A stretch of 64,000 nt of DNA from Simmondsia chinensis (Eukaryota > Streptophyta > Magnoliopsida > Caryophyllales > Simmondsiaceae), in NCBI GenBank assembly GCA_018398585.1, contig JAGTTD010000001.1:32377438-32441437 (forward strand). Reading direction: 5' to 3'. Below are positions 1 through 64,000 of the stretch, in pieces. Position 1 is the first letter of the stretch, and the number at the start of each line of letters is the position of its first letter. A program made the translations under genes and the position numbers. The notes below the pieces were generated by a model that was given only the letters and a program-made list of their open reading frames with translations, did no database searches and was not told the origin of the DNA.

Positions 1-1
1 G

Positions 2-826
2 CGATTCTTAGTTTTTAAAGCAAAACACAAGATCGGTTTTTTGGATGGAACAATTGAAAGGCCAAAGGAGGATTCTCCTGATTTCGAAAATTGGAATGCT
101 TGCGACTCCATGGTGTCCTCATGGATTATAAATTCAGTCTCTAAAGAGATTCATGATAGTATTGCTTATTTCGAGTCTTCCCGAGATATATGGTTGGACT
201 TAAATGAACATTTTTCCCAAGGCAACATTCCCCGCATTGATGAAATTAAGCGCAAGATTTCGCAACTAAAGCAAGCAAATATGCCAATTTCTGATTGTTT
301 TACCAAATTGAGAGCTTTGTGGGATGAACTCCACACCTTAGTTGCCATACCACCTTGTACTTGCGGTTCAGGCCAAGCTTTTTCGGCCATCCGCGATGTG
401 GAGCGATTACCAGACTTGCTCATGGGTTTAGATGCTTCTTTTTCAACTGGTAGGTCCCAATTGTTGAACACCAAACCATTACCCACTGCGGGAAATGCAT
501 ACTCAATTTTGTGTCAAGAGGAGAAGCAACAGTTGGTGGCAGCCGGGACACATTTGGTCCCGGAAGCCGCAGCCTTTGCTGCATCAACACCAACCGCAGC
601 CACGGTTGGTAGTCCCTCGCCCAATACGGGCAACTTTAATCATCGTTCTAACCGTCCCACCTGTACTCATTGTAAGAAGCAGGGACATACTCAAGATCGA
701 TGTTTCGAGCTTGTTGGATATCCCCCAGGCTGGAGAATCAAGAATTCCAGTGGTGGAGCTCGAAACGTGTTTGCGGGGCAGCCACCCAGCAGTCGACCGA
801 ACAAAATGGGGAGAGTCCCATCATAG
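2..826 (+). pseudogene. copia-1 gag with CCHC zinc knuckle (5'-partial)
   Basis: The frame is already open at base 2, so the protein starts outside the window; the TTG at 41 is not a credible start. The visible part has the helical copia gag body (UBN2-like) and a basic linker. A CX2CX4HX4C knuckle (CTHCKKQGHTQDRC) is coded near 662-703, followed by the FELVGYPPGW tail typical of copia gag. Gag packages the element RNA into cytoplasmic particles. The frame closes at 824-826 just before the protease region, which continues in another frame. Confidence 0.85.
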
Positions 827-858
827 GTCTTTCTCCGTGTCAGTACTAACAACTTTTA

Positions 859-1360
859 GTGTTACTTGGACCCTCTACAGGATCTCCTAGCATAAATCTC
901 ACAGGTGAGGTCAAATGCTTATCTCACACTTGGATTATCGACACTGGAGCGTCTGATCACATAGTTTCTACGTTGAGTGTTATGTTTGATATTGTCGATA
1001 ATACGTCTGTAAGACCGGTAAGACTACCAAATGGGTCACAATTGACGGTAACTCATGTGGGAAAGGTTCGGATTTCAAGCAATATTGTGCTTGAGGGTGT
1101 TTTATATGTACCTGGTTTTCACTACAATCTTTTGTCCGTGAGTAGATTATCTCGAAATAGAAATTGTACGTTAACCTTTTATCCCTACTTTTGTTACATA
1201 CAGGACCTACACTCGAAGAAGCTGATTGGAGCAAGTAGGCAAAGGGATGGGTTGTACTTCTTGACGACACAAGATGGGACGGTCAAAGCTCTCACGGTCC
1301 AAGGCCAAAGTAAGACGGTGTTATGGCATCACCGATTAGGACATGCTCCGTTGCTAAATT
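859..1360 (+). pseudogene. copia-1 aspartic protease and start of GAG-pre-integrase
   Basis: The retroviral-type aspartic protease signature WIIDTGASDHI is coded near 930-965. It is followed by the usual NLLSVSRL block and by LWHHRLGHA of the GAG-pre-integrase domain near 1320-1350. Near 1355-1362 the frame is lost; the same protein continues one frame over (CDVCHRAK and onward). The protease would process Gag-Pol, but no full product is possible because of the frameshift. Confidence 0.85.
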
Positions 1361-2660
1361 ATATACTTTTCCGTTTTTGGATATTGAGAACTCGAATATT
1401 GTTTGTGATGTTTGTCATCGTGCCAAATAGGCACGATTGCCCTTTCCTTTATCTGTTACTGAGACTTTTGCTTGTTTTGATGTTATACATTGCGACATTT
1501 GGGGTCCTTATTGTATGGAATCTTTAACTGGAGCTCGATACTTTCTTACGATTGTTGATGATTTTAATCGATGTACATGGGTTTTTCTGATGAGAGACAA
1601 ATCCCAAACCCCTTACCTTCTTATGGATTTTTGTCGTGTGGTTGGAACTCAATTTAGTTTACAGGTCAAACAAGTTCGGAGTGATAATGGACAAGAATTC
1701 AAGGCTGGTCCATTATTGGACTTTTATGCTAAGCATGGAATTCAGACACAATCTTCCATGAGAGGAACTCCACAACAAAACGGAGTGGTAGAGCGTAAGC
1801 ACAAACACCTGTTAGAAGTTGGGAGAGCTCTTCGGTTTCAAGCCAACCTTCCAAAAAGATTTTGGGGTGAGTGTATTTTGACAGCAGCTTATATTATTAA
1901 CCTGACTCCATCTGTTACCCTGAAAAACAAGAGTCTGTATGAGATTTTATTGAGTAAAGAACCGGTTTATGAACACTTGCGAGTTTTTGGTTGTTTATGT
2001 TATTATCATGTGAAAACCGGTGATAAATTTGATAGTAGAGCGCAACCTGGCATCTTTATAGGTTATTCTCATGGCAAGAAAGGATATAAAGTATACTGTC
2101 TAGAAAGTAATAAAATAGTGTTATCTAGGGATGTTCAGTTTTATGAGGATATTTTTCACTATGCAAACTCAGTTGAAGAGAAATCTGATTTTGATAATGA
2201 GATTGAAATCCCAACGGATATTTTATATGAGGATGAACCGAACCAGAAAACGACCGAGTCAACCAAACCGGTTGGCACCCAGATGCCCAAACCAGGATCG
2301 GCAGACCCAGTATCTACAGTCCCAACAGACAGTGAGTCGGTCGAGGCAGATGATCATGTGTGGGGTCCAGATTCCGATATTGATATTAGTCCAAGACCGG
2401 GTTCCGAGATAGTGGCAAGAAGAAGTGATCGCATTCGCACCATACCGGTCAGATATCATGATTATGTTTGTGACTTGCCTTCTTCCATAACCCATCCCAA
2501 TGCGCCTGATCCGTCAGCTAATTCGGGTATTCTCTATCCTATCTCAAATTTTATCTCTAACACACAATTTTCTAACACTAACGTGACTGTTTTAAACGCC
2601 ATCACATCATGTGATGAGCCAAAGACTTTTCAGCAGGCCGTTCAACATGAGCATTGGTGA
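1361..2660 (+). pseudogene. copia-1 integrase and linker to RT
   Basis: Continues GAG-pre-integrase, crosses an in-frame TAG near 1428 (context AK*ARLPF, probably a decayed Gln codon), then runs into the integrase core. Catalytic positions are recognisable: HCDIWGPY (first Asp), RSDNGQEF (second Asp) and NGVVERKHKH (Glu). The copia C-terminal block VFGCLCYYH follows, then an acidic linker with RRSDRIRTIP. The frame stops with TGA at 2658-2660 inside a conserved HW-DAM context, consistent with CGA to TGA decay; RT continues in the same frame. Confidence 0.88.
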
Positions 2661-3309
2661 GATGCTATGGAAAAGGAGATGTGTACACTGGAACAAAATC
2701 GAACCTGGACCTTGGAAGATTTGCCACATGGGAAGAAAGCCATAGATTCAAAGTGGGTATACAAGGTGAAGTACAAATCAGACGGGACTGTTGAACGATA
2801 CAAGGCCCGGTTGGTGGTTAAGGGATATACACAAGTGGAAGGTATAGATTATCATGATACTTGCGCACTTGTTGCAAAATTAGTAACTGTTAGATGTGTG
2901 TTAGCAGTTGCAATAGCTCGTAGTTGGATAATTCACCAACTTGATGTTAATAATGCTTTCTTACATGGGGACCTTGATGAGGAAGTGTACATGAAACTTC
3001 CTTTAGGCTTTGAGCGCAAAAACAAAGGAAAGGTTTGCCGACTTCGTAAATCCCTTTATGGCTTGAAACAAGCATCTCGAAATTGGAATCAGAAATTTAC
3101 CTCCACCCTTACCGAGATTGGTTTTTGTCAATCCAAGCTAGATTATTGCCGTTTCACTTATTTTCAAAAAAACATTTTGACCACCGTGCTCATATATGTG
3201 GATGACGTCATTATAACCGGTAATAACATGAGTCACATCTCTGAAGTGAAGGGTATGCTAAACAAATTTTTTGGGATAAAGGTCTTGGGACTAGCAAAAT
3301 ATTTTAGGG
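2661..3309 (+). pseudogene. copia-1 reverse transcriptase, 3'-deleted
   Basis: RVT_2-type reverse transcriptase. Visible motifs are TWTLEDLPHGKKAI, KWVYKVKYKSDGTVERYKAR, QLDVNNAFLHGDL, KSLYGLKQASR and the catalytic YVDDVII box. The first catalytic Asp is in the QLDV motif and the pair is in YVDD. The sequence reaches the KVLGLAKYF region and then jumps directly to RNase H with a frame change near 3310. About 200 residues of the thumb and connection are absent compared with the usual copia length. Confidence 0.88.
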
Positions 3310-3687
3310 ATGTTAGGTGCAACCGTTGTTTCCCGCTCTTCGCCTGAGGCCGAGTATCGGTCAATGGCCACCGCACCAAGTGAAATCGTGTGGTTGCGAC
3401 GTTTGTTATCTGTTCTTCTTGTCCCTACTAACAAGCCTACTATGTTATATTGTGATAATCAGGCAGCTCTTCACATAGCTTCTAATCCAATATTTCATGA
3501 GAGAACCAAACATATAGAGATTGATTGCCACTTCATTCTCGAAAAGCTGCTTGGAAGGGAGATCGCCACATCCTATGTTCGCTCTACAGATCAGATTGCC
3601 GATGTTTTTACAAAAGCTTTAGCTAGTGCCAGTTACTTAACTTTCCTTCTCAAGTTGGGCATGATTAATCTTCACGCTCCAACTTGA
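3310..3687 (+). pseudogene. copia-1 RNase H domain fragment
   Basis: C-terminal copia RNase H: VSRSSPEAEYRSMA, LYCDNQAALHIASNP, RTKHIEIDCHF and IADVFTKAL are all recognisable. The Glu of the SPEAEY block and the Asp of CDNQAA are active-site positions. The frame differs from the RT frame, and the N-terminal part of RNase H is lost at the deletion junction. The stop is followed directly by the purine tract, as expected at the 3' end of a copia element. Confidence 0.88.
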
Positions 3688-3935
3688 GGGGGAGTGTTAA
3701 ATACTGCTTTTGTATTATACGTATATTTGTACATGTGTTAAATCTTCTCTTCCTTGCCAGCCAAATCTTTCCTCCTCAATCAAGAGGTAGAATCTTTCCC
3801 TTTCTAGTTTTCTAGTTCCTCTTTTTAAGTGTGTGTGTTTGTGTGTGTTTTATGTATTCCAAAAAGAAAATGCAAATGAAGAAGTATTCTTTCAATATTG
3901 TGTCTTTGCATCTCATTTTTCTTCAAATCCCATAT
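3687..3935 (+). repeat. Polypurine tract and 3' LTR of copia-1
   Basis: A GAGGGGGAG purine run (3687-3694) directly precedes TGTTAAATACTG, the expected LTR start at 3695. The LTR is short and contains a TG-rich stretch near 3828-3850. Its right end is uncertain because the 5' LTR is outside the window; plausible CA ends are near 3911 and 3931. Confidence 0.6.
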
Positions 3936-4280
3936 AGTTTAAGCACCTAGAAATCGCCACCCACTTGGCCTTTCCATTTCATTGTATCAAAAGGCCCAAT
4001 TTATTGGTATATAATGTTAGTTTGCATAAGGTTCGAAAGTTTTTATTAGGCGTAAACAATTCCTTAGGATTATCTATTTGGTTTACAGGGCCCAAATAGC
4101 CTTGTTACACATAAGAAAATATCTGAACAGATGATATCATAACAAGAGAACTAGTTGAGCTATGCATGAAGTTGGCACCGATAACCCTAATTACAAAAAG
4201 ATATATTTTGAACATGCATGCTTGAGTACGTTAAATATATGATATATGATAAAATTTATAGAGATCTCATGATATATAGG
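3936..4280. other. AT-rich intergenic DNA, nothing recognised
   Basis: No coding frame of note, no terminal repeats and no motif that I can assign. Confidence 0.5.
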
Positions 4281-5109
4281 TTGTAATTAAATTGACTCTC
4301 CAAACTTTTTATTTCTTCAAACACACCTCTTAATCCCGAACTATTAATTAAAATCAAATCTATCTCCTAACTTCCAACATTCTATCAAAAATACATCCGA
4401 ATACAAATAAAACAATTAAAATTAGTTTAGGTACCCTGATATTTGATAATATACATCTCAGGTGCCATGAGGTTTTCAAACTATTTTAATAATAACCTGA
4501 ACTTTGTTAACTTATTTTTACATGTATCATCTTCATGTCTTCGTTTGAACTCCAACAACTTAAGCTAGCATGTTACTTAAAAGATAATTTAATTTTAATT
4601 TTTTAAAAAAAATATTTAAAATTATCTTAAATATAAATGATAATTAAAATATGTTTGAGATGTTTTCTTTTTATTTTATGTGCCATATCAGTTTAGTTTA
4701 TTGAAATCCTAATGAAGTTTGCGAAGAATATTTGATGAAAAAGTTATGAAAGTTTAAGAAACCTCCAAAATATTTTAAATTTTATGGCACTTATAAAATA
4801 TATTATGAAACATTAGAGTACTTGATCAATTTTTTTTCTTTTTTTTTGCCGAATCATTTTATTAGTTTTAGATGTCTTTGATGAAAATTGAAGTTAGTTA
4901 GGGGATGAAATTGATCTTCATTAATAGTTTGGGGGTGTCTATGATATGTAATTAGAAGTTGATAGGATTATATTGATTTTTACCAGTAGCTCTAGTATGT
5001 TTTATGAAATTAGAAGTTTGGGGGGAGGGGGGTTCATATTTATTTTAACTAATAGTTTGAAAGTGTCTTTGATGAAATTCAAAGTTCGAAGATCATTTTA
5101 ATTCTGACC
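4281..5109. mobile_element. Foldback-like element with tandem-repeat arms
   Basis: The left arm (about 4281-4400) is an inverted copy of the right arm (about 4868-5109). The right arm consists of about four diverged units of roughly 62 bp, each with GTGTCTTTGATGAAATT-like and AATAGTTTG-like blocks; the left arm holds about two. A second inner inverted pair with GTGCCAT ends lies near 4450 and 4790. No transposase is coded. This is most like a non-autonomous MULE or foldback element. Boundaries and target duplication were not resolved. Confidence 0.6.
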
Positions 5110-5198
5110 AATTCTGAGGTCCGCAAGAATATTATACTTATATATTGCTCAATAGAAAAGTGACTAATCAATCATTCATAGAACATATCACTCCTTAG

Positions 5199-5336
5199 CT
5201 AGGTTGAGGTTTCGGAATGAAAAGAAACATAGTCTGAGAGATCAGGCACGCCAGCTTTTGTGTATGGGAAGCAAGATGATGAATCAGAAGAACCATAACA
5301 ACTTTGCGCAGATTTGAGTTCAATTTTTTTATAATG
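5199..5336 (-). pseudogene. Possible 3'-terminal coding exon of an unidentified gene
   Basis: Between two stops on the minus strand lie 45 codons with unusually balanced codon use for this AT-rich region. They read like a plant protein C-terminus, Ser-rich, with CFPYTKAGVPDLSDY near the end, and stop at 5199-5201. There is no ATG, and no clean splice acceptor is visible before it. It sits downstream of the trihelix exon on the same strand, but I do not recognise a trihelix C-terminus in it. Coding status is inferred from composition only. Confidence 0.25.
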
Positions 5337-6598
5337 TTAAGAAAAAGTATTAGAAGCTCTTCTTATAAAGAATTTATTAAAAATAAGCCATGGCGTTAGC
5401 TAGCTTAATGAGTGAAATCTTTAAGAGGTAGTGCCTGAAACCTAAGAATGAATCCCACTTTCAACATGGGCACAGGGGTTAATGGAATTTAAGAAGGCCT
5501 ATCCATGTTTTACCGTATCTAAAAAAAATTATCGTTTTTCTAGAGGATCCATTTAATGTATTATCGATACAAAATGTCTAATAGTTCAAATGTTGAACAA
5601 GATTGCCAAAAAAAGCTAAGAATAATACAACCTAACTTATAGCCACTCCGTCTGCAATCCTACCCCCTTCAAGACAGCATGATTAATCACTCTATAAATC
5701 AAGTAACTTCTTCACTTCAATTATTACAAACCATTATACTTCATTGGTAAGAAGTTCTTAATTTTTAGAAAGTGATTATTTAACGTTATGAGTTATAATA
5801 TTATTATATTTTGCCATTTTTATTGTCTTAAATTTTCTAGATATAAAAACATAGCAAAACGTTGCATTATTCAAGTATCTCATCTCACATATTGTAGCTC
5901 GGCAAATGTCAACACATTTCAATCATTTTTCCCTGGACATTGGTTCCCTTTTGCTACAAGTTAAATTTGTGAGATAATTTATTGATTTTAATACGACAGG
6001 CTTCAGCTCATTATACATTTATTAAGCAAGCTATAAGTAGCAATATGTGCATTAGGTCTAGAAGTATACATGTGATGTTGACTTAAACTTTTAGAATGCC
6101 TAATGCATTCATAATATACAGATAATGAAGTACCTGAACTTCTGGGGGGGAAAAAAAAAGGACCTAAACCCTCATGAGCTTACAATTAATACTCAGCTTC
6201 TCAAGCTCCTATCTTTCATGAAACTAACGTTAAATTTAATATTTAGACTCCTTGAAAATGAATTTAGGATATTTAACGCTCATTTAATATCGTTTTTAAT
6301 TTGTAACTTTTGATTTTCACTAAATTAAAAATTAGGTTTTGAGAACCATCCTTTTGAGATTTTGATTTTGATTTTAATTTTTCATCAAACTAAAAAAGAA
6401 AGTGAAAACGAATAAACTAAAAGAAACATAAAAGTTGTTTGTTTTTCAAATGGGAAAACCAAACACAAAAAACAATATATAAAAAGAGACCCTTATACGG
6501 TGAAGAGTCTAATAGCTTATGAAGAAGATGGAAGAAAGTAACAGATTTCTCTTTCTTTTAGATTAATAGAGAAATAACTCCCAGTACAAAAAACATAC
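5337..6598. other. AT-rich stretch, probable intron of the trihelix gene
   Basis: Starts on the minus strand at the GTATGT donor next to 6599. No second trihelix exon was found in it. It contains AT-rich and A-rich tracts and no recognised element. Confidence 0.4.
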
Positions 6599-6895
6599 CT
6601 TGTAACGGGTTACGAGGTTCTTCCACTTGGACTTGCACTGATCAGAGCTACGAAGAAAACCCTTATCGCGCATCTTAGAGGAGATAACTTCCCAGAGCAG
6701 CTTATTCCTCTTAGTCTCCATAAAGCTCTGGTCTAAATCCCCTCTTATCTCCAGTAACTCCTTTGTCTCTTGCATGCTCCACTGTGGGAACCTATCTCCT
6801 GTGCTCACGTCCACCCCGCCCATCTGCTGCTGCGGATGCATCCCTGCCTGCTGCTGCTGCTGATGAACATGATGATGATGAAGATGATGATGCAT
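6599..6895 (-). CDS. Trihelix transcription factor (GT-3-like), exon 1
   Basis: Codes 99 residues from ATG at 6893-6895 to a phase-0 splice donor (AAG then GTATGT) at 6599/6598. Residues 1-27 are His/Gln/Met-rich (HHHH, QQQQQ). Residues 36-99 form a trihelix DNA-binding domain: FPQWSMQETKELLEIR, then LDQSFMETKRNKLLWEV, then DQCKSKWKNLVTRYK, with the three spaced tryptophans of the family. This pattern matches the GT-3 clade, nuclear factors that bind GT promoter elements. In that clade the domain is followed by a second coding part with a coiled coil; none was found to the left within the window. The gene is therefore split by a long intron running off the window, or truncated. No frame defect is visible. 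Confidence 0.85.
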
Positions 6896-7501
6896 TTGCC
6901 CTTCCAGAACATAAAACGCACACAGAAAAATATTGTATGCGTTTGAATGGGGTAAAATATTGGTGTGAATATGTGATTATATGGATGTGAAAACAAGGTG
7001 TGAATATTGAAGCATGGGGTTCTTTTATAATCTTAATTGATAGTTTGTCTGTTTGGTTGAACTTTTCTGAAGTAAAAGGGTGTTTTTTCACTCAAGAAAT
7101 ATATTTTCAAGCTTTATTAAATATTTAACCAGAATACAAAAATGTTTTTAAGGAAAAAAAGAAGATCCTTTATAGTTTGGTTGTTTGAGATTTAATTTTG
7201 TGGGGGGGGGGAGAAGAAAAACTGGGTTTTATGGTATGGTTTTGGGGAAATTTTAATTTTATTTTTCTTTTTAAATTTGGGTATGTGTAGGGAACAGGAG
7301 AAGCGCTAATAAGTCTATGCCTACGCGGAAACTGACTCTCTTTCTCTATCCTTTCTGATTTCGGGGAATTTCTTTTCTTTTTATTTTATTTTATTTATAT
7401 TATTTTTTGGGTGCCTTTTTTTGTCGAAGGGATTCCCATTTGTTCCCATTGCGTTCACGTGGCGTCATGCTTACGCCCCTTCTTCTACATGACGGTGTAC
7501 A
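6896..7501 (-). other. 5' flank of the trihelix gene
   Basis: Region upstream of the trihelix ATG on the minus strand, expected to hold the leader and promoter. It contains T-rich and CT-rich tracts around 7330-7400 and a G run near 7202-7211. No unambiguous TATA box or cis-element was chosen. The next element, a foldback transposon, starts about 600 bp upstream of the ATG. Confidence 0.4.
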
Positions 7502-8386
7502 TAATTTTATTCAATAATTAATTTCACAATAATCTAATTATATGTTAGTTTACCAAAAAAATAATATAATTCTATTTTTTAACAAAAAAATAACCTACCT
7601 CTACCTTTCTCGACCAAAATACAACCCAACTCTAACTTTCATAACAAAAATAATTAAACTCTAAAAATAACTCAACATTTAAAATTTGATTAAAAGATAC
7701 TGAATTGTGATGCTCCGACATTATATTTTTCTTCTACGTATTTTTAGTTTGACTTGTTCTCTATAGGCGGTCTCATTTAGTAAACGAGCTGAGCTGAGCC
7801 GAGCACAGATATGCGGGTCGGTTAGACGAATGATACCGATACTGAGCTGGTCTCATTTAGTTAACAAGCCGACCTGAGCCAAGTTGAGCCGAGCAAGCTG
7901 TGCTTCGGCTTGGCTTATTTGCAGCCGTAGTTTTTTTGCTGTATTCCTCGGTTATTTTGCTTGATCTTTACCCCAGGATATTGCCTTTTTGTGAGGTTAT
8001 ACTCAATTATCGGAAAAAATATATTTTTAGTTGGTTTAGGTGAGAAAAGAAATCACGTCAAACCAAAAATACATAGAAGAAAAATATATTGTCGTAGCAT
8101 CATACCACACGCCATGCTTAACCATCATTTCAGTATTTTTTAAATTAATTTTAAAATTCGGCTATTTTTTGGTATAAAAGTTAGAGTTGTGTTATTTTTT
8201 TGGTAGAAAAGTTAGAGTTGGGTTATTTTTGGTAAAAAAAGTTGGAGTTGTATTATTTTTTGGTAGAAAAGTTAGAGTTGGGTTATTTTTTGATTAGAAA
8301 ATAGAGTTGGATTATTGTTTGGTATATTAACATATAGTTAGGTTATTTTTAGATTGAATGTTGTAATTTTATTCAATTAATTACAA
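7502..8386. mobile_element. Foldback/MULE-like element with tandem-repeat inverted arms
   Basis: The arm at about 7515-7690 is the inverted complement of the arm at about 8160-8365. Each arm contains several copies of a ~32-bp unit (GTTAGAGTTGGGTTATTTTT on the plus strand at right). The outer parts pair as well: TCTAATTATATGTTAG at left against CTAACTATATGTTAAT inverted at right. AATTTTATTCAAT occurs just outside or at both ends (about 7503 and 8367), a plausible target duplication. The middle carries a direct repeat with TCTCATTTAG (7769 and 7849). No coding frame for a transposase. Confidence 0.65.
8160..8350 (+). repeat. Tandem ~32-bp repeats in the right arm
   Basis: Five to six head-to-tail units built on GGTAGAAAAGTTAGAGTTGG and TTATTTTTT, differing by a few bases. 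The left arm of the same element has the inverted version. Confidence 0.75.
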
Positions 8387-9221
8387 CTTATGATTTATAT
8401 TATTGCTCACTTACTTTATGAATTTATTTTTTAACACAATTTTATATTTAATTAAGTATTTTAAATTACCAATTAAAATTTCAAGTTAAATTTATATTTA
8501 TGGATTAAATTAGAAATAATATGATATAATTTATGTATAATTTAAATTTTTTTAATTTTATAACTTTTCATTGAACATTGAATGTAAAATTAAATACATA
8601 ATACTTCGTAGGAAAATAATTTTTCTAGCATTTCGACCCCAAATTCAAATGCAATATGATGATGTGATATACTTAGTTGACTGGTGAGGACTAAAGTTAA
8701 TATATAACACACTATTTTAAATTTTTAAAATTTTATGTACTCCTTTCAGGGTTAAAATAAAAAGAAGTTTCATTCTAAAAATTCATCAGTTAATTTTATT
8801 GCTAGAAGTGGGATTGGCCTCTGAGGTTGACCAAAACTCGTTAGGCCTAGCTATATCAACCCACTAATGACCTGGTCTGACGTAACGCGGTAGTAATTTT
8901 ACCCAGTTTTGGAAGGGTTAACCCACCGACATGCTTCAACTTGTGAGATGAATAGATGATTAAACCCAAGTGAAAATAGTAGTGTTTCACAATTTTTATT
9001 TTTCATTGGACCTGATCTACATTGATAATCCGTACAAACATGCTATACATTGGTTGGCACAACCTGTGCCTAATATGTCTATATGGTCGATCCTATATGT
9101 ATTGGCCCGTAGCAAAACCAGCATGATAAACTTTGACCCATATTTGACCAATTGAGTTAACTTTAAACTTGAAGTTTTATGTGGCATATTATACAATTAA
9201 ATATTTCTTCTCATTTTTAAG
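8387..9221. other. AT-rich intergenic DNA, nothing recognised
   Basis: No credible coding frame, LTR or terminal repeat. A somewhat more GC-rich patch at 8815-8945 has no recognisable identity. Confidence 0.5.
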
Positions 9222-9905
9222 GATAAATTATAGAAAATACCTTTATCTTTTGCTTCAAAAATAAAAAAACACCCTCACAAATAAAAGCACTCACAAACTC
9301 TCTCACTTTTAAAAATTTATTAGTTAACCCCTATATAACTTATTTTTTACCATTTTTCCCCTAATGTATAATTTTGTTTTTAAAAGGGGTTTTAGATTAT
9401 TAGATAAAAATAAAAAATTTATGCTTTTAGCAAAATAATTAAAGGAATTTTCTATATTTATAAAGATATAATAATTTTAATTAATTATAGCAATATTATT
9501 ATAACTTCAGAAGATAAAAGGTATTTTTAAATTTTCATGGAAAATATTATAGGATAAAAATATAATATTTTTTGTTGATATTATAATATCACTACTACAA
9601 TTAATTAAAATAATAATTTTTCTAAATATAGAAAACTTCCCTTTTTAAAAATATAAAAAAAATTTCTTATTTTTCTTCAAAATATAAAATTCCCTACCTA
9701 AAAATAAAATCAAACACTTAACTATATTATTTTGAGGGGCAAATTGGTTAAAAAAAGTTGTTTGGGGACAAAGTGAAAAATTTTTAAAAGTAAGGAAGTT
9801 TAGTGACTGATTTTATTTATAAGGAGGGTTTAGTGAGTGATTTTATTTGTAAGGAGGGTTTTCTGTTATTAAAGAAAAAATCAGGAGAATTTTCTATAAT
9901 TTATC
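9222..9905. mobile_element. Long-palindrome MITE-like element
   Basis: Starts GATAAATTATAGAAAAT and ends with its inverse ATTTTCTATAATTTATC. Complementarity continues inward for at least 130 bp (CACTCAC and CTTTTAAAAATTT blocks), and an inner pair (TTTTCTATATTTA and TAAATATAGAAAA) brings almost the whole 684 bp into one hairpin. No transposase. No clear target duplication was found. It is inferred to be a non-autonomous DNA element of unknown superfamily. Confidence 0.65.
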
Positions 9906-10370
9906 ATATAACAATAACAATAAACCCAGTGCCTCCAAGTTTTATATAATTTATCCTATTTTTAACAAAAATTAGGGCCTTCTCATGGTACAAAATTATT
10001 AATTCATATAATTTTAATAATTTTTGGTTGATCTAGTTATGTATAATACATATGATTTTTATTTAAATTATTTTGTAGTCTTGTTTTCTCGCGTATTGGG
10101 CGAGGTGTGAGCGAAGGAAACTTGCACCGTAAGCAAGTAACACCTTAGTTTGCCTGTGTGAACCAGAGTACTTGTACTACATCATAGGCCCCGCCTTACA
10201 GATTGTACGCGGAAGGTTCATCTTGACCCATATTATCAATTTACTTTTTTATGTAAAAGTAAATATTGTAAATTTCTTAATTCATTACTATACTCTCAGC
10301 TCAATTTGGAACAAGAAAATTACTACAAAAAGGAAGTAAAATTGAATGAAAGTGTTCTTCCCGTGTTTGA
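9906..10370. other. Unassigned stretch left of copia-2
   Basis: A second ATAATTTATCC end-like sequence near 9945 may belong to an older relative of the neighbouring palindrome. A more GC-rich block at 10090-10225 is unrecognised. No coding frame. Confidence 0.4.
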
Positions 10371-10375
10371 ACTAT

Positions 10376-10911
10376 TGTTAGATATTTTAATCAAAAATAT
10401 ATATTAATACATTAATTTTTAATTTAAACATGATTTGATTTGATACATGATTTGACCGATTCTTTAGGGGTTAAAAATTGAGAATTAAGAATATATTTAA
10501 TGGGGTAACGGTACAATGGAGTTTTGCATTTTATAAGCCAGTAGTGTAAGCCTTGAAATTCACAAGGGAAAAGGAAAACTTAATTTGACAAAAATTCCTT
10601 TTTAAACCAATTGTACTTTGTTTTGAGTTTTGTCAGTTACTTCGGCTAAGTAAGGTGTTATAAGGTTTTGCCTTCGAGGTTGTGCAGACCAAGAAAGTGT
10701 TAACAGTGGTTGGGCGTCGTATCCTGGAGGCGGAGCGCCGGTACCTACTGCACCAGCTTTGATCCGAGACGGGTGCAAAACCGTCTTAAAGAGAGCGTGA
10801 CCCACGCCTCGCTCAACTGTGACTTTATTGGTGTTTCGTCATCTTTACGAGTCAATGGCAATATTTTTCTACTTCATTTTTTTTTAATATTTTTCGTTTT
10901 TAGTTCTACCA
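10376..10911 (+). repeat. copia-2 5' LTR
   Basis: Begins TGTTAGATATTTTAATC and ends TTCTACCA; pairs along its whole length with 16377-16921. The usual TGGTATCAGAGC primer site is not visible after it, so the sequence just inside has been deleted or changed. Confidence 0.9.
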
Positions 10912-11007
10912 ATTTAAAGACGGTTTCTGGCTCTCTATGGTAAATCTAGTCGGATCTCTACTAATGATTATAATCCTATGGAGTATTTCATAGCCATGAT
11001 AACATAA

Positions 11008-11335
11008 TTAAATACCATTGAAAATCATGACTGTTGGTGGGTAGACACAGGTCCCTCTAGGCATGTGTGTTATGATAAAAATTTGTTTAAGACCTATTGT
11101 GTTGTTGAGAGCGACCGTAAAATATTGCTAGGGGACTCTCAAACCGCAAATGTCTTAGGCATCGGTGACATAGAAATCAAATTTATCTCCAGGAAGATTA
11201 TAACTTTAAAAGATGTCCTTGATACTCCTGTGATTAGAAAGAATCTCGTTTCTGGTTATCTCTTGAATAAGGCAGGCTTTAAGTAGATTTTTGAATCTGA
11301 CCAAAATATTATTACTAAAAATGGTGTCTTTATCG
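11008..11335 (+). pseudogene. copia-2 protease, interrupted by an insertion
   Basis: After a stop at 11005-11007 the frame reads CWWVDTGPSRHVC (active-site DTG), then GDSQTANVLGIG and NLVSGYLLNKAGF, typical of copia proteases. A TAG at 11284-11286 interrupts it; the same frame continues to KNGVF and is cut at 11335 by the nested LTR element. Without the nested element and one copy of TATCG, the frame continues directly into the sequence at 13110. Confidence 0.85.
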
Positions 11336-11628
11336 TGTTACATGTAATTGTAGATCATTTAGGTAGTTGGTTTGTTAGTAGGGATAAAGAATTAGTAGTT
11401 AAGTTGGTTGAGTTGGTTAGGGACATTCTTGTGATGAGTTACAAAGTAACTCCTTAAATACATATGTAGATGGAGTCATTCAATAACAAGAATCAAATAC
11501 ATTTCTCATCTTCCTCTATTCTAATCTCTCATCTCCTTCTTCTAATTCTTTCTCTCACCTAACTCTCTTTCTCAATCTATCCTAACCCTAACCCTAAATC
11601 TTGGATACAATCTAATTGATTGTATCAA
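11336..11628 (+). repeat. 5' LTR of the RRM element
   Basis: Starts TGTTACATGTAATTG and ends GATTGTATCA. The second half (about 11495-11590) is a long C/T-rich strand with repeated TCTC, CTTC and TTCT words, followed by a short telomere-like CCTAACCCTAACCCTAAA near 11582-11599. Confidence 0.95.
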
Positions 11629-11630
11629 TT

Positions 11631-11642
11631 GGTATCAGAGCA
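11631..11642 (+). promoter_or_regulatory. Primer-binding site for initiator tRNA-Met
   Basis: TGGTATCAGAGC lies two bases after the LTR end. It is the standard plant LTR-retrotransposon primer site complementary to the 3' end of tRNA-iMet. Confidence 0.95.
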
Positions 11643-11667
11643 GGCAACGTACTGCGTATCGTGATCA

Positions 11668-12633
11668 ATGGACGAGGGCACGTGTAGCACCTCAGACATT
11701 CGACGCTTGGAGGCTCGGTTAGATGACACCGAGAACCGTCTTGAAGGTCGATTGAATGATCTTGATGAAAGATTGCAAGTAATGGTGACCGAGATGACTT
11801 CGATTAAGCAAGATCAAAGCAAAATGATGGAGATTCTGTGGAATTTGCAACGTCATCATCGACCTAGTGATGATGCTACCCTCTTGATCAAAGTCACGGA
11901 GGTTTTTTATACTGTAACTAAAGATGTTCTTCATCAGGTATTCTCTCGTTTTGGTCACATTGCAAAACTTGAAGTCATCTCATCATCAATTCTTGAGGTT
12001 AAAGCACGCATCGCATTTTCTTCAAGACAAAATGCGATTTCTGCATTTTTGTTCAATGGAAGAGCTATATATGACCATTGCTGTTACATGGATATTCAAT
12101 TTCTCAATCTTGAGCCTCAAGTATATAACATGACACAGCCTATTGGAGGGACACATGATGCATCATCTGATTGTCATAAGCACAATATAGTTAATGAAGT
12201 GAAATCAATTCATGTCAAGAGTGATTTCGGTATCAAAAGTGGCAGTAAAGTTACAACAACACAAGCTAAAGATAAAGTTTCAACCTCTTATGTTGACATT
12301 GTCGAGCCCAAACCTACACATGAAGTTGACGCATCTCCATCTACCGCTCAATTTAAAAAAGTTGAGGCATCTCCGTTGGTTATCACGAAATCAGTTGATT
12401 GTATGATTGATGGTAGAGCTCAAACCACGGACCATATTTCAAATCTTGAAGACAATGCAATTGTTGAAACACTTCTCACATTGGCATTTGGTGAAGACAT
12501 GAAGATATTTGGAGACAATAAACAGTACTATTTGGTTGAGGTTTCTTCGCGGTCCAATGAGATCAAGGAGTTCTTCAAGGGCAAGCGTAATTTTTCATAT
12601 GCAACAGAAGAAGCTATAACTTGGTACCATTGA
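11668..12633 (+). CDS. Element protein: coiled coil plus PTB-like RRM, 321 aa
   Basis: The ATG at 11668 lies 25 bp after the primer site and the frame is fully open to TGA at 12631-12633. Residues about 8-60 are heptad-rich (RRLEARLDDTENRLEGRL), a predicted coiled coil such as gag-like proteins use to assemble. Residues about 72-150 align by eye with the second RRM of plant PTB proteins: DVLHQVFSRFG, SRQNAISAFLFNGRAIYD, then CCYMDIQFLNL (PTBs have CCQLDIQFSNL). The usual PTB stretch KSAGFQALIQY is diverged here (SILEVKARIAF), so RNA-contact residues may differ. Residues 150-321 are Ser/Thr/Lys-rich and unrecognised. No zinc knuckle or catalytic domain. A role in packaging or binding the element's own RNA is inference; a captured domain without function is the alternative. 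Confidence 0.88.
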   Translation: MDEGTCSTSDIRRLEARLDDTENRLEGRLNDLDERLQVMVTEMTSIKQDQSKMMEILWNLQRHHRPSDDATLLIKVTEVFYTVTKDVLHQVFSRFGHIAKLEVISSSILEVKARIAFSSRQNAISAFLFNGRAIYDHCCYMDIQFLNLEPQVYNMTQPIGGTHDASSDCHKHNIVNEVKSIHVKSDFGIKSGSKVTTTQAKDKVSTSYVDIVEPKPTHEVDASPSTAQFKKVEASPLVITKSVDCMIDGRAQTTDHISNLEDNAIVETLLTLAFGEDMKIFGDNKQYYLVEVSSRSNEIKEFFKGKRNFSYATEEAITWYH

Positions 12634-12812
12634 TGCATCGTGCCACCTATTGTGTTGAGCAAAGTTCCGTGCTCGGTTTTGCTTTTGTTGTAACTGTTTT
12701 TATTTTTGATCCGGGGGGAACATATTCATCATTAGTTTGTATATCCTCCTCAAGTCATTTTTAAAAAAAAAAATCACCCTTGGGGACAAGGGTGCTGTAT
12801 TGGGGGAGGTAT
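12634..12812 (+). other. 3' non-coding region and polypurine tract of the RRM element
   Basis: Short untranslated stretch with an A run near 12762-12772, ending in TGGGGGAGGTA (12801-12811) directly before the 3' LTR, the expected plus-strand priming tract. Confidence 0.8.
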
Positions 12813-13104
12813 TGTTACATGTAATTGTAGATCATTTAGGTAGTTAGTTTGTTAGTAGGGGATAAAGAATTAGTAGTTAAATTGGTTGAGTTGGTTAGGG
12901 ACATTCTTGTGATGAGTTAAAAATAACTCTTTAAATACATATGTAGATGGAGTCACTCAATAACAAGAATCAAATACATTTCTTATTTTCCTCTATTCTA
13001 ATCTCTCATCTCCTTCTTCTAATTCTTTCTCTCACCTAACTCTCTTTCTCAATCTATCCTAACCCTAACCCTAAATCTTGGATACAATCTAATTGATTGT
13101 ATCA
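12813..13104 (+). repeat. 3' LTR of the RRM element
   Basis: Near-identical to 11336-11628, same TGTTACATG start and TTGTATCA end, including the pyrimidine-rich block and telomere-like motif. Confidence 0.95.
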
Positions 13105-13846
13105 TATCGGTCGAGGCTATACTTGTGATGATATGTTTAAACTCGATGTTAAAATCGGTAAAATTGCTCATATATCTGTTTATATTGTTTCATGTGTGAA
13201 TCTTTGGCATGCTAGACTTTGCCATGTGAATAGCAAGTATTTGAGTAATATGAGTTATCTATACTTACTACCCAAATTCGGAAATAACTTTGAAAAATGT
13301 GAAGTTTGTAGTATGACTAAAATTACTAAAGCGCCACATACGAAAGTAGAAAGAAATACCAAGTTGCTAGAATTAATCCACTCGGATATGTGTGAATTTG
13401 AAGGAGTATTAACGAGGGGTGGGAAAAGGTATTTTATAACCTTTATTGATGATTTTTCAAAATACTCTTGCGTATACCTTATGAAAAATAAAAGTAAAGC
13501 TTTTGAAAAATTAACAACTTTCATCAAAGAGGTAGAAAATCGTTTTGATAGAAAAATTAAAAGGTTTAGAACCGATAGAGGTAAAGAATATAGCATATGT
13601 GGCCTAATCGATTATATTCAATCTGTTGGTATAGTACATGAAGTCACCCATCCCTATTCTCCTCCCTCTAATGGTGTAGCGGAACGAAAAAATAGATCGT
13701 TAATTAACTTGACGAATGCCATGCTAGTTAGCTCCGGAGCCCCTAATAATCTATGGGAAGAGGCAATTCTCACTGCTAATTATATATTTAATAGAGTGCC
13801 TAGTAAGAAAATTTTAAAAAACACCCCACGAATTATGGAGGAATAG
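13105..13846 (+). pseudogene. copia-2 GAG-pre-integrase and integrase core
   Basis: Resumes the copia-2 frame after the nested element. LWHARLCHVNSKYL and CEVCSMTKITKAPH give the zinc-binding GAG-pre-integrase segment. The catalytic core shows HSDMCEF (first Asp), FRTDRGKEYS (second Asp) and NGVAERKNRS (Glu). The frame ends with TAG at 13844-13846, and the next segment continues in another frame. Confidence 0.88.
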
Positions 13847-14232
13847 AAAACCAAATTTGAGTTATCTAAGGGTATGGGGGTGTTTAGCATATGTGAGAAA
13901 AACTGATCCCAAAATTCTGAAGTTAGGAATAAGAGCAATAAGAAGTGTCTTTACAGGTTATACTTTGAATAGTAAAGCCTATAGATTTTTAGACCTTGAG
14001 AATAATATGGTAATAGAATCATTAGATGCAATATTTCATGAAGATAAATTTCCTTTTAAATCAAAAAATAGTGGGGGTAATAAAAATGATAAAAAGAATA
14101 ATTGATAATTATGCTAGTTCTTCCTAACCTAGAGAAGAGGCTAATCTTGAACCAATTAGAAGGAGAAAAAGACAAAGAATAGAAAAGGACTTTGGTTCTG
14201 ATTTTCTTTTATACCATATTCAAGATCCTTGT
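13847..14232 (+). pseudogene. copia-2 integrase C-terminal and linker region
   Basis: LRVWGCLAYVRKTDPK and FTGYTLNSKAYRFLD are the copia block after the integrase core. A Lys/Asn-rich linker follows with stops near 14105 and 14126, then RRRKRQRIEKDFGSDF, typical of the hinge before RT. Confidence 0.75.
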
Positions 14233-15365
14233 ATGTTTGTTGAGAACTTCATTTATGTGTTGGACAATGAACCTAAGTTAATTCATGAAGCTTTATCATC
14301 ATCGGACTCAGATTTTTGGAGAGAAGCAATAAATGATGAAATAGACTCTCTAATGACTAACAAAACATGGAAGCTAGCAGACTTACCTCCGGGATGCAAA
14401 GCCATAGGTTGCAAATAGGTATTTCATAGGAAACGTAAACCTGATGGTACCATAGACAAATTTAAAGCTAGATTGGTCGCTAAAGGTTTTAAACAAAAGG
14501 AAGATATAGATTTCTTGGATAACTATTCTCCAGTAACTAAAGTAACTTCCATAAAAATTTTGGTTGCTATAGCAGCTTTTCATAATTTATTGATCCATCA
14601 AATGCATGTAAAAACGACATTTTTAAATGGAGACTTAGAAGAAGAAATATATATGGATCAACCGGAAGGGTTTGTCCAACCACGGAATCAACATAAAGTT
14701 TGTAAATTAACAAAATCATTATATAGTCTCAAACAAGCCCCAAAACAATGGCATGAAAATTTTGATCTATGTTTAATTTCTAATGGATTTAAGTTGAATG
14801 AAACTGACAAGTGCATATACTATAAATCTGTTAATGATGTTCATGTCATTATCTGTCTATATGTAGATGATTTGTTAATTTTGGAACCAATCTAAGCATT
14901 ATCAATTCAACAAAGACTTTATTAAAGAGTGTCTTTGATATGAATGACATGGGTGAAGCAAATGTTATATTAGGGATAAAAATTACTAGAACTAATGATG
15001 GCATTTTTCGTGATCAATCCCACTATGTTGAAAAGATATTAAAGAAATTCAATATGTTTGATTGCTTTCCCGTTAGTACATCGTTAGACCCACATGTTTA
15101 TCTCTATCCGAATGATAATGATGCTGATATTATTAATCAAAGCGAGTATTCTAATGTAATTGGTAGTCTAAGATATGCTGCTGACACTACTAGACCTGAT
15201 ATTGCTTATGCCGTTGGTGCACTTAGTCGATTTACTAGTAGGCCTACGTTTGATCATTTGACTACTTTGAATCGTGTTATGAGATACTTCAAAAGAACTA
15301 TAAGTTACGGTTTATATTATAAAAATCACCCTGCTGTTCTTGAAGGTTTTAGTGATGCAAATTAG
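14233..15365 (+). pseudogene. copia-2 reverse transcriptase
   Basis: RVT_2 domain in pieces: FWREAINDEIDSLMTNKTW, a TAG near 14416, FKARLVAKGFKQKEDIDF, an altered QMHVKTTFLNGDL motif, SLYSLKQAPKQWHE and an intact YVDDLLIL catalytic box near 14860-14885. A frameshift immediately after the YVDD box (about 14880) and a stop separate it from NDMGEANVILGIK, TRPDIAYAVGALSRF and the thumb. The Asp of the usual QMDV motif is His here (QMHV), so even the palm is damaged. Confidence 0.88.
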
Positions 15366-15830
15366 AATTCTCATTCTGGTGATGCTGTTTCTACAAGTGG
15401 TTACTTGTTTACACTTGGTGGTGGAGCAATGAGTTGGAAATAAAAAAAACAAACAATTATTGCTAAATCAACCATGGAGGCTAAGCTTGTAGCTCTAGCC
15501 ACTGCTAGTGAGGAGGCATCGTGGTTAAGAGAACTATTATTTGACATTCCTATGTGGGACAGACTAGTACCACCTGTTCTCATACATTGTGATAGTACTG
15601 CAGCTGTTGGTAGGGTGCATAATAAATACTGTAATGGAAAATCCAGATCTATAAGAAGGACGCATAGTATAGTGAGGTCACACCTCTTGAATGGCGCCAT
15701 AAATCTTGATCATGTGAGAAGTGATGATAATATTGCGGATCCGCTAACAAAACCTCTAGCCAAGGGTAAGATCTGGGTTACATCAAGGGGAATGGGACTT
15801 AAGCCCGAAGAAGAAATTGTTCACCCATGA
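15366..15830 (+). pseudogene. copia-2 RNase H
   Basis: Starts in the GFSDAN context with a stop (15363-15365). It continues STSGYLFTLGGGAMSWK, a second stop, TIIAKSTMEAKLVALATA, then IHCDSTAAVGRVHNK and VRSDDNIADPLTKPL. RNase H would remove template RNA during reverse transcription. The order matches copia elements; two nonsense changes disable it. Confidence 0.85.
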
Positions 15831-16364
15831 GGATACCCTAAAAAGGGACAAACGAAACATGGAGTGATCGGGGGTTAGCATACGTTTTACTCTATTTTAG
15901 TCCATCCCTATGGTGCGGCATGCTTACTTGTGGCGATGTTGAGGTTGAGCTAGTTATGCTCTTAATGAGATCTATAGCCCCTATGTTGGGGTGGGGTGTA
16001 TGGCCACGAGTACACTCCTGATAGACCCACCTATATGAGTGTGGAAATAGGGCCGCTCCCTATGAGAGCTCGGGCTGACTCTCTAGAGCGCTCATGAAAC
16101 CAGGATGAAGCACATGGCCGTAATGTGCAAGCTTTAGAGAGCCTATGGGGCACTGAGGATACCATGTGTGTGAAGCACTCTACATGCCCTCAAGCAACTA
16201 AGATTTAAAAGCTAAGGCCACCGTAGTTCTAGTATGGGAGTCGCTGAAACACTAAGTGAGAGTTTAAAGGCATTGTCACTCTCATTATGCATGGGGTCCT
16301 CACTTAGCCAAAGGTTTCTTTAAAAAAAAAATTTAAAATTTAACTCTTATATTTTTCATTAAAA
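15831..16364 (+). other. copia-2 3' non-coding region
   Basis: Long untranslated stretch between RNase H and the purine tract, more GC-rich than its surroundings, with no coding frame of note. Confidence 0.6.
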
Positions 16365-16921
16365 TAAGTGGGGGAATGTTGGATATTTAATTAAAAATAT
16401 ATATTAATACATTATTTTTTAATTTAAACATGATTTGATTTTGATACATGATTTGACCGATTCTTTGGGGGTTACAAATTGAGAATTAAGAATATGTTTA
16501 ATGGCGCAACAGTACAATGGCTGGAGTTTTGCTTTTTATAAGCCAATAGTGTAAGCTTTGAAATTCACAAGGGAAAAGGAAAACTTAATTTGACGAAAAT
16601 TCCTTCTTAAATCAAACGTACTTTGTTTTGAGTTTTGCCAATTACTTCGGCTAAGTAAGGTGTTGTAAGGTTTGGCTTTCGAGGTTGTGCAGACCAAGAA
16701 AGTGTCAACAGTGGTTGGGTGTTGTATCCTGGAAGTAGCGCCCCGGTACCTGCTGCACCGGCTTAGATCCGAGAGGGGCGCGAAACCGTCTTAAAGAGAG
16801 CGTGATTCGCGCCTCGCTCAACTGTGACTTTATTGGTATTTCGTCATCTCTACGAGTCATTGGTAATATCATTCTACTTCATTTTTTTTTTGTATAATAT
16901 TTTTCGTATTTAGTTCCAACA
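16365..16921 (+). repeat. copia-2 polypurine tract and 3' LTR
   Basis: AAGTGGGGGAA immediately precedes the LTR, which starts TGTTGGATATTTAATT at 16377 and ends TTAGTTCCAACA at 16921. It matches 10376-10911 with scattered substitutions and small indels, so the element is old. Confidence 0.9.
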
Positions 16922-17247
16922 ATTATATAAAAAAAAAATATGAAGTACAAAATTGCATGAAAAACTTAACAAACTTACAATAGACTTTAAGGAAACCAAT
17001 TAAAAAAAATAATTTAAATATTTATAAATATACTAAATATTTTTAAAAAAAATATCTAAAGATACTTTAAAGGGTTATTTATAGTAGAGGTTTTTGAAAT
17101 TTTTTATTTTTTTTGGGTGTCAATTTCGTTTTTACACTTCTAATTGTGCCAATTTAGTTTTTCTGTAATTTATATTGTGTCAATTTGGTCCTTTGGTCAA
17201 ATTTAGACTAAGTTATTGATATAACTTGTAACAACACAATCACATTT
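16922..17247. repeat. Left arm of a large inverted-repeat element
   Basis: About 17040-17247 (TGTCAATTT and TGTGTCAATTTGGTCCTT blocks) is the inverted complement of 29700-29880, with weaker pairing outside. The interior of this large element carries the hAT and copia-3 insertions. Copia-2 lies directly to its left. Confidence 0.6.
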
Positions 17248-17255
17248 GATGCAAG

Positions 17256-17330
17256 TAGTGGTGGCCAGGGGCCGGGCCGGGCCGGGCCCGGGGTGTGCTA
17301 GGGCCCGGCCCGCTTTTTTTTATAGAAATA
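17256..17330. repeat. hAT left terminus and GC-rich subterminal motifs
   Basis: TAGTGGTGGCCA followed by repeated GGGCCGG units, sharply GC-rich against the AT-rich flank. Subterminal repeats of this kind are typical hAT transposase-binding sites. From about 17331 to 17686 the element is AT-rich and non-coding. Confidence 0.8.
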
Positions 17331-17686
17331 AAAAAAAATTTAAATAATACAAAGTCATTTTGTACTAAAATTATTGTAATTCATTGATAAATAATATGAG
17401 ATACAAATACATTTTTTTTCAAGCACTAATAATGCTAAATATACATGTTCAAAAAAAAAAATAATGCTAAGTATATGTAATAAAATAAAATATACAATAA
17501 GTAATGGTAAATATCTTATCAAAAAAAAATAGTAAATAAATAAAGTAACAAATACAAGTACAAATACAACGCAATTGGGGCCTAATATTTAAAAGTACAA
17601 ATTTGTTCATCAAAAAATACAAAGTTTGACATATGGGGGTGCGGTCGTCTTTTGACGTAAATAAATGACATACAAAAGTGTTGATA

Positions 17687-18121
17687 TCAGCCGCCTAGGG
17701 GGGTTTCTACGCCATCATTTGACGTATCAGTTGTGCGGTCGTCTTCTTCATTGCTCAATGAATCCAGTTTCATTCTCTGTTGATCTCTTGCCTCTGCTAG
17801 CAGCCAATCCTTCAAGCACAAGGACATCTCCAAGCTTGACGGCGATAGCTTGGCCCTCTTCATTCCAAGCAACCTGCCACCAAAACTGAAAGCACACTCC
17901 AATGCTATTGAAGACACTGGACAACTTAGTATATCACATGCCATGGTGGAAAGCACGGGATACTGGGTTTGGTTTGTGTTCCACCATTGTAAAAGGTCAA
18001 AATGCGGGTTGGCCGGTAGCCCGAAAATATGGACCAACGGTGTCCGCAAATAATAATCTAGCTCGTCACATGACGTGGGGGCTACTGTGGGCGTAAATTG
18101 CTCCAACAGCTTCCATGAATA
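17687..18121 (-). pseudogene. hAT transposase C-terminal part (hATC dimerisation domain)
   Basis: Carries the hATC signature: ELDYYLRTPLV, then FDLLQWWNTNQTQYPVLSTM, then PVSSIALECAFSFGGRLL, and an acidic C-terminal tail ending in a stop at 17687. In hAT transposases this domain mediates dimerisation and completes the catalytic fold. It is separated from the rest of the protein by the LTR element at 18122-23693. That insert plus its target duplication is 5577 bp, a multiple of three, so the frame is the same on both sides. Confidence 0.92.
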
Positions 18122-18780
18122 TGTTGGTGTATTTTCAAAATGTATGTGATTGTCCTATACTTAGTTAAGTGTTTTGAACTTGTATGGAATGTGTGTCGAC
18201 ACACAGGGCCCATGTGTCGATACACAATCCAACAGTGTCATTTGTATGTTGACACACAAATCTTACAGAATTACAGTAATATTTTGATAAGCTTGGGACG
18301 TCTTTTGAACCTTATTTTCTTATATTATTTTCCCCTATTATTTAAGAGAACACATATGAAATGTGTTTACTTGCAATAATTGTGTAATATTAAAAAGGAA
18401 AGTGACTCTTCATGAAGGGATGTGTCCCTTCTTGAAGAGACACTTGAAAAAATATAAATAGCACTTTGGGGGATTTATTTAAAAAGAGAAGAAAAGAGAA
18501 TTCTCTTTTCATGTTTTGAGAAATAAAATACAATTACAAGTAGCACTTGAAAAATTCATATTTGTGAAAGTCTTTGAAAAGGTTATTCTCATTCATCTCA
18601 CTATGTCTCTCCCTTTACATATTCTCTTCTTCATATATGGTTGTTGTTGTATCCCCGAAGATATTTCGTATACCGAAATAAGCCTTAAGGAAAGTGATTA
18701 CACGCCTCAACACCTGAGATCTCTCGGTTACCTGGTATTTTTGGGAAATTTTGCAAGTATTTCAATAATTTGTTCTAACA
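18122..18780 (+). repeat. 5' LTR of the non-coding LTR element
   Basis: Starts TGTTGGTGTATTTTC, ends TTTGTTCTAACA. It contains a perfect 14-bp palindrome GTGTGTCGACACAC (18191-18204) followed by related TGTGTCGATACACA and TGTTGACACACA copies. The downstream block with GTATCCCCGAAGATATTTCG is shared with the copia-6 LTR. Confidence 0.92.
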
Positions 18781-18800
18781 ATCTTAAGGCTCATATTCAT
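18781..18800 (+). promoter_or_regulatory. Atypical primer-site region
   Basis: The LTR is followed by ATCTTAAGGCTCATATTC rather than the usual TGG-initial tRNA complement. Copia-6 has nearly the same sequence in the same place. The LTR itself contains AAGCCTTAAGG, complementary to it over about nine bases. Confidence 0.5.
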
Positions 18801-21800
18801 TAATTGAAATGGCGTTTTCACTTTCCTTGATTTGGTGGCGAACTATGTGAGATTGGAGAAAGTAACAAAGAGAGAAATGTACGTCTTCTTGGATCCTTCT
18901 TGTATACAAATTACTATGGATCAAGGTATGTTCTTTTGACTCAAACATAAGTAAGAAGGATCATGAAATTTTAAGATTAATATAAAATTTAATCAAGAGA
19001 CGTCAAAATCATGAAGTTATATAATGCCTAACGAGTAGTGGTTGATTCATTGTTTATGCATGAAAATATATTTACTTGACTCGGGATAAAATCAGGAAAT
19101 CATGTGACTCGTGTAAATTGATGCGCATTCGTTGATGAGTATACATGTGATATCAAAATGAAAGTTAAGAGGCATTGAGTGTTTAGATCATGAATTTATG
19201 ATCAAGTGACTTTAAATTCACAATTATGAATCATAAATTTTGATTAAATGATACATAAAATTTAATTGAATAACTTTGTATCATGTTAATTTAACAAAAG
19301 GATGAAGATGATGATCATCCGCAGGCAAAAATAAAAAATGATAATTGTAGAATTTGCAATTCTCATGGTGGTTGTGCAAAACGCAATCGATACTAACAGT
19401 AATTTCAAAGGACAATATCGAAGAACAAAAAAAAAAAAAAAGGAAAGACTTGCGGTTTCTTCAGATTCGAACCGGCGTCTCTTGAGAGATTGATATGATC
19501 CTAAGCCATTGATCCAAATTGCATTTCATGCACAATCTATACAACAGCCCATATAAATCGGAAAAAAAAAGGGAATAAAATGAGGCATGTGAAAATAGTT
19601 TGTGAAAATCGAACCAACGCGCTTGAGGAAAGGGATGAAAGAACCCAACCAGCAGTCCAAATTGAGTTTTGTGTACAACCTTCAAACACATATATAATCT
19701 ATATGATTAAATTAAATAAAAAAAAAATGGACGCATGAGTGTCGTTTCAAAGGATTGAACGTACATACCCTGGATGCAAATGTTAAATGATTAACCACTC
19801 ATGTCCGTGCAATTGTGTGCATGATCAAACTAAGAAAATTATTTATTACCTTTTTGATTTGGGCAGTGGTAAAATGATAAATATAATGATGGTTAACATT
19901 TGGTACTATAATAAAATTTAGATAATAATCTAAATGAAGTCATGTATAATTAATTTGGATGATGAACAAATTAAAATTATGAATACATACTTGTTATATA
20001 AGTTGATAATATGAAAATATTATTTTGGGTGGTTGTTGAAACCAGACATTGAGGTGATGCTAAAAAGGAAAATCCTTGTTTAGCATGGTTGTTGAAACCA
20101 AGCGCCGAAATGATTCCAAAACTGATAATAGTAATAATAATTGGATACATGCTCTGCTATTAATTGGTAATCTAAAGATACATGCACTTGTATAACCGTG
20201 GTTGTAATTCATAAAGAATTATGTTGGTTGAGATAAAACATAAATTGTGCATTATGCATAGTAAATTTATGGTTGTATGCATTTGTAATATAAACAATAA
20301 TTATATTGAGAATTAATGCACGTGTGTTAATAATTATGTGAGATGAGCCCATAATATAAAATAAATATGGGTATGTTAATTCGTTCTTGTTTAGACGGTT
20401 ATAGGTTCAATCTCATATATGTATTGTTCACTGATGGAATTATAATGGAGTGAACAATAGCGAATTTGGAAAATCATGAAAAATAATGTTTATATGATTA
20501 TGATTATAAAAGTTTGAGTATAATCTTGTAAGCATGTTAATGATAATACAATGTTAATGCATATTTGCATGAAGGTACAAGTATGGACATTAATGTGGTT
20601 GTATGATTAATGCTTATATGCATGGAAGTATGATTTCATTAGATTGAAGTTAATGCGTCATAAAAAAAAAAAAGGTTTGTGTTACCATATATGTTGATGT
20701 GGTTATGAGGTCCATATGTCCATGAACGTAAACGTGATCATGATGCTTTACGGCTTTGTTATTTATGAAATAAATGCCGTTTGTTTGCTTGATAAATGAA
20801 AATAATGTGAATTTGAATGGAATCTAGTGGATCATGAAATGTATGGATTTTTATATATGTTGATCCCTAGTATAACTGATATAAAGAAATTCACGTTAAA
20901 GTCCATGATTAAGAGTAATGCGAGAGGTTGTATAAAAGCACTTGAAAATGGTGATTTATAATTTCATAACTTACCACATTACTTCGGTGGGTTTTCAAAG
21001 TTATTGGATGTAATGTTCCAATGGAAACCGGCATGCGTGTAAAATTATCGTTTTATCTATCATCATGATTAATGGAGTTGAAGTAAAGCTTACCTGCATG
21101 TTAAAGGCGTAGGTCTATGATGAATGAGTAGTCGGTTAAAATGAAGTATATTTTATACAATGAAGTTTTAAATACTCAAATTGAGTGATAGATTCATGCA
21201 ATTGTTGCATCGTAAATGAGATTTTTGTGTGATGATATGTTCACATGTTAGGATATTGTTAGTCATCAACGTGATAAATTTAAAGAGTATGTAAATACTG
21301 AATTATGATGACTCTATTACCCATAAGTTTTAATGCGTATAAATGGCATGTATTTTCGTATGACTGAATTATGGGTGGAGTAAACATCCTAAGACATAAA
21401 TGTACATGACTACATAGAAAGTGACTTCGAGTTTTTATTGATCTTGAATGATGCATTGTGATAATGTGAATTAAAATAAATTATGATGAAAGTCATGTTT
21501 GAGGGTATATCCCTGGAAAGACTCTAGAACTTTGAAAGAATAAAAGTGTGAAAAGAGAAGTTCCTAGCGATCGGACTTGTGTATTTCTAGAAGAATAAAC
21601 TAGAGATAATATGAACATCAAAGTTCAATATTGTTGTGTCATATATTATGATTCTATGACGAGTCTATGAAGTCTTGCGATGTGGCCTCTTGTAATAGGT
21701 AGTTAATGAATCCGAATAGTGTAAATGAATAGTCTGATAATGACAGTGGATTCATTGTGTGAATGTACATTGCTTACATGTTGAAATTTGGTATGAATAC

Positions 21801-23017
21801 TTAGAATCAAATGAAAATGTTCCAATGGTATAATTGGAAATTGAAAAGGTTAGATATAGCCTTGGTTGTTGAATGGCTGAGTGTAAATAACTAGCTATGT
21901 AAGTAAAGATAATTGGCATGGAGTACACAAGGTATTGGAATGACCACGCGTTGTGGTGTTATTTTAATGAATACTCTTCTATCTAGAAGAATACTTGAAC
22001 TCCAGTTGAACATCCTAGAGGGATGACTATGCTTTTAAAAGCTAGAAAATGTTATAAGTGGTGGGGGTGTTGTTCCTTGAATTTTAAGAAACTAACACGT
22101 GTTATAAATTCCACTGTGATAATAGAGTTTATTGCTCTGGTTTCAGCTTATAAAGAAACATAGCGATTAAAGGATCTTGTGTTTAAAATTCTTTTGTGGC
22201 ACAAGCCAATGTTGTCTATATCTATCTGTTGTGATAGTGAGATGTTTTTAAATGTGAAAGAGTGAGATGTATCACTGAAAGTCCGGACACAACAGTGTCA
22301 AATATTGTGAAGTGAGATAACTCATAAAAGATTGAGTGATCACTGTGGACTTTGAAATGTAAGTCTGAAACTAGTAAATCTCTTATTTGAGAACATTGCT
22401 AGAGACTTGATAATTAAAGGGATGGTGTGAAACCTGTCATTATTAGTCACCCATGATAGGCCCTCAACTCAACGCCTAGTATGACGCTAGGTCTCGAGTT
22501 CAATGAGAGAGACTTGTCATCCGTGTGACTGCAAGCACTAAAAGAGAATGTTTCCATCCCGAGTGTGAAGTGCTTGATACCTACGTTAGTGATTATAAAA
22601 GGATGAGCAAATGCTCTTAATGGACCTGATTTTAGAACTTATTGAATGTCGCATCGCAGGGGCATGATCAATGAGGTCTACCTTAGTGAGTGTTGAAGTT
22701 TGGCAGCTTCAAAGGGGTGATTTTTGACAAGGGTTTGGCCCTGAAACAATCACGAAGGGTACAGGACACAAGGCCATAAATGTGTCGATCTGGGAGGGGT
22801 AGGGTGTGTACGGGGAGTACGCCTTGTGCGTGATTAGATAGTCGGTTAGTCAAATGGGTTGTATGGTTCAAAGCTTGGTCTACCATTTTCGATCCGATTA
22901 ACTGTATGGTCTTTTCACTAGCTGGGGGTTCAATCGTGAGACACCCTCGTTGATGCACAATAAGGCCTCCTTTAATTTGAGATGTTGGTTATTTGAGAAT
23001 GATGGCATTTTGAAAAT
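18801..23017 (+). other. Non-coding interior of the LTR element
   Basis: AT-rich, no frame of plausible length, no recognisable gag or pol motif on either strand. The only structure noted is the tRNA-like repeat trio at 19427-19825. Near 22440-22540 and 22680-22930 there are more GC-rich blocks without identity. Confidence 0.7.
19427..19825 (-). repeat. Three diverged tandem units with tRNA-like boxes
   Basis: Units at about 19450-19545, 19595-19690 and 19737-19822 align with one another. Read on the minus strand, units 1 and 2 have CAATTTGGA, an A-box-like TGGYTTRGG region and a B-box-like GGTTCGAAT or GGTTCGATT; unit 3 has GAGTGGTTAA and CGTTCAATCC. Each is followed 20-45 bp downstream by a run of at least eight T, like a pol III terminator. 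They do not fold into clean tRNAs, so degenerate tRNA-derived units are inferred. Confidence 0.45.
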
Positions 23018-23693
23018 GGTGGGGGAATGTTGGTGTATTTTCAAAATGTATGTGATTGTCCTATACTTGGTTAAGTGTTTTGAACTTGTATGGGATGTGT
23101 GTCGACACACAGGGCCCATGTGTCAATACACAATCCAACAGTGCCATTTGTATGTTGACACACAAATCTTACAGAATTACAGTAATATTTTGATAAGTTT
23201 GGGACGTCTTTTGAACCTTATTTTCTTATATTATTTTCCCCTATTATTTAAGAGAACACATATGAAATGTGTTTACTTGTAATAATTGTGTAATATTAAA
23301 AAAGAAAGTGACTCTTCATGGAGGGATGTGTCCCTTCTTGAAGAGACACTTGAAAAACTATAAATAGCCCTTTGGGGGATTCATTTAAAAAGAGAAGAAA
23401 AGAGAATTCTCTTTTCATGTTTTGAGAAATAAAATACAATTGCAAGTAGCACTTGAAAAATTCATATTTGTGAAAGTCTTTGAAAAGGTTATTCTCATTC
23501 ATCTCACTATGTCTCTCCCTTTACATATTCTCTTCTTCATATATGGTTATTGTTGTATCCCCGAGGATATTTCGTATACCGAAATAAGCCTTAAGGAAAG
23601 TGATTACATGCCTCAACACCTAAGATCTCTCGGTTACCCGGTTCCCGGTATTTTTGGAAAATTTTGCAAGTATTTCAATAATTTGTTCTAACA
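23018..23693 (+). repeat. Purine tract and 3' LTR of the non-coding LTR element
   Basis: GGTGGGGGAA (23018-23027) then TGTTGGTGTATTTTC. The LTR repeats 18122-18780 almost base for base, with a few substitutions and an extra CCGGTTC stretch near its end. Confidence 0.92.
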
Positions 23694-23698
23694 GAATA

Positions 23699-25486
23699 TG
23701 ACGTGTGTGAACTACTTCTACTAGATGTGGAAGATCCTACTGAAGCAGTACTAGGATATTGATTATTGGACGCTAATTTCCGGGAATATTGAGAAAATAA
23801 ACTATGCAAGTCGTTATCGACATCGGCAATGAAAGTGTCGATATTAAGACTAGGATGCAAATATTTGAAAAAATATTGGCAAAACAAGTTTAAACCCCCA
23901 CATTTACAACGAGGATCTAAAATAGTTGCCAAGCAGTATGTAAGAGGCAGTTCAGAATAATATTTGGCAAACTTTTCTTTCATTGCCTTAATCGATTCGA
24001 ACAAAATGGGGTTGGATTCATTACCCACCATCCAATTGACAATATCAAGCAATCTTGATATTGCTTGAGGTATGGTCAGATAGTAGCAACCGAAAAAAAT
24101 GTCGTTGCCTCTTTAAACATGCTAAAAATTTTACAAATGATCTATTGTCTCCCAATTTATACCGGCCAGGTTATAATCGCTCCATTCTGTACGATTTTCT
24201 TGGGCGAATTCCATCAGAACGTCTTTGTATGGTAGAATGCGCTCTAACATTTCTACCGTAGACGACCACCTAGTTTGGGAGTCTAATTTGAATTGTTTAT
24301 ATTCTATGTTATGCAATCTACATAAATTTCTAAATCTTCTTTTTCTAGTGCCGGATGATTTAATAGATATTATTACGGATCTTAAGGTGGTAAGGGATAC
24401 TTTTATAAGATCTAAACCATCCATTACCATTAAATGCAAAAAGTGACAAATGCAACGAATATGGAAACACTTCCCACCTAACATGGGTCTCATTTGCCTA
24501 ATTAAATGTGTAACGGATGCAGTGTTATTGGTAGCATTGTCGAACGTAATATTGAAGATACGTCACTCTATGCCCCAGTCACGGATTGCCGTCATAATCG
24601 CACCCGTAATTATCTCGGCAGTGTGGGGGCAATCTAAAAGTCCAAAATGAATTATCCTCTTTTGGAGGATGAAGGATTCATCGGTCCAGTGTGCCGTTAT
24701 GCATATATAAGGTTGGCCGGGTTTCGAAGTCCATACGTCCGATGTCAACGAGAACATGCTCGTGTTCGTCGTAAAAAGTGTTAAGACCCCAGCTTTCATC
24801 CCATGGTACAACGTAAAAGCGTCCCGCTTTACGGTGTTCCGAGGAATCCTCACAATAGCGGGGTTCACATTTCGTTGGAGGTAGTTGACGAAATTTGGGT
24901 CTTCACCGGTATTAAAAGGCCTTTCACTCAAAATTATATGTTTAGCTAGACCCTTTCGGTTGCTCTCTTGAGAGAACCTAAAATTAGCAAGTGCATGGGT
25001 CACTTGCTGTATTAGACGTTGTTGGCTCTTATCTGGGTATTGCTCGGGGTGGCACCTAAGTATATGTCTGTTTAATGTGCTCGTCCCACTGCCAGGTTGA
25101 TGGCTAAAATCCCTAGCTGGGTCAAATAATTTACAAGTTGCTTTATTAGTTGTCTTATTAAGGGTAAAGTGCTTCCATACCCCACTAGTTGTACGCCTAC
25201 TAGCACCGGTACTAGTTTCAGGCTGGGCTTCGGTGGTGGGCGTGGGTTCCTCATCAGTTTGTGAGTCTCCCACCCCACCACCACCTAACTCATGATAATC
25301 TTGTTGTTGTGAAAAGTCATAATCTATGCTATCATCAGTGTATGGAGGTGATGGATCTGGTTGTATAAAAGCTCGTTCTTCAGTATTAAATAAGACAATT
25401 CTACTCCTTTTAGGGATTCTGGGTGGCCAAGAAGGGCTAGAACTAGCACGACCGGGTCCAGAGGATGATGAAGAGTTGTGTTACAT
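23699..25486 (-). pseudogene. hAT transposase N-terminal and central part
   Basis: One reading frame from a likely ATG at 25484-25486 runs down to the LTR insertion, and with 17687-18121 would make about 740 codons. Stops: codon 2 (TAA, probably from CAA), TGA at 24563-24565 (context GIE*RIF, probably from CGA), and three stops close together near 24120-24132. After a Ser/Pro-rich N-terminus comes a BED-type zinc finger: GVWKHFTL, TCKLF, GTSTLNRHILRCHP. The second Cys of the finger is Phe here, so zinc binding is probably lost. Then come catalytic-core blocks: SLTSDVWTS, IRDWGIE, ITFDNATNNTAS, CICHFLHLMV and TRWSSTVEML. The family matches plant RICESLEEPER/DAYSLEEPER-type hAT proteins. Confidence 0.9.
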
Positions 25487-25800
25487 ATTAGTATAAGTGA
25501 TTAGTATTTATAAAGTGCAAGTGGTAATACAAATTAAATAACTAAAAATGCGAATCAAATAAAATTGCGATACTAAAATTACCGAGACAAGAGAACAATG
25601 AAATTCGAACTTCAGCCAAACACTTTACGAACTTCGAACTTTAAAGCACAATTTTGCAATTAGCAAGATTAGAGAAGATGGGAGATGATGAATGTATAGA
25701 GAGAAAAGAGAGGATTGAAGATTTGGTGAGAAAATGGATTGGGGAGGTTTAAGTATTTATAGAAAAAAAAAATATAATTTTTTTTTATTTTTATTTGAAG
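25487..25800 (-). other. hAT 5' untranslated region
   Basis: AT-rich stretch upstream of the transposase start, with no coding frame. Promoter elements were not pinned down. Confidence 0.5.
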
Positions 25801-25955
25801 AGCCTTTAAACGGCTCTTTTAAAAGAGCCGTTGCCCTCGGGTCAGGCCCGCACGGGCCCTGAGGCCACCAAAAATTGGCCCGAGGCCCGGCTCGGGGTAC
25901 ACCGGGCTCGGGCCGGGTCGGTTTTCGGGCCGGCTCGGCCCGGTGGCCACCACTA
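25801..25955. repeat. hAT right terminus with palindrome and GC-rich motifs
   Basis: Contains a perfect 24-bp palindrome at 25809-25832 (arm AACGGCTCTTTT) and then a dense run of GGCCC, GGGCC and CGGCTC words up to the terminal TGGCCACCACTA. The opposite end has the same GC-rich motif family. Confidence 0.8.
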
Positions 25956-25963
25956 GATGCAAG

Positions 25964-26310
25964 CAACCTATTATAAATCCACCTATTGACTCAATTAATC
26001 CAAGGTGTTCGAAAAAATCCATTACAGAATACCAAATCAAATTTCTGAAATACTGACCAGAAAATGCAGTGAACCATACCGAATTTCTGGTTCAGTTAAC
26101 AGAACCGAATAAATTTGAGGTATTTCGTGACGGTAACGGTGAGTGATTTTGTCTATTTCAGTTAACCGATTTATCGAATAGTATATATCATATGTATGTT
26201 TTTACATATTCATAATATTATATTGTTTACTAAATATGCTTTTCTAGCATATTAGTGACTATTCCATAATATATGATCAACTTTATCTTTTTCTCCCAAT
26301 TCATCTCTTA
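25964..26310. repeat. Interior of the large inverted-repeat element, left part
   Basis: Sequence between the hAT and copia-3 with GGTTCAGTTAAC, CGGTAACGG and GTTAACCG words. The inverted counterparts lie at about 29500-29700. Non-coding. Confidence 0.5.
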
Positions 26311-26315
26311 TCATA

Positions 26316-26653
26316 TGTTAGGACCACCCACAAATTACCGAACCTTAAATCGAAATAGCAAGTGCTGAATTAAACGGGAATGGGGGAAAAATATTAGACA
26401 CCGGAATTTACATGGTTCAGCTGAAGCCTACATCCACGGAGGGGGAGCAAAATATTCGCAGGATTACAATCTTGTTCTCTCTTCCTCACTTGTGTTTTGC
26501 TCATATTACAATACCAGCCAAGAGTGCCTATAAATAGGCCTCTTACAAACAAAACTGCTGGAAGCTTAAGAGTCATGTCATAAACACTAGCCCTAATAAC
26601 TTCGGCTAATAATTACGATGGTTTCCGAAAATGAACAGTCTCCACACTTAACG
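26316..26653 (-). repeat. copia-3 3' LTR
   Basis: On the plus strand starts TGTTAGGACCACCC and ends CACACTTAACG; the final A of the other copy is G here. A GTGGGAG purine tract (minus strand) lies at its inner side near 26655-26665. Confidence 0.9.
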
Positions 26654-26711
26654 ATCTCCCACTTGGAGACTGTACATTAATCCTCCATGCTTCCCCCTCC
26701 CCACACAATCA

Positions 26712-27614
26712 TCATGCGTGAACTCTACCTAAAGCCCGGCCCGGCTTCAGTATATCAGGCGGTACACTCTTTTTTAGCAGAACTGCTGGATTTACGCTCC
26801 CACTTATCTTCTTGTACCAGGAATTCATTCCAGCTCCCACTGCTAGCTTAACAAATGTACTCAACCTCACATCAGAACGACTCTTCTGATTGATCAATTT
26901 ACCCATCGGCTTTCTGGACTGGCATGACATCTCAGGAAGTGGCTTCCAACTGACACGTTTTAACCTCCGCAAAGCTAAGTTTCCTGCAGTAAACTCACCA
27001 TCAACTGCCTCCGACATTGAAAACAAAGTGCTCGACTTCAGACCACGGGCTATCACTAATGCCCCTTTCGAGATGACCCACTTTCCTTCCGAGAACCTGA
27101 CATAATACCCATTGTCGTCAAGCTGTCCTACCGATATCAGATTATTCTTCAAATCGGGCACAAATCTCACACCATGTAAAGTCCACCTAGATCCATGCGG
27201 CGATGAAATATTTACATCACCCATACCGATAACTTCTAACGGCTGTCCACTCGCCCAATACACTTTACCATAATCCCCAGCAACAAAATTCTGAATCACA
27301 TCCCTACACAATGTAGCGTGAAACGAAGCCCCTAAATCTAGAGTCCAGTCATCCACTGGTGAATGTACGGTAAGAGCTAGAGCATCCCGTATTATCTCTT
27401 CAGTCACAACATTGGCTGTATCTGGGTCTTACCTGTTTAAGACTCTACACTTTCTCTTCACGTGTCCCGGTTTTCCGCAGTGGCAACACCACCCCCTTTG
27501 GCTTGTCCTGCTGCTGCTTTTGCCCCTACGTGATCTTTCCAAACCCCTACCCCGGGATTCCACTCTCAAGGTGTGATTCTCACCAAAATCTCGTTGGCAC
27601 ACCTCCTCGACCAA
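26712..27614 (-). pseudogene. copia-3 zinc knuckle, protease and unusual C-terminal tail
   Basis: A basic Ser/Arg linker leads to a CCHC knuckle (CHCGKPGHVKRKC). After one in-frame TAA near 27430 the same frame enters the protease (VDDWTLDLGASFHAT). The catalytic Asp is present, but the normal D-S/T-G triad is D-L-G. Conserved copia blocks follow (IGMGDVNIS, NNLISVGQLDDNGY, GKWVISKGALVIARG). Then, instead of GAG-pre-integrase, about 95 residues of basic sequence I do not recognise run to a stop at 26712, ending GRALGRVHA. The tail probably comes from a pol deletion joining gag-pro to 3' sequence. Confidence 0.82.
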
Positions 27615-27744
27615 TATTAAATCACGTATGTCACCGTATTTTTATTTCTCTTTCCCGGTAGAATTACTGACCACCTTCCTCGTGGCCTCCCAACTGTTGG
27701 GCAAAGAGGCTAATAACACTAGTGCTCAAATTTCATCATCAAAT
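27615..27744 (-). other. copia-3 gag, decayed segment
   Basis: Lies between the two readable gag pieces; contains stops in every frame but keeps scattered gag-like words. Confidence 0.5.
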
Positions 27745-28159
27745 TTAATTTCCATTAACATTAACTAATTTATAATCGTATTGAAAGTGTGTAAATGCTG
27801 GGCAACAGAACAACCTTTCATCATATTCAAATTGAACAACTTCTTCATCAAGATGCACCTTGTTGTTGGTTGATGGTTTCTCATAAATGCTCGACAAAGC
27901 TGCCATCAAACCCGCTGTTGTCTTCTCGTTGACAACATTGTGTGCTACAGTCTGGGACAGAGTAAGTCTAATGACACCCAAAACTTGTAGGTCCAAACAA
28001 GCTCCACTCATCATCCTCCATATTCTCAGGCTTCTTTCCTGATAGAGGCAACTGCAACTTTTTCGCGTACAGAAAATCCTCGATCTGCATCCGCCAATAC
28101 TCAAAATCAGTTCCTTCAAATTTCTCAATACCGAAAATTTTCACCTCGCCAGTTGCCAT
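27745..28159 (-). pseudogene. copia-3 gag N-terminal part, frameshifted
   Basis: ATG at 28157-28159 starts MATGEVKIFGIEKFEGTDF and FEYWRMQIEDFLYAKKL, the usual Tnt1-type gag beginning. A frameshift near 27990-28020 moves the continuation (VLGVIRLTLSQTVAHNV, MAALSSIYEKPSTNNKVHL) to another frame, and a second shift follows near 27840. Helical gag body; would form the particle core. Confidence 0.85.
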
Positions 28160-28908
28160 TGATGAACACTTCTGATTTTAATCTCCTCGAACACTGAATT
28201 TTTTTTAAACTGATCTAATTTTTTTTTCCATAAATTTGGTCAACCCTTTTGTTGACCCAAACCAAAAAAAATTGGACAAATGAGAAACCCAGACTCAAAG
28301 CACACCATCTCTATACTGCATCTTCTTTCATTAGACCCTTCGGCTTCTCCCAGGCCAACGTAACCACCGTCACCTCAGATCTCTCCTCTGTTCAGTTTCA
28401 CTCTCTCACCAGATACCACGGCGGAGCCTCCTTCCTGTGGTCGTTCACAGAACCTGGGCGACACACCGCCGCTGGCCGAATTCGAACAGTGGCACCACGA
28501 AGCTTCGACGCTGCCGACAACTCACCGCCGATCCCTGTTCGGCCTTCGAGAAGTAACCACTGCTTCGCTCACTGTCGTCTTCAACAACCGACCTTTGATT
28601 CCTCGCAGAACCACCACTGCGCCACTGCCGAACTCTCACTGACGGTCATCGTTCACCGATTTGCTTGGGAACCACCAGATCTGTAACCCAGGTAACCCGA
28701 TCTCATCTTTTTCACCTCCGTTCACCACCACACATGGCCTGAAACTGCCATGCACCACCACACGTGCTGCCGAATTTTCTTCCTCTGGCGCGTTTAACCA
28801 CGTGCCGCTTCTTTAACACTGACGATTGCTTCGTCAAAATAGGAACACCAGCCACCGGTCCTCCCCTCCCACTCAAGCAGCTATTTCTCCGACTTAGGTT
28901 CCACATAG
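28160..28908 (-). other. copia-3 5' leader
   Basis: About 750 bp between primer site and gag, clearly more GC-rich than the rest of the area. A 145-codon plus-strand frame at 28249-28686 resembles no known protein and probably reflects base composition. Confidence 0.55.
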
Positions 28909-28921
28909 GGCTTTGATACCA
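28909..28921 (-). promoter_or_regulatory. copia-3 primer-binding site
   Basis: Minus strand reads TGGTATCAAAGCC two bases after the LTR end, one change from the tRNA-iMet complement TGGTATCAGAGC. Confidence 0.88.
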
Positions 28922-28923
28922 GT

Positions 28924-29271
28924 TGTTAGGACCACCCACGAATTACCGAACCTTAAATCGAAATAGCAAGTGCGGAATTAAATGGGAATGGGAGAAAAAT
29001 ATTAGACACTGGAATTTACGTGGTTCATCCAAAGCCTACATCCACAGAGGAGGAGCAAAATATCACTATTATAATCAAGGATTACAATCTTGTTCTCTCT
29101 TCCTCACTTGTGTTTTCCTCACATTACAATACCAGCCAAGAGCGTCTATAAATCGGCCTCTTCCAAACGAAACCGCTGGAAGCTCAAGAGTTATGCCATG
29201 AACACTAGTCCTAATAACTTCGGCCAATAATTACGATGGTTTTCGGAAACGAACGGTCTTCACACTTAACA
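28924..29271 (-). repeat. copia-3 5' LTR
   Basis: Plus-strand reading TGTTAGGACCACCC to CACACTTAACA; pairs with 26316-26653 throughout. Confidence 0.9.
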
Positions 29272-29276
29272 TCGTA

Positions 29277-29880
29277 GAGTACTAGTGTTCCACTATTATA
29301 TTCAAAGTACTAACTAAACACTAATTTGCTATAATTCTGTACTATTGTTTGCCCACGTATTGGTTAAATAATATATTATACATTTAATATTTTAGAATTG
29401 GATTATAAGCTTACAATTTGTTCAATATTTACATGTTTAATGTATTTTTTGGACATTTATAAACTATTAAGAAGATAAATCACATAACAGGCTTTCTCTT
29501 ATTTTTTAAGTTACCGATTAACCGACATAACAGAACCAAATTACTGATTTACCTAAAATTGGTTAACCAGTCGTTTCGATTACGGTAACGGTTAGTGATT
29601 TTTGAGTATTTTGGATATGGTTAACTAAACTGAAATACTCTTCGGTATGATTAACCGAACCATAAACACCCACTAAACCCAATCCATGGTCGATCCACTA
29701 AAAGTTTCATTAACTACTTAACATAAATTTAATCTAAGGACCAAATTGACACAATTTTAATTGTAAAGAGACTAAATTGACACAATTAAAAGTAGGACAA
29801 AATTGACAAAATAGATAAAGTATAAGGACCTTTGGTATTAATAACCACACTTTAAATGTTCGAAAAAATATTATGTTCTT
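29277..29880. repeat. Right arm of the large inverted-repeat element
   Basis: 29700-29880 is the inverted complement of 17040-17247 (GGACCAAATTGACACA, AATTGACAC blocks). 29500-29700 (GTTAACC, CGGTAACGG) mirrors 25964-26200. No transposase is coded in what remains, so the superfamily is unknown. Confidence 0.6.
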
Positions 29881-31107
29881 ATATATTTACGATATTTTTT
29901 AAGATTTATTTTTTTTCAAAACATTTTATTATATGAATGATCTTTTTACCTTTATTTAAATTATTTTATAAGCTTACAATGTCTTTAGATATTTACAATA
30001 TTTTTTAATATTTAATTTTTTTATAAGCTTAAAATTATTGTAAAATTTAAATAACTTCTTTTAGCCTTAGTTAAAATGTTTAATGCTTTTTGAAGTGTCT
30101 CATCTGCATAATTTAATGAAAATTTAATAGAGTTATGACTAAAATACCTAAAAATATTATATACTTCGAAAGCATTTAAAGAAAGTAGGTACGTGAAAAG
30201 ATATATTATGAAATTCCATAGTAAATGAACCAAATTTTTATCTAAAACCTTTAAACCTCATGATCTCATATCGTATATATTGAAATATCCTTGATAAAAG
30301 ATTAAACTCACGGTATATAGTTGCTTTGTTTTCTCCATTTCATTTTTCTCCAAACTAAACAAATAAAAATTGTGATCTTGAAAACTTACTCTTTTTCCTT
30401 ATTTTTCCTATCAAAACCAATGAGGGAAGGTAAATTCTACTATTTTCTTTCCTTTTAACTTTTTTTTCCTTTTTTTTTCATATTTCTTTCTTCAAATTTT
30501 TTTAATTCCAAACCAATTTTTTTTTTTTTTTTTTTTTTTTCCCCCCCCAAAAAAACATCATCTCTTGTACTCCTTTTGATCAAACGCCTTTTATATATGC
30601 AGAAGTACTGTATGTATGACTCAGGTACTACATGAATAAAAAGTGGCAAGAAAAAACCCCTTGAACTATAATTGTTAGTTTTCTCAAAAATACAAAAGCT
30701 ATACTACAAAAAATGAAAACTAGTTGCTTGTAAGTTCTAATGGTTGTTCTATGACAAAACTTGATATTAAATTATAGAGTAAATTTTATTGACGTACTCC
30801 GAAGTTAAATAATATTTTAGAAGTACCTAGACATATAAATATATTTTCTAAGTACCTTGAACTTGAAAAATTTTTTTTTCTCGGCATAACCCCACTCGGA
30901 TTCTATTTGTAAGTTTACACAGGCATGGCACCTGAAAATGAAAAAAGCACTCAAACAAGTAACAAATTCCTAACATCAATGTACAAGGATACCTAGATGG
31001 AATACCAAAAAATCAAGGTAATTGGAAACACTTTAAAATAGTAGGCTAATTACGAAACATTATATTGACCCTAGCTTGCCAAGAAAGAATCTATTAAGTT
31101 CTAAATA
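29881..31107. other. AT-rich stretch with long homopolymers
   Basis: The first part may be a decayed outer continuation of the inverted-repeat arm. A T run of more than 20 bases followed by eight C and seven A lies near 30517-30556. No gene or element recognised. Confidence 0.5.
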
Positions 31108-31400
31108 TGTTAGAGTATAAAACTATTCCTGGGTCTTCACCCATCAGCTTAAGCTTTTGGGTAAGATGGTTCTTTGACATGGTATCAGAGCCTTGTTGAC
31201 TAAGAGGTCACGAGTTCGAATCTCAGCACTCCCCATTTTCAATATTAAAAATATTTAAGCACAAGGTATGAGATGGGCCTGTGCACTATCCACGCTTCAA
31301 GCGCAATTGGCATTCGCGTGAGGGGGTATGTTAGAGTATAAAACTATTCCTGAGCCTTCACCCATCAGCTTAAGCTTTTGGGTAAGATGGTTCTTTGACA
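31108..31400 (+). mobile_element. TRIM element, complete
   Basis: Terminal-repeat retrotransposon in miniature, 293 bp. LTRs of 72 bp at 31108-31179 and 31329-31400 differ at two positions. TGGTATCAGAGC (31180-31191) follows the left LTR and GTGAGGGGGTA precedes the right. Perfect AAATA target duplications lie at 31103-31107 and 31401-31405. The 149-bp interior includes GAGTTCGAATCTC, a B-box-like word, and codes nothing. Confidence 0.95.
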
Positions 31401-31860
31401 AAATATGAGATAAAAAGGATATTATGGTTTATAGCCATTGACTCCTTGATGATAGAGAAATTCTAAATAAACTTCATTCTTAATGACAAGATGTTCAGAT
31501 CTTGATTAAAAATATGCAATGTTACAAGGGGTAAAAAATTTATGAAATCAATATGATATAGTAGTAAGTGTATCAGTATCTTCATATACATTTATCCGAC
31601 TTAGTAAACCAATCAGTGAGATTAACCTGAAGCTGAAATCCATGAAAGTATGAAGAAAATCAGGCTAGGGAGTCTTTTGCGATAGGTTACAATCAAATAT
31701 TTTTGGAAAGAACTATCACATTGAGATATGTTAAGTGCTATATGCATCATTGAGCCCAGACATGTCTTAACAAATCAATTGAAACATAGTTTGTAAGTTC
31801 CATAAGTATTTTACTACAAATTGATGAATTACATCTAAAGTTAAGATTTTAGAATAAGGA
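31401..31860. other. Unassigned intergenic stretch
   Basis: No coding frame and no repeat noticed between the TRIM and the gypsy relic. Confidence 0.5.
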
Positions 31861-32189
31861 GTCCCAAATTGGAAATTTTTTTTTTTGACCAAAGAGTCCC
31901 AAATCGAATTGTGAACATAGTTTATCTATGCAAAATGTCAATACCAAGTAATTCCATTGAGGGTAAACAAGTGACACCTATTGGTGCAAACAGAGACGAA
32001 ATAACCCCTTCGACGAAGTTGGTACCTAGTATCTTTAAACCGATTTGCATCAATTGGTACAAAGGAGAGCTTGAACAACCTCTTCGACGAAGTTGGTGCC
32101 CCGGGGCGAAACTATCGAAGGGGAAGGCCAACTGCAAACACAACTAAGTACACCCAAGATATGCAGTGGGAATCAGGAATCAGGTTCAT

Positions 32190-33000
32190 ACCCCTTAATT
32201 TCAAGGCGGTAGAGTGCTTGAGGAGTTCATTGATTGGGTAGCAGCCATTGAAGAAGTCCTAGACTTTAAGGAGGTTTTCGAACATAAACAGGTTCCTCTA
32301 GTAGCGACTAGATTGAGAGGAAGAGCTGCTACCTGGTGGCAATAACTTAAGCATTCACGATTGAAGCAAAGGAATTGTAAGATTGAGACACAAGAAAAGA
32401 CAAAGAAACATTGGAAAGCGCTTGCCCCATAACTATCCCAGACTTATGTACCAACTATTCCAGAACTTGCGTCTAGGATTGTGCTTCATAGAAGTATATA
32501 CAACAAAGTTCTTTGCTTTAATGGCGAGGAACGATCTGGCATAGTAAGAGGAATAGAAGGTAGGAAGGTATATCAATGGGTTAATGGAACCAATTTAAGA
32601 AATATGGAATATTTCAGACATTTTCTCAGTCTTTGAAGCTCTTCAAAGAGCCTTACCGATTGAAAGAACCAAAAATGCGCCATACGATTTGACCTTAGGA
32701 TGGACCAACAGGTGGTCAAGATTTGAATCAGGCTAGACCGTCAACCAACAATAAAGTATAGGGGTAAGCCAACAAACCCGATGGGATGAGTTCTAGCCAT
32801 TCGAGCAATCAGGGGAAGCTAGTAGCTCATGGACGTATTGCTTCAAGTGTGGTGAGATAGGTCACCATATCTCTAAGTGCTGCAAGAATGATTTATATGG
32901 CAAAGGACTATTTATTGAGGGTACTAATGGTGATGAAGAGGCGATAGCTGAAGAAGAACAACAGGAGGAGGCCATGACAACCAACAAAGAAGAGGTCGTC
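32190..33000 (+). pseudogene. gypsy gag with zinc knuckle
   Basis: Reads EFIDWVAAIEEVLDFKEV and RLRGRAATWWQ near 32225-32340, the Retrotrans_gag core of plant gypsy elements, then many stops and shifts. A CX2CX4HX4C knuckle CFKCGEIGHHISKC is coded at 32838-32880, followed by an acidic stretch rich in Glu codons. Confidence 0.82.
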
Positions 33001-33239
33001 GGAGACGAAGGAGACCTTCTAGTCATAAGGTGAGTTTGTTATGCTCCTAAAAAAGAAGATGGAGACTAGTGGCTAAGGAATTCTTTTTTATAAGACCTAT
33101 ACCACAAGCAAAAAGGTTTGCCGCCAAGTCATTGATTCATGAAGTTATGAAAATGTCATATCTGAGGAAGCGGTCAAGAAATTGCGATTTCTAATAGGCT
33201 AGCATCCAAACCTGTATTAGCTTTTTTGGTTGAAACATG

Positions 33240-33440
33240 TCCTAGTCAACTCCTCAGTTGGGGAAAAATATTGAGACGAGGTTCAGTTTGATGTCGCGAA
33301 CATGGATGCATTGCACTTGTTGCTTAGGCGTCCAAGGAAGTTTGGCTGGTGCACCACTCACGACAGGCAACAAAAACACTTACAGCTTCGTATTAAGTGG
33401 AAACAAGATCGTACCATTACTGAAGAAGGATGGAGGTGCC
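33240..33440 (+). pseudogene. gypsy protease/linker remnant
   Basis: One frame reads VQFDVANMDALHLLLRRP near 33278-33335, the plant gypsy block that follows the protease and precedes RT. The active-site triad itself was not found. Confidence 0.6.
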
Positions 33441-33614
33441 TCATCTAGCACTTACTGGGAATCCGATATTGAAGACCCAAGCGATGTTTTTCAAGGAAGT
33501 TAATAAAACCAAGATCGTGTATATTTTATTAGGGAAAGAGCGTCAGGAGGATCAAGGTGAAAGGACACCTCAATTAAAGGCATTCTTGGAGGAATTTGAT
33601 GATGCCTTCTTGAG

Positions 33615-34330
33615 GAGTTGTCAAATACCTTGCCACCAATGAGAGATATTCGACACTGGATTGACCTAATGCCTGGCACCTCCTTACCAACCAAGCAACA
33701 CTATTAGATGAGCCCAGATGAACATGAGGAGCTTGGAAGATAGGTGGACGAGCTACTCACTGGAGGCTTTATTGGATTTTAATGCCTTAAAAAGACAGGA
33801 CTTGGTAAATTTGTGCAGATAGTCGAGCCGTAAACTAGATCACTGTTCATTATGGGTTCCCTATACTGAGATTACATGACTTGATAGATTAGTTGAGTAG
33901 CACCAAGGTGTTTTATAAGCTAGATGTAACGAGTGTATATCATCATATTCATATTACACTAGGAGACGAATGGAAAACAACATTCAAGACTCGAGAGGGG
34001 CTATATAAGTGGTTGTTTATGCCATTCGGGTTATTTAACGCTCCTAGCACTTTCATATGTTTCATAAACCAGGTGTTATGCCCTTACATTGGGAAATTCA
34101 TGGTGGTATACTTTAATGAAATCCTAGTGTATAGTAGTAACAAGGAAGAGCATTCGGTTCACATTAGGCCGGTATTAGGGACCCTAAGAGAGCAACACCT
34201 ATTTGTAGCACTGAAAAAGTATGCCTTTATGACCGACCAAGTAACCTTCCATAGATTTGTGATCACCAAGGAAGGAATAGCAGCTGATGAGAATAAAGTG
34301 AAAGCTGGCCCATGCCATACTCTATGATCG
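33615..34330 (+). pseudogene. gypsy reverse transcriptase
   Basis: [16 protein letters not shown] near 33640 begins the domain. From 33893 the frame is open for 144 codons: FYKLDVTSVYHHIHI, then DEWKTTFKTREGLYKWLFMP, then FGLFNAPSTF. The catalytic YxDD box reads YFNE near 34110, so both metal-binding Asp residues are replaced. The thumb-side LKKYAFMTDQVTFHRFVI follows. Confidence 0.88.
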
Positions 34331-34985
34331 AGATTCGTAGTTTTCATGGTTTACCTACATTCTATAGGGGGTTTATCTTAGATTTTGGCGCCCTCATGGC
34401 ATCCATCACAGATTGCATGAAAGGTGGGAGCTTTAAATGGACGCCTAAGGCGTCTACGGCCTTTTAGGACATCAAGTGAAGGTTATCTATGACTCCATTT
34501 TTTGCCTTACTGGGTTTCCAGAAGACCTTTGAGCTACATGCCGACGCATTCAATGTGGGAATTGGCACTATCCTAAGCTAGGAGGGTAAGTCAGTGTGTG
34601 CTTAAACAAGAAGCTCAATGGGAGCAAACTAAGGTACTCAGCCTATGATTTAGAGTTTTACGCAGTTTTCTGAGCATTGATGCGTTGGAAATCCTATCTC
34701 GCTAACAAAAAGTTTATCCTACACTTGGACTCTGTGGCGTTAAAGTATATTAATAATCAGGACAAATGTTTTGAAAAGCATGCCAAGTGGGCAGGGTATA
34801 TCCACGTTTTTCATTTCGTCCATAAACATAAATCGGGTGCAACAGATATGGTGGCTCATGCCTTAAGCAAGAGGTCATTGATCCTTACCAACAGTGAGAC
34901 AACAACACTTGGGTTTCAAACCCTAGTAGAGCGATACAAAAATGATCATGTCTTTAGATACTTTTGGCGTGAAGTGAAAAAGGCA
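34331..34985 (+). pseudogene. gypsy RNase H
   Basis: LSxTPxFALLGFQKTFELHADA-like sequence near 34485-34550 (the ELHADA box has the first Asp), then a shifted frame with MRWKSYLANKKFILHLDSVA and HKHKSGATDMVAHALSKR, the C-terminal RNase H block. Confidence 0.8.
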
Positions 34986-36120
34986 TAGCCCTAGGCTATT
35001 CGGTCTATGAGGGATTTCTCTTCAACGACAATTAGTTATGCATCTTGACATTCAGCTTAAGATTGAGAATTATCCAAGAGAAGCATAACGGCCGGCACAT
35101 GGGACAAGAGAAGACCTATCAGTTGGTCGCGAGTACATATTATGGCCAGACATGAGAAAAGAGATTAATCGTTTTCTCAACAGATGTCAGAATTGTCAGA
35201 TTTTCAAGGGTGGTGTGAACAATGCAAGTCTTTATTTATTACTCCGAATCCTTAGCCAACCTTGGACGGATGTGAACATGGACTTCATACTTAGTTTAAC
35301 GAGAACCCATCAGGCGGTTAGTTCAATCTTTATGCGTAGACAGGTTCTCTAAAATGGCATAGTTCATAGCCTATAAGAACACCTCTGATGCCAACTTTCG
35401 TGAGGTTTACTGGCTATACAGATTAACCACCTATATCGTATGTTATGGGGATTTCTGATTCATGAATTATTTCTGGAGGAGTTTATGGAAGATGGCACAT
35501 ACTTCACTAGACTTCAGCACCATTCATCATCCATAGCAGATGGAGAAACAGATATAACTAATAGGACCTTGAATGTTGAGGTGTTTAGTAGTTGACAACA
35601 CAAAGGGATGGGATGAAAAATTATGTTAGGAAGAATTCACCTACAACAGCTTAGTTAATCGAAGTAGTGGGTTCCCATTATCCTTTATTGTTTACGGTTT
35701 TGTCCCTCGGAACCTGATGGACTTGGCGCCAGTACTAGAACTTACTCTTGTACATAGGAAAGTAGAATACTTTATCACTAATATTCATAACATACATTAA
35801 TTAACAAGAGAATGCCTATAGCAGGCAACCGCTGAATATAAATCAACAGCAGACAAGCGGCAAGGGCAATGGAATTTCATGTTGGAGATCAGGTTTGGGC
35901 CTTCTTACTCAAGAAAGATTTTCGACTTGGGAGTACAACAAACTAACAACCCGAAAGATTGGGCCATTATGAGTACTTGAGAGGATCAACCTGATTGCCC
36001 GTTTATGGTTACCTAATGGAATGAGGACATCCGATGTTTTGAATATTAAACACATGATGCCCTATTTAGGTTAGAACAACAATGAGAGCTACTGGAATTC
36101 AGTGTTGAATCCTCTTAAAG
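34986..36120 (+). pseudogene. gypsy integrase
   Basis: KEINRFLNRCQNCQIFKGG near 35155-35210 is the Cys pair of the HHCC zinc domain. PWTDVNMDFILSL near 35262-35300 holds the first catalytic Asp. The rest is broken by stops. FHVGDQVWAFLLKKDF near 35880-35925 is the C-terminal chromatin/DNA-binding block of the family. Confidence 0.8.
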
Positions 36121-36134
36121 CAGGCGAGGATAAT

Positions 36135-36321
36135 GCAATTCATATTGCAATTGGGCGCCAAAAGCAACTTTAAGTGTAAAATATGAATTTCAATTAGCAT
36201 AAGTTTTTTATTAGGTTTAATTTTAAGTTTAGAATTTGAATTTCAATTGGTATAAGTTGGATTAGGAGTAGGATTATAATTACACAAGGAATATTTTAAG
36301 TAGTTGCCTATAAATAGACCT
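36135..36321 (+). repeat. gypsy 3' LTR, left part
   Basis: After an AGGCGAGGAT purine-rich stretch the sequence turns AT-rich and contains a CCTATAAATAG TATA box near 36307-36317. The right part resumes after the Harbinger-like insertion and runs to about 37460 (TTTGGCGATTCCCATCACA). Without the 5' LTR the limits are approximate. Confidence 0.55.
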
Positions 36322-36324
36322 TTA

Positions 36325-37308
36325 GGCTATGTTTGGAGTATGAAATCGGAGGCTGGAATTGGAGCCCAAAATTCTAATTCTATTGTTTGGTTCACCTGCT
36401 GGAATTAGAATTACAATTCCACTGCTTAATTCCATGGAATTGGATTTTAACTGAAAATCATATTTTCCAATTTCTTGGGTGTGGGGTTAATTTATTGCAA
36501 TTCCATATTAATTGCATTGACCTAGAACCCAAAATGGCCCAACTTGATTAACCTAAATCCAAGATGACTCAAAATTCAAATGCTTAAACACAATCCAATA
36601 TTTGATCCGGACTCGAATCACCCAATTCGAATGACTTTGATCTTAAAATGACCGAAATCACTTTAGCTCGAAGTCCGAAGTGACCTAACCCAATTGACTT
36701 CAGACTCGAGATGACTTAACTCCAGAAAATAAAACTATGTGACTTGAATGATGTAAACAAGCTGAGCCAAAGTGGAAATGACCCAACCAAATTGACACCC
36801 ATACCCAAAATGACCCTAGCCATTTCAAACTCAGCCCAAGATGACTCGAAATTTGAAATGATACAACTCATTTGTCCCAAAACTAAGATGATTCGAGTTT
36901 GAAATGACCTAAATAAACTCAAATCTGATCATAACTAGCCTGAATTTTGAAAACGCCTAACTCTATTGACTGAAAATCCGAGGAGACTTGAACGCCAAAT
37001 GATCTGACGCGATACTCGACCCGATTTGACTTGAATATCGAATAACTCGAACTCAAATTGAATCCCTCCAACCATAATAACTTGAATGCAATATGAACTG
37101 CTCTGACTAAGATCTAACGGTACCTGATTTAAAACTTAAAATACTCCAACTCAATTGACCGAGAACTCTTGATAATTCGAATCATTATGTAGTAATTCCA
37201 ACCTCCAATTCCATTGATGAACCAAAAAATGGAATTTCAATTCCATCAGAATTGGAATTGGTTTGTAATTCCACAATGCAATTCCAATTCCATGTGTCAA
37301 ACAGAGCC
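36325..37308. mobile_element. Harbinger/Tourist-like DNA element in the gypsy LTR
   Basis: Starts GGCTATGTTTGGAG and ends with the inverse of GGCTCTGTTTGACAC; flanked by TTA on both sides (36322-36324 and 37309-37311), the PIF/Harbinger target preference. Subterminal GGAATTGGAATT words pair. The interior (36530-37180) is a loose array of AATGACCYAA, GATGACTCGA and CCCAA words without coding capacity. Confidence 0.72.
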
Positions 37309-37870
37309 TTAGGGTCATTCTAATTGAGTAGCTTAGATTTATTTTTCATTGATTATTTATGTTTCTTTCTTACTTCTTTTGGTGAGAGCTTGGTTGAATT
37401 AATTTTTCTCTTATTTTCTTTTGCTTTAGCAAACCCTTCTAATAATTTGGCGATTCCCATCACATACATTGGTAGTTTTCCATTTTTTTTTGGATGAGAT
37501 AGTTTTCCATGTTTTATGATATATGTTATTTGCCTTTTATATATTAGTGGGAAGTTTACATATTAGTGTCCGAAGTTTTTGAAAAAAAAAATAAAAAGGA
37601 CCCCGGCCATTTGGAATTAATAAAAAGGACCCTAAGTTTTTGTCGGGTTAATAAAATGGATACTCGCTTGCGTGATGCCATCATTTCCCATTGACGAAGC
37701 TGTCGTGGCAACATATATTTTCAAAATGAAACTTGCAGTCAACAATGGAAGAAGACGAAGAAGAAGAAGCGTTCATTCTCTGGCGAAAAAGAAAGTGTTT
37801 GTTTGAATGAATGGAAAGATTCTAAAAAGTGCATTGTTTATTTTCAAACAAAGAACAGTACAACATTTTA

Positions 37871-39115
37871 GGCTCCATTTGTTTCTGGTGAAGTACTTTT
37901 TCCCTGGAAAATATTTTCCTTAGGGAAAGATTTTCTAAAGAAAAACAAATTTCAATTAATGTTTTCCGTTATTTATTTCGGCGGAAAGCATGCTCCCACC
38001 TCATAATATTTGCTTATATGTTCTAAAAGAATTAATCTTCCATTAATCATAATATACCTCGCTATAAGATATCATAAAGTAAAGAACCTACATATTATAA
38101 GTTATTTTTTAATGGAAAAATATGAAAAATTTGTCACTTAGTGACCAAAGGTTTGACCATTTATCACCTAGATAACTTATATATTTCGAGATATACAATG
38201 AGGCCCTTTGAGGTTTCAATTTTATCATTCAGTTACTGAGCTTGGTGAATTTTTTTTCAAAATCTAATAAATTTTCATCATAGAACGTTGACGTGGTATA
38301 TAATTACAATCATATACATAATTCTATCACTGTTTTTAACAAAAATCCAGCATGTTACGGGAAAAAAATCACTAAATTATGATGGAATATATATATACAT
38401 ATTAGTGAAATAATATGTCAAATTAGCCTTTTACAATTAAAAATCCTATCATTATAGTAGATGACACATATATTTTTATAATTATGTTCCACAGTAGCAA
38501 TTTCTAACAAAAATCTATTGAACTTTGGCAAAGGGTCTTAATTGATAAAATACTTAAACTTCAAGGCAACTGAGTTATAAAGTCTTGAAAAATATTAAGG
38601 TACCTTATTGTATATATTAAAAAGTTAAGGTATTTACGTGATAAATCATCAAACCTCAAGATATTAAGTGATAGATTATCAAAAATATATATTAGAAAGA
38701 AAAAATATTTTCAAAAAAGATTTATAAATAGTTTTCTTATACTGGAATTGATGTAAACATTGTTTTGTTATTATATTCACCATTGAAGTAGTAAAGAGCT
38801 TTACAATATAAAATAGAAATCATGAATGAAAATCAATTGGAGCACATAATTTTGTCCAATATCATACCTGACTTATCATTATTTTTCCTGTCTATATCCT
38901 ATATTATTACCTTTAGCGATCTATGATCCCATTTAATTCGTTTCGGTATTGATTCATATTACGACTGACGTATGCCACAAAACTTTTTAAACCACTTTGG
39001 AATGTTGACTTCCCTTTTTTTACGAAGGAGAATATTTTCCCCATTTTGGAGAAAAGCTTTTCCTTAGGAAAGCGTCTTCTGTAAAAAAGTGCACGCCAAA
39101 CAATGAAAAATAGGG
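37871..39115. repeat. Inner inverted-repeat unit
   Basis: GGCTCCATTTGTTTCTGG followed by GGAAAATATTTTCCTTAGG at the left is loosely inverted at 39050-39110 (CTTTTCCTTAGGAAAG, then AACAAT). It is preceded by TTA at 37868-37870; no matching TTA was found at the right, so assignment to Harbinger or hAT MITEs is open. Confidence 0.45.
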
Positions 39116-39149
39116 AAACCATTTTCAAGAATCTCTTTTTCCTTCGAAA

Positions 39150-39620
39150 CCCGATCTAAGTTGACCCGATTCTAAGTTGACCTGATATGGGCTAACCCGA
39201 AACCCGAGATGACTCGACCTGAGCTGACTCGAAACGTAAAATGACCCAATCTGTGATGACCTGAGACCCAAATCAAACTCGTCCTATATCTTAAATTGAC
39301 GCAAATAGAAATCCAATTTATCATAGAATCTAAATAAAATGCTAATTATAGTCACTACGTTTTGTAGTTTAGTTATAAATTTCAAGATCGAATAAATATA
39401 TTATCAAAATAACCTGATTGGTCAACATGAAATCCAACTTGACCCAAGGATACCTGACCAGAAGTTAACCTGACTTGAGGTTAACCCGACCTGGTATTGA
39501 CCCAACTCGAGACTGACCCGGCCTAGGTCGACTTGAGCTCGAGGATGACCTGATCCAAATCTGACTCCACTTGAATCTGACCCGACCTGGAATAGACCTG
39601 ACCCAACCCGCCCCGCCCCG
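39150..39620. repeat. Degenerate GACCCGA/GACCTGA repeat block
   Basis: Two clusters of short imperfect repeats (AGTTGACCCGA, GACCTGA, CTCGAGA; 39150-39300 and 39430-39620), ending in CCCGCC repeats near 39608-39630. Similar words fill the Harbinger-like element at 36530-37180. Confidence 0.6.
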
Positions 39621-39870
39621 CCCCGCCCTGCCTCAATTTCCAGGTCTACTTGGAAACGTAATATTAGCTATGAAGCCAAAGTTAAGACTTAGAATCAAAA
39701 TGACGTTTTACAAAGGGGTAATTTCGTCTTTCAATTTTTTGGTTGGGGGTTCGCCAAAGAAGGTCCTTCGTTTTAATATGACAAAAATTTAGCATTCTTT
39801 TATTAATTCTAAAAGGTCATGATCTTTTTTATTATTTCTAAAAGATGTAGGGGTTTTAAAATTTAAATAA

Positions 39871-40043
39871 GTCTTTTTCTTTTCTTCTTATAAAATTTTC
39901 TCTTCTGGATAGTGCTACTGTTTGCCCTTTTTTCTAAGAGCTGGTCCTTTTCTTACCCCGAACCCAATACCTCGTTAGGTTAGGGAGTAAGGTGGAAATA
40001 GCTCCTCCCGGGAACTGATCTATTAGAAATGATACAACCTACC
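39871..40043. other. Unassigned sequence left of copia-4
   Basis: No coding frame or repeat recognised. Confidence 0.4.
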
Positions 40044-41045
40044 TGTTAGGAATACAGTCTTGAAAATGAATTATATAATTTTCAAATATTCATAAATACA
40101 AAAGCTTAAGCTGATGGGTGAAGGTTCAGGATTGCTTTTATATTCTAACATGCCCCATCAGGCAAATGCCCGTTTGGACTTGAAGCGTAGACAATGCACA
40201 GGCCCACCTCATACCTTGTGCTTAATTATTTTAATATTGAAAGTGGGGGCTGTTAAGATTCGAACTCCTGATCTCTTGGTCATCAAGGCTCTAATACCAT
40301 GTCAAGGAACCATCTATCCCAAAAGTTTAAGCTGATGGGTGAAGGTCCAGGAATGGTTTTATACTCTAACAGTCTTGTTATGTTTTACTTGTGATTATAT
40401 TTCAAATTGCACCATGATGAGATGAACGTAGTCTTCAATGACATATGAACATTTGGTGAAGTGGACAATGAGATTGTGCCACCTGTAAACTTTAATAAAA
40501 AGAGTAACAATCGCAGTTGGAGATAATTTTGGGCTACTTATATGTTAAGACTGCAAGTAGTATCTTGTATTTCTTGAAAAATGTTTCTTCTTTAGAAAAA
40601 CGAAAAGGAAAAATTCTTTTTTTGCAACTTTTATAAGTTAAATATTTTTAGGAAAATTCTAAAAGACACAAGAGAAAGCCAGCGAAAATAGTATGAGAAA
40701 CAGGGTGCTTAGGAATGTGCCCTATTCGTAACATTTTCGTGCGCACGCTTCTAGTGACATTTAGCATTGCTCATAATTTTATAGTCCACACTTTAGATGT
40801 TCAGGGAAGAGTGCAAAGAAAACTTTGTAATCTCAAAAAGTTTCTGTCAAATGTTGTTTGTTCTTCTATTTCAAGTAAGCTTTGTTATCTTTTGTTTTTA
40901 TAATTTCCTTTTTTCACTTTCCTATATGTTTTGGATCTGTTTGTTGTATAAAATTTGCTTAAATCATGCATAAGCATCCTTGATTACATTTTTCAATTGC
41001 ACTCATTTATGAATTTTAGGAATAAATGTTTAGTATTTCCTAACA
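40044..41045 (+). repeat. copia-4 5' LTR
   Basis: Starts TGTTAGGAATACAGTC and ends AGTATTTCCTAACA, with the terminal nine bases forming an inverted pair (TGTTAGGAA and TTCCTAACA). It is interrupted by the TRIM at 40099-40371. The start resembles the copia-5 LTR start (TTTTAGGAGCAGTGTCC). Confidence 0.7.
40099..40371 (-). mobile_element. Second TRIM copy, one LTR truncated
   Basis: Same family as 31108-31400 on the opposite strand. The full 72-bp LTR is at 40300-40371, the primer site complement GGCTCTAATACCA at 40287-40299, and the partial LTR at 40099-40150 lacks about 20 bp of its outer end. The interior has GATTCGAACTCC, a B-box complement. GTCTTG occurs after the right LTR and again at 40057, 40 bp left of the truncated one. 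Confidence 0.9.
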
Positions 41046-41047
41046 AA

Positions 41048-41060
41048 TGATACCAGAGCC
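41048..41060 (+). promoter_or_regulatory. copia-4 primer-binding site, mutated
   Basis: TGATACCAGAGCC two bases after the LTR end, a two-base variant of TGGTATCAGAGCC. Confidence 0.7.
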
Positions 41061-41102
41061 AACCTTTTTAGATATGCTCATGTGAGACATTTGCTAAATA
41101 TA

Positions 41103-41360
41103 GGGTGTGATTTTTTTTTTTGATAAATACCGGCAAAGCCGAAGGACAACACTGTGCCTCGACAAGCGAGCCCAAAACAACTCCGAAAGACGGAGACGGA
41201 CTAGGCACAACAAAATAGAGAAAAGACAAACGGGGGAGGGGCAATAGGAAACAGGGCAAAAAATAGAACAGAACAGGAAACAAAAACCAACAAAACAACA
41301 CAACTCGAAAAAGTAGTACTAAGATGGGTGACCTCTTGGGAAGTCCTCATGTTGCACCCT
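41103..41360 (+). pseudogene. 5S rRNA-derived sequence, split by a LINE tail
   Basis: GTAGTACTAAGATGGGTG followed by ACCTCTTGGGAAGTCCTC and GTTGCACCC (about 41312-41359) matches the last third of plant 5S rRNA, with transition-type changes only. GGGTGTGAT at 41103-41111 matches the 5S start GGRTGCGAT. The middle 60-odd bases are missing and replaced by LINE sequence. Such 5S segments are known in Cassandra TRIM LTRs and 5S-derived SINEs; which source applies here is not decided. Confidence 0.75.
41112..41305 (-). mobile_element. LINE 3' end fragment
   Basis: Read on the minus strand, a T/C-rich 3' untranslated sequence ends CGGCTTTGCCGGTATTTATC and a poly(A) of about 11 (T run at 41111-41121). 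This is the usual shape of a plant L1-type 3' end. 5'-truncated to about 190 bp; no clear target duplication. Confidence 0.65.
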
Positions 41361-41800
41361 TTGCAATATAGTGTGTGATAAAACAAACACTTGTAGGAAT
41401 GTTGATAAGTGGAATTCAGATTTCTACTGAAGAAAAGTTATCCATTACTAGTGTTATTCAAAGCTGTTTGATAACAAGATGACTACCAAATATTATTCAT
41501 ATGTTTGATGTTACTTAAAGTATTTAAATAGCATGTTTTATGTGAATGTAGTTTGAAACCTTTTTTAAATTATCCCAGACTCATGATATATTTTACTGAA
41601 ATAAGTCCAATATATAATTAGTAGCATAATAGTTAAATTATTTGGAAATGATAGCTTTCACATAATACCTCTAATATAATTATAGATCCGACGGTTGAAC
41701 AAAATTTTTAACCTGATGAGTTTAGAAGTTTGGAAATACATTTTAAAATGTTATTACAGTACCAATTATGTGATAATAAAAAAAAAAAATGTGCTAACTT
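41361..41800. other. Unassigned part of the copia-4 leader
   Basis: AT-rich, no coding frame, no repeat found. Confidence 0.4.
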
Positions 41801-42735
41801 AAAATATCAAGTCGGAGCGCTAATTGTTGAATGCTCAATGGCTTCAATTACCAGTCTAGTAGTAGAACAGATGAGCTCTATTACTTGAAGAGGGCCTTTT
41901 TTTTTCGTTTTCCATCTTAACAACAAATTGAAGTATAGGAGAACAAATGCGACTATGCTGCCATGGAGTACCCTTTAGACTTGTATGGATATCTGGGTAA
42001 TAATATACACTTGATTAAGATAATTTGTTAGCCTCCTCAAGAAGCTCTGTCTTATTACCTTAGGGACTAAGGGCGGAACGTTAGGTTAACAATATTTAGC
42101 ATCTCTTATAATAACACACATTAATTTAGAATGGTTCTTATCTGCATTGATAACTCAATGCGACTCCACTAGCAGGGAGTAACAAGTAGATTTGTTGAGT
42201 CATCGTCAAACCCATCATACCAAGGTCTGGTGGAATCTATGCTTCTTTTTCCAAAAATAAAAAAATGGTCCACTAAATTAAAATATTAAGTAGGAGGGAG
42301 GCTAAACAATTTAGCGGTCACGTCTCTTTCACCAATCTAATAGTATAGTAGACGGGCACTACTTTCTTAAGAGGTTTTTTATTTGCAGTGTATGTGGTTA
42401 GACTTCATAATGATAGATTGAAGTATAAAAAAAGAAGTGTGACAATGCTATCATGGAGTACATCGTGCACGTGTATGGAAATCTTGGTAATGGTGTACAC
42501 TTGACTATAGTAATCTATTAGTCTCCCCTATGACCTTTGTCATATCATCTTAGAGGCTAGCGAAGAATGAGAAGTTAAGTATGCCAAGTAAATTTTATAG
42601 AAAAATATATTAATTGAGAATAATTCTGACTCATATTTATTAACTTGATGCAACCTAGGAGTAATGGAAATTTTGGTTAATCATCATTGTATGCATCATA
42701 TAGTAAGAGGTCATATGGTTCACATACAAAGGGCC
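41801..42735 (+). repeat. Tandem duplication of a ~450-bp leader module
   Basis: Copy 1 (about 41801-42242) and copy 2 (about 42279-42735) align throughout: CCATGGAGTACC / TCATGGAGTACA, AATATACACTTGA / GGTGTACACTTGA, and so on. The minus strand of copia-5 at 56826-57265 is a third homologue. No coding frame is conserved between the copies, so a non-coding role in the element RNA is inferred. A T run of more than 20 follows copy 2. Confidence 0.75.
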
Positions 42736-43049
42736 TTTTTTTTTTTTTTTTTTTTTTTTGGTCTAACAAATATAAAAATGGTTCCCATTGTATGTTACAT
42801 GACTTATTTCTACTTTTTTTAGATCAATCATGCTTTTAGTTGTGCATTTTAATCAATATTAGTAGGGAACAATTCTTGCTATGTGCATAGAAAAATGAGT
42901 TGACATTGTACTAGTTCATGAGGAGCACAAGTTTGAGTTCATTGTCCATCTATTCTTGCTATTAAAAAATCAATCGCAAAGAAAGAGCATATTGAATGCT
43001 AACCTAAGGTAATGAGTTCGCTGGGTGATACAATCTGGCACTAGTGTCC
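42736..43049. other. Leader sequence between module and gag
   Basis: T run near 42736-42760, then AT-rich sequence without recognisable content. Confidence 0.4.
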
Positions 43050-43345
43050 CATGGGGTCAAGCACTAGATGCTTGAAATGGAAACTGTAGCTAAGATGCTC
43101 AAACATGTGAAAGAAATATTTGAATGAGTAGGATAGAAAGGCAAGAGAATAGCTCATGGGAAAGATTCCTAACACTAGAATTTCTGAGGGAAGTCCTGGT
43201 CAAGAGCTTGTATTGTTGATAATAGCTTATTTAAGTGAATTGGCTGTTCTTGAAGCAGAGATTGATTGTCAATCTCAATAGGGGATAATCTTGAGCTCTT
43301 TTTTGAGCTGTTTTTACACAATTTAGGTTAAAACAAAATGAATAA
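43050..43345 (+). pseudogene. copia-4 gag fragment
   Basis: One frame reads ETVAKMLKHVKEIF near 43080-43122, aligning with ETVAEMIKHLKEMF of copia-5 gag. Shifted frames continue with sequence like the copia-5 motifs RQELM and LSQLEILGAKIDSQ, up to FTQFRL near 43330. Several stops and frameshifts; no product possible. Confidence 0.65.
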
Positions 43346-43400
43346 TAAGGTCGAATTGATTAAAGAGACGCAAGTAGTAAAAAGCGTCATTAGAGGTAAG

Positions 43401-43980
43401 AAAAGTGTTTGTTTAGCCCAGACATATATCTCATGGGATAATAAAGCCATAAGCATAAAATGAAAGCATATGAAATGACATATTTGCTAATGTAGCAAGT
43501 ATGATTAAAGTTTCTTTCATTTCCAAAAAGAATGAACATTAGAAAGAGACATTGCCAAAGGTACATAGCTACTCTTCTTGACAAGATTGGAAGCCGTCAA
43601 GACAAGGTATGTCATATCTTGTGTGCCTAAATCATGATATGTTGATAGTCCACAAAGTTCCTGATGCGTGGACTAAAGGTCAACAAATCATATCTTCAAG
43701 ATATTGCAGAGTGTTAAACTAACTATGAGGTTGCTTCTAGGGTCATAGATTCAAAGATCTAGGTGTTGTAATATTGCGATTAAAGGGTAACAATTTGAGT
43801 TGGAAATAGAGTTTTAATTTCGATGAACTATTTTTATGTTCCTTATTTTGTTAGAAATTTGCCTTTTATTTTTTGTTAGGTTCTAATATTTTCTGTTATT
43901 TTTAGAATACATATTGGGTAAATAAAAAAAAATGTTTATTTGCAAAATACGTTGGAAGATAGTTTTGCTTAACAATCAAA
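43401..43980. other. Unassigned stretch between copia-4 and LINE
   Basis: No recognised protein. AT-rich, with TGTTAGAAATTT-like and TGTTAGGTTC words near 43850-43880 that may be LTR debris. Confidence 0.4.
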
Positions 43981-45300
43981 ACTATTGTATTAGATAGTGC
44001 CGGGGGTTTGGATGGTGCCTCTCGGCCAACAGAGGCAAGGGCTGCGAATCTCGGAGTTTTCAATCTTATTCATCCCTTTTCTCGTGTGTGGAATGTTGAT
44101 CTTCTCCAGAGGTTATTCCCCTGTGACATCGTGAATATTATTAGATGTATCCCTATCTCTAACCTGTCTATTAAAGACCGTTTGATTTGGAATTTTGATG
44201 TGAAGGGCTATGACCATGTTAAACAAGGCTATGCTTTGTGGTGCAGGTCTAGTCCTCACCTTGATGGAAGTCTTCAGGCTTCTACATTGGATTTCCCAGA
44301 AAAGAAGTGTCTTGGCCGGCTATTGAATGCCTCAGTGCCCCCTTGCCTTAGCTTTTTATTTTGGAGACTCCTTGTTGATGCTATTCCATCCAATATGAAT
44401 CTGGTCAGGAGAATCCGCAACGTGCCCGTGACTTATCCTCGATGTAATTCAGCTCCTAAGTCTTCTGACTATATCTTGTTCTTTGCCCAATTGCTCGAGC
44501 CATTTGGTTTGTTTCTGAGGTTGGTTTTGGGCCATTCACGAAGGGTTTTTGTGGTTTCATTGTTGGTGGGATGTTGTGGTGTTGACATTTTTGGATGATC
44601 TTATTAAAATCATTTTTTTGTGTTGGTGGATTTGGAAATCTAGATGCAGATTTGTCTTTGATGAGTACCAGGAAGATCCGAAGTGGGTGGCCGATCGAGC
44701 TCTTTTTGAAGCCCTCGAAGCTGTTGATGAGATGCATAGTGGCCCTTCTCCTTGCCGTTCTACTATTGGTCATCCATAGCTCTAGGCTAGACTGATTGTG
44801 GGTTGGTTCAAGGTCAACGTTGACGCCAGCTGGATGTCTCCCTCGATGGCCGTGGGTATGGCTGTGGTGGTGCGAGACGACCGGGCTATGGTCCGCTATG
44901 GTTGGTGTGGGTCTTCCTTTGACTCTTTGCCTCGGGTGGACGAGTGCTTGTCTCTTTGGGCTGCCTAATGCCTCGCTTCCCAGATCGGTCTGAGCAAGGT
45001 TATCTTCAAGTGGGATTGTCAGGAAGTGGTGAAAATTCTTGTCAATGAGGATCGGCCCCCAATTGATATTTCTGCTATTGTTGAGGATATTAGATGTATA
45101 TGTTTGTCTTATGTTTCTTTTTGTTTTTCTTGGTGTTGTAGAACTGTCAATGAGGCTGCCTATGTAGTGGCTCAGTTACATAATTTGGGAGCCTGTTCCC
45201 ATGATTGGGTGGACTTTCCTCCCCCTTCCTTTTTGTTTGTTGTGAATTTTGATCGTATTTTATAAAGCGCTTTCGGGCTATTTTGTCCAAAAAAAGACAT
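43981..45300 (+). mobile_element. L1-type LINE, 5'-truncated
   Basis: Flanked by a ~19-bp direct repeat (GTTTTGCTTAACAATCAAA at 43962-43980, GGTTTCGCTTAACAATTAAA at 45301-45320) with few mismatches: the target duplication. The element ends TTTCGGGCTATTTTGTCC followed by a short A run. Only the C-terminal part of ORF2 remains. Confidence 0.9.
44008..45265 (+). pseudogene. LINE ORF2 C-terminal part: zf-RVT and RNase H-like
   Basis: First part: WNVDLLQRLFPCDIVNII, then DRLIWNFDVKGYDHVKQGY, then CLSFLFWRLLVDAIPSN, typical of the region after the RT of plant LINEs (zf-RVT). Frameshifts near 44460-44560 follow. The last part has NVDASWMSPSMAVGMAVV (RNase H first Asp) near 44820-44875, a stop near 44967, FKWDCQEVVKILVN near 45010 and RTVNEAAYVVAQ near 45140. 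The original RT and endonuclease are absent. Confidence 0.85.
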
Positions 45301-45320
45301 GGTTTCGCTTAACAATTAAA

Positions 45321-48300
45321 GAAACGTTTACTTATGTTAAATTGGTTATTAGAAAGTGCTTTAAAGGTACTAAAACTACCAAAAACTTCACATTTGCATT
45401 GTATTTGATACAATTATGTAAAACGTGAAAAGTCATTAATATATATAAAAAATGTATTTTAAATTTCTACCTAATGAGATAGGAGATTGTCGTACATTAG
45501 AAGGAACAATGTTAATAGTGCATTAGTTTAATGCAAACCAAGCTCAAAAGGTAAACCTTTAGGCCTTGTTTGAGGGCATAAAACAATTTTCATTTTCCAT
45601 TTCTACTTTTGCATTTCATCTCTAGTTTTCCTTTTTTATTTTCCATTTGGAAAAAATGTTTAGAAGTTGAAAATCATTAACGGCTTTCCAATAGAGAAAA
45701 TAGGAAAATTTGTTTAAGTGATTCCACATTTTAAATTTTCTAAAAAATGCAAAATTGTAGACTAATTGATCCAAATGCAAAACAATTAAGCTTATTGATC
45801 CAAAAATGATTCATCTATTCTGTTCATGAAAACTTGGATATTGATTCAAGTACATGTATCACTTTTTGATACACAATTCTAAATTATAGACTAGCTGCTC
45901 ATACTGCTTAATTGCATACAAAGAATAACAATAATTCATTGTTTTATTATACAAATCTAGCATACCCATACAAGATGCTGACTTTTGCATTTTTAGTACA
46001 TTTTCACCTTTATGTTGTCTTATACAAAGAGAATATCATTCTCATTATGGATGGTAAATTATAAAGAGAAAAGAAGTTCCCTAAGCGAGCTTCACTTTAA
46101 AACTTAGGAACCAAGACTTAAGTAGGCCAAAAGCTCGCTCTATTATGTTTCACAGAGGGGAATGCCTTTAAACATGGTCCTCTTATGTGTCTTTTGCCTT
46201 GAAGGCTGGTTGTGGGTCGGAGGTTAGAAATGATGGCAAGGGCCTAAGAATGTGAGAGAAACAGAAAGGTTGGAGTGAAGAAAAAGAGAAAGACTAGAAG
46301 GCTGAGAGTAAGAGTGAATGAAGAAACCTCTGAGGAACATAGAGATGAAAATTTTTGGGGAAAAAAAAAATTCAAACAATTTTCTAAAAAACTAGGCTTC
46401 TAAACAATTTAGATTTTACAATAGGAGTGACAAACACTAGAATGGGAAATAACACAACGCTTATAGGGAGTAGCTAATGCTATGACCTAAATGGTCGAGT
46501 TGTTAATGCCATGGTGCTCTCGAGCCAGAAGGACTTTGAGCCATGTTAATAAACTATAGAACATATCAGTATTATGTACCTAAATTAGCTATGTCCTTTT
46601 AACCTTGTCCTTAACACAGTAGAAACAAGTGGAAAATTCCATAATACAATTGTTGCCATGACACCATTGTTTAACATAAAGTATTTGTGTATATGAATTG
46701 GAAGTAGCATGAACGATTAAGGGATTGGGGACGAGAGCTTGTTTGAGCTAAATAGTAGTTCACATACATAAAAGGCAATAAAACACCATCACCTGTAATA
46801 ATTGTTTTAGGACCATAAGAAGCTTGAAAATAGTGAATTTATACCTGGGTTGTGTTTCATACAGTTAGATGCTTTAGAGTTAGGATACCTGTTCTAATTA
46901 ACTTAGTTTTACCAATAGATAGAGTGCACAAGGATTGAGAAAGGTGGTAAGATGATGTTTGCACATGCCGGTGAAGACATTTACCACACTATATCCACTT
47001 TGATTATGGATCTGGAAAAGGAGAGATTCAAGGTCGAGTAAAATGTAATTGAGTGACCGAAGAAGTTACTTTTAGGCCTTAACCAAGGTGAGGGGTGAAG
47101 TGGAGAAGTGCCAACAATAGATGAATTTAGAAGTTGAAGATTAATAGAACCTAATCAATTTTGCAGAATTTGTCCTTGACAACCTGTTCTCCTTCCACCA
47201 CCACCTCAATGGCTATTATTATGCCCATGACCACATTTTCCGTGCCCACCGCAAAAGCCCCAGTTCCAACCTTGGCTGATCACACCGTGCACTACGAGTG
47301 CAGGACTTTAATCACAGGCAAATCGCCCATAAAAGCAACTGAGCAATTTCTTCATTAAAGAAGACAATATTTTGTTCCTAAAATGCTGGGGGCAAGGAAA
47401 ATTTCTCTTTAAATTTGGAAAAAGTGCTAAATTTGGAATGTTATCCAACAAGAAATAGTAAATTAATTAATCACTAGAGACCAAAGAGTCAATAGCGATA
47501 AATTGACTATTGATTTGAGTTCACTAAGATAGAATCCATGGACTTGCCATATTTCCGATAAAGGTCAAGCAAGGTATGAAGATCAAATGCATTGGCCATA
47601 CAATCGTCTCACAATTTTTTGGCCAAAGAATCTCACATGACTTTTGATCTGAGTTGAAGAATGACAGCGATAAGAATGGGACGGGCATAAGTAGCAGCAA
47701 TACAAGTGTCTATGCTTTGGTCTAATGCAGTCCATGTTATATTTTGGATTAATTGAATAAATCAAGAATTTATGAGAATATACAGAGGGGGATAAGAGGA
47801 GCCATCGACTTAACCTAAAACCTCATATGAGATAAGTATCATATCAAAATATTTGTGTCAGATTAGATAATTAATATAATTTTCTAGTTTTATTTTTAAA
47901 ATTAGATGTGGGAAAACTATGGAAGATGGTATAGGGGACACCTATGAGCTTTGGCCAAGCGTTTTAGGTGACACCATTCCTATTGCCACCATGGCAAAAG
48001 TTACAAGAAGTGTCACAGAGTGAGACACATTGGAAAGTGAGTCAGGGAAAGATATGAATGAGGGGAGAGGGGACGAGGAGGTATGCTCAAGAAAGGAGGA
48101 AATCATTGGAATATTTCAAAATATTCCCTAAATTAATTAAAATAATGCAACAAAAAAGTATAAATCTAAGGATATCTACTATAGTATGCTCATAATGACA
48201 TAAAAAATGTAAAAAAACAAACATATTAATCATACATGAAAGTGTGAAAAAAATAAAATCATAAAAAGAAAAATATAGAAAGTTCACCTAAACAGAAGGC

Positions 48301-49264
48301 CAAAATGGCGCCAATCAGAAACTCTTGAGCTCGCAAAACCTTTTTTACAGCCTTTGCAAAACACCCTAGGTGTGGCCTTCGAATTAAATTAACTTCGAAA
48401 TAGTTTTAATAGAAAATTCTTCCTTTTAACTTTTCAAGATAAAAAATAAAATTTTTAGAAAAATTGGATACTAAACCCTAATCTAATTCCTCTATTATAG
48501 AGTTCAGGATAGTACAACCTGAGAGACATGGTGTCCGAGGTGTGCAGTCTTCATGTGTGTTGTGTGGCTCTACTCATGAGTCTTGCAACCATCTTTTTTT
48601 TCAACTATTCCTTCTCAACATCTATTTGGGGTAGAGTTGTTGTGTGCACGTTAATTGCCTTGCCCATGAACCCATGGTGTGAGCAGTTGGCTTGGGCTTC
48701 TAGGCGTCTAAAGGAGGGAGTGGTTTCATCATTCCATTTTTCATCTTTGCCTTTTGTTTGCTTTATTCTGCTTCAAGTTCTATGTGTGTGGTTGCCGTAA
48801 ATGTGAAAACAAAACAAATGTGCAAAAGGAACTCACTTCGACTAGGGAGTGAGCCTAATTATGAACTGCACGTCTTTGACCTCAACCACTCACTACTCTC
48901 GGAGAAAAGTGGTGATATGCTGGTGTATCTGATTCCGGTTATATCATGAGTTTTGCTTATGCTTCAAATAAGAAGACTTTTTTAAATATTTTTGTGGATT
49001 TTTATGTATTTTTAGGACATAAAAAGTAAAGAATATGGATCTAACTCAAGTGACAATTACAGTGATGGAGCAGGGCCTCAGACTCTTTCTTCATACACTT
49101 AAAAGTCAGGAACTGAGATGGAGAAAAACCCAAAAGCTCACTAGTCCACTTATAAGCTAGAGTTAATTAGGCTTTTATGCCTGGCACCTTTGACTTATAA
49201 TAACTAGAATGAGTTTAGTCTAACAAGATTAACATGGAGAAAACCATATTCATGTCATTGGATT
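45321..49264. other. Long unassigned stretch
   Basis: About 3.9 kb with no frame I trust. GGCCTTGTTTGAGGGC at 45562 looks like a MITE start, but no partner end was found. Short zinc-knuckle-like or gag-like scraps (for example near 47960-48010) are too weak to call. This is probably very old element debris. Confidence 0.45.
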
Positions 49265-49502
49265 AGGACCAACGCAATCAAGGGACAAGCCTTGGCCGTC
49301 AAAGCTCTAATCAATGGCACGAGCCTAAGTTCACCTGACTTATCAAGCAGTGACAGTAGTGTTAAGGCCAACGCAATCAAGGGTCAAGCCATGGCAGCCA
49401 ATATCTTAAACTAAAGCCTCAAATCTCAACTTGATGATTTGTGGGAACAGATTAAAACTGGAAAGTCATATACGAAACCTGAGAAATTATATTATAATGG
49501 AG
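49265..49502 (+). pseudogene. Exon-like segment with duplicated peptide and splice donor
   Basis: One frame reads TNAIKGQALAVKALINGTSL, later KANAIKGQAMAANILN, then a TAA (about 49412-49414), and after it SLKSQLDDLWEQIKTGKSY and EKLYYNGG. It ends at GGAG|GTAAGT, a strong donor. The repeated NAIKGQA peptide corresponds to a 27-bp direct DNA repeat (about 49268 and 49366). I do not recognise the protein. Coding is inferred from the ~80-codon frame with a single stop and the donor. Confidence 0.35.
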
Positions 49503-50286
49503 GTAAGTACATCAGAGATCTACGTTATGCTATGCTAGCTATGTTATGCTACTCTTAGGGAAAAAGCACCAATTCACTGTAAAAGAAAACTTGAAGAAGT
49601 TTTGTAATGAGTGTGTGTATTACTTTGGACTGATGCGGAGTCCTTTATTTATAGAAAACTAAAAATAACGGCTGCTTCTATTTCTGCGACAACTTCACCC
49701 ACGTCTGGCCACTAAGCTTCTTCTTTGTGTGCCAATATTTAATGAACATGTCTTGAATTCAGTATTGGAGGGAAAATATTGGTGCCTAAGCCGTAATCTT
49801 AATGGAAGTCCCTTCTAGAAACTCCACGTTTCCTTGATTTAGCATTACGCCTAAGTAACTGAAATTACCCTCCAAGTAACTGCCTTGAGCCTAAAAACTG
49901 ATTTCTTGCGGCCTTACGAATAGCCCCTCGAGCTCAAGCTCACTTCACCTCTCAACCATCTCGAGCCTCGAGTAGTTGATACCCTTATCTAGGGTAATAA
50001 TTGTCTTAGGATGCTAGGCTCCAGACGCAGTTATCTCAGCACCTGAAGGCTTAATTCCCCTCTAGGGAAGCCTCATGTGTTAAGCATGTAGCACTTTGCC
50101 CAAAACGGCATCATCCCGGCCCTTTAAAATTTTGGAGTAAACAAACGGCCTGCCCCCTTTTAGCTGTTGGTAAATTTAAATTTAAAACATGTTGAAAAAA
50201 AAAAAGGTCTGCGTGATTTGACCCTCAACTACTACAGGGAGCTCGAGAGAACACTATACGTCACTTGCTTTTCCTTCTCGCGTGTC
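49503..50286. other. Non-coding stretch before the PMD gene relic
   Basis: Minus strand has CTATAAATAAAGGACTCCG near 49645, a TATA-like promoter pointing left. The rest is unassigned. Confidence 0.4.
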
Positions 50287-50294
50287 TATAAGTA
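50287..50294 (+). promoter_or_regulatory. TATA box of the PMD gene relic
   Basis: TATAAGTA about 150 bp upstream of the ATG at 50445, followed by a T/C-rich leader, the usual plant arrangement. Confidence 0.4.
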
Positions 50295-50444
50295 TGACAA
50301 TTAGGACTTGAGTTCTTCACTTTCTTGCTGTGGTCTGTCTCTTTGTTGTCATCAAGTGCTTCTGCAAATTCTTGTCTTTGTTCTTGAATCACTGAATTAT
50401 TGACTCAATCTACTCTTACTCCTTTGCTTCGTTCTGATTTAACA

Positions 50445-52251
50445 ATGGCACAAATCTCATTCTCCATCTCTGCTCCACCTCCTCAGGCAGACAACCCTAT
50501 TGAGCAATTGACATGCTTTCTTAAATTTGTCCCTTTAATCATCTCTAATGTTCTTCAAAGGCCAATTGATCTCAACATTATCAAGGAGGATCTTTCTTGG
50601 TTGTCAGAAAATGATCTTTCATCAAACTTGCCATCTTATGCCCTAGGGCCAATCTTTGACCCATCCCACGATGTTCCAAGTTAACAGGGATTGTTTCCAG
50701 ATATTGACGGGTCTCTTGTTCTTCATGCAGTCTCTTCAGGTCATTCTTAGAGAGGCAGGCACATTTACAAGGAAGCAGTGCCCTTTAATAGATATTTCTA
50801 ACCAAGCAATACCCTAAATGGGTAGATGGTCTGATGATGAACTATGGTGAGAAATGGGAGCATCTTCGTATTTATGAAGCCATTAGGATTCCTACCATCA
50901 CCCTAAGGTATGATTTCCCCATTGTAACAACAGTAATTTGCTGCTGGAATACCTGTTATAACGCTTTTGTCCTCTCTGAGGGCTTCTTAGGCATCACTCC
51001 AGAGGACATGGCGGCCCTAACAGGTCTTTTCTCTGGGGAGAAGAGTTGCCTCTCGATTCTTTTGTTTCTTCAAAGGCTGAAGCTTTTCCCCCTCCTTCTC
51101 TACTATAGACTTGCCTAGAGATTATAAGTCTTTTGTTAAAAAATTTGTAACAGAGGCTCATGACTTTGGGTTAGGTTCCATAGAGCAAGAAGTGTGCTTC
51201 TACCTGTTTTGGTTGAATAAGTTTTTCTTTGTAAACTCTTCTAACCTAGTCCTTAAGTTCCTTAGGACCATGGCCATCAACCTAGCTTTTAGTAGTGGCC
51301 CTTTTATCCTTGGGACCATTGTTTTCGGCCCAGGTATATGATTGCCTCAAAGACATCATAGCCATAAACTATGTTATCCATGTAGGTGGTCTTTTGTGGT
51401 TGGTCCAGCTTTGAGCCCAAGTCTAATTCCTTAAACTCTGCCCTCGAGGTCCTTATGCTCCCATAAGGGGGAGGGGGGGGGGGGGGGGGTTTTCTTGTTT
51501 TGGTGAGCTGTTTTCTCGCTGTGAGGTCCAACCGCCTTTAGGATGGTCATTTGACCAATGCCCAGAGAGATTGATGTCCCCTCGAGATAGGCAAGGACTC
51601 AATGGACTCCTTTCAAGAGAAGTAATCATGGTTCTAAATGGTTCACGAAACTGGACCTTCACAATGATGTCTTAGTGTACATCAACTCCCAAATCTAGCA
51701 AGCATCTTATGCCCTAAAGGTTTGTTCTTATATTACCACACTCACCCTGGTGTAGAAACATATAAGCTTGAGTTGTTTGCCCGGCAATTTGTTACAATCC
51801 AAGATATACCTTTTCCAAGCGTAAGGACTAAGAATCTCTAGTGGGCAAAGAGGACTTCTCTTCAACCTGCTCGGCTTGCAGAGCTTCGTGACCTGAATCA
51901 GAAAATCAAATCCCTTTATGGGTTCCCTGTGGCATGTTGGTACATTCCATTTGCCATGCCACGTTTTTTTTGCTTGGTATCAAGCCTATTGGTCCTCCTC
52001 GGAGGCCAGAAGCACCAATCAGTGTTTTATGCCCTTGTCTGAGCTCGTAGGTCCTAGCTTAGGAAGAAGCCAGCCAATCAGCATCAGGGCAACCTTATAG
52101 AAGGAACGGTCAGGTAAACAACCACTTTTGAAGCATGCTTCAGTCTTTTTAGTGGTTTGAACGAAGAGTGATCTCTATTTGTTTCTTTTTGTAGCAATTG
52201 TCCAGGCAACTCCCAGGAGTGTTAGGACTGAGAGCTGTACTCAGATGCTGC
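50445..52251 (+). pseudogene. Plant mobile domain (PMD) gene relic
   Basis: ATG at 50445 opens MAQISFSISAPPPQADNPIE and stops after 80 codons. Downstream pieces in shifted frames carry the PMD fold: RIPTITLRYDFP and GITPEDMAALTGLF (50900-51040), EQEVCFYLFWLNKFFF (51180-51225), GPFILGTI (51300), GGLLWLVQL (51385-51412), then LELFARQFVTIQDIPFPS and YGFPVACWYIPFAMP (51760-51960). A good intron lies near the end: donor CAG|GTAAAC at about 52112, acceptor TTTTTGTAG at 52194. PMD proteins occur in plant silencing factors and in several transposon families. The copy is broken by many shifts and cut by copia-5 at 52252. Confidence 0.7.
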
Positions 52252-54484
52252 TGTTGGGAAAAGATATAAATTTTGTTGAAAAATAAACTCTGATGCCGAC
52301 TATTGGGTTCACAGTTCTCAACTATGGTCATAACTATAGGCACCTAGTATAGCACGTAGAGTAGGAGACTCTTCTCTCTACCTAAGCCCCCGGTCCGAGA
52401 GTCACACTTCGTGACACCTCACGTGCGAGAGTTCCCGGGAATAGGTTTATCTCTATAATCCCTTTGCCCTAATACCGGTTGTTGGGATTAATTTCAAAAA
52501 TTCTCCCAAAGTTTATGCAGCGGAATAGGTTTAGAATTCATAACTCTAAACCTGAGGTCGATTTAAAATTTCTAATTTTAAATCTACTGATTTAAATTCA
52601 TAATTTAGATCTACAGGCCTTTTACGCTAATACATTCATAATAATACATATACTTAGACATGTATAATAACGAATGCTATAAATAAATAGAAAAGCGAAA
52701 AAGAATAAAGAAAGAAGAACATACCTGGAATTGCTCCAATAATAAAGAAAACCAAGAAAATTGAGACCCTGCGATCTTCTACGCAATGACCTCGAACTGC
52801 TCGGAGGATGGGCTCTGAAAAATATTAAACTGAGGAAAGAAAAATTTCAACAAAAGTTTTTCTCTCCAATTGGGTCTCCGAAACAATTCCAGAAACCCTA
52901 AGGAAATATTTCAATTTCAATACCAAACCACGGAATAAACCCCTCTATTTATAGGAATATACCGGAGGGAAAAAATAATGAAAATTCGATGTGGGATTCA
53001 TAAAATAAATTCCAGTTAAATCAAAACGCGTCATTTCAATGTTAAAGAATTGAAAAACGCAGCGTTCTATATCAAGTCAAAAGCGCGCCCTTTTTTTTTT
53101 GAATTGGCGTGACACGTGGCGGAACCCAATTGGTCCGGGCACGATGCCACGGATCGTGGCTGGGGTAAGAGAGTGTGCCGCATGGCATGCTCTTATTGGC
53201 CCGGGCGCGTTGCTGCAGATCGCGAGCTGTTTTAAAAGCCATTTTTTGTATTTTTTTTTTTTTTGCTTTGTTTACCACATGTAAAAATTCATCTTATTAA
53301 TTTTAATTTTCCAAAATTATTTTATTCTATAATTTTTAATTTTTAATTCATCTCATGGATAATGTTTGGCAAAATTAATTTACCCATCTTATGGATAAAT
53401 AATTCATCTCATGAATTCTTTAATATTTTTTCGATGGCAATAAATACAGAGGCTTGGGCAGGGACCTCAGGGACAATTTAAATCTAGCTCTAAATGGGTT
53501 AAATTAATTATCTTATGAAATAATTTAATTACCATTTAATGAGACTTAATTCCATTAAATAAGTCTCATTGTACTCCAGACTTAAATTATTTATTCGATA
53601 TCTCCCTAATAGACTGTAATGATGACAACAACCCCTCCACTAGATTTCCACGACAAAGGATAAATATAACCACTACCATTATACTTCTCATACCTTCTCC
53701 ATTAGTTACCGACTCACCCTTCACTGAATAATTCATTTATACTTGAACACATTCACAGTATAAATTCCAAATGCCAAACACTTGGAATACTTTGGCCAAA
53801 GTTTTCGAACTATTTAAATATTTGCGAATCAACTAAGGGGACATCTGTATCTCATAAGAGACTATAGATTCCCTATTGAATGCATGATCCCTGTCACACT
53901 TCACGCCGTTACCCAGTGTACATGGGATTTCAGCCATTCGTTTAGACCTTACTTATAGTACACCAAAGTAACTAACGCTCCATGCACAAGTCCAGAATAC
54001 CCTCAGGATTTAGAGTCGTTGTTCAAACAGTACAACGTGAACCACTCATCTCCGATAGTAGTCTAGAAATAAGTAGCCCACATGGTCCAACTCAGTGTGT
54101 CAATCTTATTAAACACACTAACCTAATACTTTTGGATCTCCATCCACATGACCAAGACAAGTCATCTAAAGTGTCACGTTATAGTCTTAACATACAAGTG
54201 GTCCAAGCTTGTCTTCGACTATAAGTCTTTCAAACAACAATCCATACTATTTATTCCAAGTCTATCTGTGGCTTAGTCTCATAAACCACTTAGAATAAAC
54301 ATGTAAATTGCAGTCTGAAGACTACACCCATCTCATGGATGTCTCCTGAAAGAAAAACACATGCAGTATAAATGCTCACATACAGAAATTTAACTAGAAA
54401 ATGACTGGAATTTCAATTTTATTTACTAATTAAAATAGTATATCTAGAATAAATCTGGATTTCAGGACACTGCTCCTAAAAATC
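52252..54484 (-). repeat. copia-5 3' LTR
   Basis: Plus-strand left end TGTTGGGAAAAGATA; the first ~640 bp matches 58620-59265. On the minus strand it starts TTTTAGGAGCAGTGTCC after a CAAGTGGGAGA purine tract (54485-54500). It holds hairpins with ATCTCAT cores near 53290-53580 and CCCCCGG motifs near 52385. The full length, about 2.2 kb, rests on the purine tract because the other LTR is truncated. Confidence 0.75.
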
Positions 54485-54559
54485 TCCCACTTGTCCTAAA
54501 TCCAATTTATGACAAAGTCCATACTCACCCCTTTTTTTAAGTTTGAACCAAAAATGTAC

Positions 54560-55442
54560 TGAGCCTAACCCTTAGTGAGCACAATTACTCTATTGTGAAG
54601 TCAGCAATACAATATTGCTTGACATTCCTCTCACTAATGGCTCCGACTCCAAGGGTCAAGACATGCTTAGACGTCAAACGTTTATCATTTAAATATGACT
54701 GGAAGTCTTAAATCAGTATAGCCAACTGGAACGAGCTCGTCACTTTCGAAAGATCAGCATAGGATCTCTAGTTCTTCTTAAAAACTAGAGAAAACACTTC
54801 ACTGCCACCTAGTCCATTGGACCCATGTTAGACTAACACCTTCTTACTATACTATAGCATAGCAGACATCAAGTCTCACGTACAACATGGCATGCATGCG
54901 GCTCCCACTGCCAAAGCATATGGAATATTCCTCAATTGCTCCTCCTCTTGAGGTGTCCTAGAACACTACTTAAAAAGGAGAGGAATTCCATGCTATACCT
55001 TGACAACGTCTTGTCAATATAAGTGGCTAGGGAAAGACCCAACATCCTACTCTTACGACCTCGCAGAAGCTTAATCCTAAGAGTAGAGTTGGCTTCTCCA
55101 ATGTCTTTCATATTGAGCTATCATGACAACCAAGTCTTTACAGCTAATGACACCCCTACATCATTCTCAATGAGTAGTATATTGGTGACATACAATACTA
55201 AGAAAGTCACTACTTTCTCTTAATATCATTTGTACACGCATGATTTGAGCAACCGATTGCACAAAATTAGAAGACTTAATTGCTTCATTGTGGCTAAAAG
55301 GATTAGATTCAATGCCACGGTCAACCACTAAGGCTCCCGCTATGAACCTGTCAGGTGTCTTGACAATCCTCCCACTATACCTAGACTTTCGTGTACCTGG
55401 AACACTCTCGTTCCTATTAGTAGGTGCATCTAATGTTTCCAC
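54560..55442 (-). pseudogene. copia-5 integrase/RT linker and RT remnant
   Basis: From 55442 the frame reads KSRYSGRIVKTPDRF and ESNPFSHNEAI, the usual hinge between integrase and RT. Then an RT tail in shifted frames: NDVGVSLAVKTWLS, MKDIGEANSTLRIKLL, MLGLSLATYIDKTLSRYSM, the post-YVDD part of copia RT. The YVDD box itself was not found. Weak RNase H-like words continue to about 54600. Confidence 0.72.
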
Positions 55443-55919
55443 TATGACTTAAGTTGTGTCTAGCTGTTCAGAATTATAGTCATTTTCCTTTGAACGCTAT
55501 TTTGTTTTACTTTTGTAGTTTATTTACAAAATTCTTCTCTAAGTATTTCGCATTGTTCATGTATGTAAGAAGAACAGCATGAATAAATCATAAACACATG
55601 TTCCTCAGTAAATAAAAAATTTATTTCTTGTAATAAAGGTTCACAACCATATTCAAACTGAATAACAATTATTCTTCAAACCCCATAAATCAAATTCCTG
55701 TCCAATGTAGGTACAATTCAATAAGATTTTTTTTAATAAGAAAAAACAAAATTCTAATGCTAAAATCTAAGCCACCGCTTCCAACTACTAAGACTGCCAC
55801 CCTTGTACCGCCTTCAGCTTGGTCAGTTGAACCTGAGTCCACGCATCAGGAATCTGGTGAACTCACAACTACACAAGACTCTAATCAGTGAGATATCAAC
55901 ATACCTTCACCAGATGGCT
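55443..55919 (-). other. Deletion zone between copia-5 gag and RT
   Basis: AT-rich, no protease or integrase core motif. These domains, normally about 2 kb, are missing. Confidence 0.6.
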
Positions 55920-56722
55920 TAGCAGTCTTTGCAGGAAGAGTAGCCATGTACTTTACGCAGTTTCTCTTCCAGTGGCCCATCTTTCCGCAAAAGTAACACT
56001 TTCCTTTTGTTGGTATTAGTCGCTACTCTAGCAACTTTGCCTTTGCATTTCTTTCCAGTCGGTCCCTTATTCTGCTTGCTCTCACTAGTCCTCGATACCT
56101 GAGTTTAGTGGACATTTTCCTTGGCTCACATAACACCCTCTGCTACCTGTAGCTCTTTCATCAGCTCAGGTCATGAATAATCCTTATTATTCATTTTGTA
56201 GTTCAGCCTGAACTGAGTAAAAGAGTCGGACAGAGAGCTGAGGATGATGTCCCGCTGAGACTGACTATCAATCTTAGCACCTAGAATCTCCAACTGAGAC
56301 AAGCACGCCATCATTTTCATGACGTGCTCCTGAACTGGCGACCCTCCTGACATTCTTATGTTCAAGAGCTTCCTCATCAGCTCTTGCCTAGCTGCCCTAT
56401 CTTGACCACTAAACATTTCCTTTAAATGTTTGATCATCTCAGCTACTGTTTCTATCTCAAGCATCTGATGCTTAAGTACATTGGTCACAGAGGCCAAAAT
56501 GTAGCATCTGGCTAACTCATTAGCCTTATTCCAGCGTTCATAATGCTCTTTAATAGCAGCTGCAGAATTATTAGCAGGCACCGTAGGTCGAGCTTCAGTG
56601 AGAACAAACTTATGACCCTCATGTATTAACACTATGTGCAGGTTCATTTTCCAGGTGAAGTAATTCGGTCCAATTAAGGCATTATGTTTCAGAATTGAGT
56701 GAAGTGCGCCAGTCGCAGCCAT
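55920..56722 (-). pseudogene. copia-5 gag with zinc knuckle
   Basis: ATG at 56720-56722. The first 183 codons are open: GPNYFTWKMNLHIVL, ETVAEMIKHLKEMFSGQD, RQELMRKLLNIRMSGGSPV, LSQLEILGAKIDSQ, typical UBN2-type copia gag. A stop at 56171-56173 interrupts. Further on, in other frames, a CCHC knuckle CYFCGKMGHWKRNC is coded near 55960-56000. This is the best preserved protein of the element. Confidence 0.88.
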
Positions 56723-56825
56723 TTCAAAAACAGTGTAAATGCAAACAATCGTGTAACTGTCTTATATGACTCATGTATAATGCAGTGATATATATATTCT
56801 TTCAATTTAGCATACACAATAAGTC
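56723..56825 (-). other. Leader segment next to gag
   Basis: Short AT-rich link between gag start and the conserved leader module. Confidence 0.5.
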
Positions 56826-57265
56826 AGATATCCACCAAACTGTACTATCATGCATACAATGATGACCCAAACACACCACTCCTTACTCCCCGGCAGCGGG
56901 GTCACACGAAGCTAGTTAAGGTGAGAACTATTCTCAATTAACCTGTTTTCTTGTAACTCTTACTAAACATGATTAACTCACCACTTTACCTTAGTCTCTA
57001 ACATGACACAACAGAGCTCCTCGAGAAGGCTAATGCATCACGTTAGTCAATTGTAAACCATTACCTAAACCTCCATACAAATACACGAAATACTCCACGG
57101 TAGCGCGGTCGCATCGCTTCTTTGCACTTTTGTTTATCCTAAAGAAGTCTAATCCTGTAATCTGCAAACCGACATCCTCCGCAGGGAGGTCTATTGATCT
57201 ACTATACTGCTAGACCGGTAATGGAGACCGTGAGGTTACAACAATTGAAACCTCGCTCCCACTTG
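56826..57265 (-). repeat. Conserved leader module shared with copia-4
   Basis: Read on the minus strand it aligns with both copies at 41801-42735: ATTACCGGTCTAGCAGTA, GTGGAGTATTTCGTG, GAGCTCTGT and TCATTGTATGCATGATA blocks. It contains a GC-rich hairpin, CCCCGCTGCCGGGG, near 56887-56901. No conserved frame. Confidence 0.75.
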
Positions 57266-57299
57266 ATTTTTATAACCAGTGGTTTTTAATTAACTTGCA

Positions 57300-58500
57300 T
57301 TTACAATCCGGATTATCTCATAATCCCCTTTAGAATCTCATTCTAAGATTAACAAAAATTAGTTAATTTACTTATTTAAAATACTATCGTTTCACAGTAT
57401 AGATTATCTCATAATTTTACATTAAAATCTCATTCTAAAATTCAATCAATAAAATTAAGTAATTACCAATACCAACATGTATAGATTATCACATAATCTA
57501 CTTTTCAAAATCTAATTCCAAAATTTAATTAAAATAATTTCATTTGAAATCAATAGCGATTTTGTGCTTAGACTATCCCATAGTCTATTTTAGAATCTTA
57601 TTCAAAAAAATAAACAAACTTTAGACTATCTCATAGTCTATTTTAGAATCTTATTCTAAAATAATATCAAATAACTTTTATTTAAAATAACATTGATTTA
57701 CAATTTAAATTATCTCATAATTTAATTTAGAATCTCATTCTAAAAAAAAATTAATTTATAATTATTATGTAAATCAGTAATGACACCTATACGTCTCAAA
57801 TTTTTTTTTTAAATTTAATTGCTGACGTCAGCGTTGACATCATACGTTTGACACTGACGTCATCTGTCAGCAGCAGGCGCTGACATCAGCGTCCGCTAAC
57901 AAATTTTTTTTTTAATTTTAAAATTAAAATATTTAATTTTAAAATAAATTGAATCTAATCTTATTAAATCAATTTTATCCGATTTCGTATAAAATAATTA
58001 AACCTAATCTCATTAGATCAATTTTATCCAGTTTTATAAAAATTAATTGAAACTAATCTCATTAGATCAATTTTATCCATTATTAAAAATATTGGAATCT
58101 AATCTTATTAGATCAATTTTGTCCGATTTCATAAATCATGATAGATAACGTACAATCTCATTATACGAACAACATAATTGCAAATTTATGAGTTGTTCCA
58201 AATTAACGATTAACTCATTAACGTTTTAAACAATTTAAAACGTTACTATAAACAACCTAGTTAACTATTAAATCTTTTAACTGATTTAAATAATTTAAAT
58301 CGATACTTTAAATAACCTACTTAACTATTAACTCTTTTAACCAATTTAAACAATTTAAATCGTTACATTAAAATAATCTAATTTACAATTAATTAATTTG
58401 ATGATTCAAACTATTTAAATCAAAATTACAAACAATCATCTGAATTAACTGTTAGTTCTTTATTGATTTAAACAATTTAAATCGAATCGTCAAATTAAAC
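57300..58500 (-). repeat. Arrays of small hairpins in the copia-5 leader
   Basis: Three successive degenerate arrays: about 57310-57755 (six units of two hairpins each, for example TAGACTATCTCATAGTCTA and TTTAGAATCTTATTCTAAA), about 57950-58150 (CTAATCTCATTAGATCAATT units) and about 58200-58500 (ATTTAAACAATTTAAAT units). Most hairpins have the form arm-AT-CTC-AT-arm. A GC-richer stretch at 57820-57895 with repeated TGACGTCA-like words separates the first two. Confidence 0.8.
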
Positions 58501-58604
58501 TAACTTTCCTTCTTAATAAAATCTCTATTTTTATTAAATCTCCAATCTATTTATTTCGATCTTATTATACCTAGTCATGTATATTATGAATGTAATCAGA
58601 GTCC

Positions 58605-58617
58605 GGCTCTGATACCA
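58605..58617 (-). promoter_or_regulatory. copia-5 primer-binding site
   Basis: Minus strand TGGTATCAGAGCC two bases after the LTR end, a perfect tRNA-iMet complement. Confidence 0.93.
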
Positions 58618-58619
58618 AT

Positions 58620-59265
58620 TGTTGGGAAAAGATATGAATTTTGTTGAAAAATAAACTCTGATGCCGATTATTGGGTTCACAGTTCTCAACTATGGTCACA
58701 ACAATAGGCACCTATTAGAGCACTTAGAGTAGGAGACTCTTCTCTCTACCTAAGCCCCCGGTCGGAGAGTCACGCTTCGTGACACCTCACGTGCGAGAGT
58801 TTCCGGGAAAAGGTTTATCTCTATAAACCCTTTGCCCTAATACCGGTTGTTGGGATGAATTTCAAAAATTCTCCTTAAAGTTTACGCAGCGGAACAGGTT
58901 TAGAATTCATAACTCTAAACCTGAGGTCGATTTAAAATTCATAATTTTAAATCTACTGACTGAAATTTATAATTTAAATCAACAGAATTTAGATCAATAG
59001 GCCTTTTACTCTAATACATTCATAATAATATATAACCTTAGACATGTATAATAATAAATACTGTAAATAAATAGAAAAGCAAAAAAGAATAAAGAAAGAA
59101 GAACATACCTAGAATTGCTCCAATAATAAAGAAAACCAAAAAAATCGAGACCCTGCGATCTTCTACGCATTGACCTCGAACTGCCCGGAGGATGGGCTCC
59201 GAAAAATATTAACCGAGGAAAGAAAAATTTCAACGGAAATTTTTCTCTCCAATTGGGTCTCCGAA
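58620..59265 (-). repeat. copia-5 5' LTR, truncated
   Basis: Matches 52252-52890 until about 59265, then diverges abruptly at a repeated TTTTTCTCTCCAATTGG. The outer (5') part of the LTR is missing, so no target duplication can be read. Confidence 0.85.
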
Positions 59266-59831
59266 ACAATTTTTCTCTCCAATTGGATCTACAAAACCAG
59301 TGCACCTACGAAAGTAGAGCCCGAGAAAGCCCACAAGAGCTTATTACTAGTGTGTTCTTCGCAACACTAGTTATTGTCTTAATCTTTTAATGAGCCGTAT
59401 CTATTACGATACATAATTGGATCAGGATATCCATGCATAAAAATATAAGGATAATATTATATTGATAGAAGAAAGGGGAGGATTACATAGAAGACGATTA
59501 GAGTGGAGAGAGACAGCTAACACATCACAATGCTCAACATGTCTCTCTTACCCTAACCAATCACCCTTATTTATACTAAAATATGGGGAATACTAGAAAC
59601 TATTATAAGATACTAGAATATTGTATAGTATGTTATATTAGTCCCTTTTGCCTTATTTTGGCTCGTTTCATTATCTCATTTACTCTTTGACAAGTTATCT
59701 ATACTACACTCTTAATGTACACGAAAAATGTTGCCTTTTGAGAAAATTTTACTCCCATGAAATCATCTCAATTATCCCTTATATTGGTATGTCCAAATAA
59801 TAGCAATATATGCGAAGTCATACTAAGTCTG
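59266..59831. other. Possible LTR fragment, minus strand
   Basis: Minus strand has AGTATAAATAAGGG near 59565-59580, a TATA box, followed by a C/T-rich leader-like stretch. It may be another LTR remnant; no partner was found. Confidence 0.35.
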
Positions 59832-60493
59832 TGTTGATGTATTTTTAAAATATGTATTAAATAAAGTGTTAAATGTTTGTTTAATATGTATTTAAGATGT
59901 GTTTAAGATTGTCACAACACATGTATTACGTGTTTAAGGCATGGTGGGGCTGTGTGTTGACACCCATGGCCCATGTGTTGACACATAGATCTTACAGAAG
60001 AGCACGGAAGAAGTTTGTGTATCGACACACAGGAATTGTGTGTCGACAAAAAGTTTACAGCAACCTATATGTCGATGCGTTTGTCGAAACACAGGGAAAT
60101 TTTAATAGATTTTTGGGATTTTTTTCCAGTTTTTGGCATTTTTTTTGGGCTCTTTGGGATGTATTAGGCCATTAAATACTAATATATTCCCTCTTGTTTG
60201 ACACATGAATTCGTCTTGAGAATTGAGAGAAAGAAAGCAAAAGGGCTTTGAAAGAATGATCAAGTGTGAGTGCTTTTGTGTGTTTGGTCTTTGGAAAACA
60301 TCAATATCTCTACATCTCATTCGATCTCACCTCTTACACACTCTCACTTCATTTTTGGTTGTTGTTGTATCCCCGAAGATATTTCGTACTACGAAATAAG
60401 CCTTAAGAAAAGTGATTACACGTCCTCAACACCTGAGATCATCTGGTTACTTGATTGCAAAGAATTTGCAATTTTTGAAGATTCACATAAACA
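59832..60493 (+). repeat. copia-6 5' LTR
   Basis: Starts TGTTGATGTATTTTTAAA and ends CACATAAACA; 662 bp, the same length class as 18122-18780. It contains several TGTGTCGACACA-like palindromic words (59950-60090) and the shared GTTGTATCCCCGAAGATATT block near 60365. The 3' LTR is outside the window. Confidence 0.85.
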
Positions 60494-60510
60494 ATCTTAA
60501 GGCTTAATCT
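60494..60510 (+). promoter_or_regulatory. Atypical primer-site region of copia-6
   Basis: ATCTTAAGGCTTAATC follows the LTR directly; no TGG-initial tRNA complement. The LTR contains TAAGCCTTAAGA near 60398-60410, complementary to it over 12 bases. Confidence 0.5.
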
Positions 60511-60524
60511 TCTAGTTTTGGAAT

Positions 60525-61380
60525 ATGGCTTCATCACTCCGAGAAATGACAACCAATTTCATGAGGTTGGACAGATTCGATGGTGGTAAATTCCGCCGAT
60601 GGCAGAGGAAGATGTACTTCCTCACAAAGACTTTGAACATTATGTACATTTTGAATACACCGATTCCTTGGCCCGCTTCAGAGGAGGAAGAGACTTTGGC
60701 CGAACAGAGGGCCAGATTGAACTGGGAAAATGACGACTACATATGTAGAGGGCACATCTTAAACAGCATGACTGACTCCCTGTTTGATATCTACTCAAAC
60801 TTGCCAATCGCAAAGGATCTATGGGATGCACTTGAGAAGCACTACATGGCTGAAGATGCATTGAGCAAAAAGTTCCTAATTAGTTAATTTGACAATTATA
60901 AAATGGTAGACAATCATCCTGTCATGGAGCAATTCCATGAGAGTGAATGAATTTAAATAAATTCGAACAACATAATATGAATATGGACGATATGATAGTT
61001 GTTTCATCCTTAATTGACAAACTTCTGCCTTGATTGAGAGACGTTAAGAAAAGTCTCGAACATAAGAAGGAAGATATGTCAATTGAGGAATTAGCTAACC
61101 ATTTGCGTATTGAGGAAGGGTATATGGTATAGGATGACAACAAAGACCGCCATGCTGATGTTGGGAAAATCAATATCACAAAAGAAGGCCAGTCAAGTAA
61201 GGGATCCAAGAGAACTGAACACTTCCAAAAAAAAGAAAGGTGAAAAGAGGTTGAAACCGGTTTGTTGGGAGTGTCAGAAGCCCAGTCACCTACATAGAGA
61301 CTATTACTTCCTTAAAAATAAGAAAGGCAAGGGGCTTGATCATCACACCAAAAAGTAGAATGATAGGTTTGTAGCGATGA
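60525..61380 (+). pseudogene. copia-6 gag
   Basis: ATG at 60525. RFDGGKFRRWQRKMYFLT and DSLFDIYSNLPIAKDLWDAL are standard copia gag; stop after 120 codons. Later pieces: MDDMIVVSSLIDKLLP, KSLEHKKEDMSIEELANHLR. A zinc knuckle near 61264-61310 reads CWECQKPSHLHRDY, where the last Cys is Tyr. Confidence 0.85.
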
Positions 61381-61407
61381 TATTGAAAGTCAACCTAGTT
61401 CAAGAGT

Positions 61408-62061
61408 GATAACTCTTGGTGGGTTGACTCGGGGACCACGAAGCACGTGTGTGAGGACAAGAGGTTCTTCATGACATTTGAATCCATGGACAATGGAACT
61501 GTGTTGTTCATGGGCAATGGGGCAACTATACCAATTAAAGGAAAGGGAAAAGTTGATTTGCTTTTCACTTCTAGAAAAACCCTTACTTTAACCAATGCAT
61601 GTTATGCTCCAGACGTGAAGAAGAATCTCGTGTCCGGTGGCTTACTAAATCGATTTGGGTTAAGTTGGTCTTCGAGGCTGACAAGTTTATTCTGTCAAAA
61701 GGGGGTCGTTGTTGGCAAGAGTTATCTTTGTAATGGAATGTTTAAGATGAACTTTGATAATAAAATTGATAGTTTTGTTTATATGCTTGACTCTTCGTAT
61801 TTGTGGCATCAAAGATTAGGTCATGTCAATTTTTGTAGATCATATGAAATGGTTAATTCATCATTGATACCTCACATAGATAAGGTTGATGATAAATGTA
61901 AAACATGCATGTTAACAAAAATAATGAGATTGCCATTTCCTTCGGTGCAAAGAGAGAGTAATCTTCTTAACCTAGTACATCGTGACTTATGTGATTTCAA
62001 GAACACACCAAGTCTAGTTGGAAAGAGATACTTTATAATTTCCATAGATGATTGTTCATGA
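61408..62061 (+). pseudogene. copia-6 protease, GAG-pre-integrase and integrase start
   Basis: WWVDSGTTKHVC near 61420-61455 holds the DSG active site. GNGATIPIKGKGKV and NLVSGGLLNRFGL follow, then LWHQRLGHVNF and CKTCMLTKI of the GAG-pre-integrase domain, and HRDLCDF, the first catalytic position of integrase (Asp kept). The frame ends at TGA 62059-62061 inside the integrase core. Confidence 0.87.
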
Positions 62062-62880
62062 TTTTGCTATGTGTATCTCATAAATAACAAGGATGAATCG
62101 CTAGATAGATTTAAAGCATTTAAAGCAGAAATTGAACTACGTTGTGAGACCTTCCTCAAACGTCTTAGATCGGACCGTGGTGGGGAATACTATGTTCCCA
62201 AGTATTTCAAAACCACCAGAATTGTACATGAGGTCATAGCACCTTATACGCCACAATAGAATGGGGTGGCTGAGAGAAAAAATTGGACTTTAACTAAAAT
62301 GGTTAAATCAATGTTATCCTATTCCAGTCTCAGCGATGGATTTTGGGGTGAGGTAAAGTTAACGACCTGTCATATATTAAATTGAGTTCCAAACAAGAAA
62401 AATAAAATAACCCTATACGAACTATGGAACAAACGAGCCCCTAATTTGAACTATCTAAAAGTGTGGAGGTGAAGGGCAGTCATTAAAGTCCCTGAAAGCA
62501 TAAGAAGTAAGGTGAAAGATATATTGATTTAATTTTTGTTGGATATGCACCTCATAGTAAGGCATATAGGTTCTATGTAATTGAATCTAATGATTAAATC
62601 AGTGTAAATACAATAATAGTATTGAGAGATGCCATCTTTGATGAGAATCAATCTACCTCTATCCCTAAACCGAGGGATTAATGTATTTGTTGAGAATGAC
62701 ATTCCAATATCAAATGATGATGATCATCATGAGAGGGAAGAAGTCCCTGAAAGTGCTTTAGAACTCCGAAGGAGTAAGAGAGCAAGGAAAGAAAAATATT
62801 TCGGTTCGGACTTCTACACGTATTTGGTAGAAAGTTCGAGGAACAATATGGACCAAGTAGTTCCATATTGTTGTGTCATG
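62062..62880 (+). pseudogene. copia-6 integrase core and linker
   Basis: LKRLRSDRGGEYYVPKYF contains the second Asp. A TAG (62257-62259) precedes NGVAERKNWTLTKMV with the catalytic Glu. LKVWR, a shifted FVGYAPHSKAYRFYV, and then from 62629 the linker ELRRSKRARKEKYFGSDFYT follow. At least four stops lie in this stretch. Confidence 0.82.
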
Positions 62881-64000
62881 GAAGCTGATCCCATGACATT
62901 TGATGAGGCGATGAAATTTCATGATGCCTCTTTTTGGCGAGAGGCAATGAGTGATGAGATGGATTCTATCATGGGCAATAATACTTGGGTATTAGTGGAT
63001 CTTCCACTAGGAAACAAGCCTATCGGGTGTAAATGGATTTCAAAAAGAAGATGAAAGTCGATGGAATGATAGATAAGTTCAAGGCCTGATTGGTAGCTAA
63101 AGGGTTCATCCAAAAACACGGGTTGGACTACTTGGACACATATGCGCCCGTGGAAAGAATATCGATGATAAGAGTTTTGATGGCTCTTACCTCAATTTAT
63201 AAGCTAGTGATTCACCAAATAGATGTCAAAACGGTATTCCTGAGTGGTGAGCTAGAAGAGGAAGTGTACATCGAACAACCGGAAGGTTTTGTTGTTCTGG
63301 GCTAAGAGAGAAAAGTATGTAAACTCATACATTCTCTATATGGGGTAAAACAAGCCCCAAAGTAGTGGCACTAGAAATTTGATGAAGTTGTTCTAAACAA
63401 CGGATTCATTATAAATGAATCAAATAAATGTCTCTAGAGCAAGTTTGATAATGGTGAAAGAGTCATTATATGTTTGTATGTCGATAACATGCTGATATTC
63501 GGTACTGATGAGGAACAAGTAGAGAAAACTAGAGAGTTTATCTCGAAAAACTTTGCTATGAAGTATATGAGTAAGACAGAGGTAATCCTCGGTATAAGAA
63601 TTGTAAGGAGAGGTGATACCATTTCATTGACATAGTCTCACTACGTTGAAAATGTATTGAAAAGGTTCCACCTTGAAGGTTGTGAACCAATGTCCACTCC
63701 AATGGATCCAAGCGTGAAACTTATACCGAATAAGGGAGCTCCAGTGTCCCAATTAAAATATGCCCAAGTCATTGGTTGTCTTGTGTATGCCATGACGAGC
63801 ACAAGGCCAGACATAGCCCTTGCCGTCTGAAAGCTAAGTAGGTATACTAGCAATCCAAGTAAGATACACTAGCATGCTGTAGATCATGTACTGAAGTACC
63901 CGAAGAAGACCATAGATTATGGTATTTCTTATGTAGGGTATCCTCCCATTTTGGGGGGGTACTCTGATGCGAGTCGGATCTCCGACATGGAGGATCATGT
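62881..64000 (+). pseudogene. copia-6 reverse transcriptase, cut by window end
   Basis: SFWREAMSDEMDSIMGNNTW, VAKGFIQKHGLDYLDTYAP, HQIDVKTVFLSGELEEEVY and SLYGVKQAPK are clear RVT_2 motifs. The catalytic box reads YVDNML, so the second Asp is Asn. The thumb (KTEVILGIRIVR, TRPDIALAV) and the beginning of RNase H (GGYSDAS) reach the right edge. Stops after VVLG and inside KQAPK, among others. Confidence 0.86.

Follow-up and report, generated by a model that had tools for sequence, protein, structure and literature searches.

A family of small LTR elements in Simmondsia chinensis encodes a PTB-type RRM that is likely preserved by selection

The window analyzed here is a stretch of 64,000 nucleotides from contig JAGTTD010000001.1 of the Simmondsia chinensis genome. 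It contains an intact LTR element of 1,769 bp (11336-13104), which is inserted into a decayed copia element. The features identified in and around it are listed in window coordinates:

11331..11335, no strand: target site duplication TATCG, 5' copy; direct reading, copia frame open across the empty site
11336..11627, plus: 5' LTR of 292 bp, TG...CA; repeat comparison
11502..11583, plus: CU-rich tract of the 5' LTR; score 43, not reached in any of 1,000 element shuffles, similar tract in other LTRs of the family
11630..11641, plus: primer-binding site, exact TGGTATCAGAGC with no mismatch; presumably of the initiator tRNA-Met type
11668..12633, plus: sole open frame, 321 codons; ORF list and shuffles
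11689..11853, plus: predicted coiled coil, residues 8-62; heptad pattern, helix in model
11869..12105, plus: RRM, residues 68-146, homologous to PTB RRM2; RRM_8 59.1 bits, PTBP1 RRM2 E 2.4e-8
12328..12333 (element 993-998), plus: likely recombination point of two subfamilies; relatives switch between 993 and 998
12802..12809, plus: polypurine tract GGGGGAGG; direct reading, three bases 5' of the 3' LTR
12813..13104, plus: 3' LTR of 292 bp with a second CU-rich tract at 12979-13060; repeat comparison
13105..13109, no strand: target site duplication TATCG, 3' copy; direct reading

The initial annotation had described a complete small LTR element, and the paired LTRs, target duplication, primer site and purine tract by which an LTR retrotransposon is recognized are all present, together with the frame. 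Two details of it need correction: both LTRs have 292 bp (293 and 292 bp had been given), and the frame begins 26 and not 25 bases past the primer site. The purine tract is found before the 3' LTR as proposed, and the primer site matches TGGTATCAGAGC exactly, for which we take initiator tRNA-Met to be the primer. The perfect 5-bp duplication holds as well; excision of the element and one TATCG leaves a single open copia frame spanning the site. The host copia element (10376-16924) has broken frames and LTR-like repeats (10376-10914 and 16377-16924) that are 89% identical. Elsewhere in the window, 17687-18106 and 24563-25273 (minus) contain what we take to be hAT transposase-like pieces (C-terminal region; BED-type zinc-finger start).

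The two LTRs differ by 7 transitions and 2 gap runs. Plant substitution rates used for LTR dating are 1.3e-8 and 7e-9, by which the LTR divergence of 0.025 corresponds to about 0.95-1.8 million years. Within the internal region of 1,185 bp, the RRM frame is the only one longer than 80 codons. In 2,000 dinucleotide shuffles of this region, no ATG frame exceeded 188 codons, compared with the 321 observed. Protease, reverse transcriptase and integrase are not encoded between the LTRs, where only the RRM frame was found and only RRM families of Pfam were over the cut-off.

Residues 68-146 match the Pfam family RRM_8 with 59.1 bits (cut-off 26.2). The best relative of solved structure is RRM2 of human PTBP1 (E 2.4e-8; 29 of 78 aligned residues identical), followed by hnRNP L (2.6e-5). 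The PTB-type RRM predicted from the first reading is thus confirmed, with a profile score far above the threshold; it corresponds to RRM2 of a PTB3-like gene and is fused to a coiled coil. PTBP1 has four RRMs, whereas the element protein has one and is in this respect not a member of the PTB protein family with its several RRMs; no second such RRM was found elsewhere within the window. From the proposed coiled-coil, gag-like N-terminus only the coiled coil was retained. Its heptad pattern in residues 8-62 was reached by 1 of 5,000 shuffles, and a model of the whole protein shows a helix over 8-62, but with a pLDDT of 67-91 only over about residues 1-40. The gag-like character was rejected, as a Pfam scan of 14 family proteins detected no gag family; RRM_8 was over the cut-off in all 14, and the only other model over the cut-off, in some of them, was RRM_1. 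The single-sequence model of the whole protein has a mean pLDDT of 40.6 and an RRM-like order of strands and helices at 72-137, yet below 50. For the RRM alone the single-sequence model is all-helical (mean pLDDT 57.5), which contradicts an RRM; we regard it as a failed prediction and give neither model any weight.

For identification of related elements, the element's own genome (831 Mb, 35 contigs) was searched. At least 67 DNA matches (40 of 1,098 candidates scored) and at least 135 protein matches with 38-100% identity (124 of 2,671 candidates scored) were found, and a search with RRM_8 gave 150 of 150 scored loci over the cut-off out of 2,202 candidates, these candidate numbers not being counts of elements. 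The element is therefore one of a large family. A first set of 42 loci was taken from the DNA and protein matches, leaving out eight that repeat already covered places. In 38 of them an LTR-like repeat pair spans 1.57-2.08 kb, in some cases partially, and 14 of these 38 pairs have TG...CA and an exact 5-bp duplication. Frames of at least 300 aa occur in 21 of the 42 loci, a share that is biased because 12 of the 42 (L039-L050) were chosen mostly for their open frames. A second set of 30 loci was taken from the RRM_8 search. Here a repeat pair brackets the RRM in 27 loci (a few pairs are short or weak), with a primer-like site at the end in 20 and an exact duplication in 13 of the 27 pairs; in these frames the RRM lies close to the N-terminus and the N-terminal coil is missing. 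The RRMs of the family score 49-88 bits against the cut-off of 26. Not all copies are broken: three of the seven that match across nearly the whole protein are stop-free inside, including the copy in the window. At the thresholds used, no homologues were found in public protein and contig collections, which are mostly prokaryotic or viral and have little bearing on plants.

Several loci show further peculiarities. A number of the otherwise different frames of L053, L057, L059-L061, L063-L068, L076, L077 and L081 share a C-terminal motif like RVWERFPRTGIG or RVRESFPRIGIG (e.g., L053, L059 and L076), which belongs to no Pfam family. Five RRM_8 matches of equal score, spaced by about 1,712 bases, follow each other at G000:C8:11639580-11646668 and probably represent one such LTR element repeated in tandem. 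On the reverse complement of L045, at about 1459-2859, the frame of an RRM element passes without a frame change into a reverse transcriptase recognized by eye as Ty3/gypsy; this gypsy element extends into L051, where no matching 3' LTR directly follows. L045 was rejected as an autonomous RRM-plus-pol element, as no LTR matching its 5' LTR directly follows pol, and the piece that resembles this 5' LTR has only 122 bp and lies farther on past pol. We read L045 as a rearranged locus, and with this candidate set aside no autonomous helper element was found.

A search with a segment of Arabidopsis PTB3 revealed one strong host PTB3 gene at 28.54 Mb of G000:C4 (72-83% identity in three pieces) and two other weak matches elsewhere in the genome. 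In the stretch read, the RRM2 of this gene is split by three putative introns, whose boundaries, as placed by alignment, follow SAG, QLH and QYS. The element frame is uninterrupted at all three places; like in Bs1, a host gene sequence without introns (here with PTB RRM2 homology) is located between LTRs. Of 72 loci, 56 gave an element RRM free of stops; these RRMs and the host PTB3 were placed in a tree rooted on human PTBP1. All 56 element RRMs fall into one clade (local support 0.92) beside the host PTB3, which is their sister by construction, given the sampling of a single plant PTB and the short alignment. Group A is 46% identical to the host PTB3, and the groups of the family range over 46-56%. 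The single clade and the three introns missing from the element frame fit one capture from spliced RNA, and one old capture of the RRM from the host PTB3 transcript is thus likely. The initial annotation had suggested that the element itself captured a part of a PTB gene. Its PTB-type origin holds, while the capture likely happened once, long before this element, and is common to the large family. A lone recent capture was rejected, the RRM domain being family-wide by protein matches, scored loci and clade alike.

In addition, we analyzed whether the protein is under selection. Along rising dS, the median pairwise dN/dS of the RRM falls from 1.03 over 0.58, 0.38, 0.47, 0.44, 0.40 and 0.33 to 0.24 (1,501 pairs with usable dS of 1,540 possible; the pairs are non-independent). 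Seven non-overlapping pairs gave a pooled dN/dS of 0.40 (p 2.2e-10), with single pairs at 0.23-0.90. Medians for groups A, B and C rest on 5, 7 and 9 open frames, respectively. For the RRM they are 0.42 (A-B), 0.44 (A-C) and 0.39 (B-C) between groups and 0.98 (A), 0.30 (B) and 0.86 (C) within them, so that dN/dS is about 1 within the element's own subfamily and constraint is visible between subfamilies. The coil gave 0.30 (A-B), 0.34 (A-C), 0.70 (B-C) and 0.91 within C, the linker 0.83-1.00 between and 0.61-1.10 within groups, and the C-terminal part 0.62-0.82 between groups. The values of the coil for B-C and within C, and that of the RRM within C, speak against selection. The dependence on divergence suggests that inserted copies drift, while the lineages founding new copies would retain the RRM and, as some of the values indicate, also the coil. 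Judged from these substitution patterns, the RRM was likely preserved by purifying selection as the elements multiplied. The open frame had earlier been taken as a hint of selection; selection on the protein is borne out, but one open frame is weak evidence for it.

The modules of the protein differ in age. Between A and B the synonymous distance is 0.12 for the RRM and 0.99 for the coil, and between B and C it is 0.26 for the coil and 0.65 for the RRM. In the DNA comparison, the relatives include one set whose match to the element ends at position 993 and another whose match begins at 998. An exchange of modules between subfamilies would explain both the discordant distances and this switch. 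It could have proceeded by co-packaging of RNAs of different family members with template switching.

A CU-rich tract was found in all 38 LTRs of groups A-C (score 26-82, median 43); its distance to the primer site or aligned LTR end is 0-63 bases. In the second set, 22 of 27 LTRs reach a CU score of at least 26 (lowest 5). The tract is present at 43 of 49 primer-site matches adjoining an RRM frame, compared with 3.2% of 1,939 random stretches. It also occurs at 5 of 11 other primer-site matches. These serve poorly as a control: of the five with a tract, four lie within loci fetched for RRM elements, and the fifth (L079) lies inside the 3' LTR of that element itself. For comparison, the scores are 14-27 for four further LTR pairs in the window, 54 for the gypsy LTR in L051 and 66 for the 800 bases upstream of a primer-like site at 31180 of the window. 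The CU tract is a feature of the family, but its occurrence at these other sites speaks against specificity and counts against the RNA role.

PTBP1 is described to bind UCUU and CUCUCU, with the register CU(N)N for RRM2 (PMC10342978). The RNA contacts of RRM2 are altered in the elements. Residues equivalent to F216 and K218 of PTBP1 are retained in no element RRM in either of two alignments (21 and 56 RRMs), and that of L225 in 1 of 21 and 9 of 56; the gap placement in the F216/K218 loop is ambiguous, so I214 is not comparable. This argues against a simple carry-over of PTB RNA binding. Unlike a nucleocapsid, the protein is acidic (-10), with a neutral RRM region, which counts against a role as RNA companion.

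On balance we favor the following explanation. The element belongs to a family of small LTR elements without reverse transcriptase, whose RRM likely goes back to a one-time capture of spliced PTB3, is likely under selection and is predicted to act in an oligomeric companion of the element's own RNA. We are highly confident of the parts on identity, family and selection, whereas the RNA role is held tentatively. Transcription would be driven by the LTR and copying primed by initiator tRNA-Met, with reverse transcriptase and integrase coming from a separate autonomous element. The protein would oligomerize via its coiled coil, and the RRM would hold the element RNA; its most likely contact is the CU-rich leader next to the primer site. 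This would favor packaging or copying of the family RNAs, and the exchanged modules would follow in this model from their co-packaging. A further-reaching version, which we consider possible but doubtful, is that after a single capture the PTB RRM turned into the central gene of a whole radiation of LTR elements without reverse transcriptase. It would recognize CU-rich leaders, let these elements out-compete other RNAs in borrowed particles and be shuffled as a module, as an independent LTR counterpart of LINE ORF1.

A protein that serves the element, predicted as companion of its RNA, thus remains the most likely reading, and its chief rival is a protein adaptor, which we regard as rather unlikely. 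Here the RRM would no longer bind RNA; its helical (dorsal) face, which binds Raver1 in PTBP1, would hold a host factor or the gag of a helper, and the coiled coil would cluster such contacts, so that the element RNA enters the particles of the helper. Tyr247 of PTBP1 is reported to be required for binding of Raver1 and not of RNA (PMC3420021). Among the element RRMs, 18 of 21 and 52 of 56 have Tyr at the equivalent position, and Cys250 and Cys251 are retained in 54 of 56 each. Together with the changed RNA face, the neutral RRM and the acidic protein this agrees with an adaptor, but retention of the three residues may serve the fold alone, and the CU-rich leader is left without explanation. 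It is improbable that the protein is directed at the host, where it would compete with host PTB or hamper silencing and in this way increase the expression of the elements without contact to their RNA. The descent from PTB and the selection on the RRM would suit this, but the benefit goes to all elements in the cell, which is harder to select, and the PTB RNA contacts are changed. Least probable of all is an inert captured fragment with a low dN/dS produced by ascertainment through protein similarity and by non-independent pairs, since the dN/dS of about 1 within subfamily A, the stops in many copies and the finding of most copies by protein or profile are outweighed by the 0.40 (p 2.2e-10) of the non-overlapping pairs, the linker near 1 in the same copies and RRM scores (49-88 bits) far above the detection limit of 26.

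The predicted RNA companion can be compared with several known systems. Bs1 of maize and exon-capturing TRIMs are likewise small LTR elements with intron-less pieces of host genes, and Bs1 also has a chimeric frame. Their reported captures each involve parts of one gene within one element or family, whereas here the RRM is common to a large and diverse family and likely under purifying selection across deep divergence. TRIMs are defined by a very short, non-coding internal region, which does not apply to an internal region of 1,185 bp with a frame of 321 codons. TR-GAG elements are, like those described here, non-autonomous LTR elements with one protein frame. They are defined by a gag domain, and no gag family was detected in the 14 scanned proteins. 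Human L1ORF1p, an RNA companion that binds the RNA of its own element and is required for mobility, has the same order of coiled coil, RRM and C-terminal part as groups A-C, and the plant BNR LINE resembles the element protein by a reported RRM in ORF1; a comparable way of working is predicted for the element protein. In contrast to LINEs, the element has LTRs, a primer site and a target duplication, lacks an ORF2-type reverse transcriptase frame and carries an RRM of the PTB type; the frames of the L053 to L081 type differ from LINE ORF1 also by the lack of an N-terminal coil. Compared with plant PTB3, with which it shares the RRM2 homology, the protein has one RRM, an added coiled coil and changed RNA-contact residues. 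An RRM or PTB in LTR elements is named in no title or abstract opening listed by searches of open-licence papers for this combination, and an earlier description elsewhere is possible.

Annotation by similarity to RRM or PTB can miscount such transposon frames as host RNA-binding genes. The family also bears on how LTR elements without polymerase persist and compete for the machinery of another element: it is long-lived, and its one protein, host-derived and apparently under selection, offers a candidate for a gene that aids a parasite of retrotransposons. The captured host domain is here a lasting gene of the element rather than a passing fragment.
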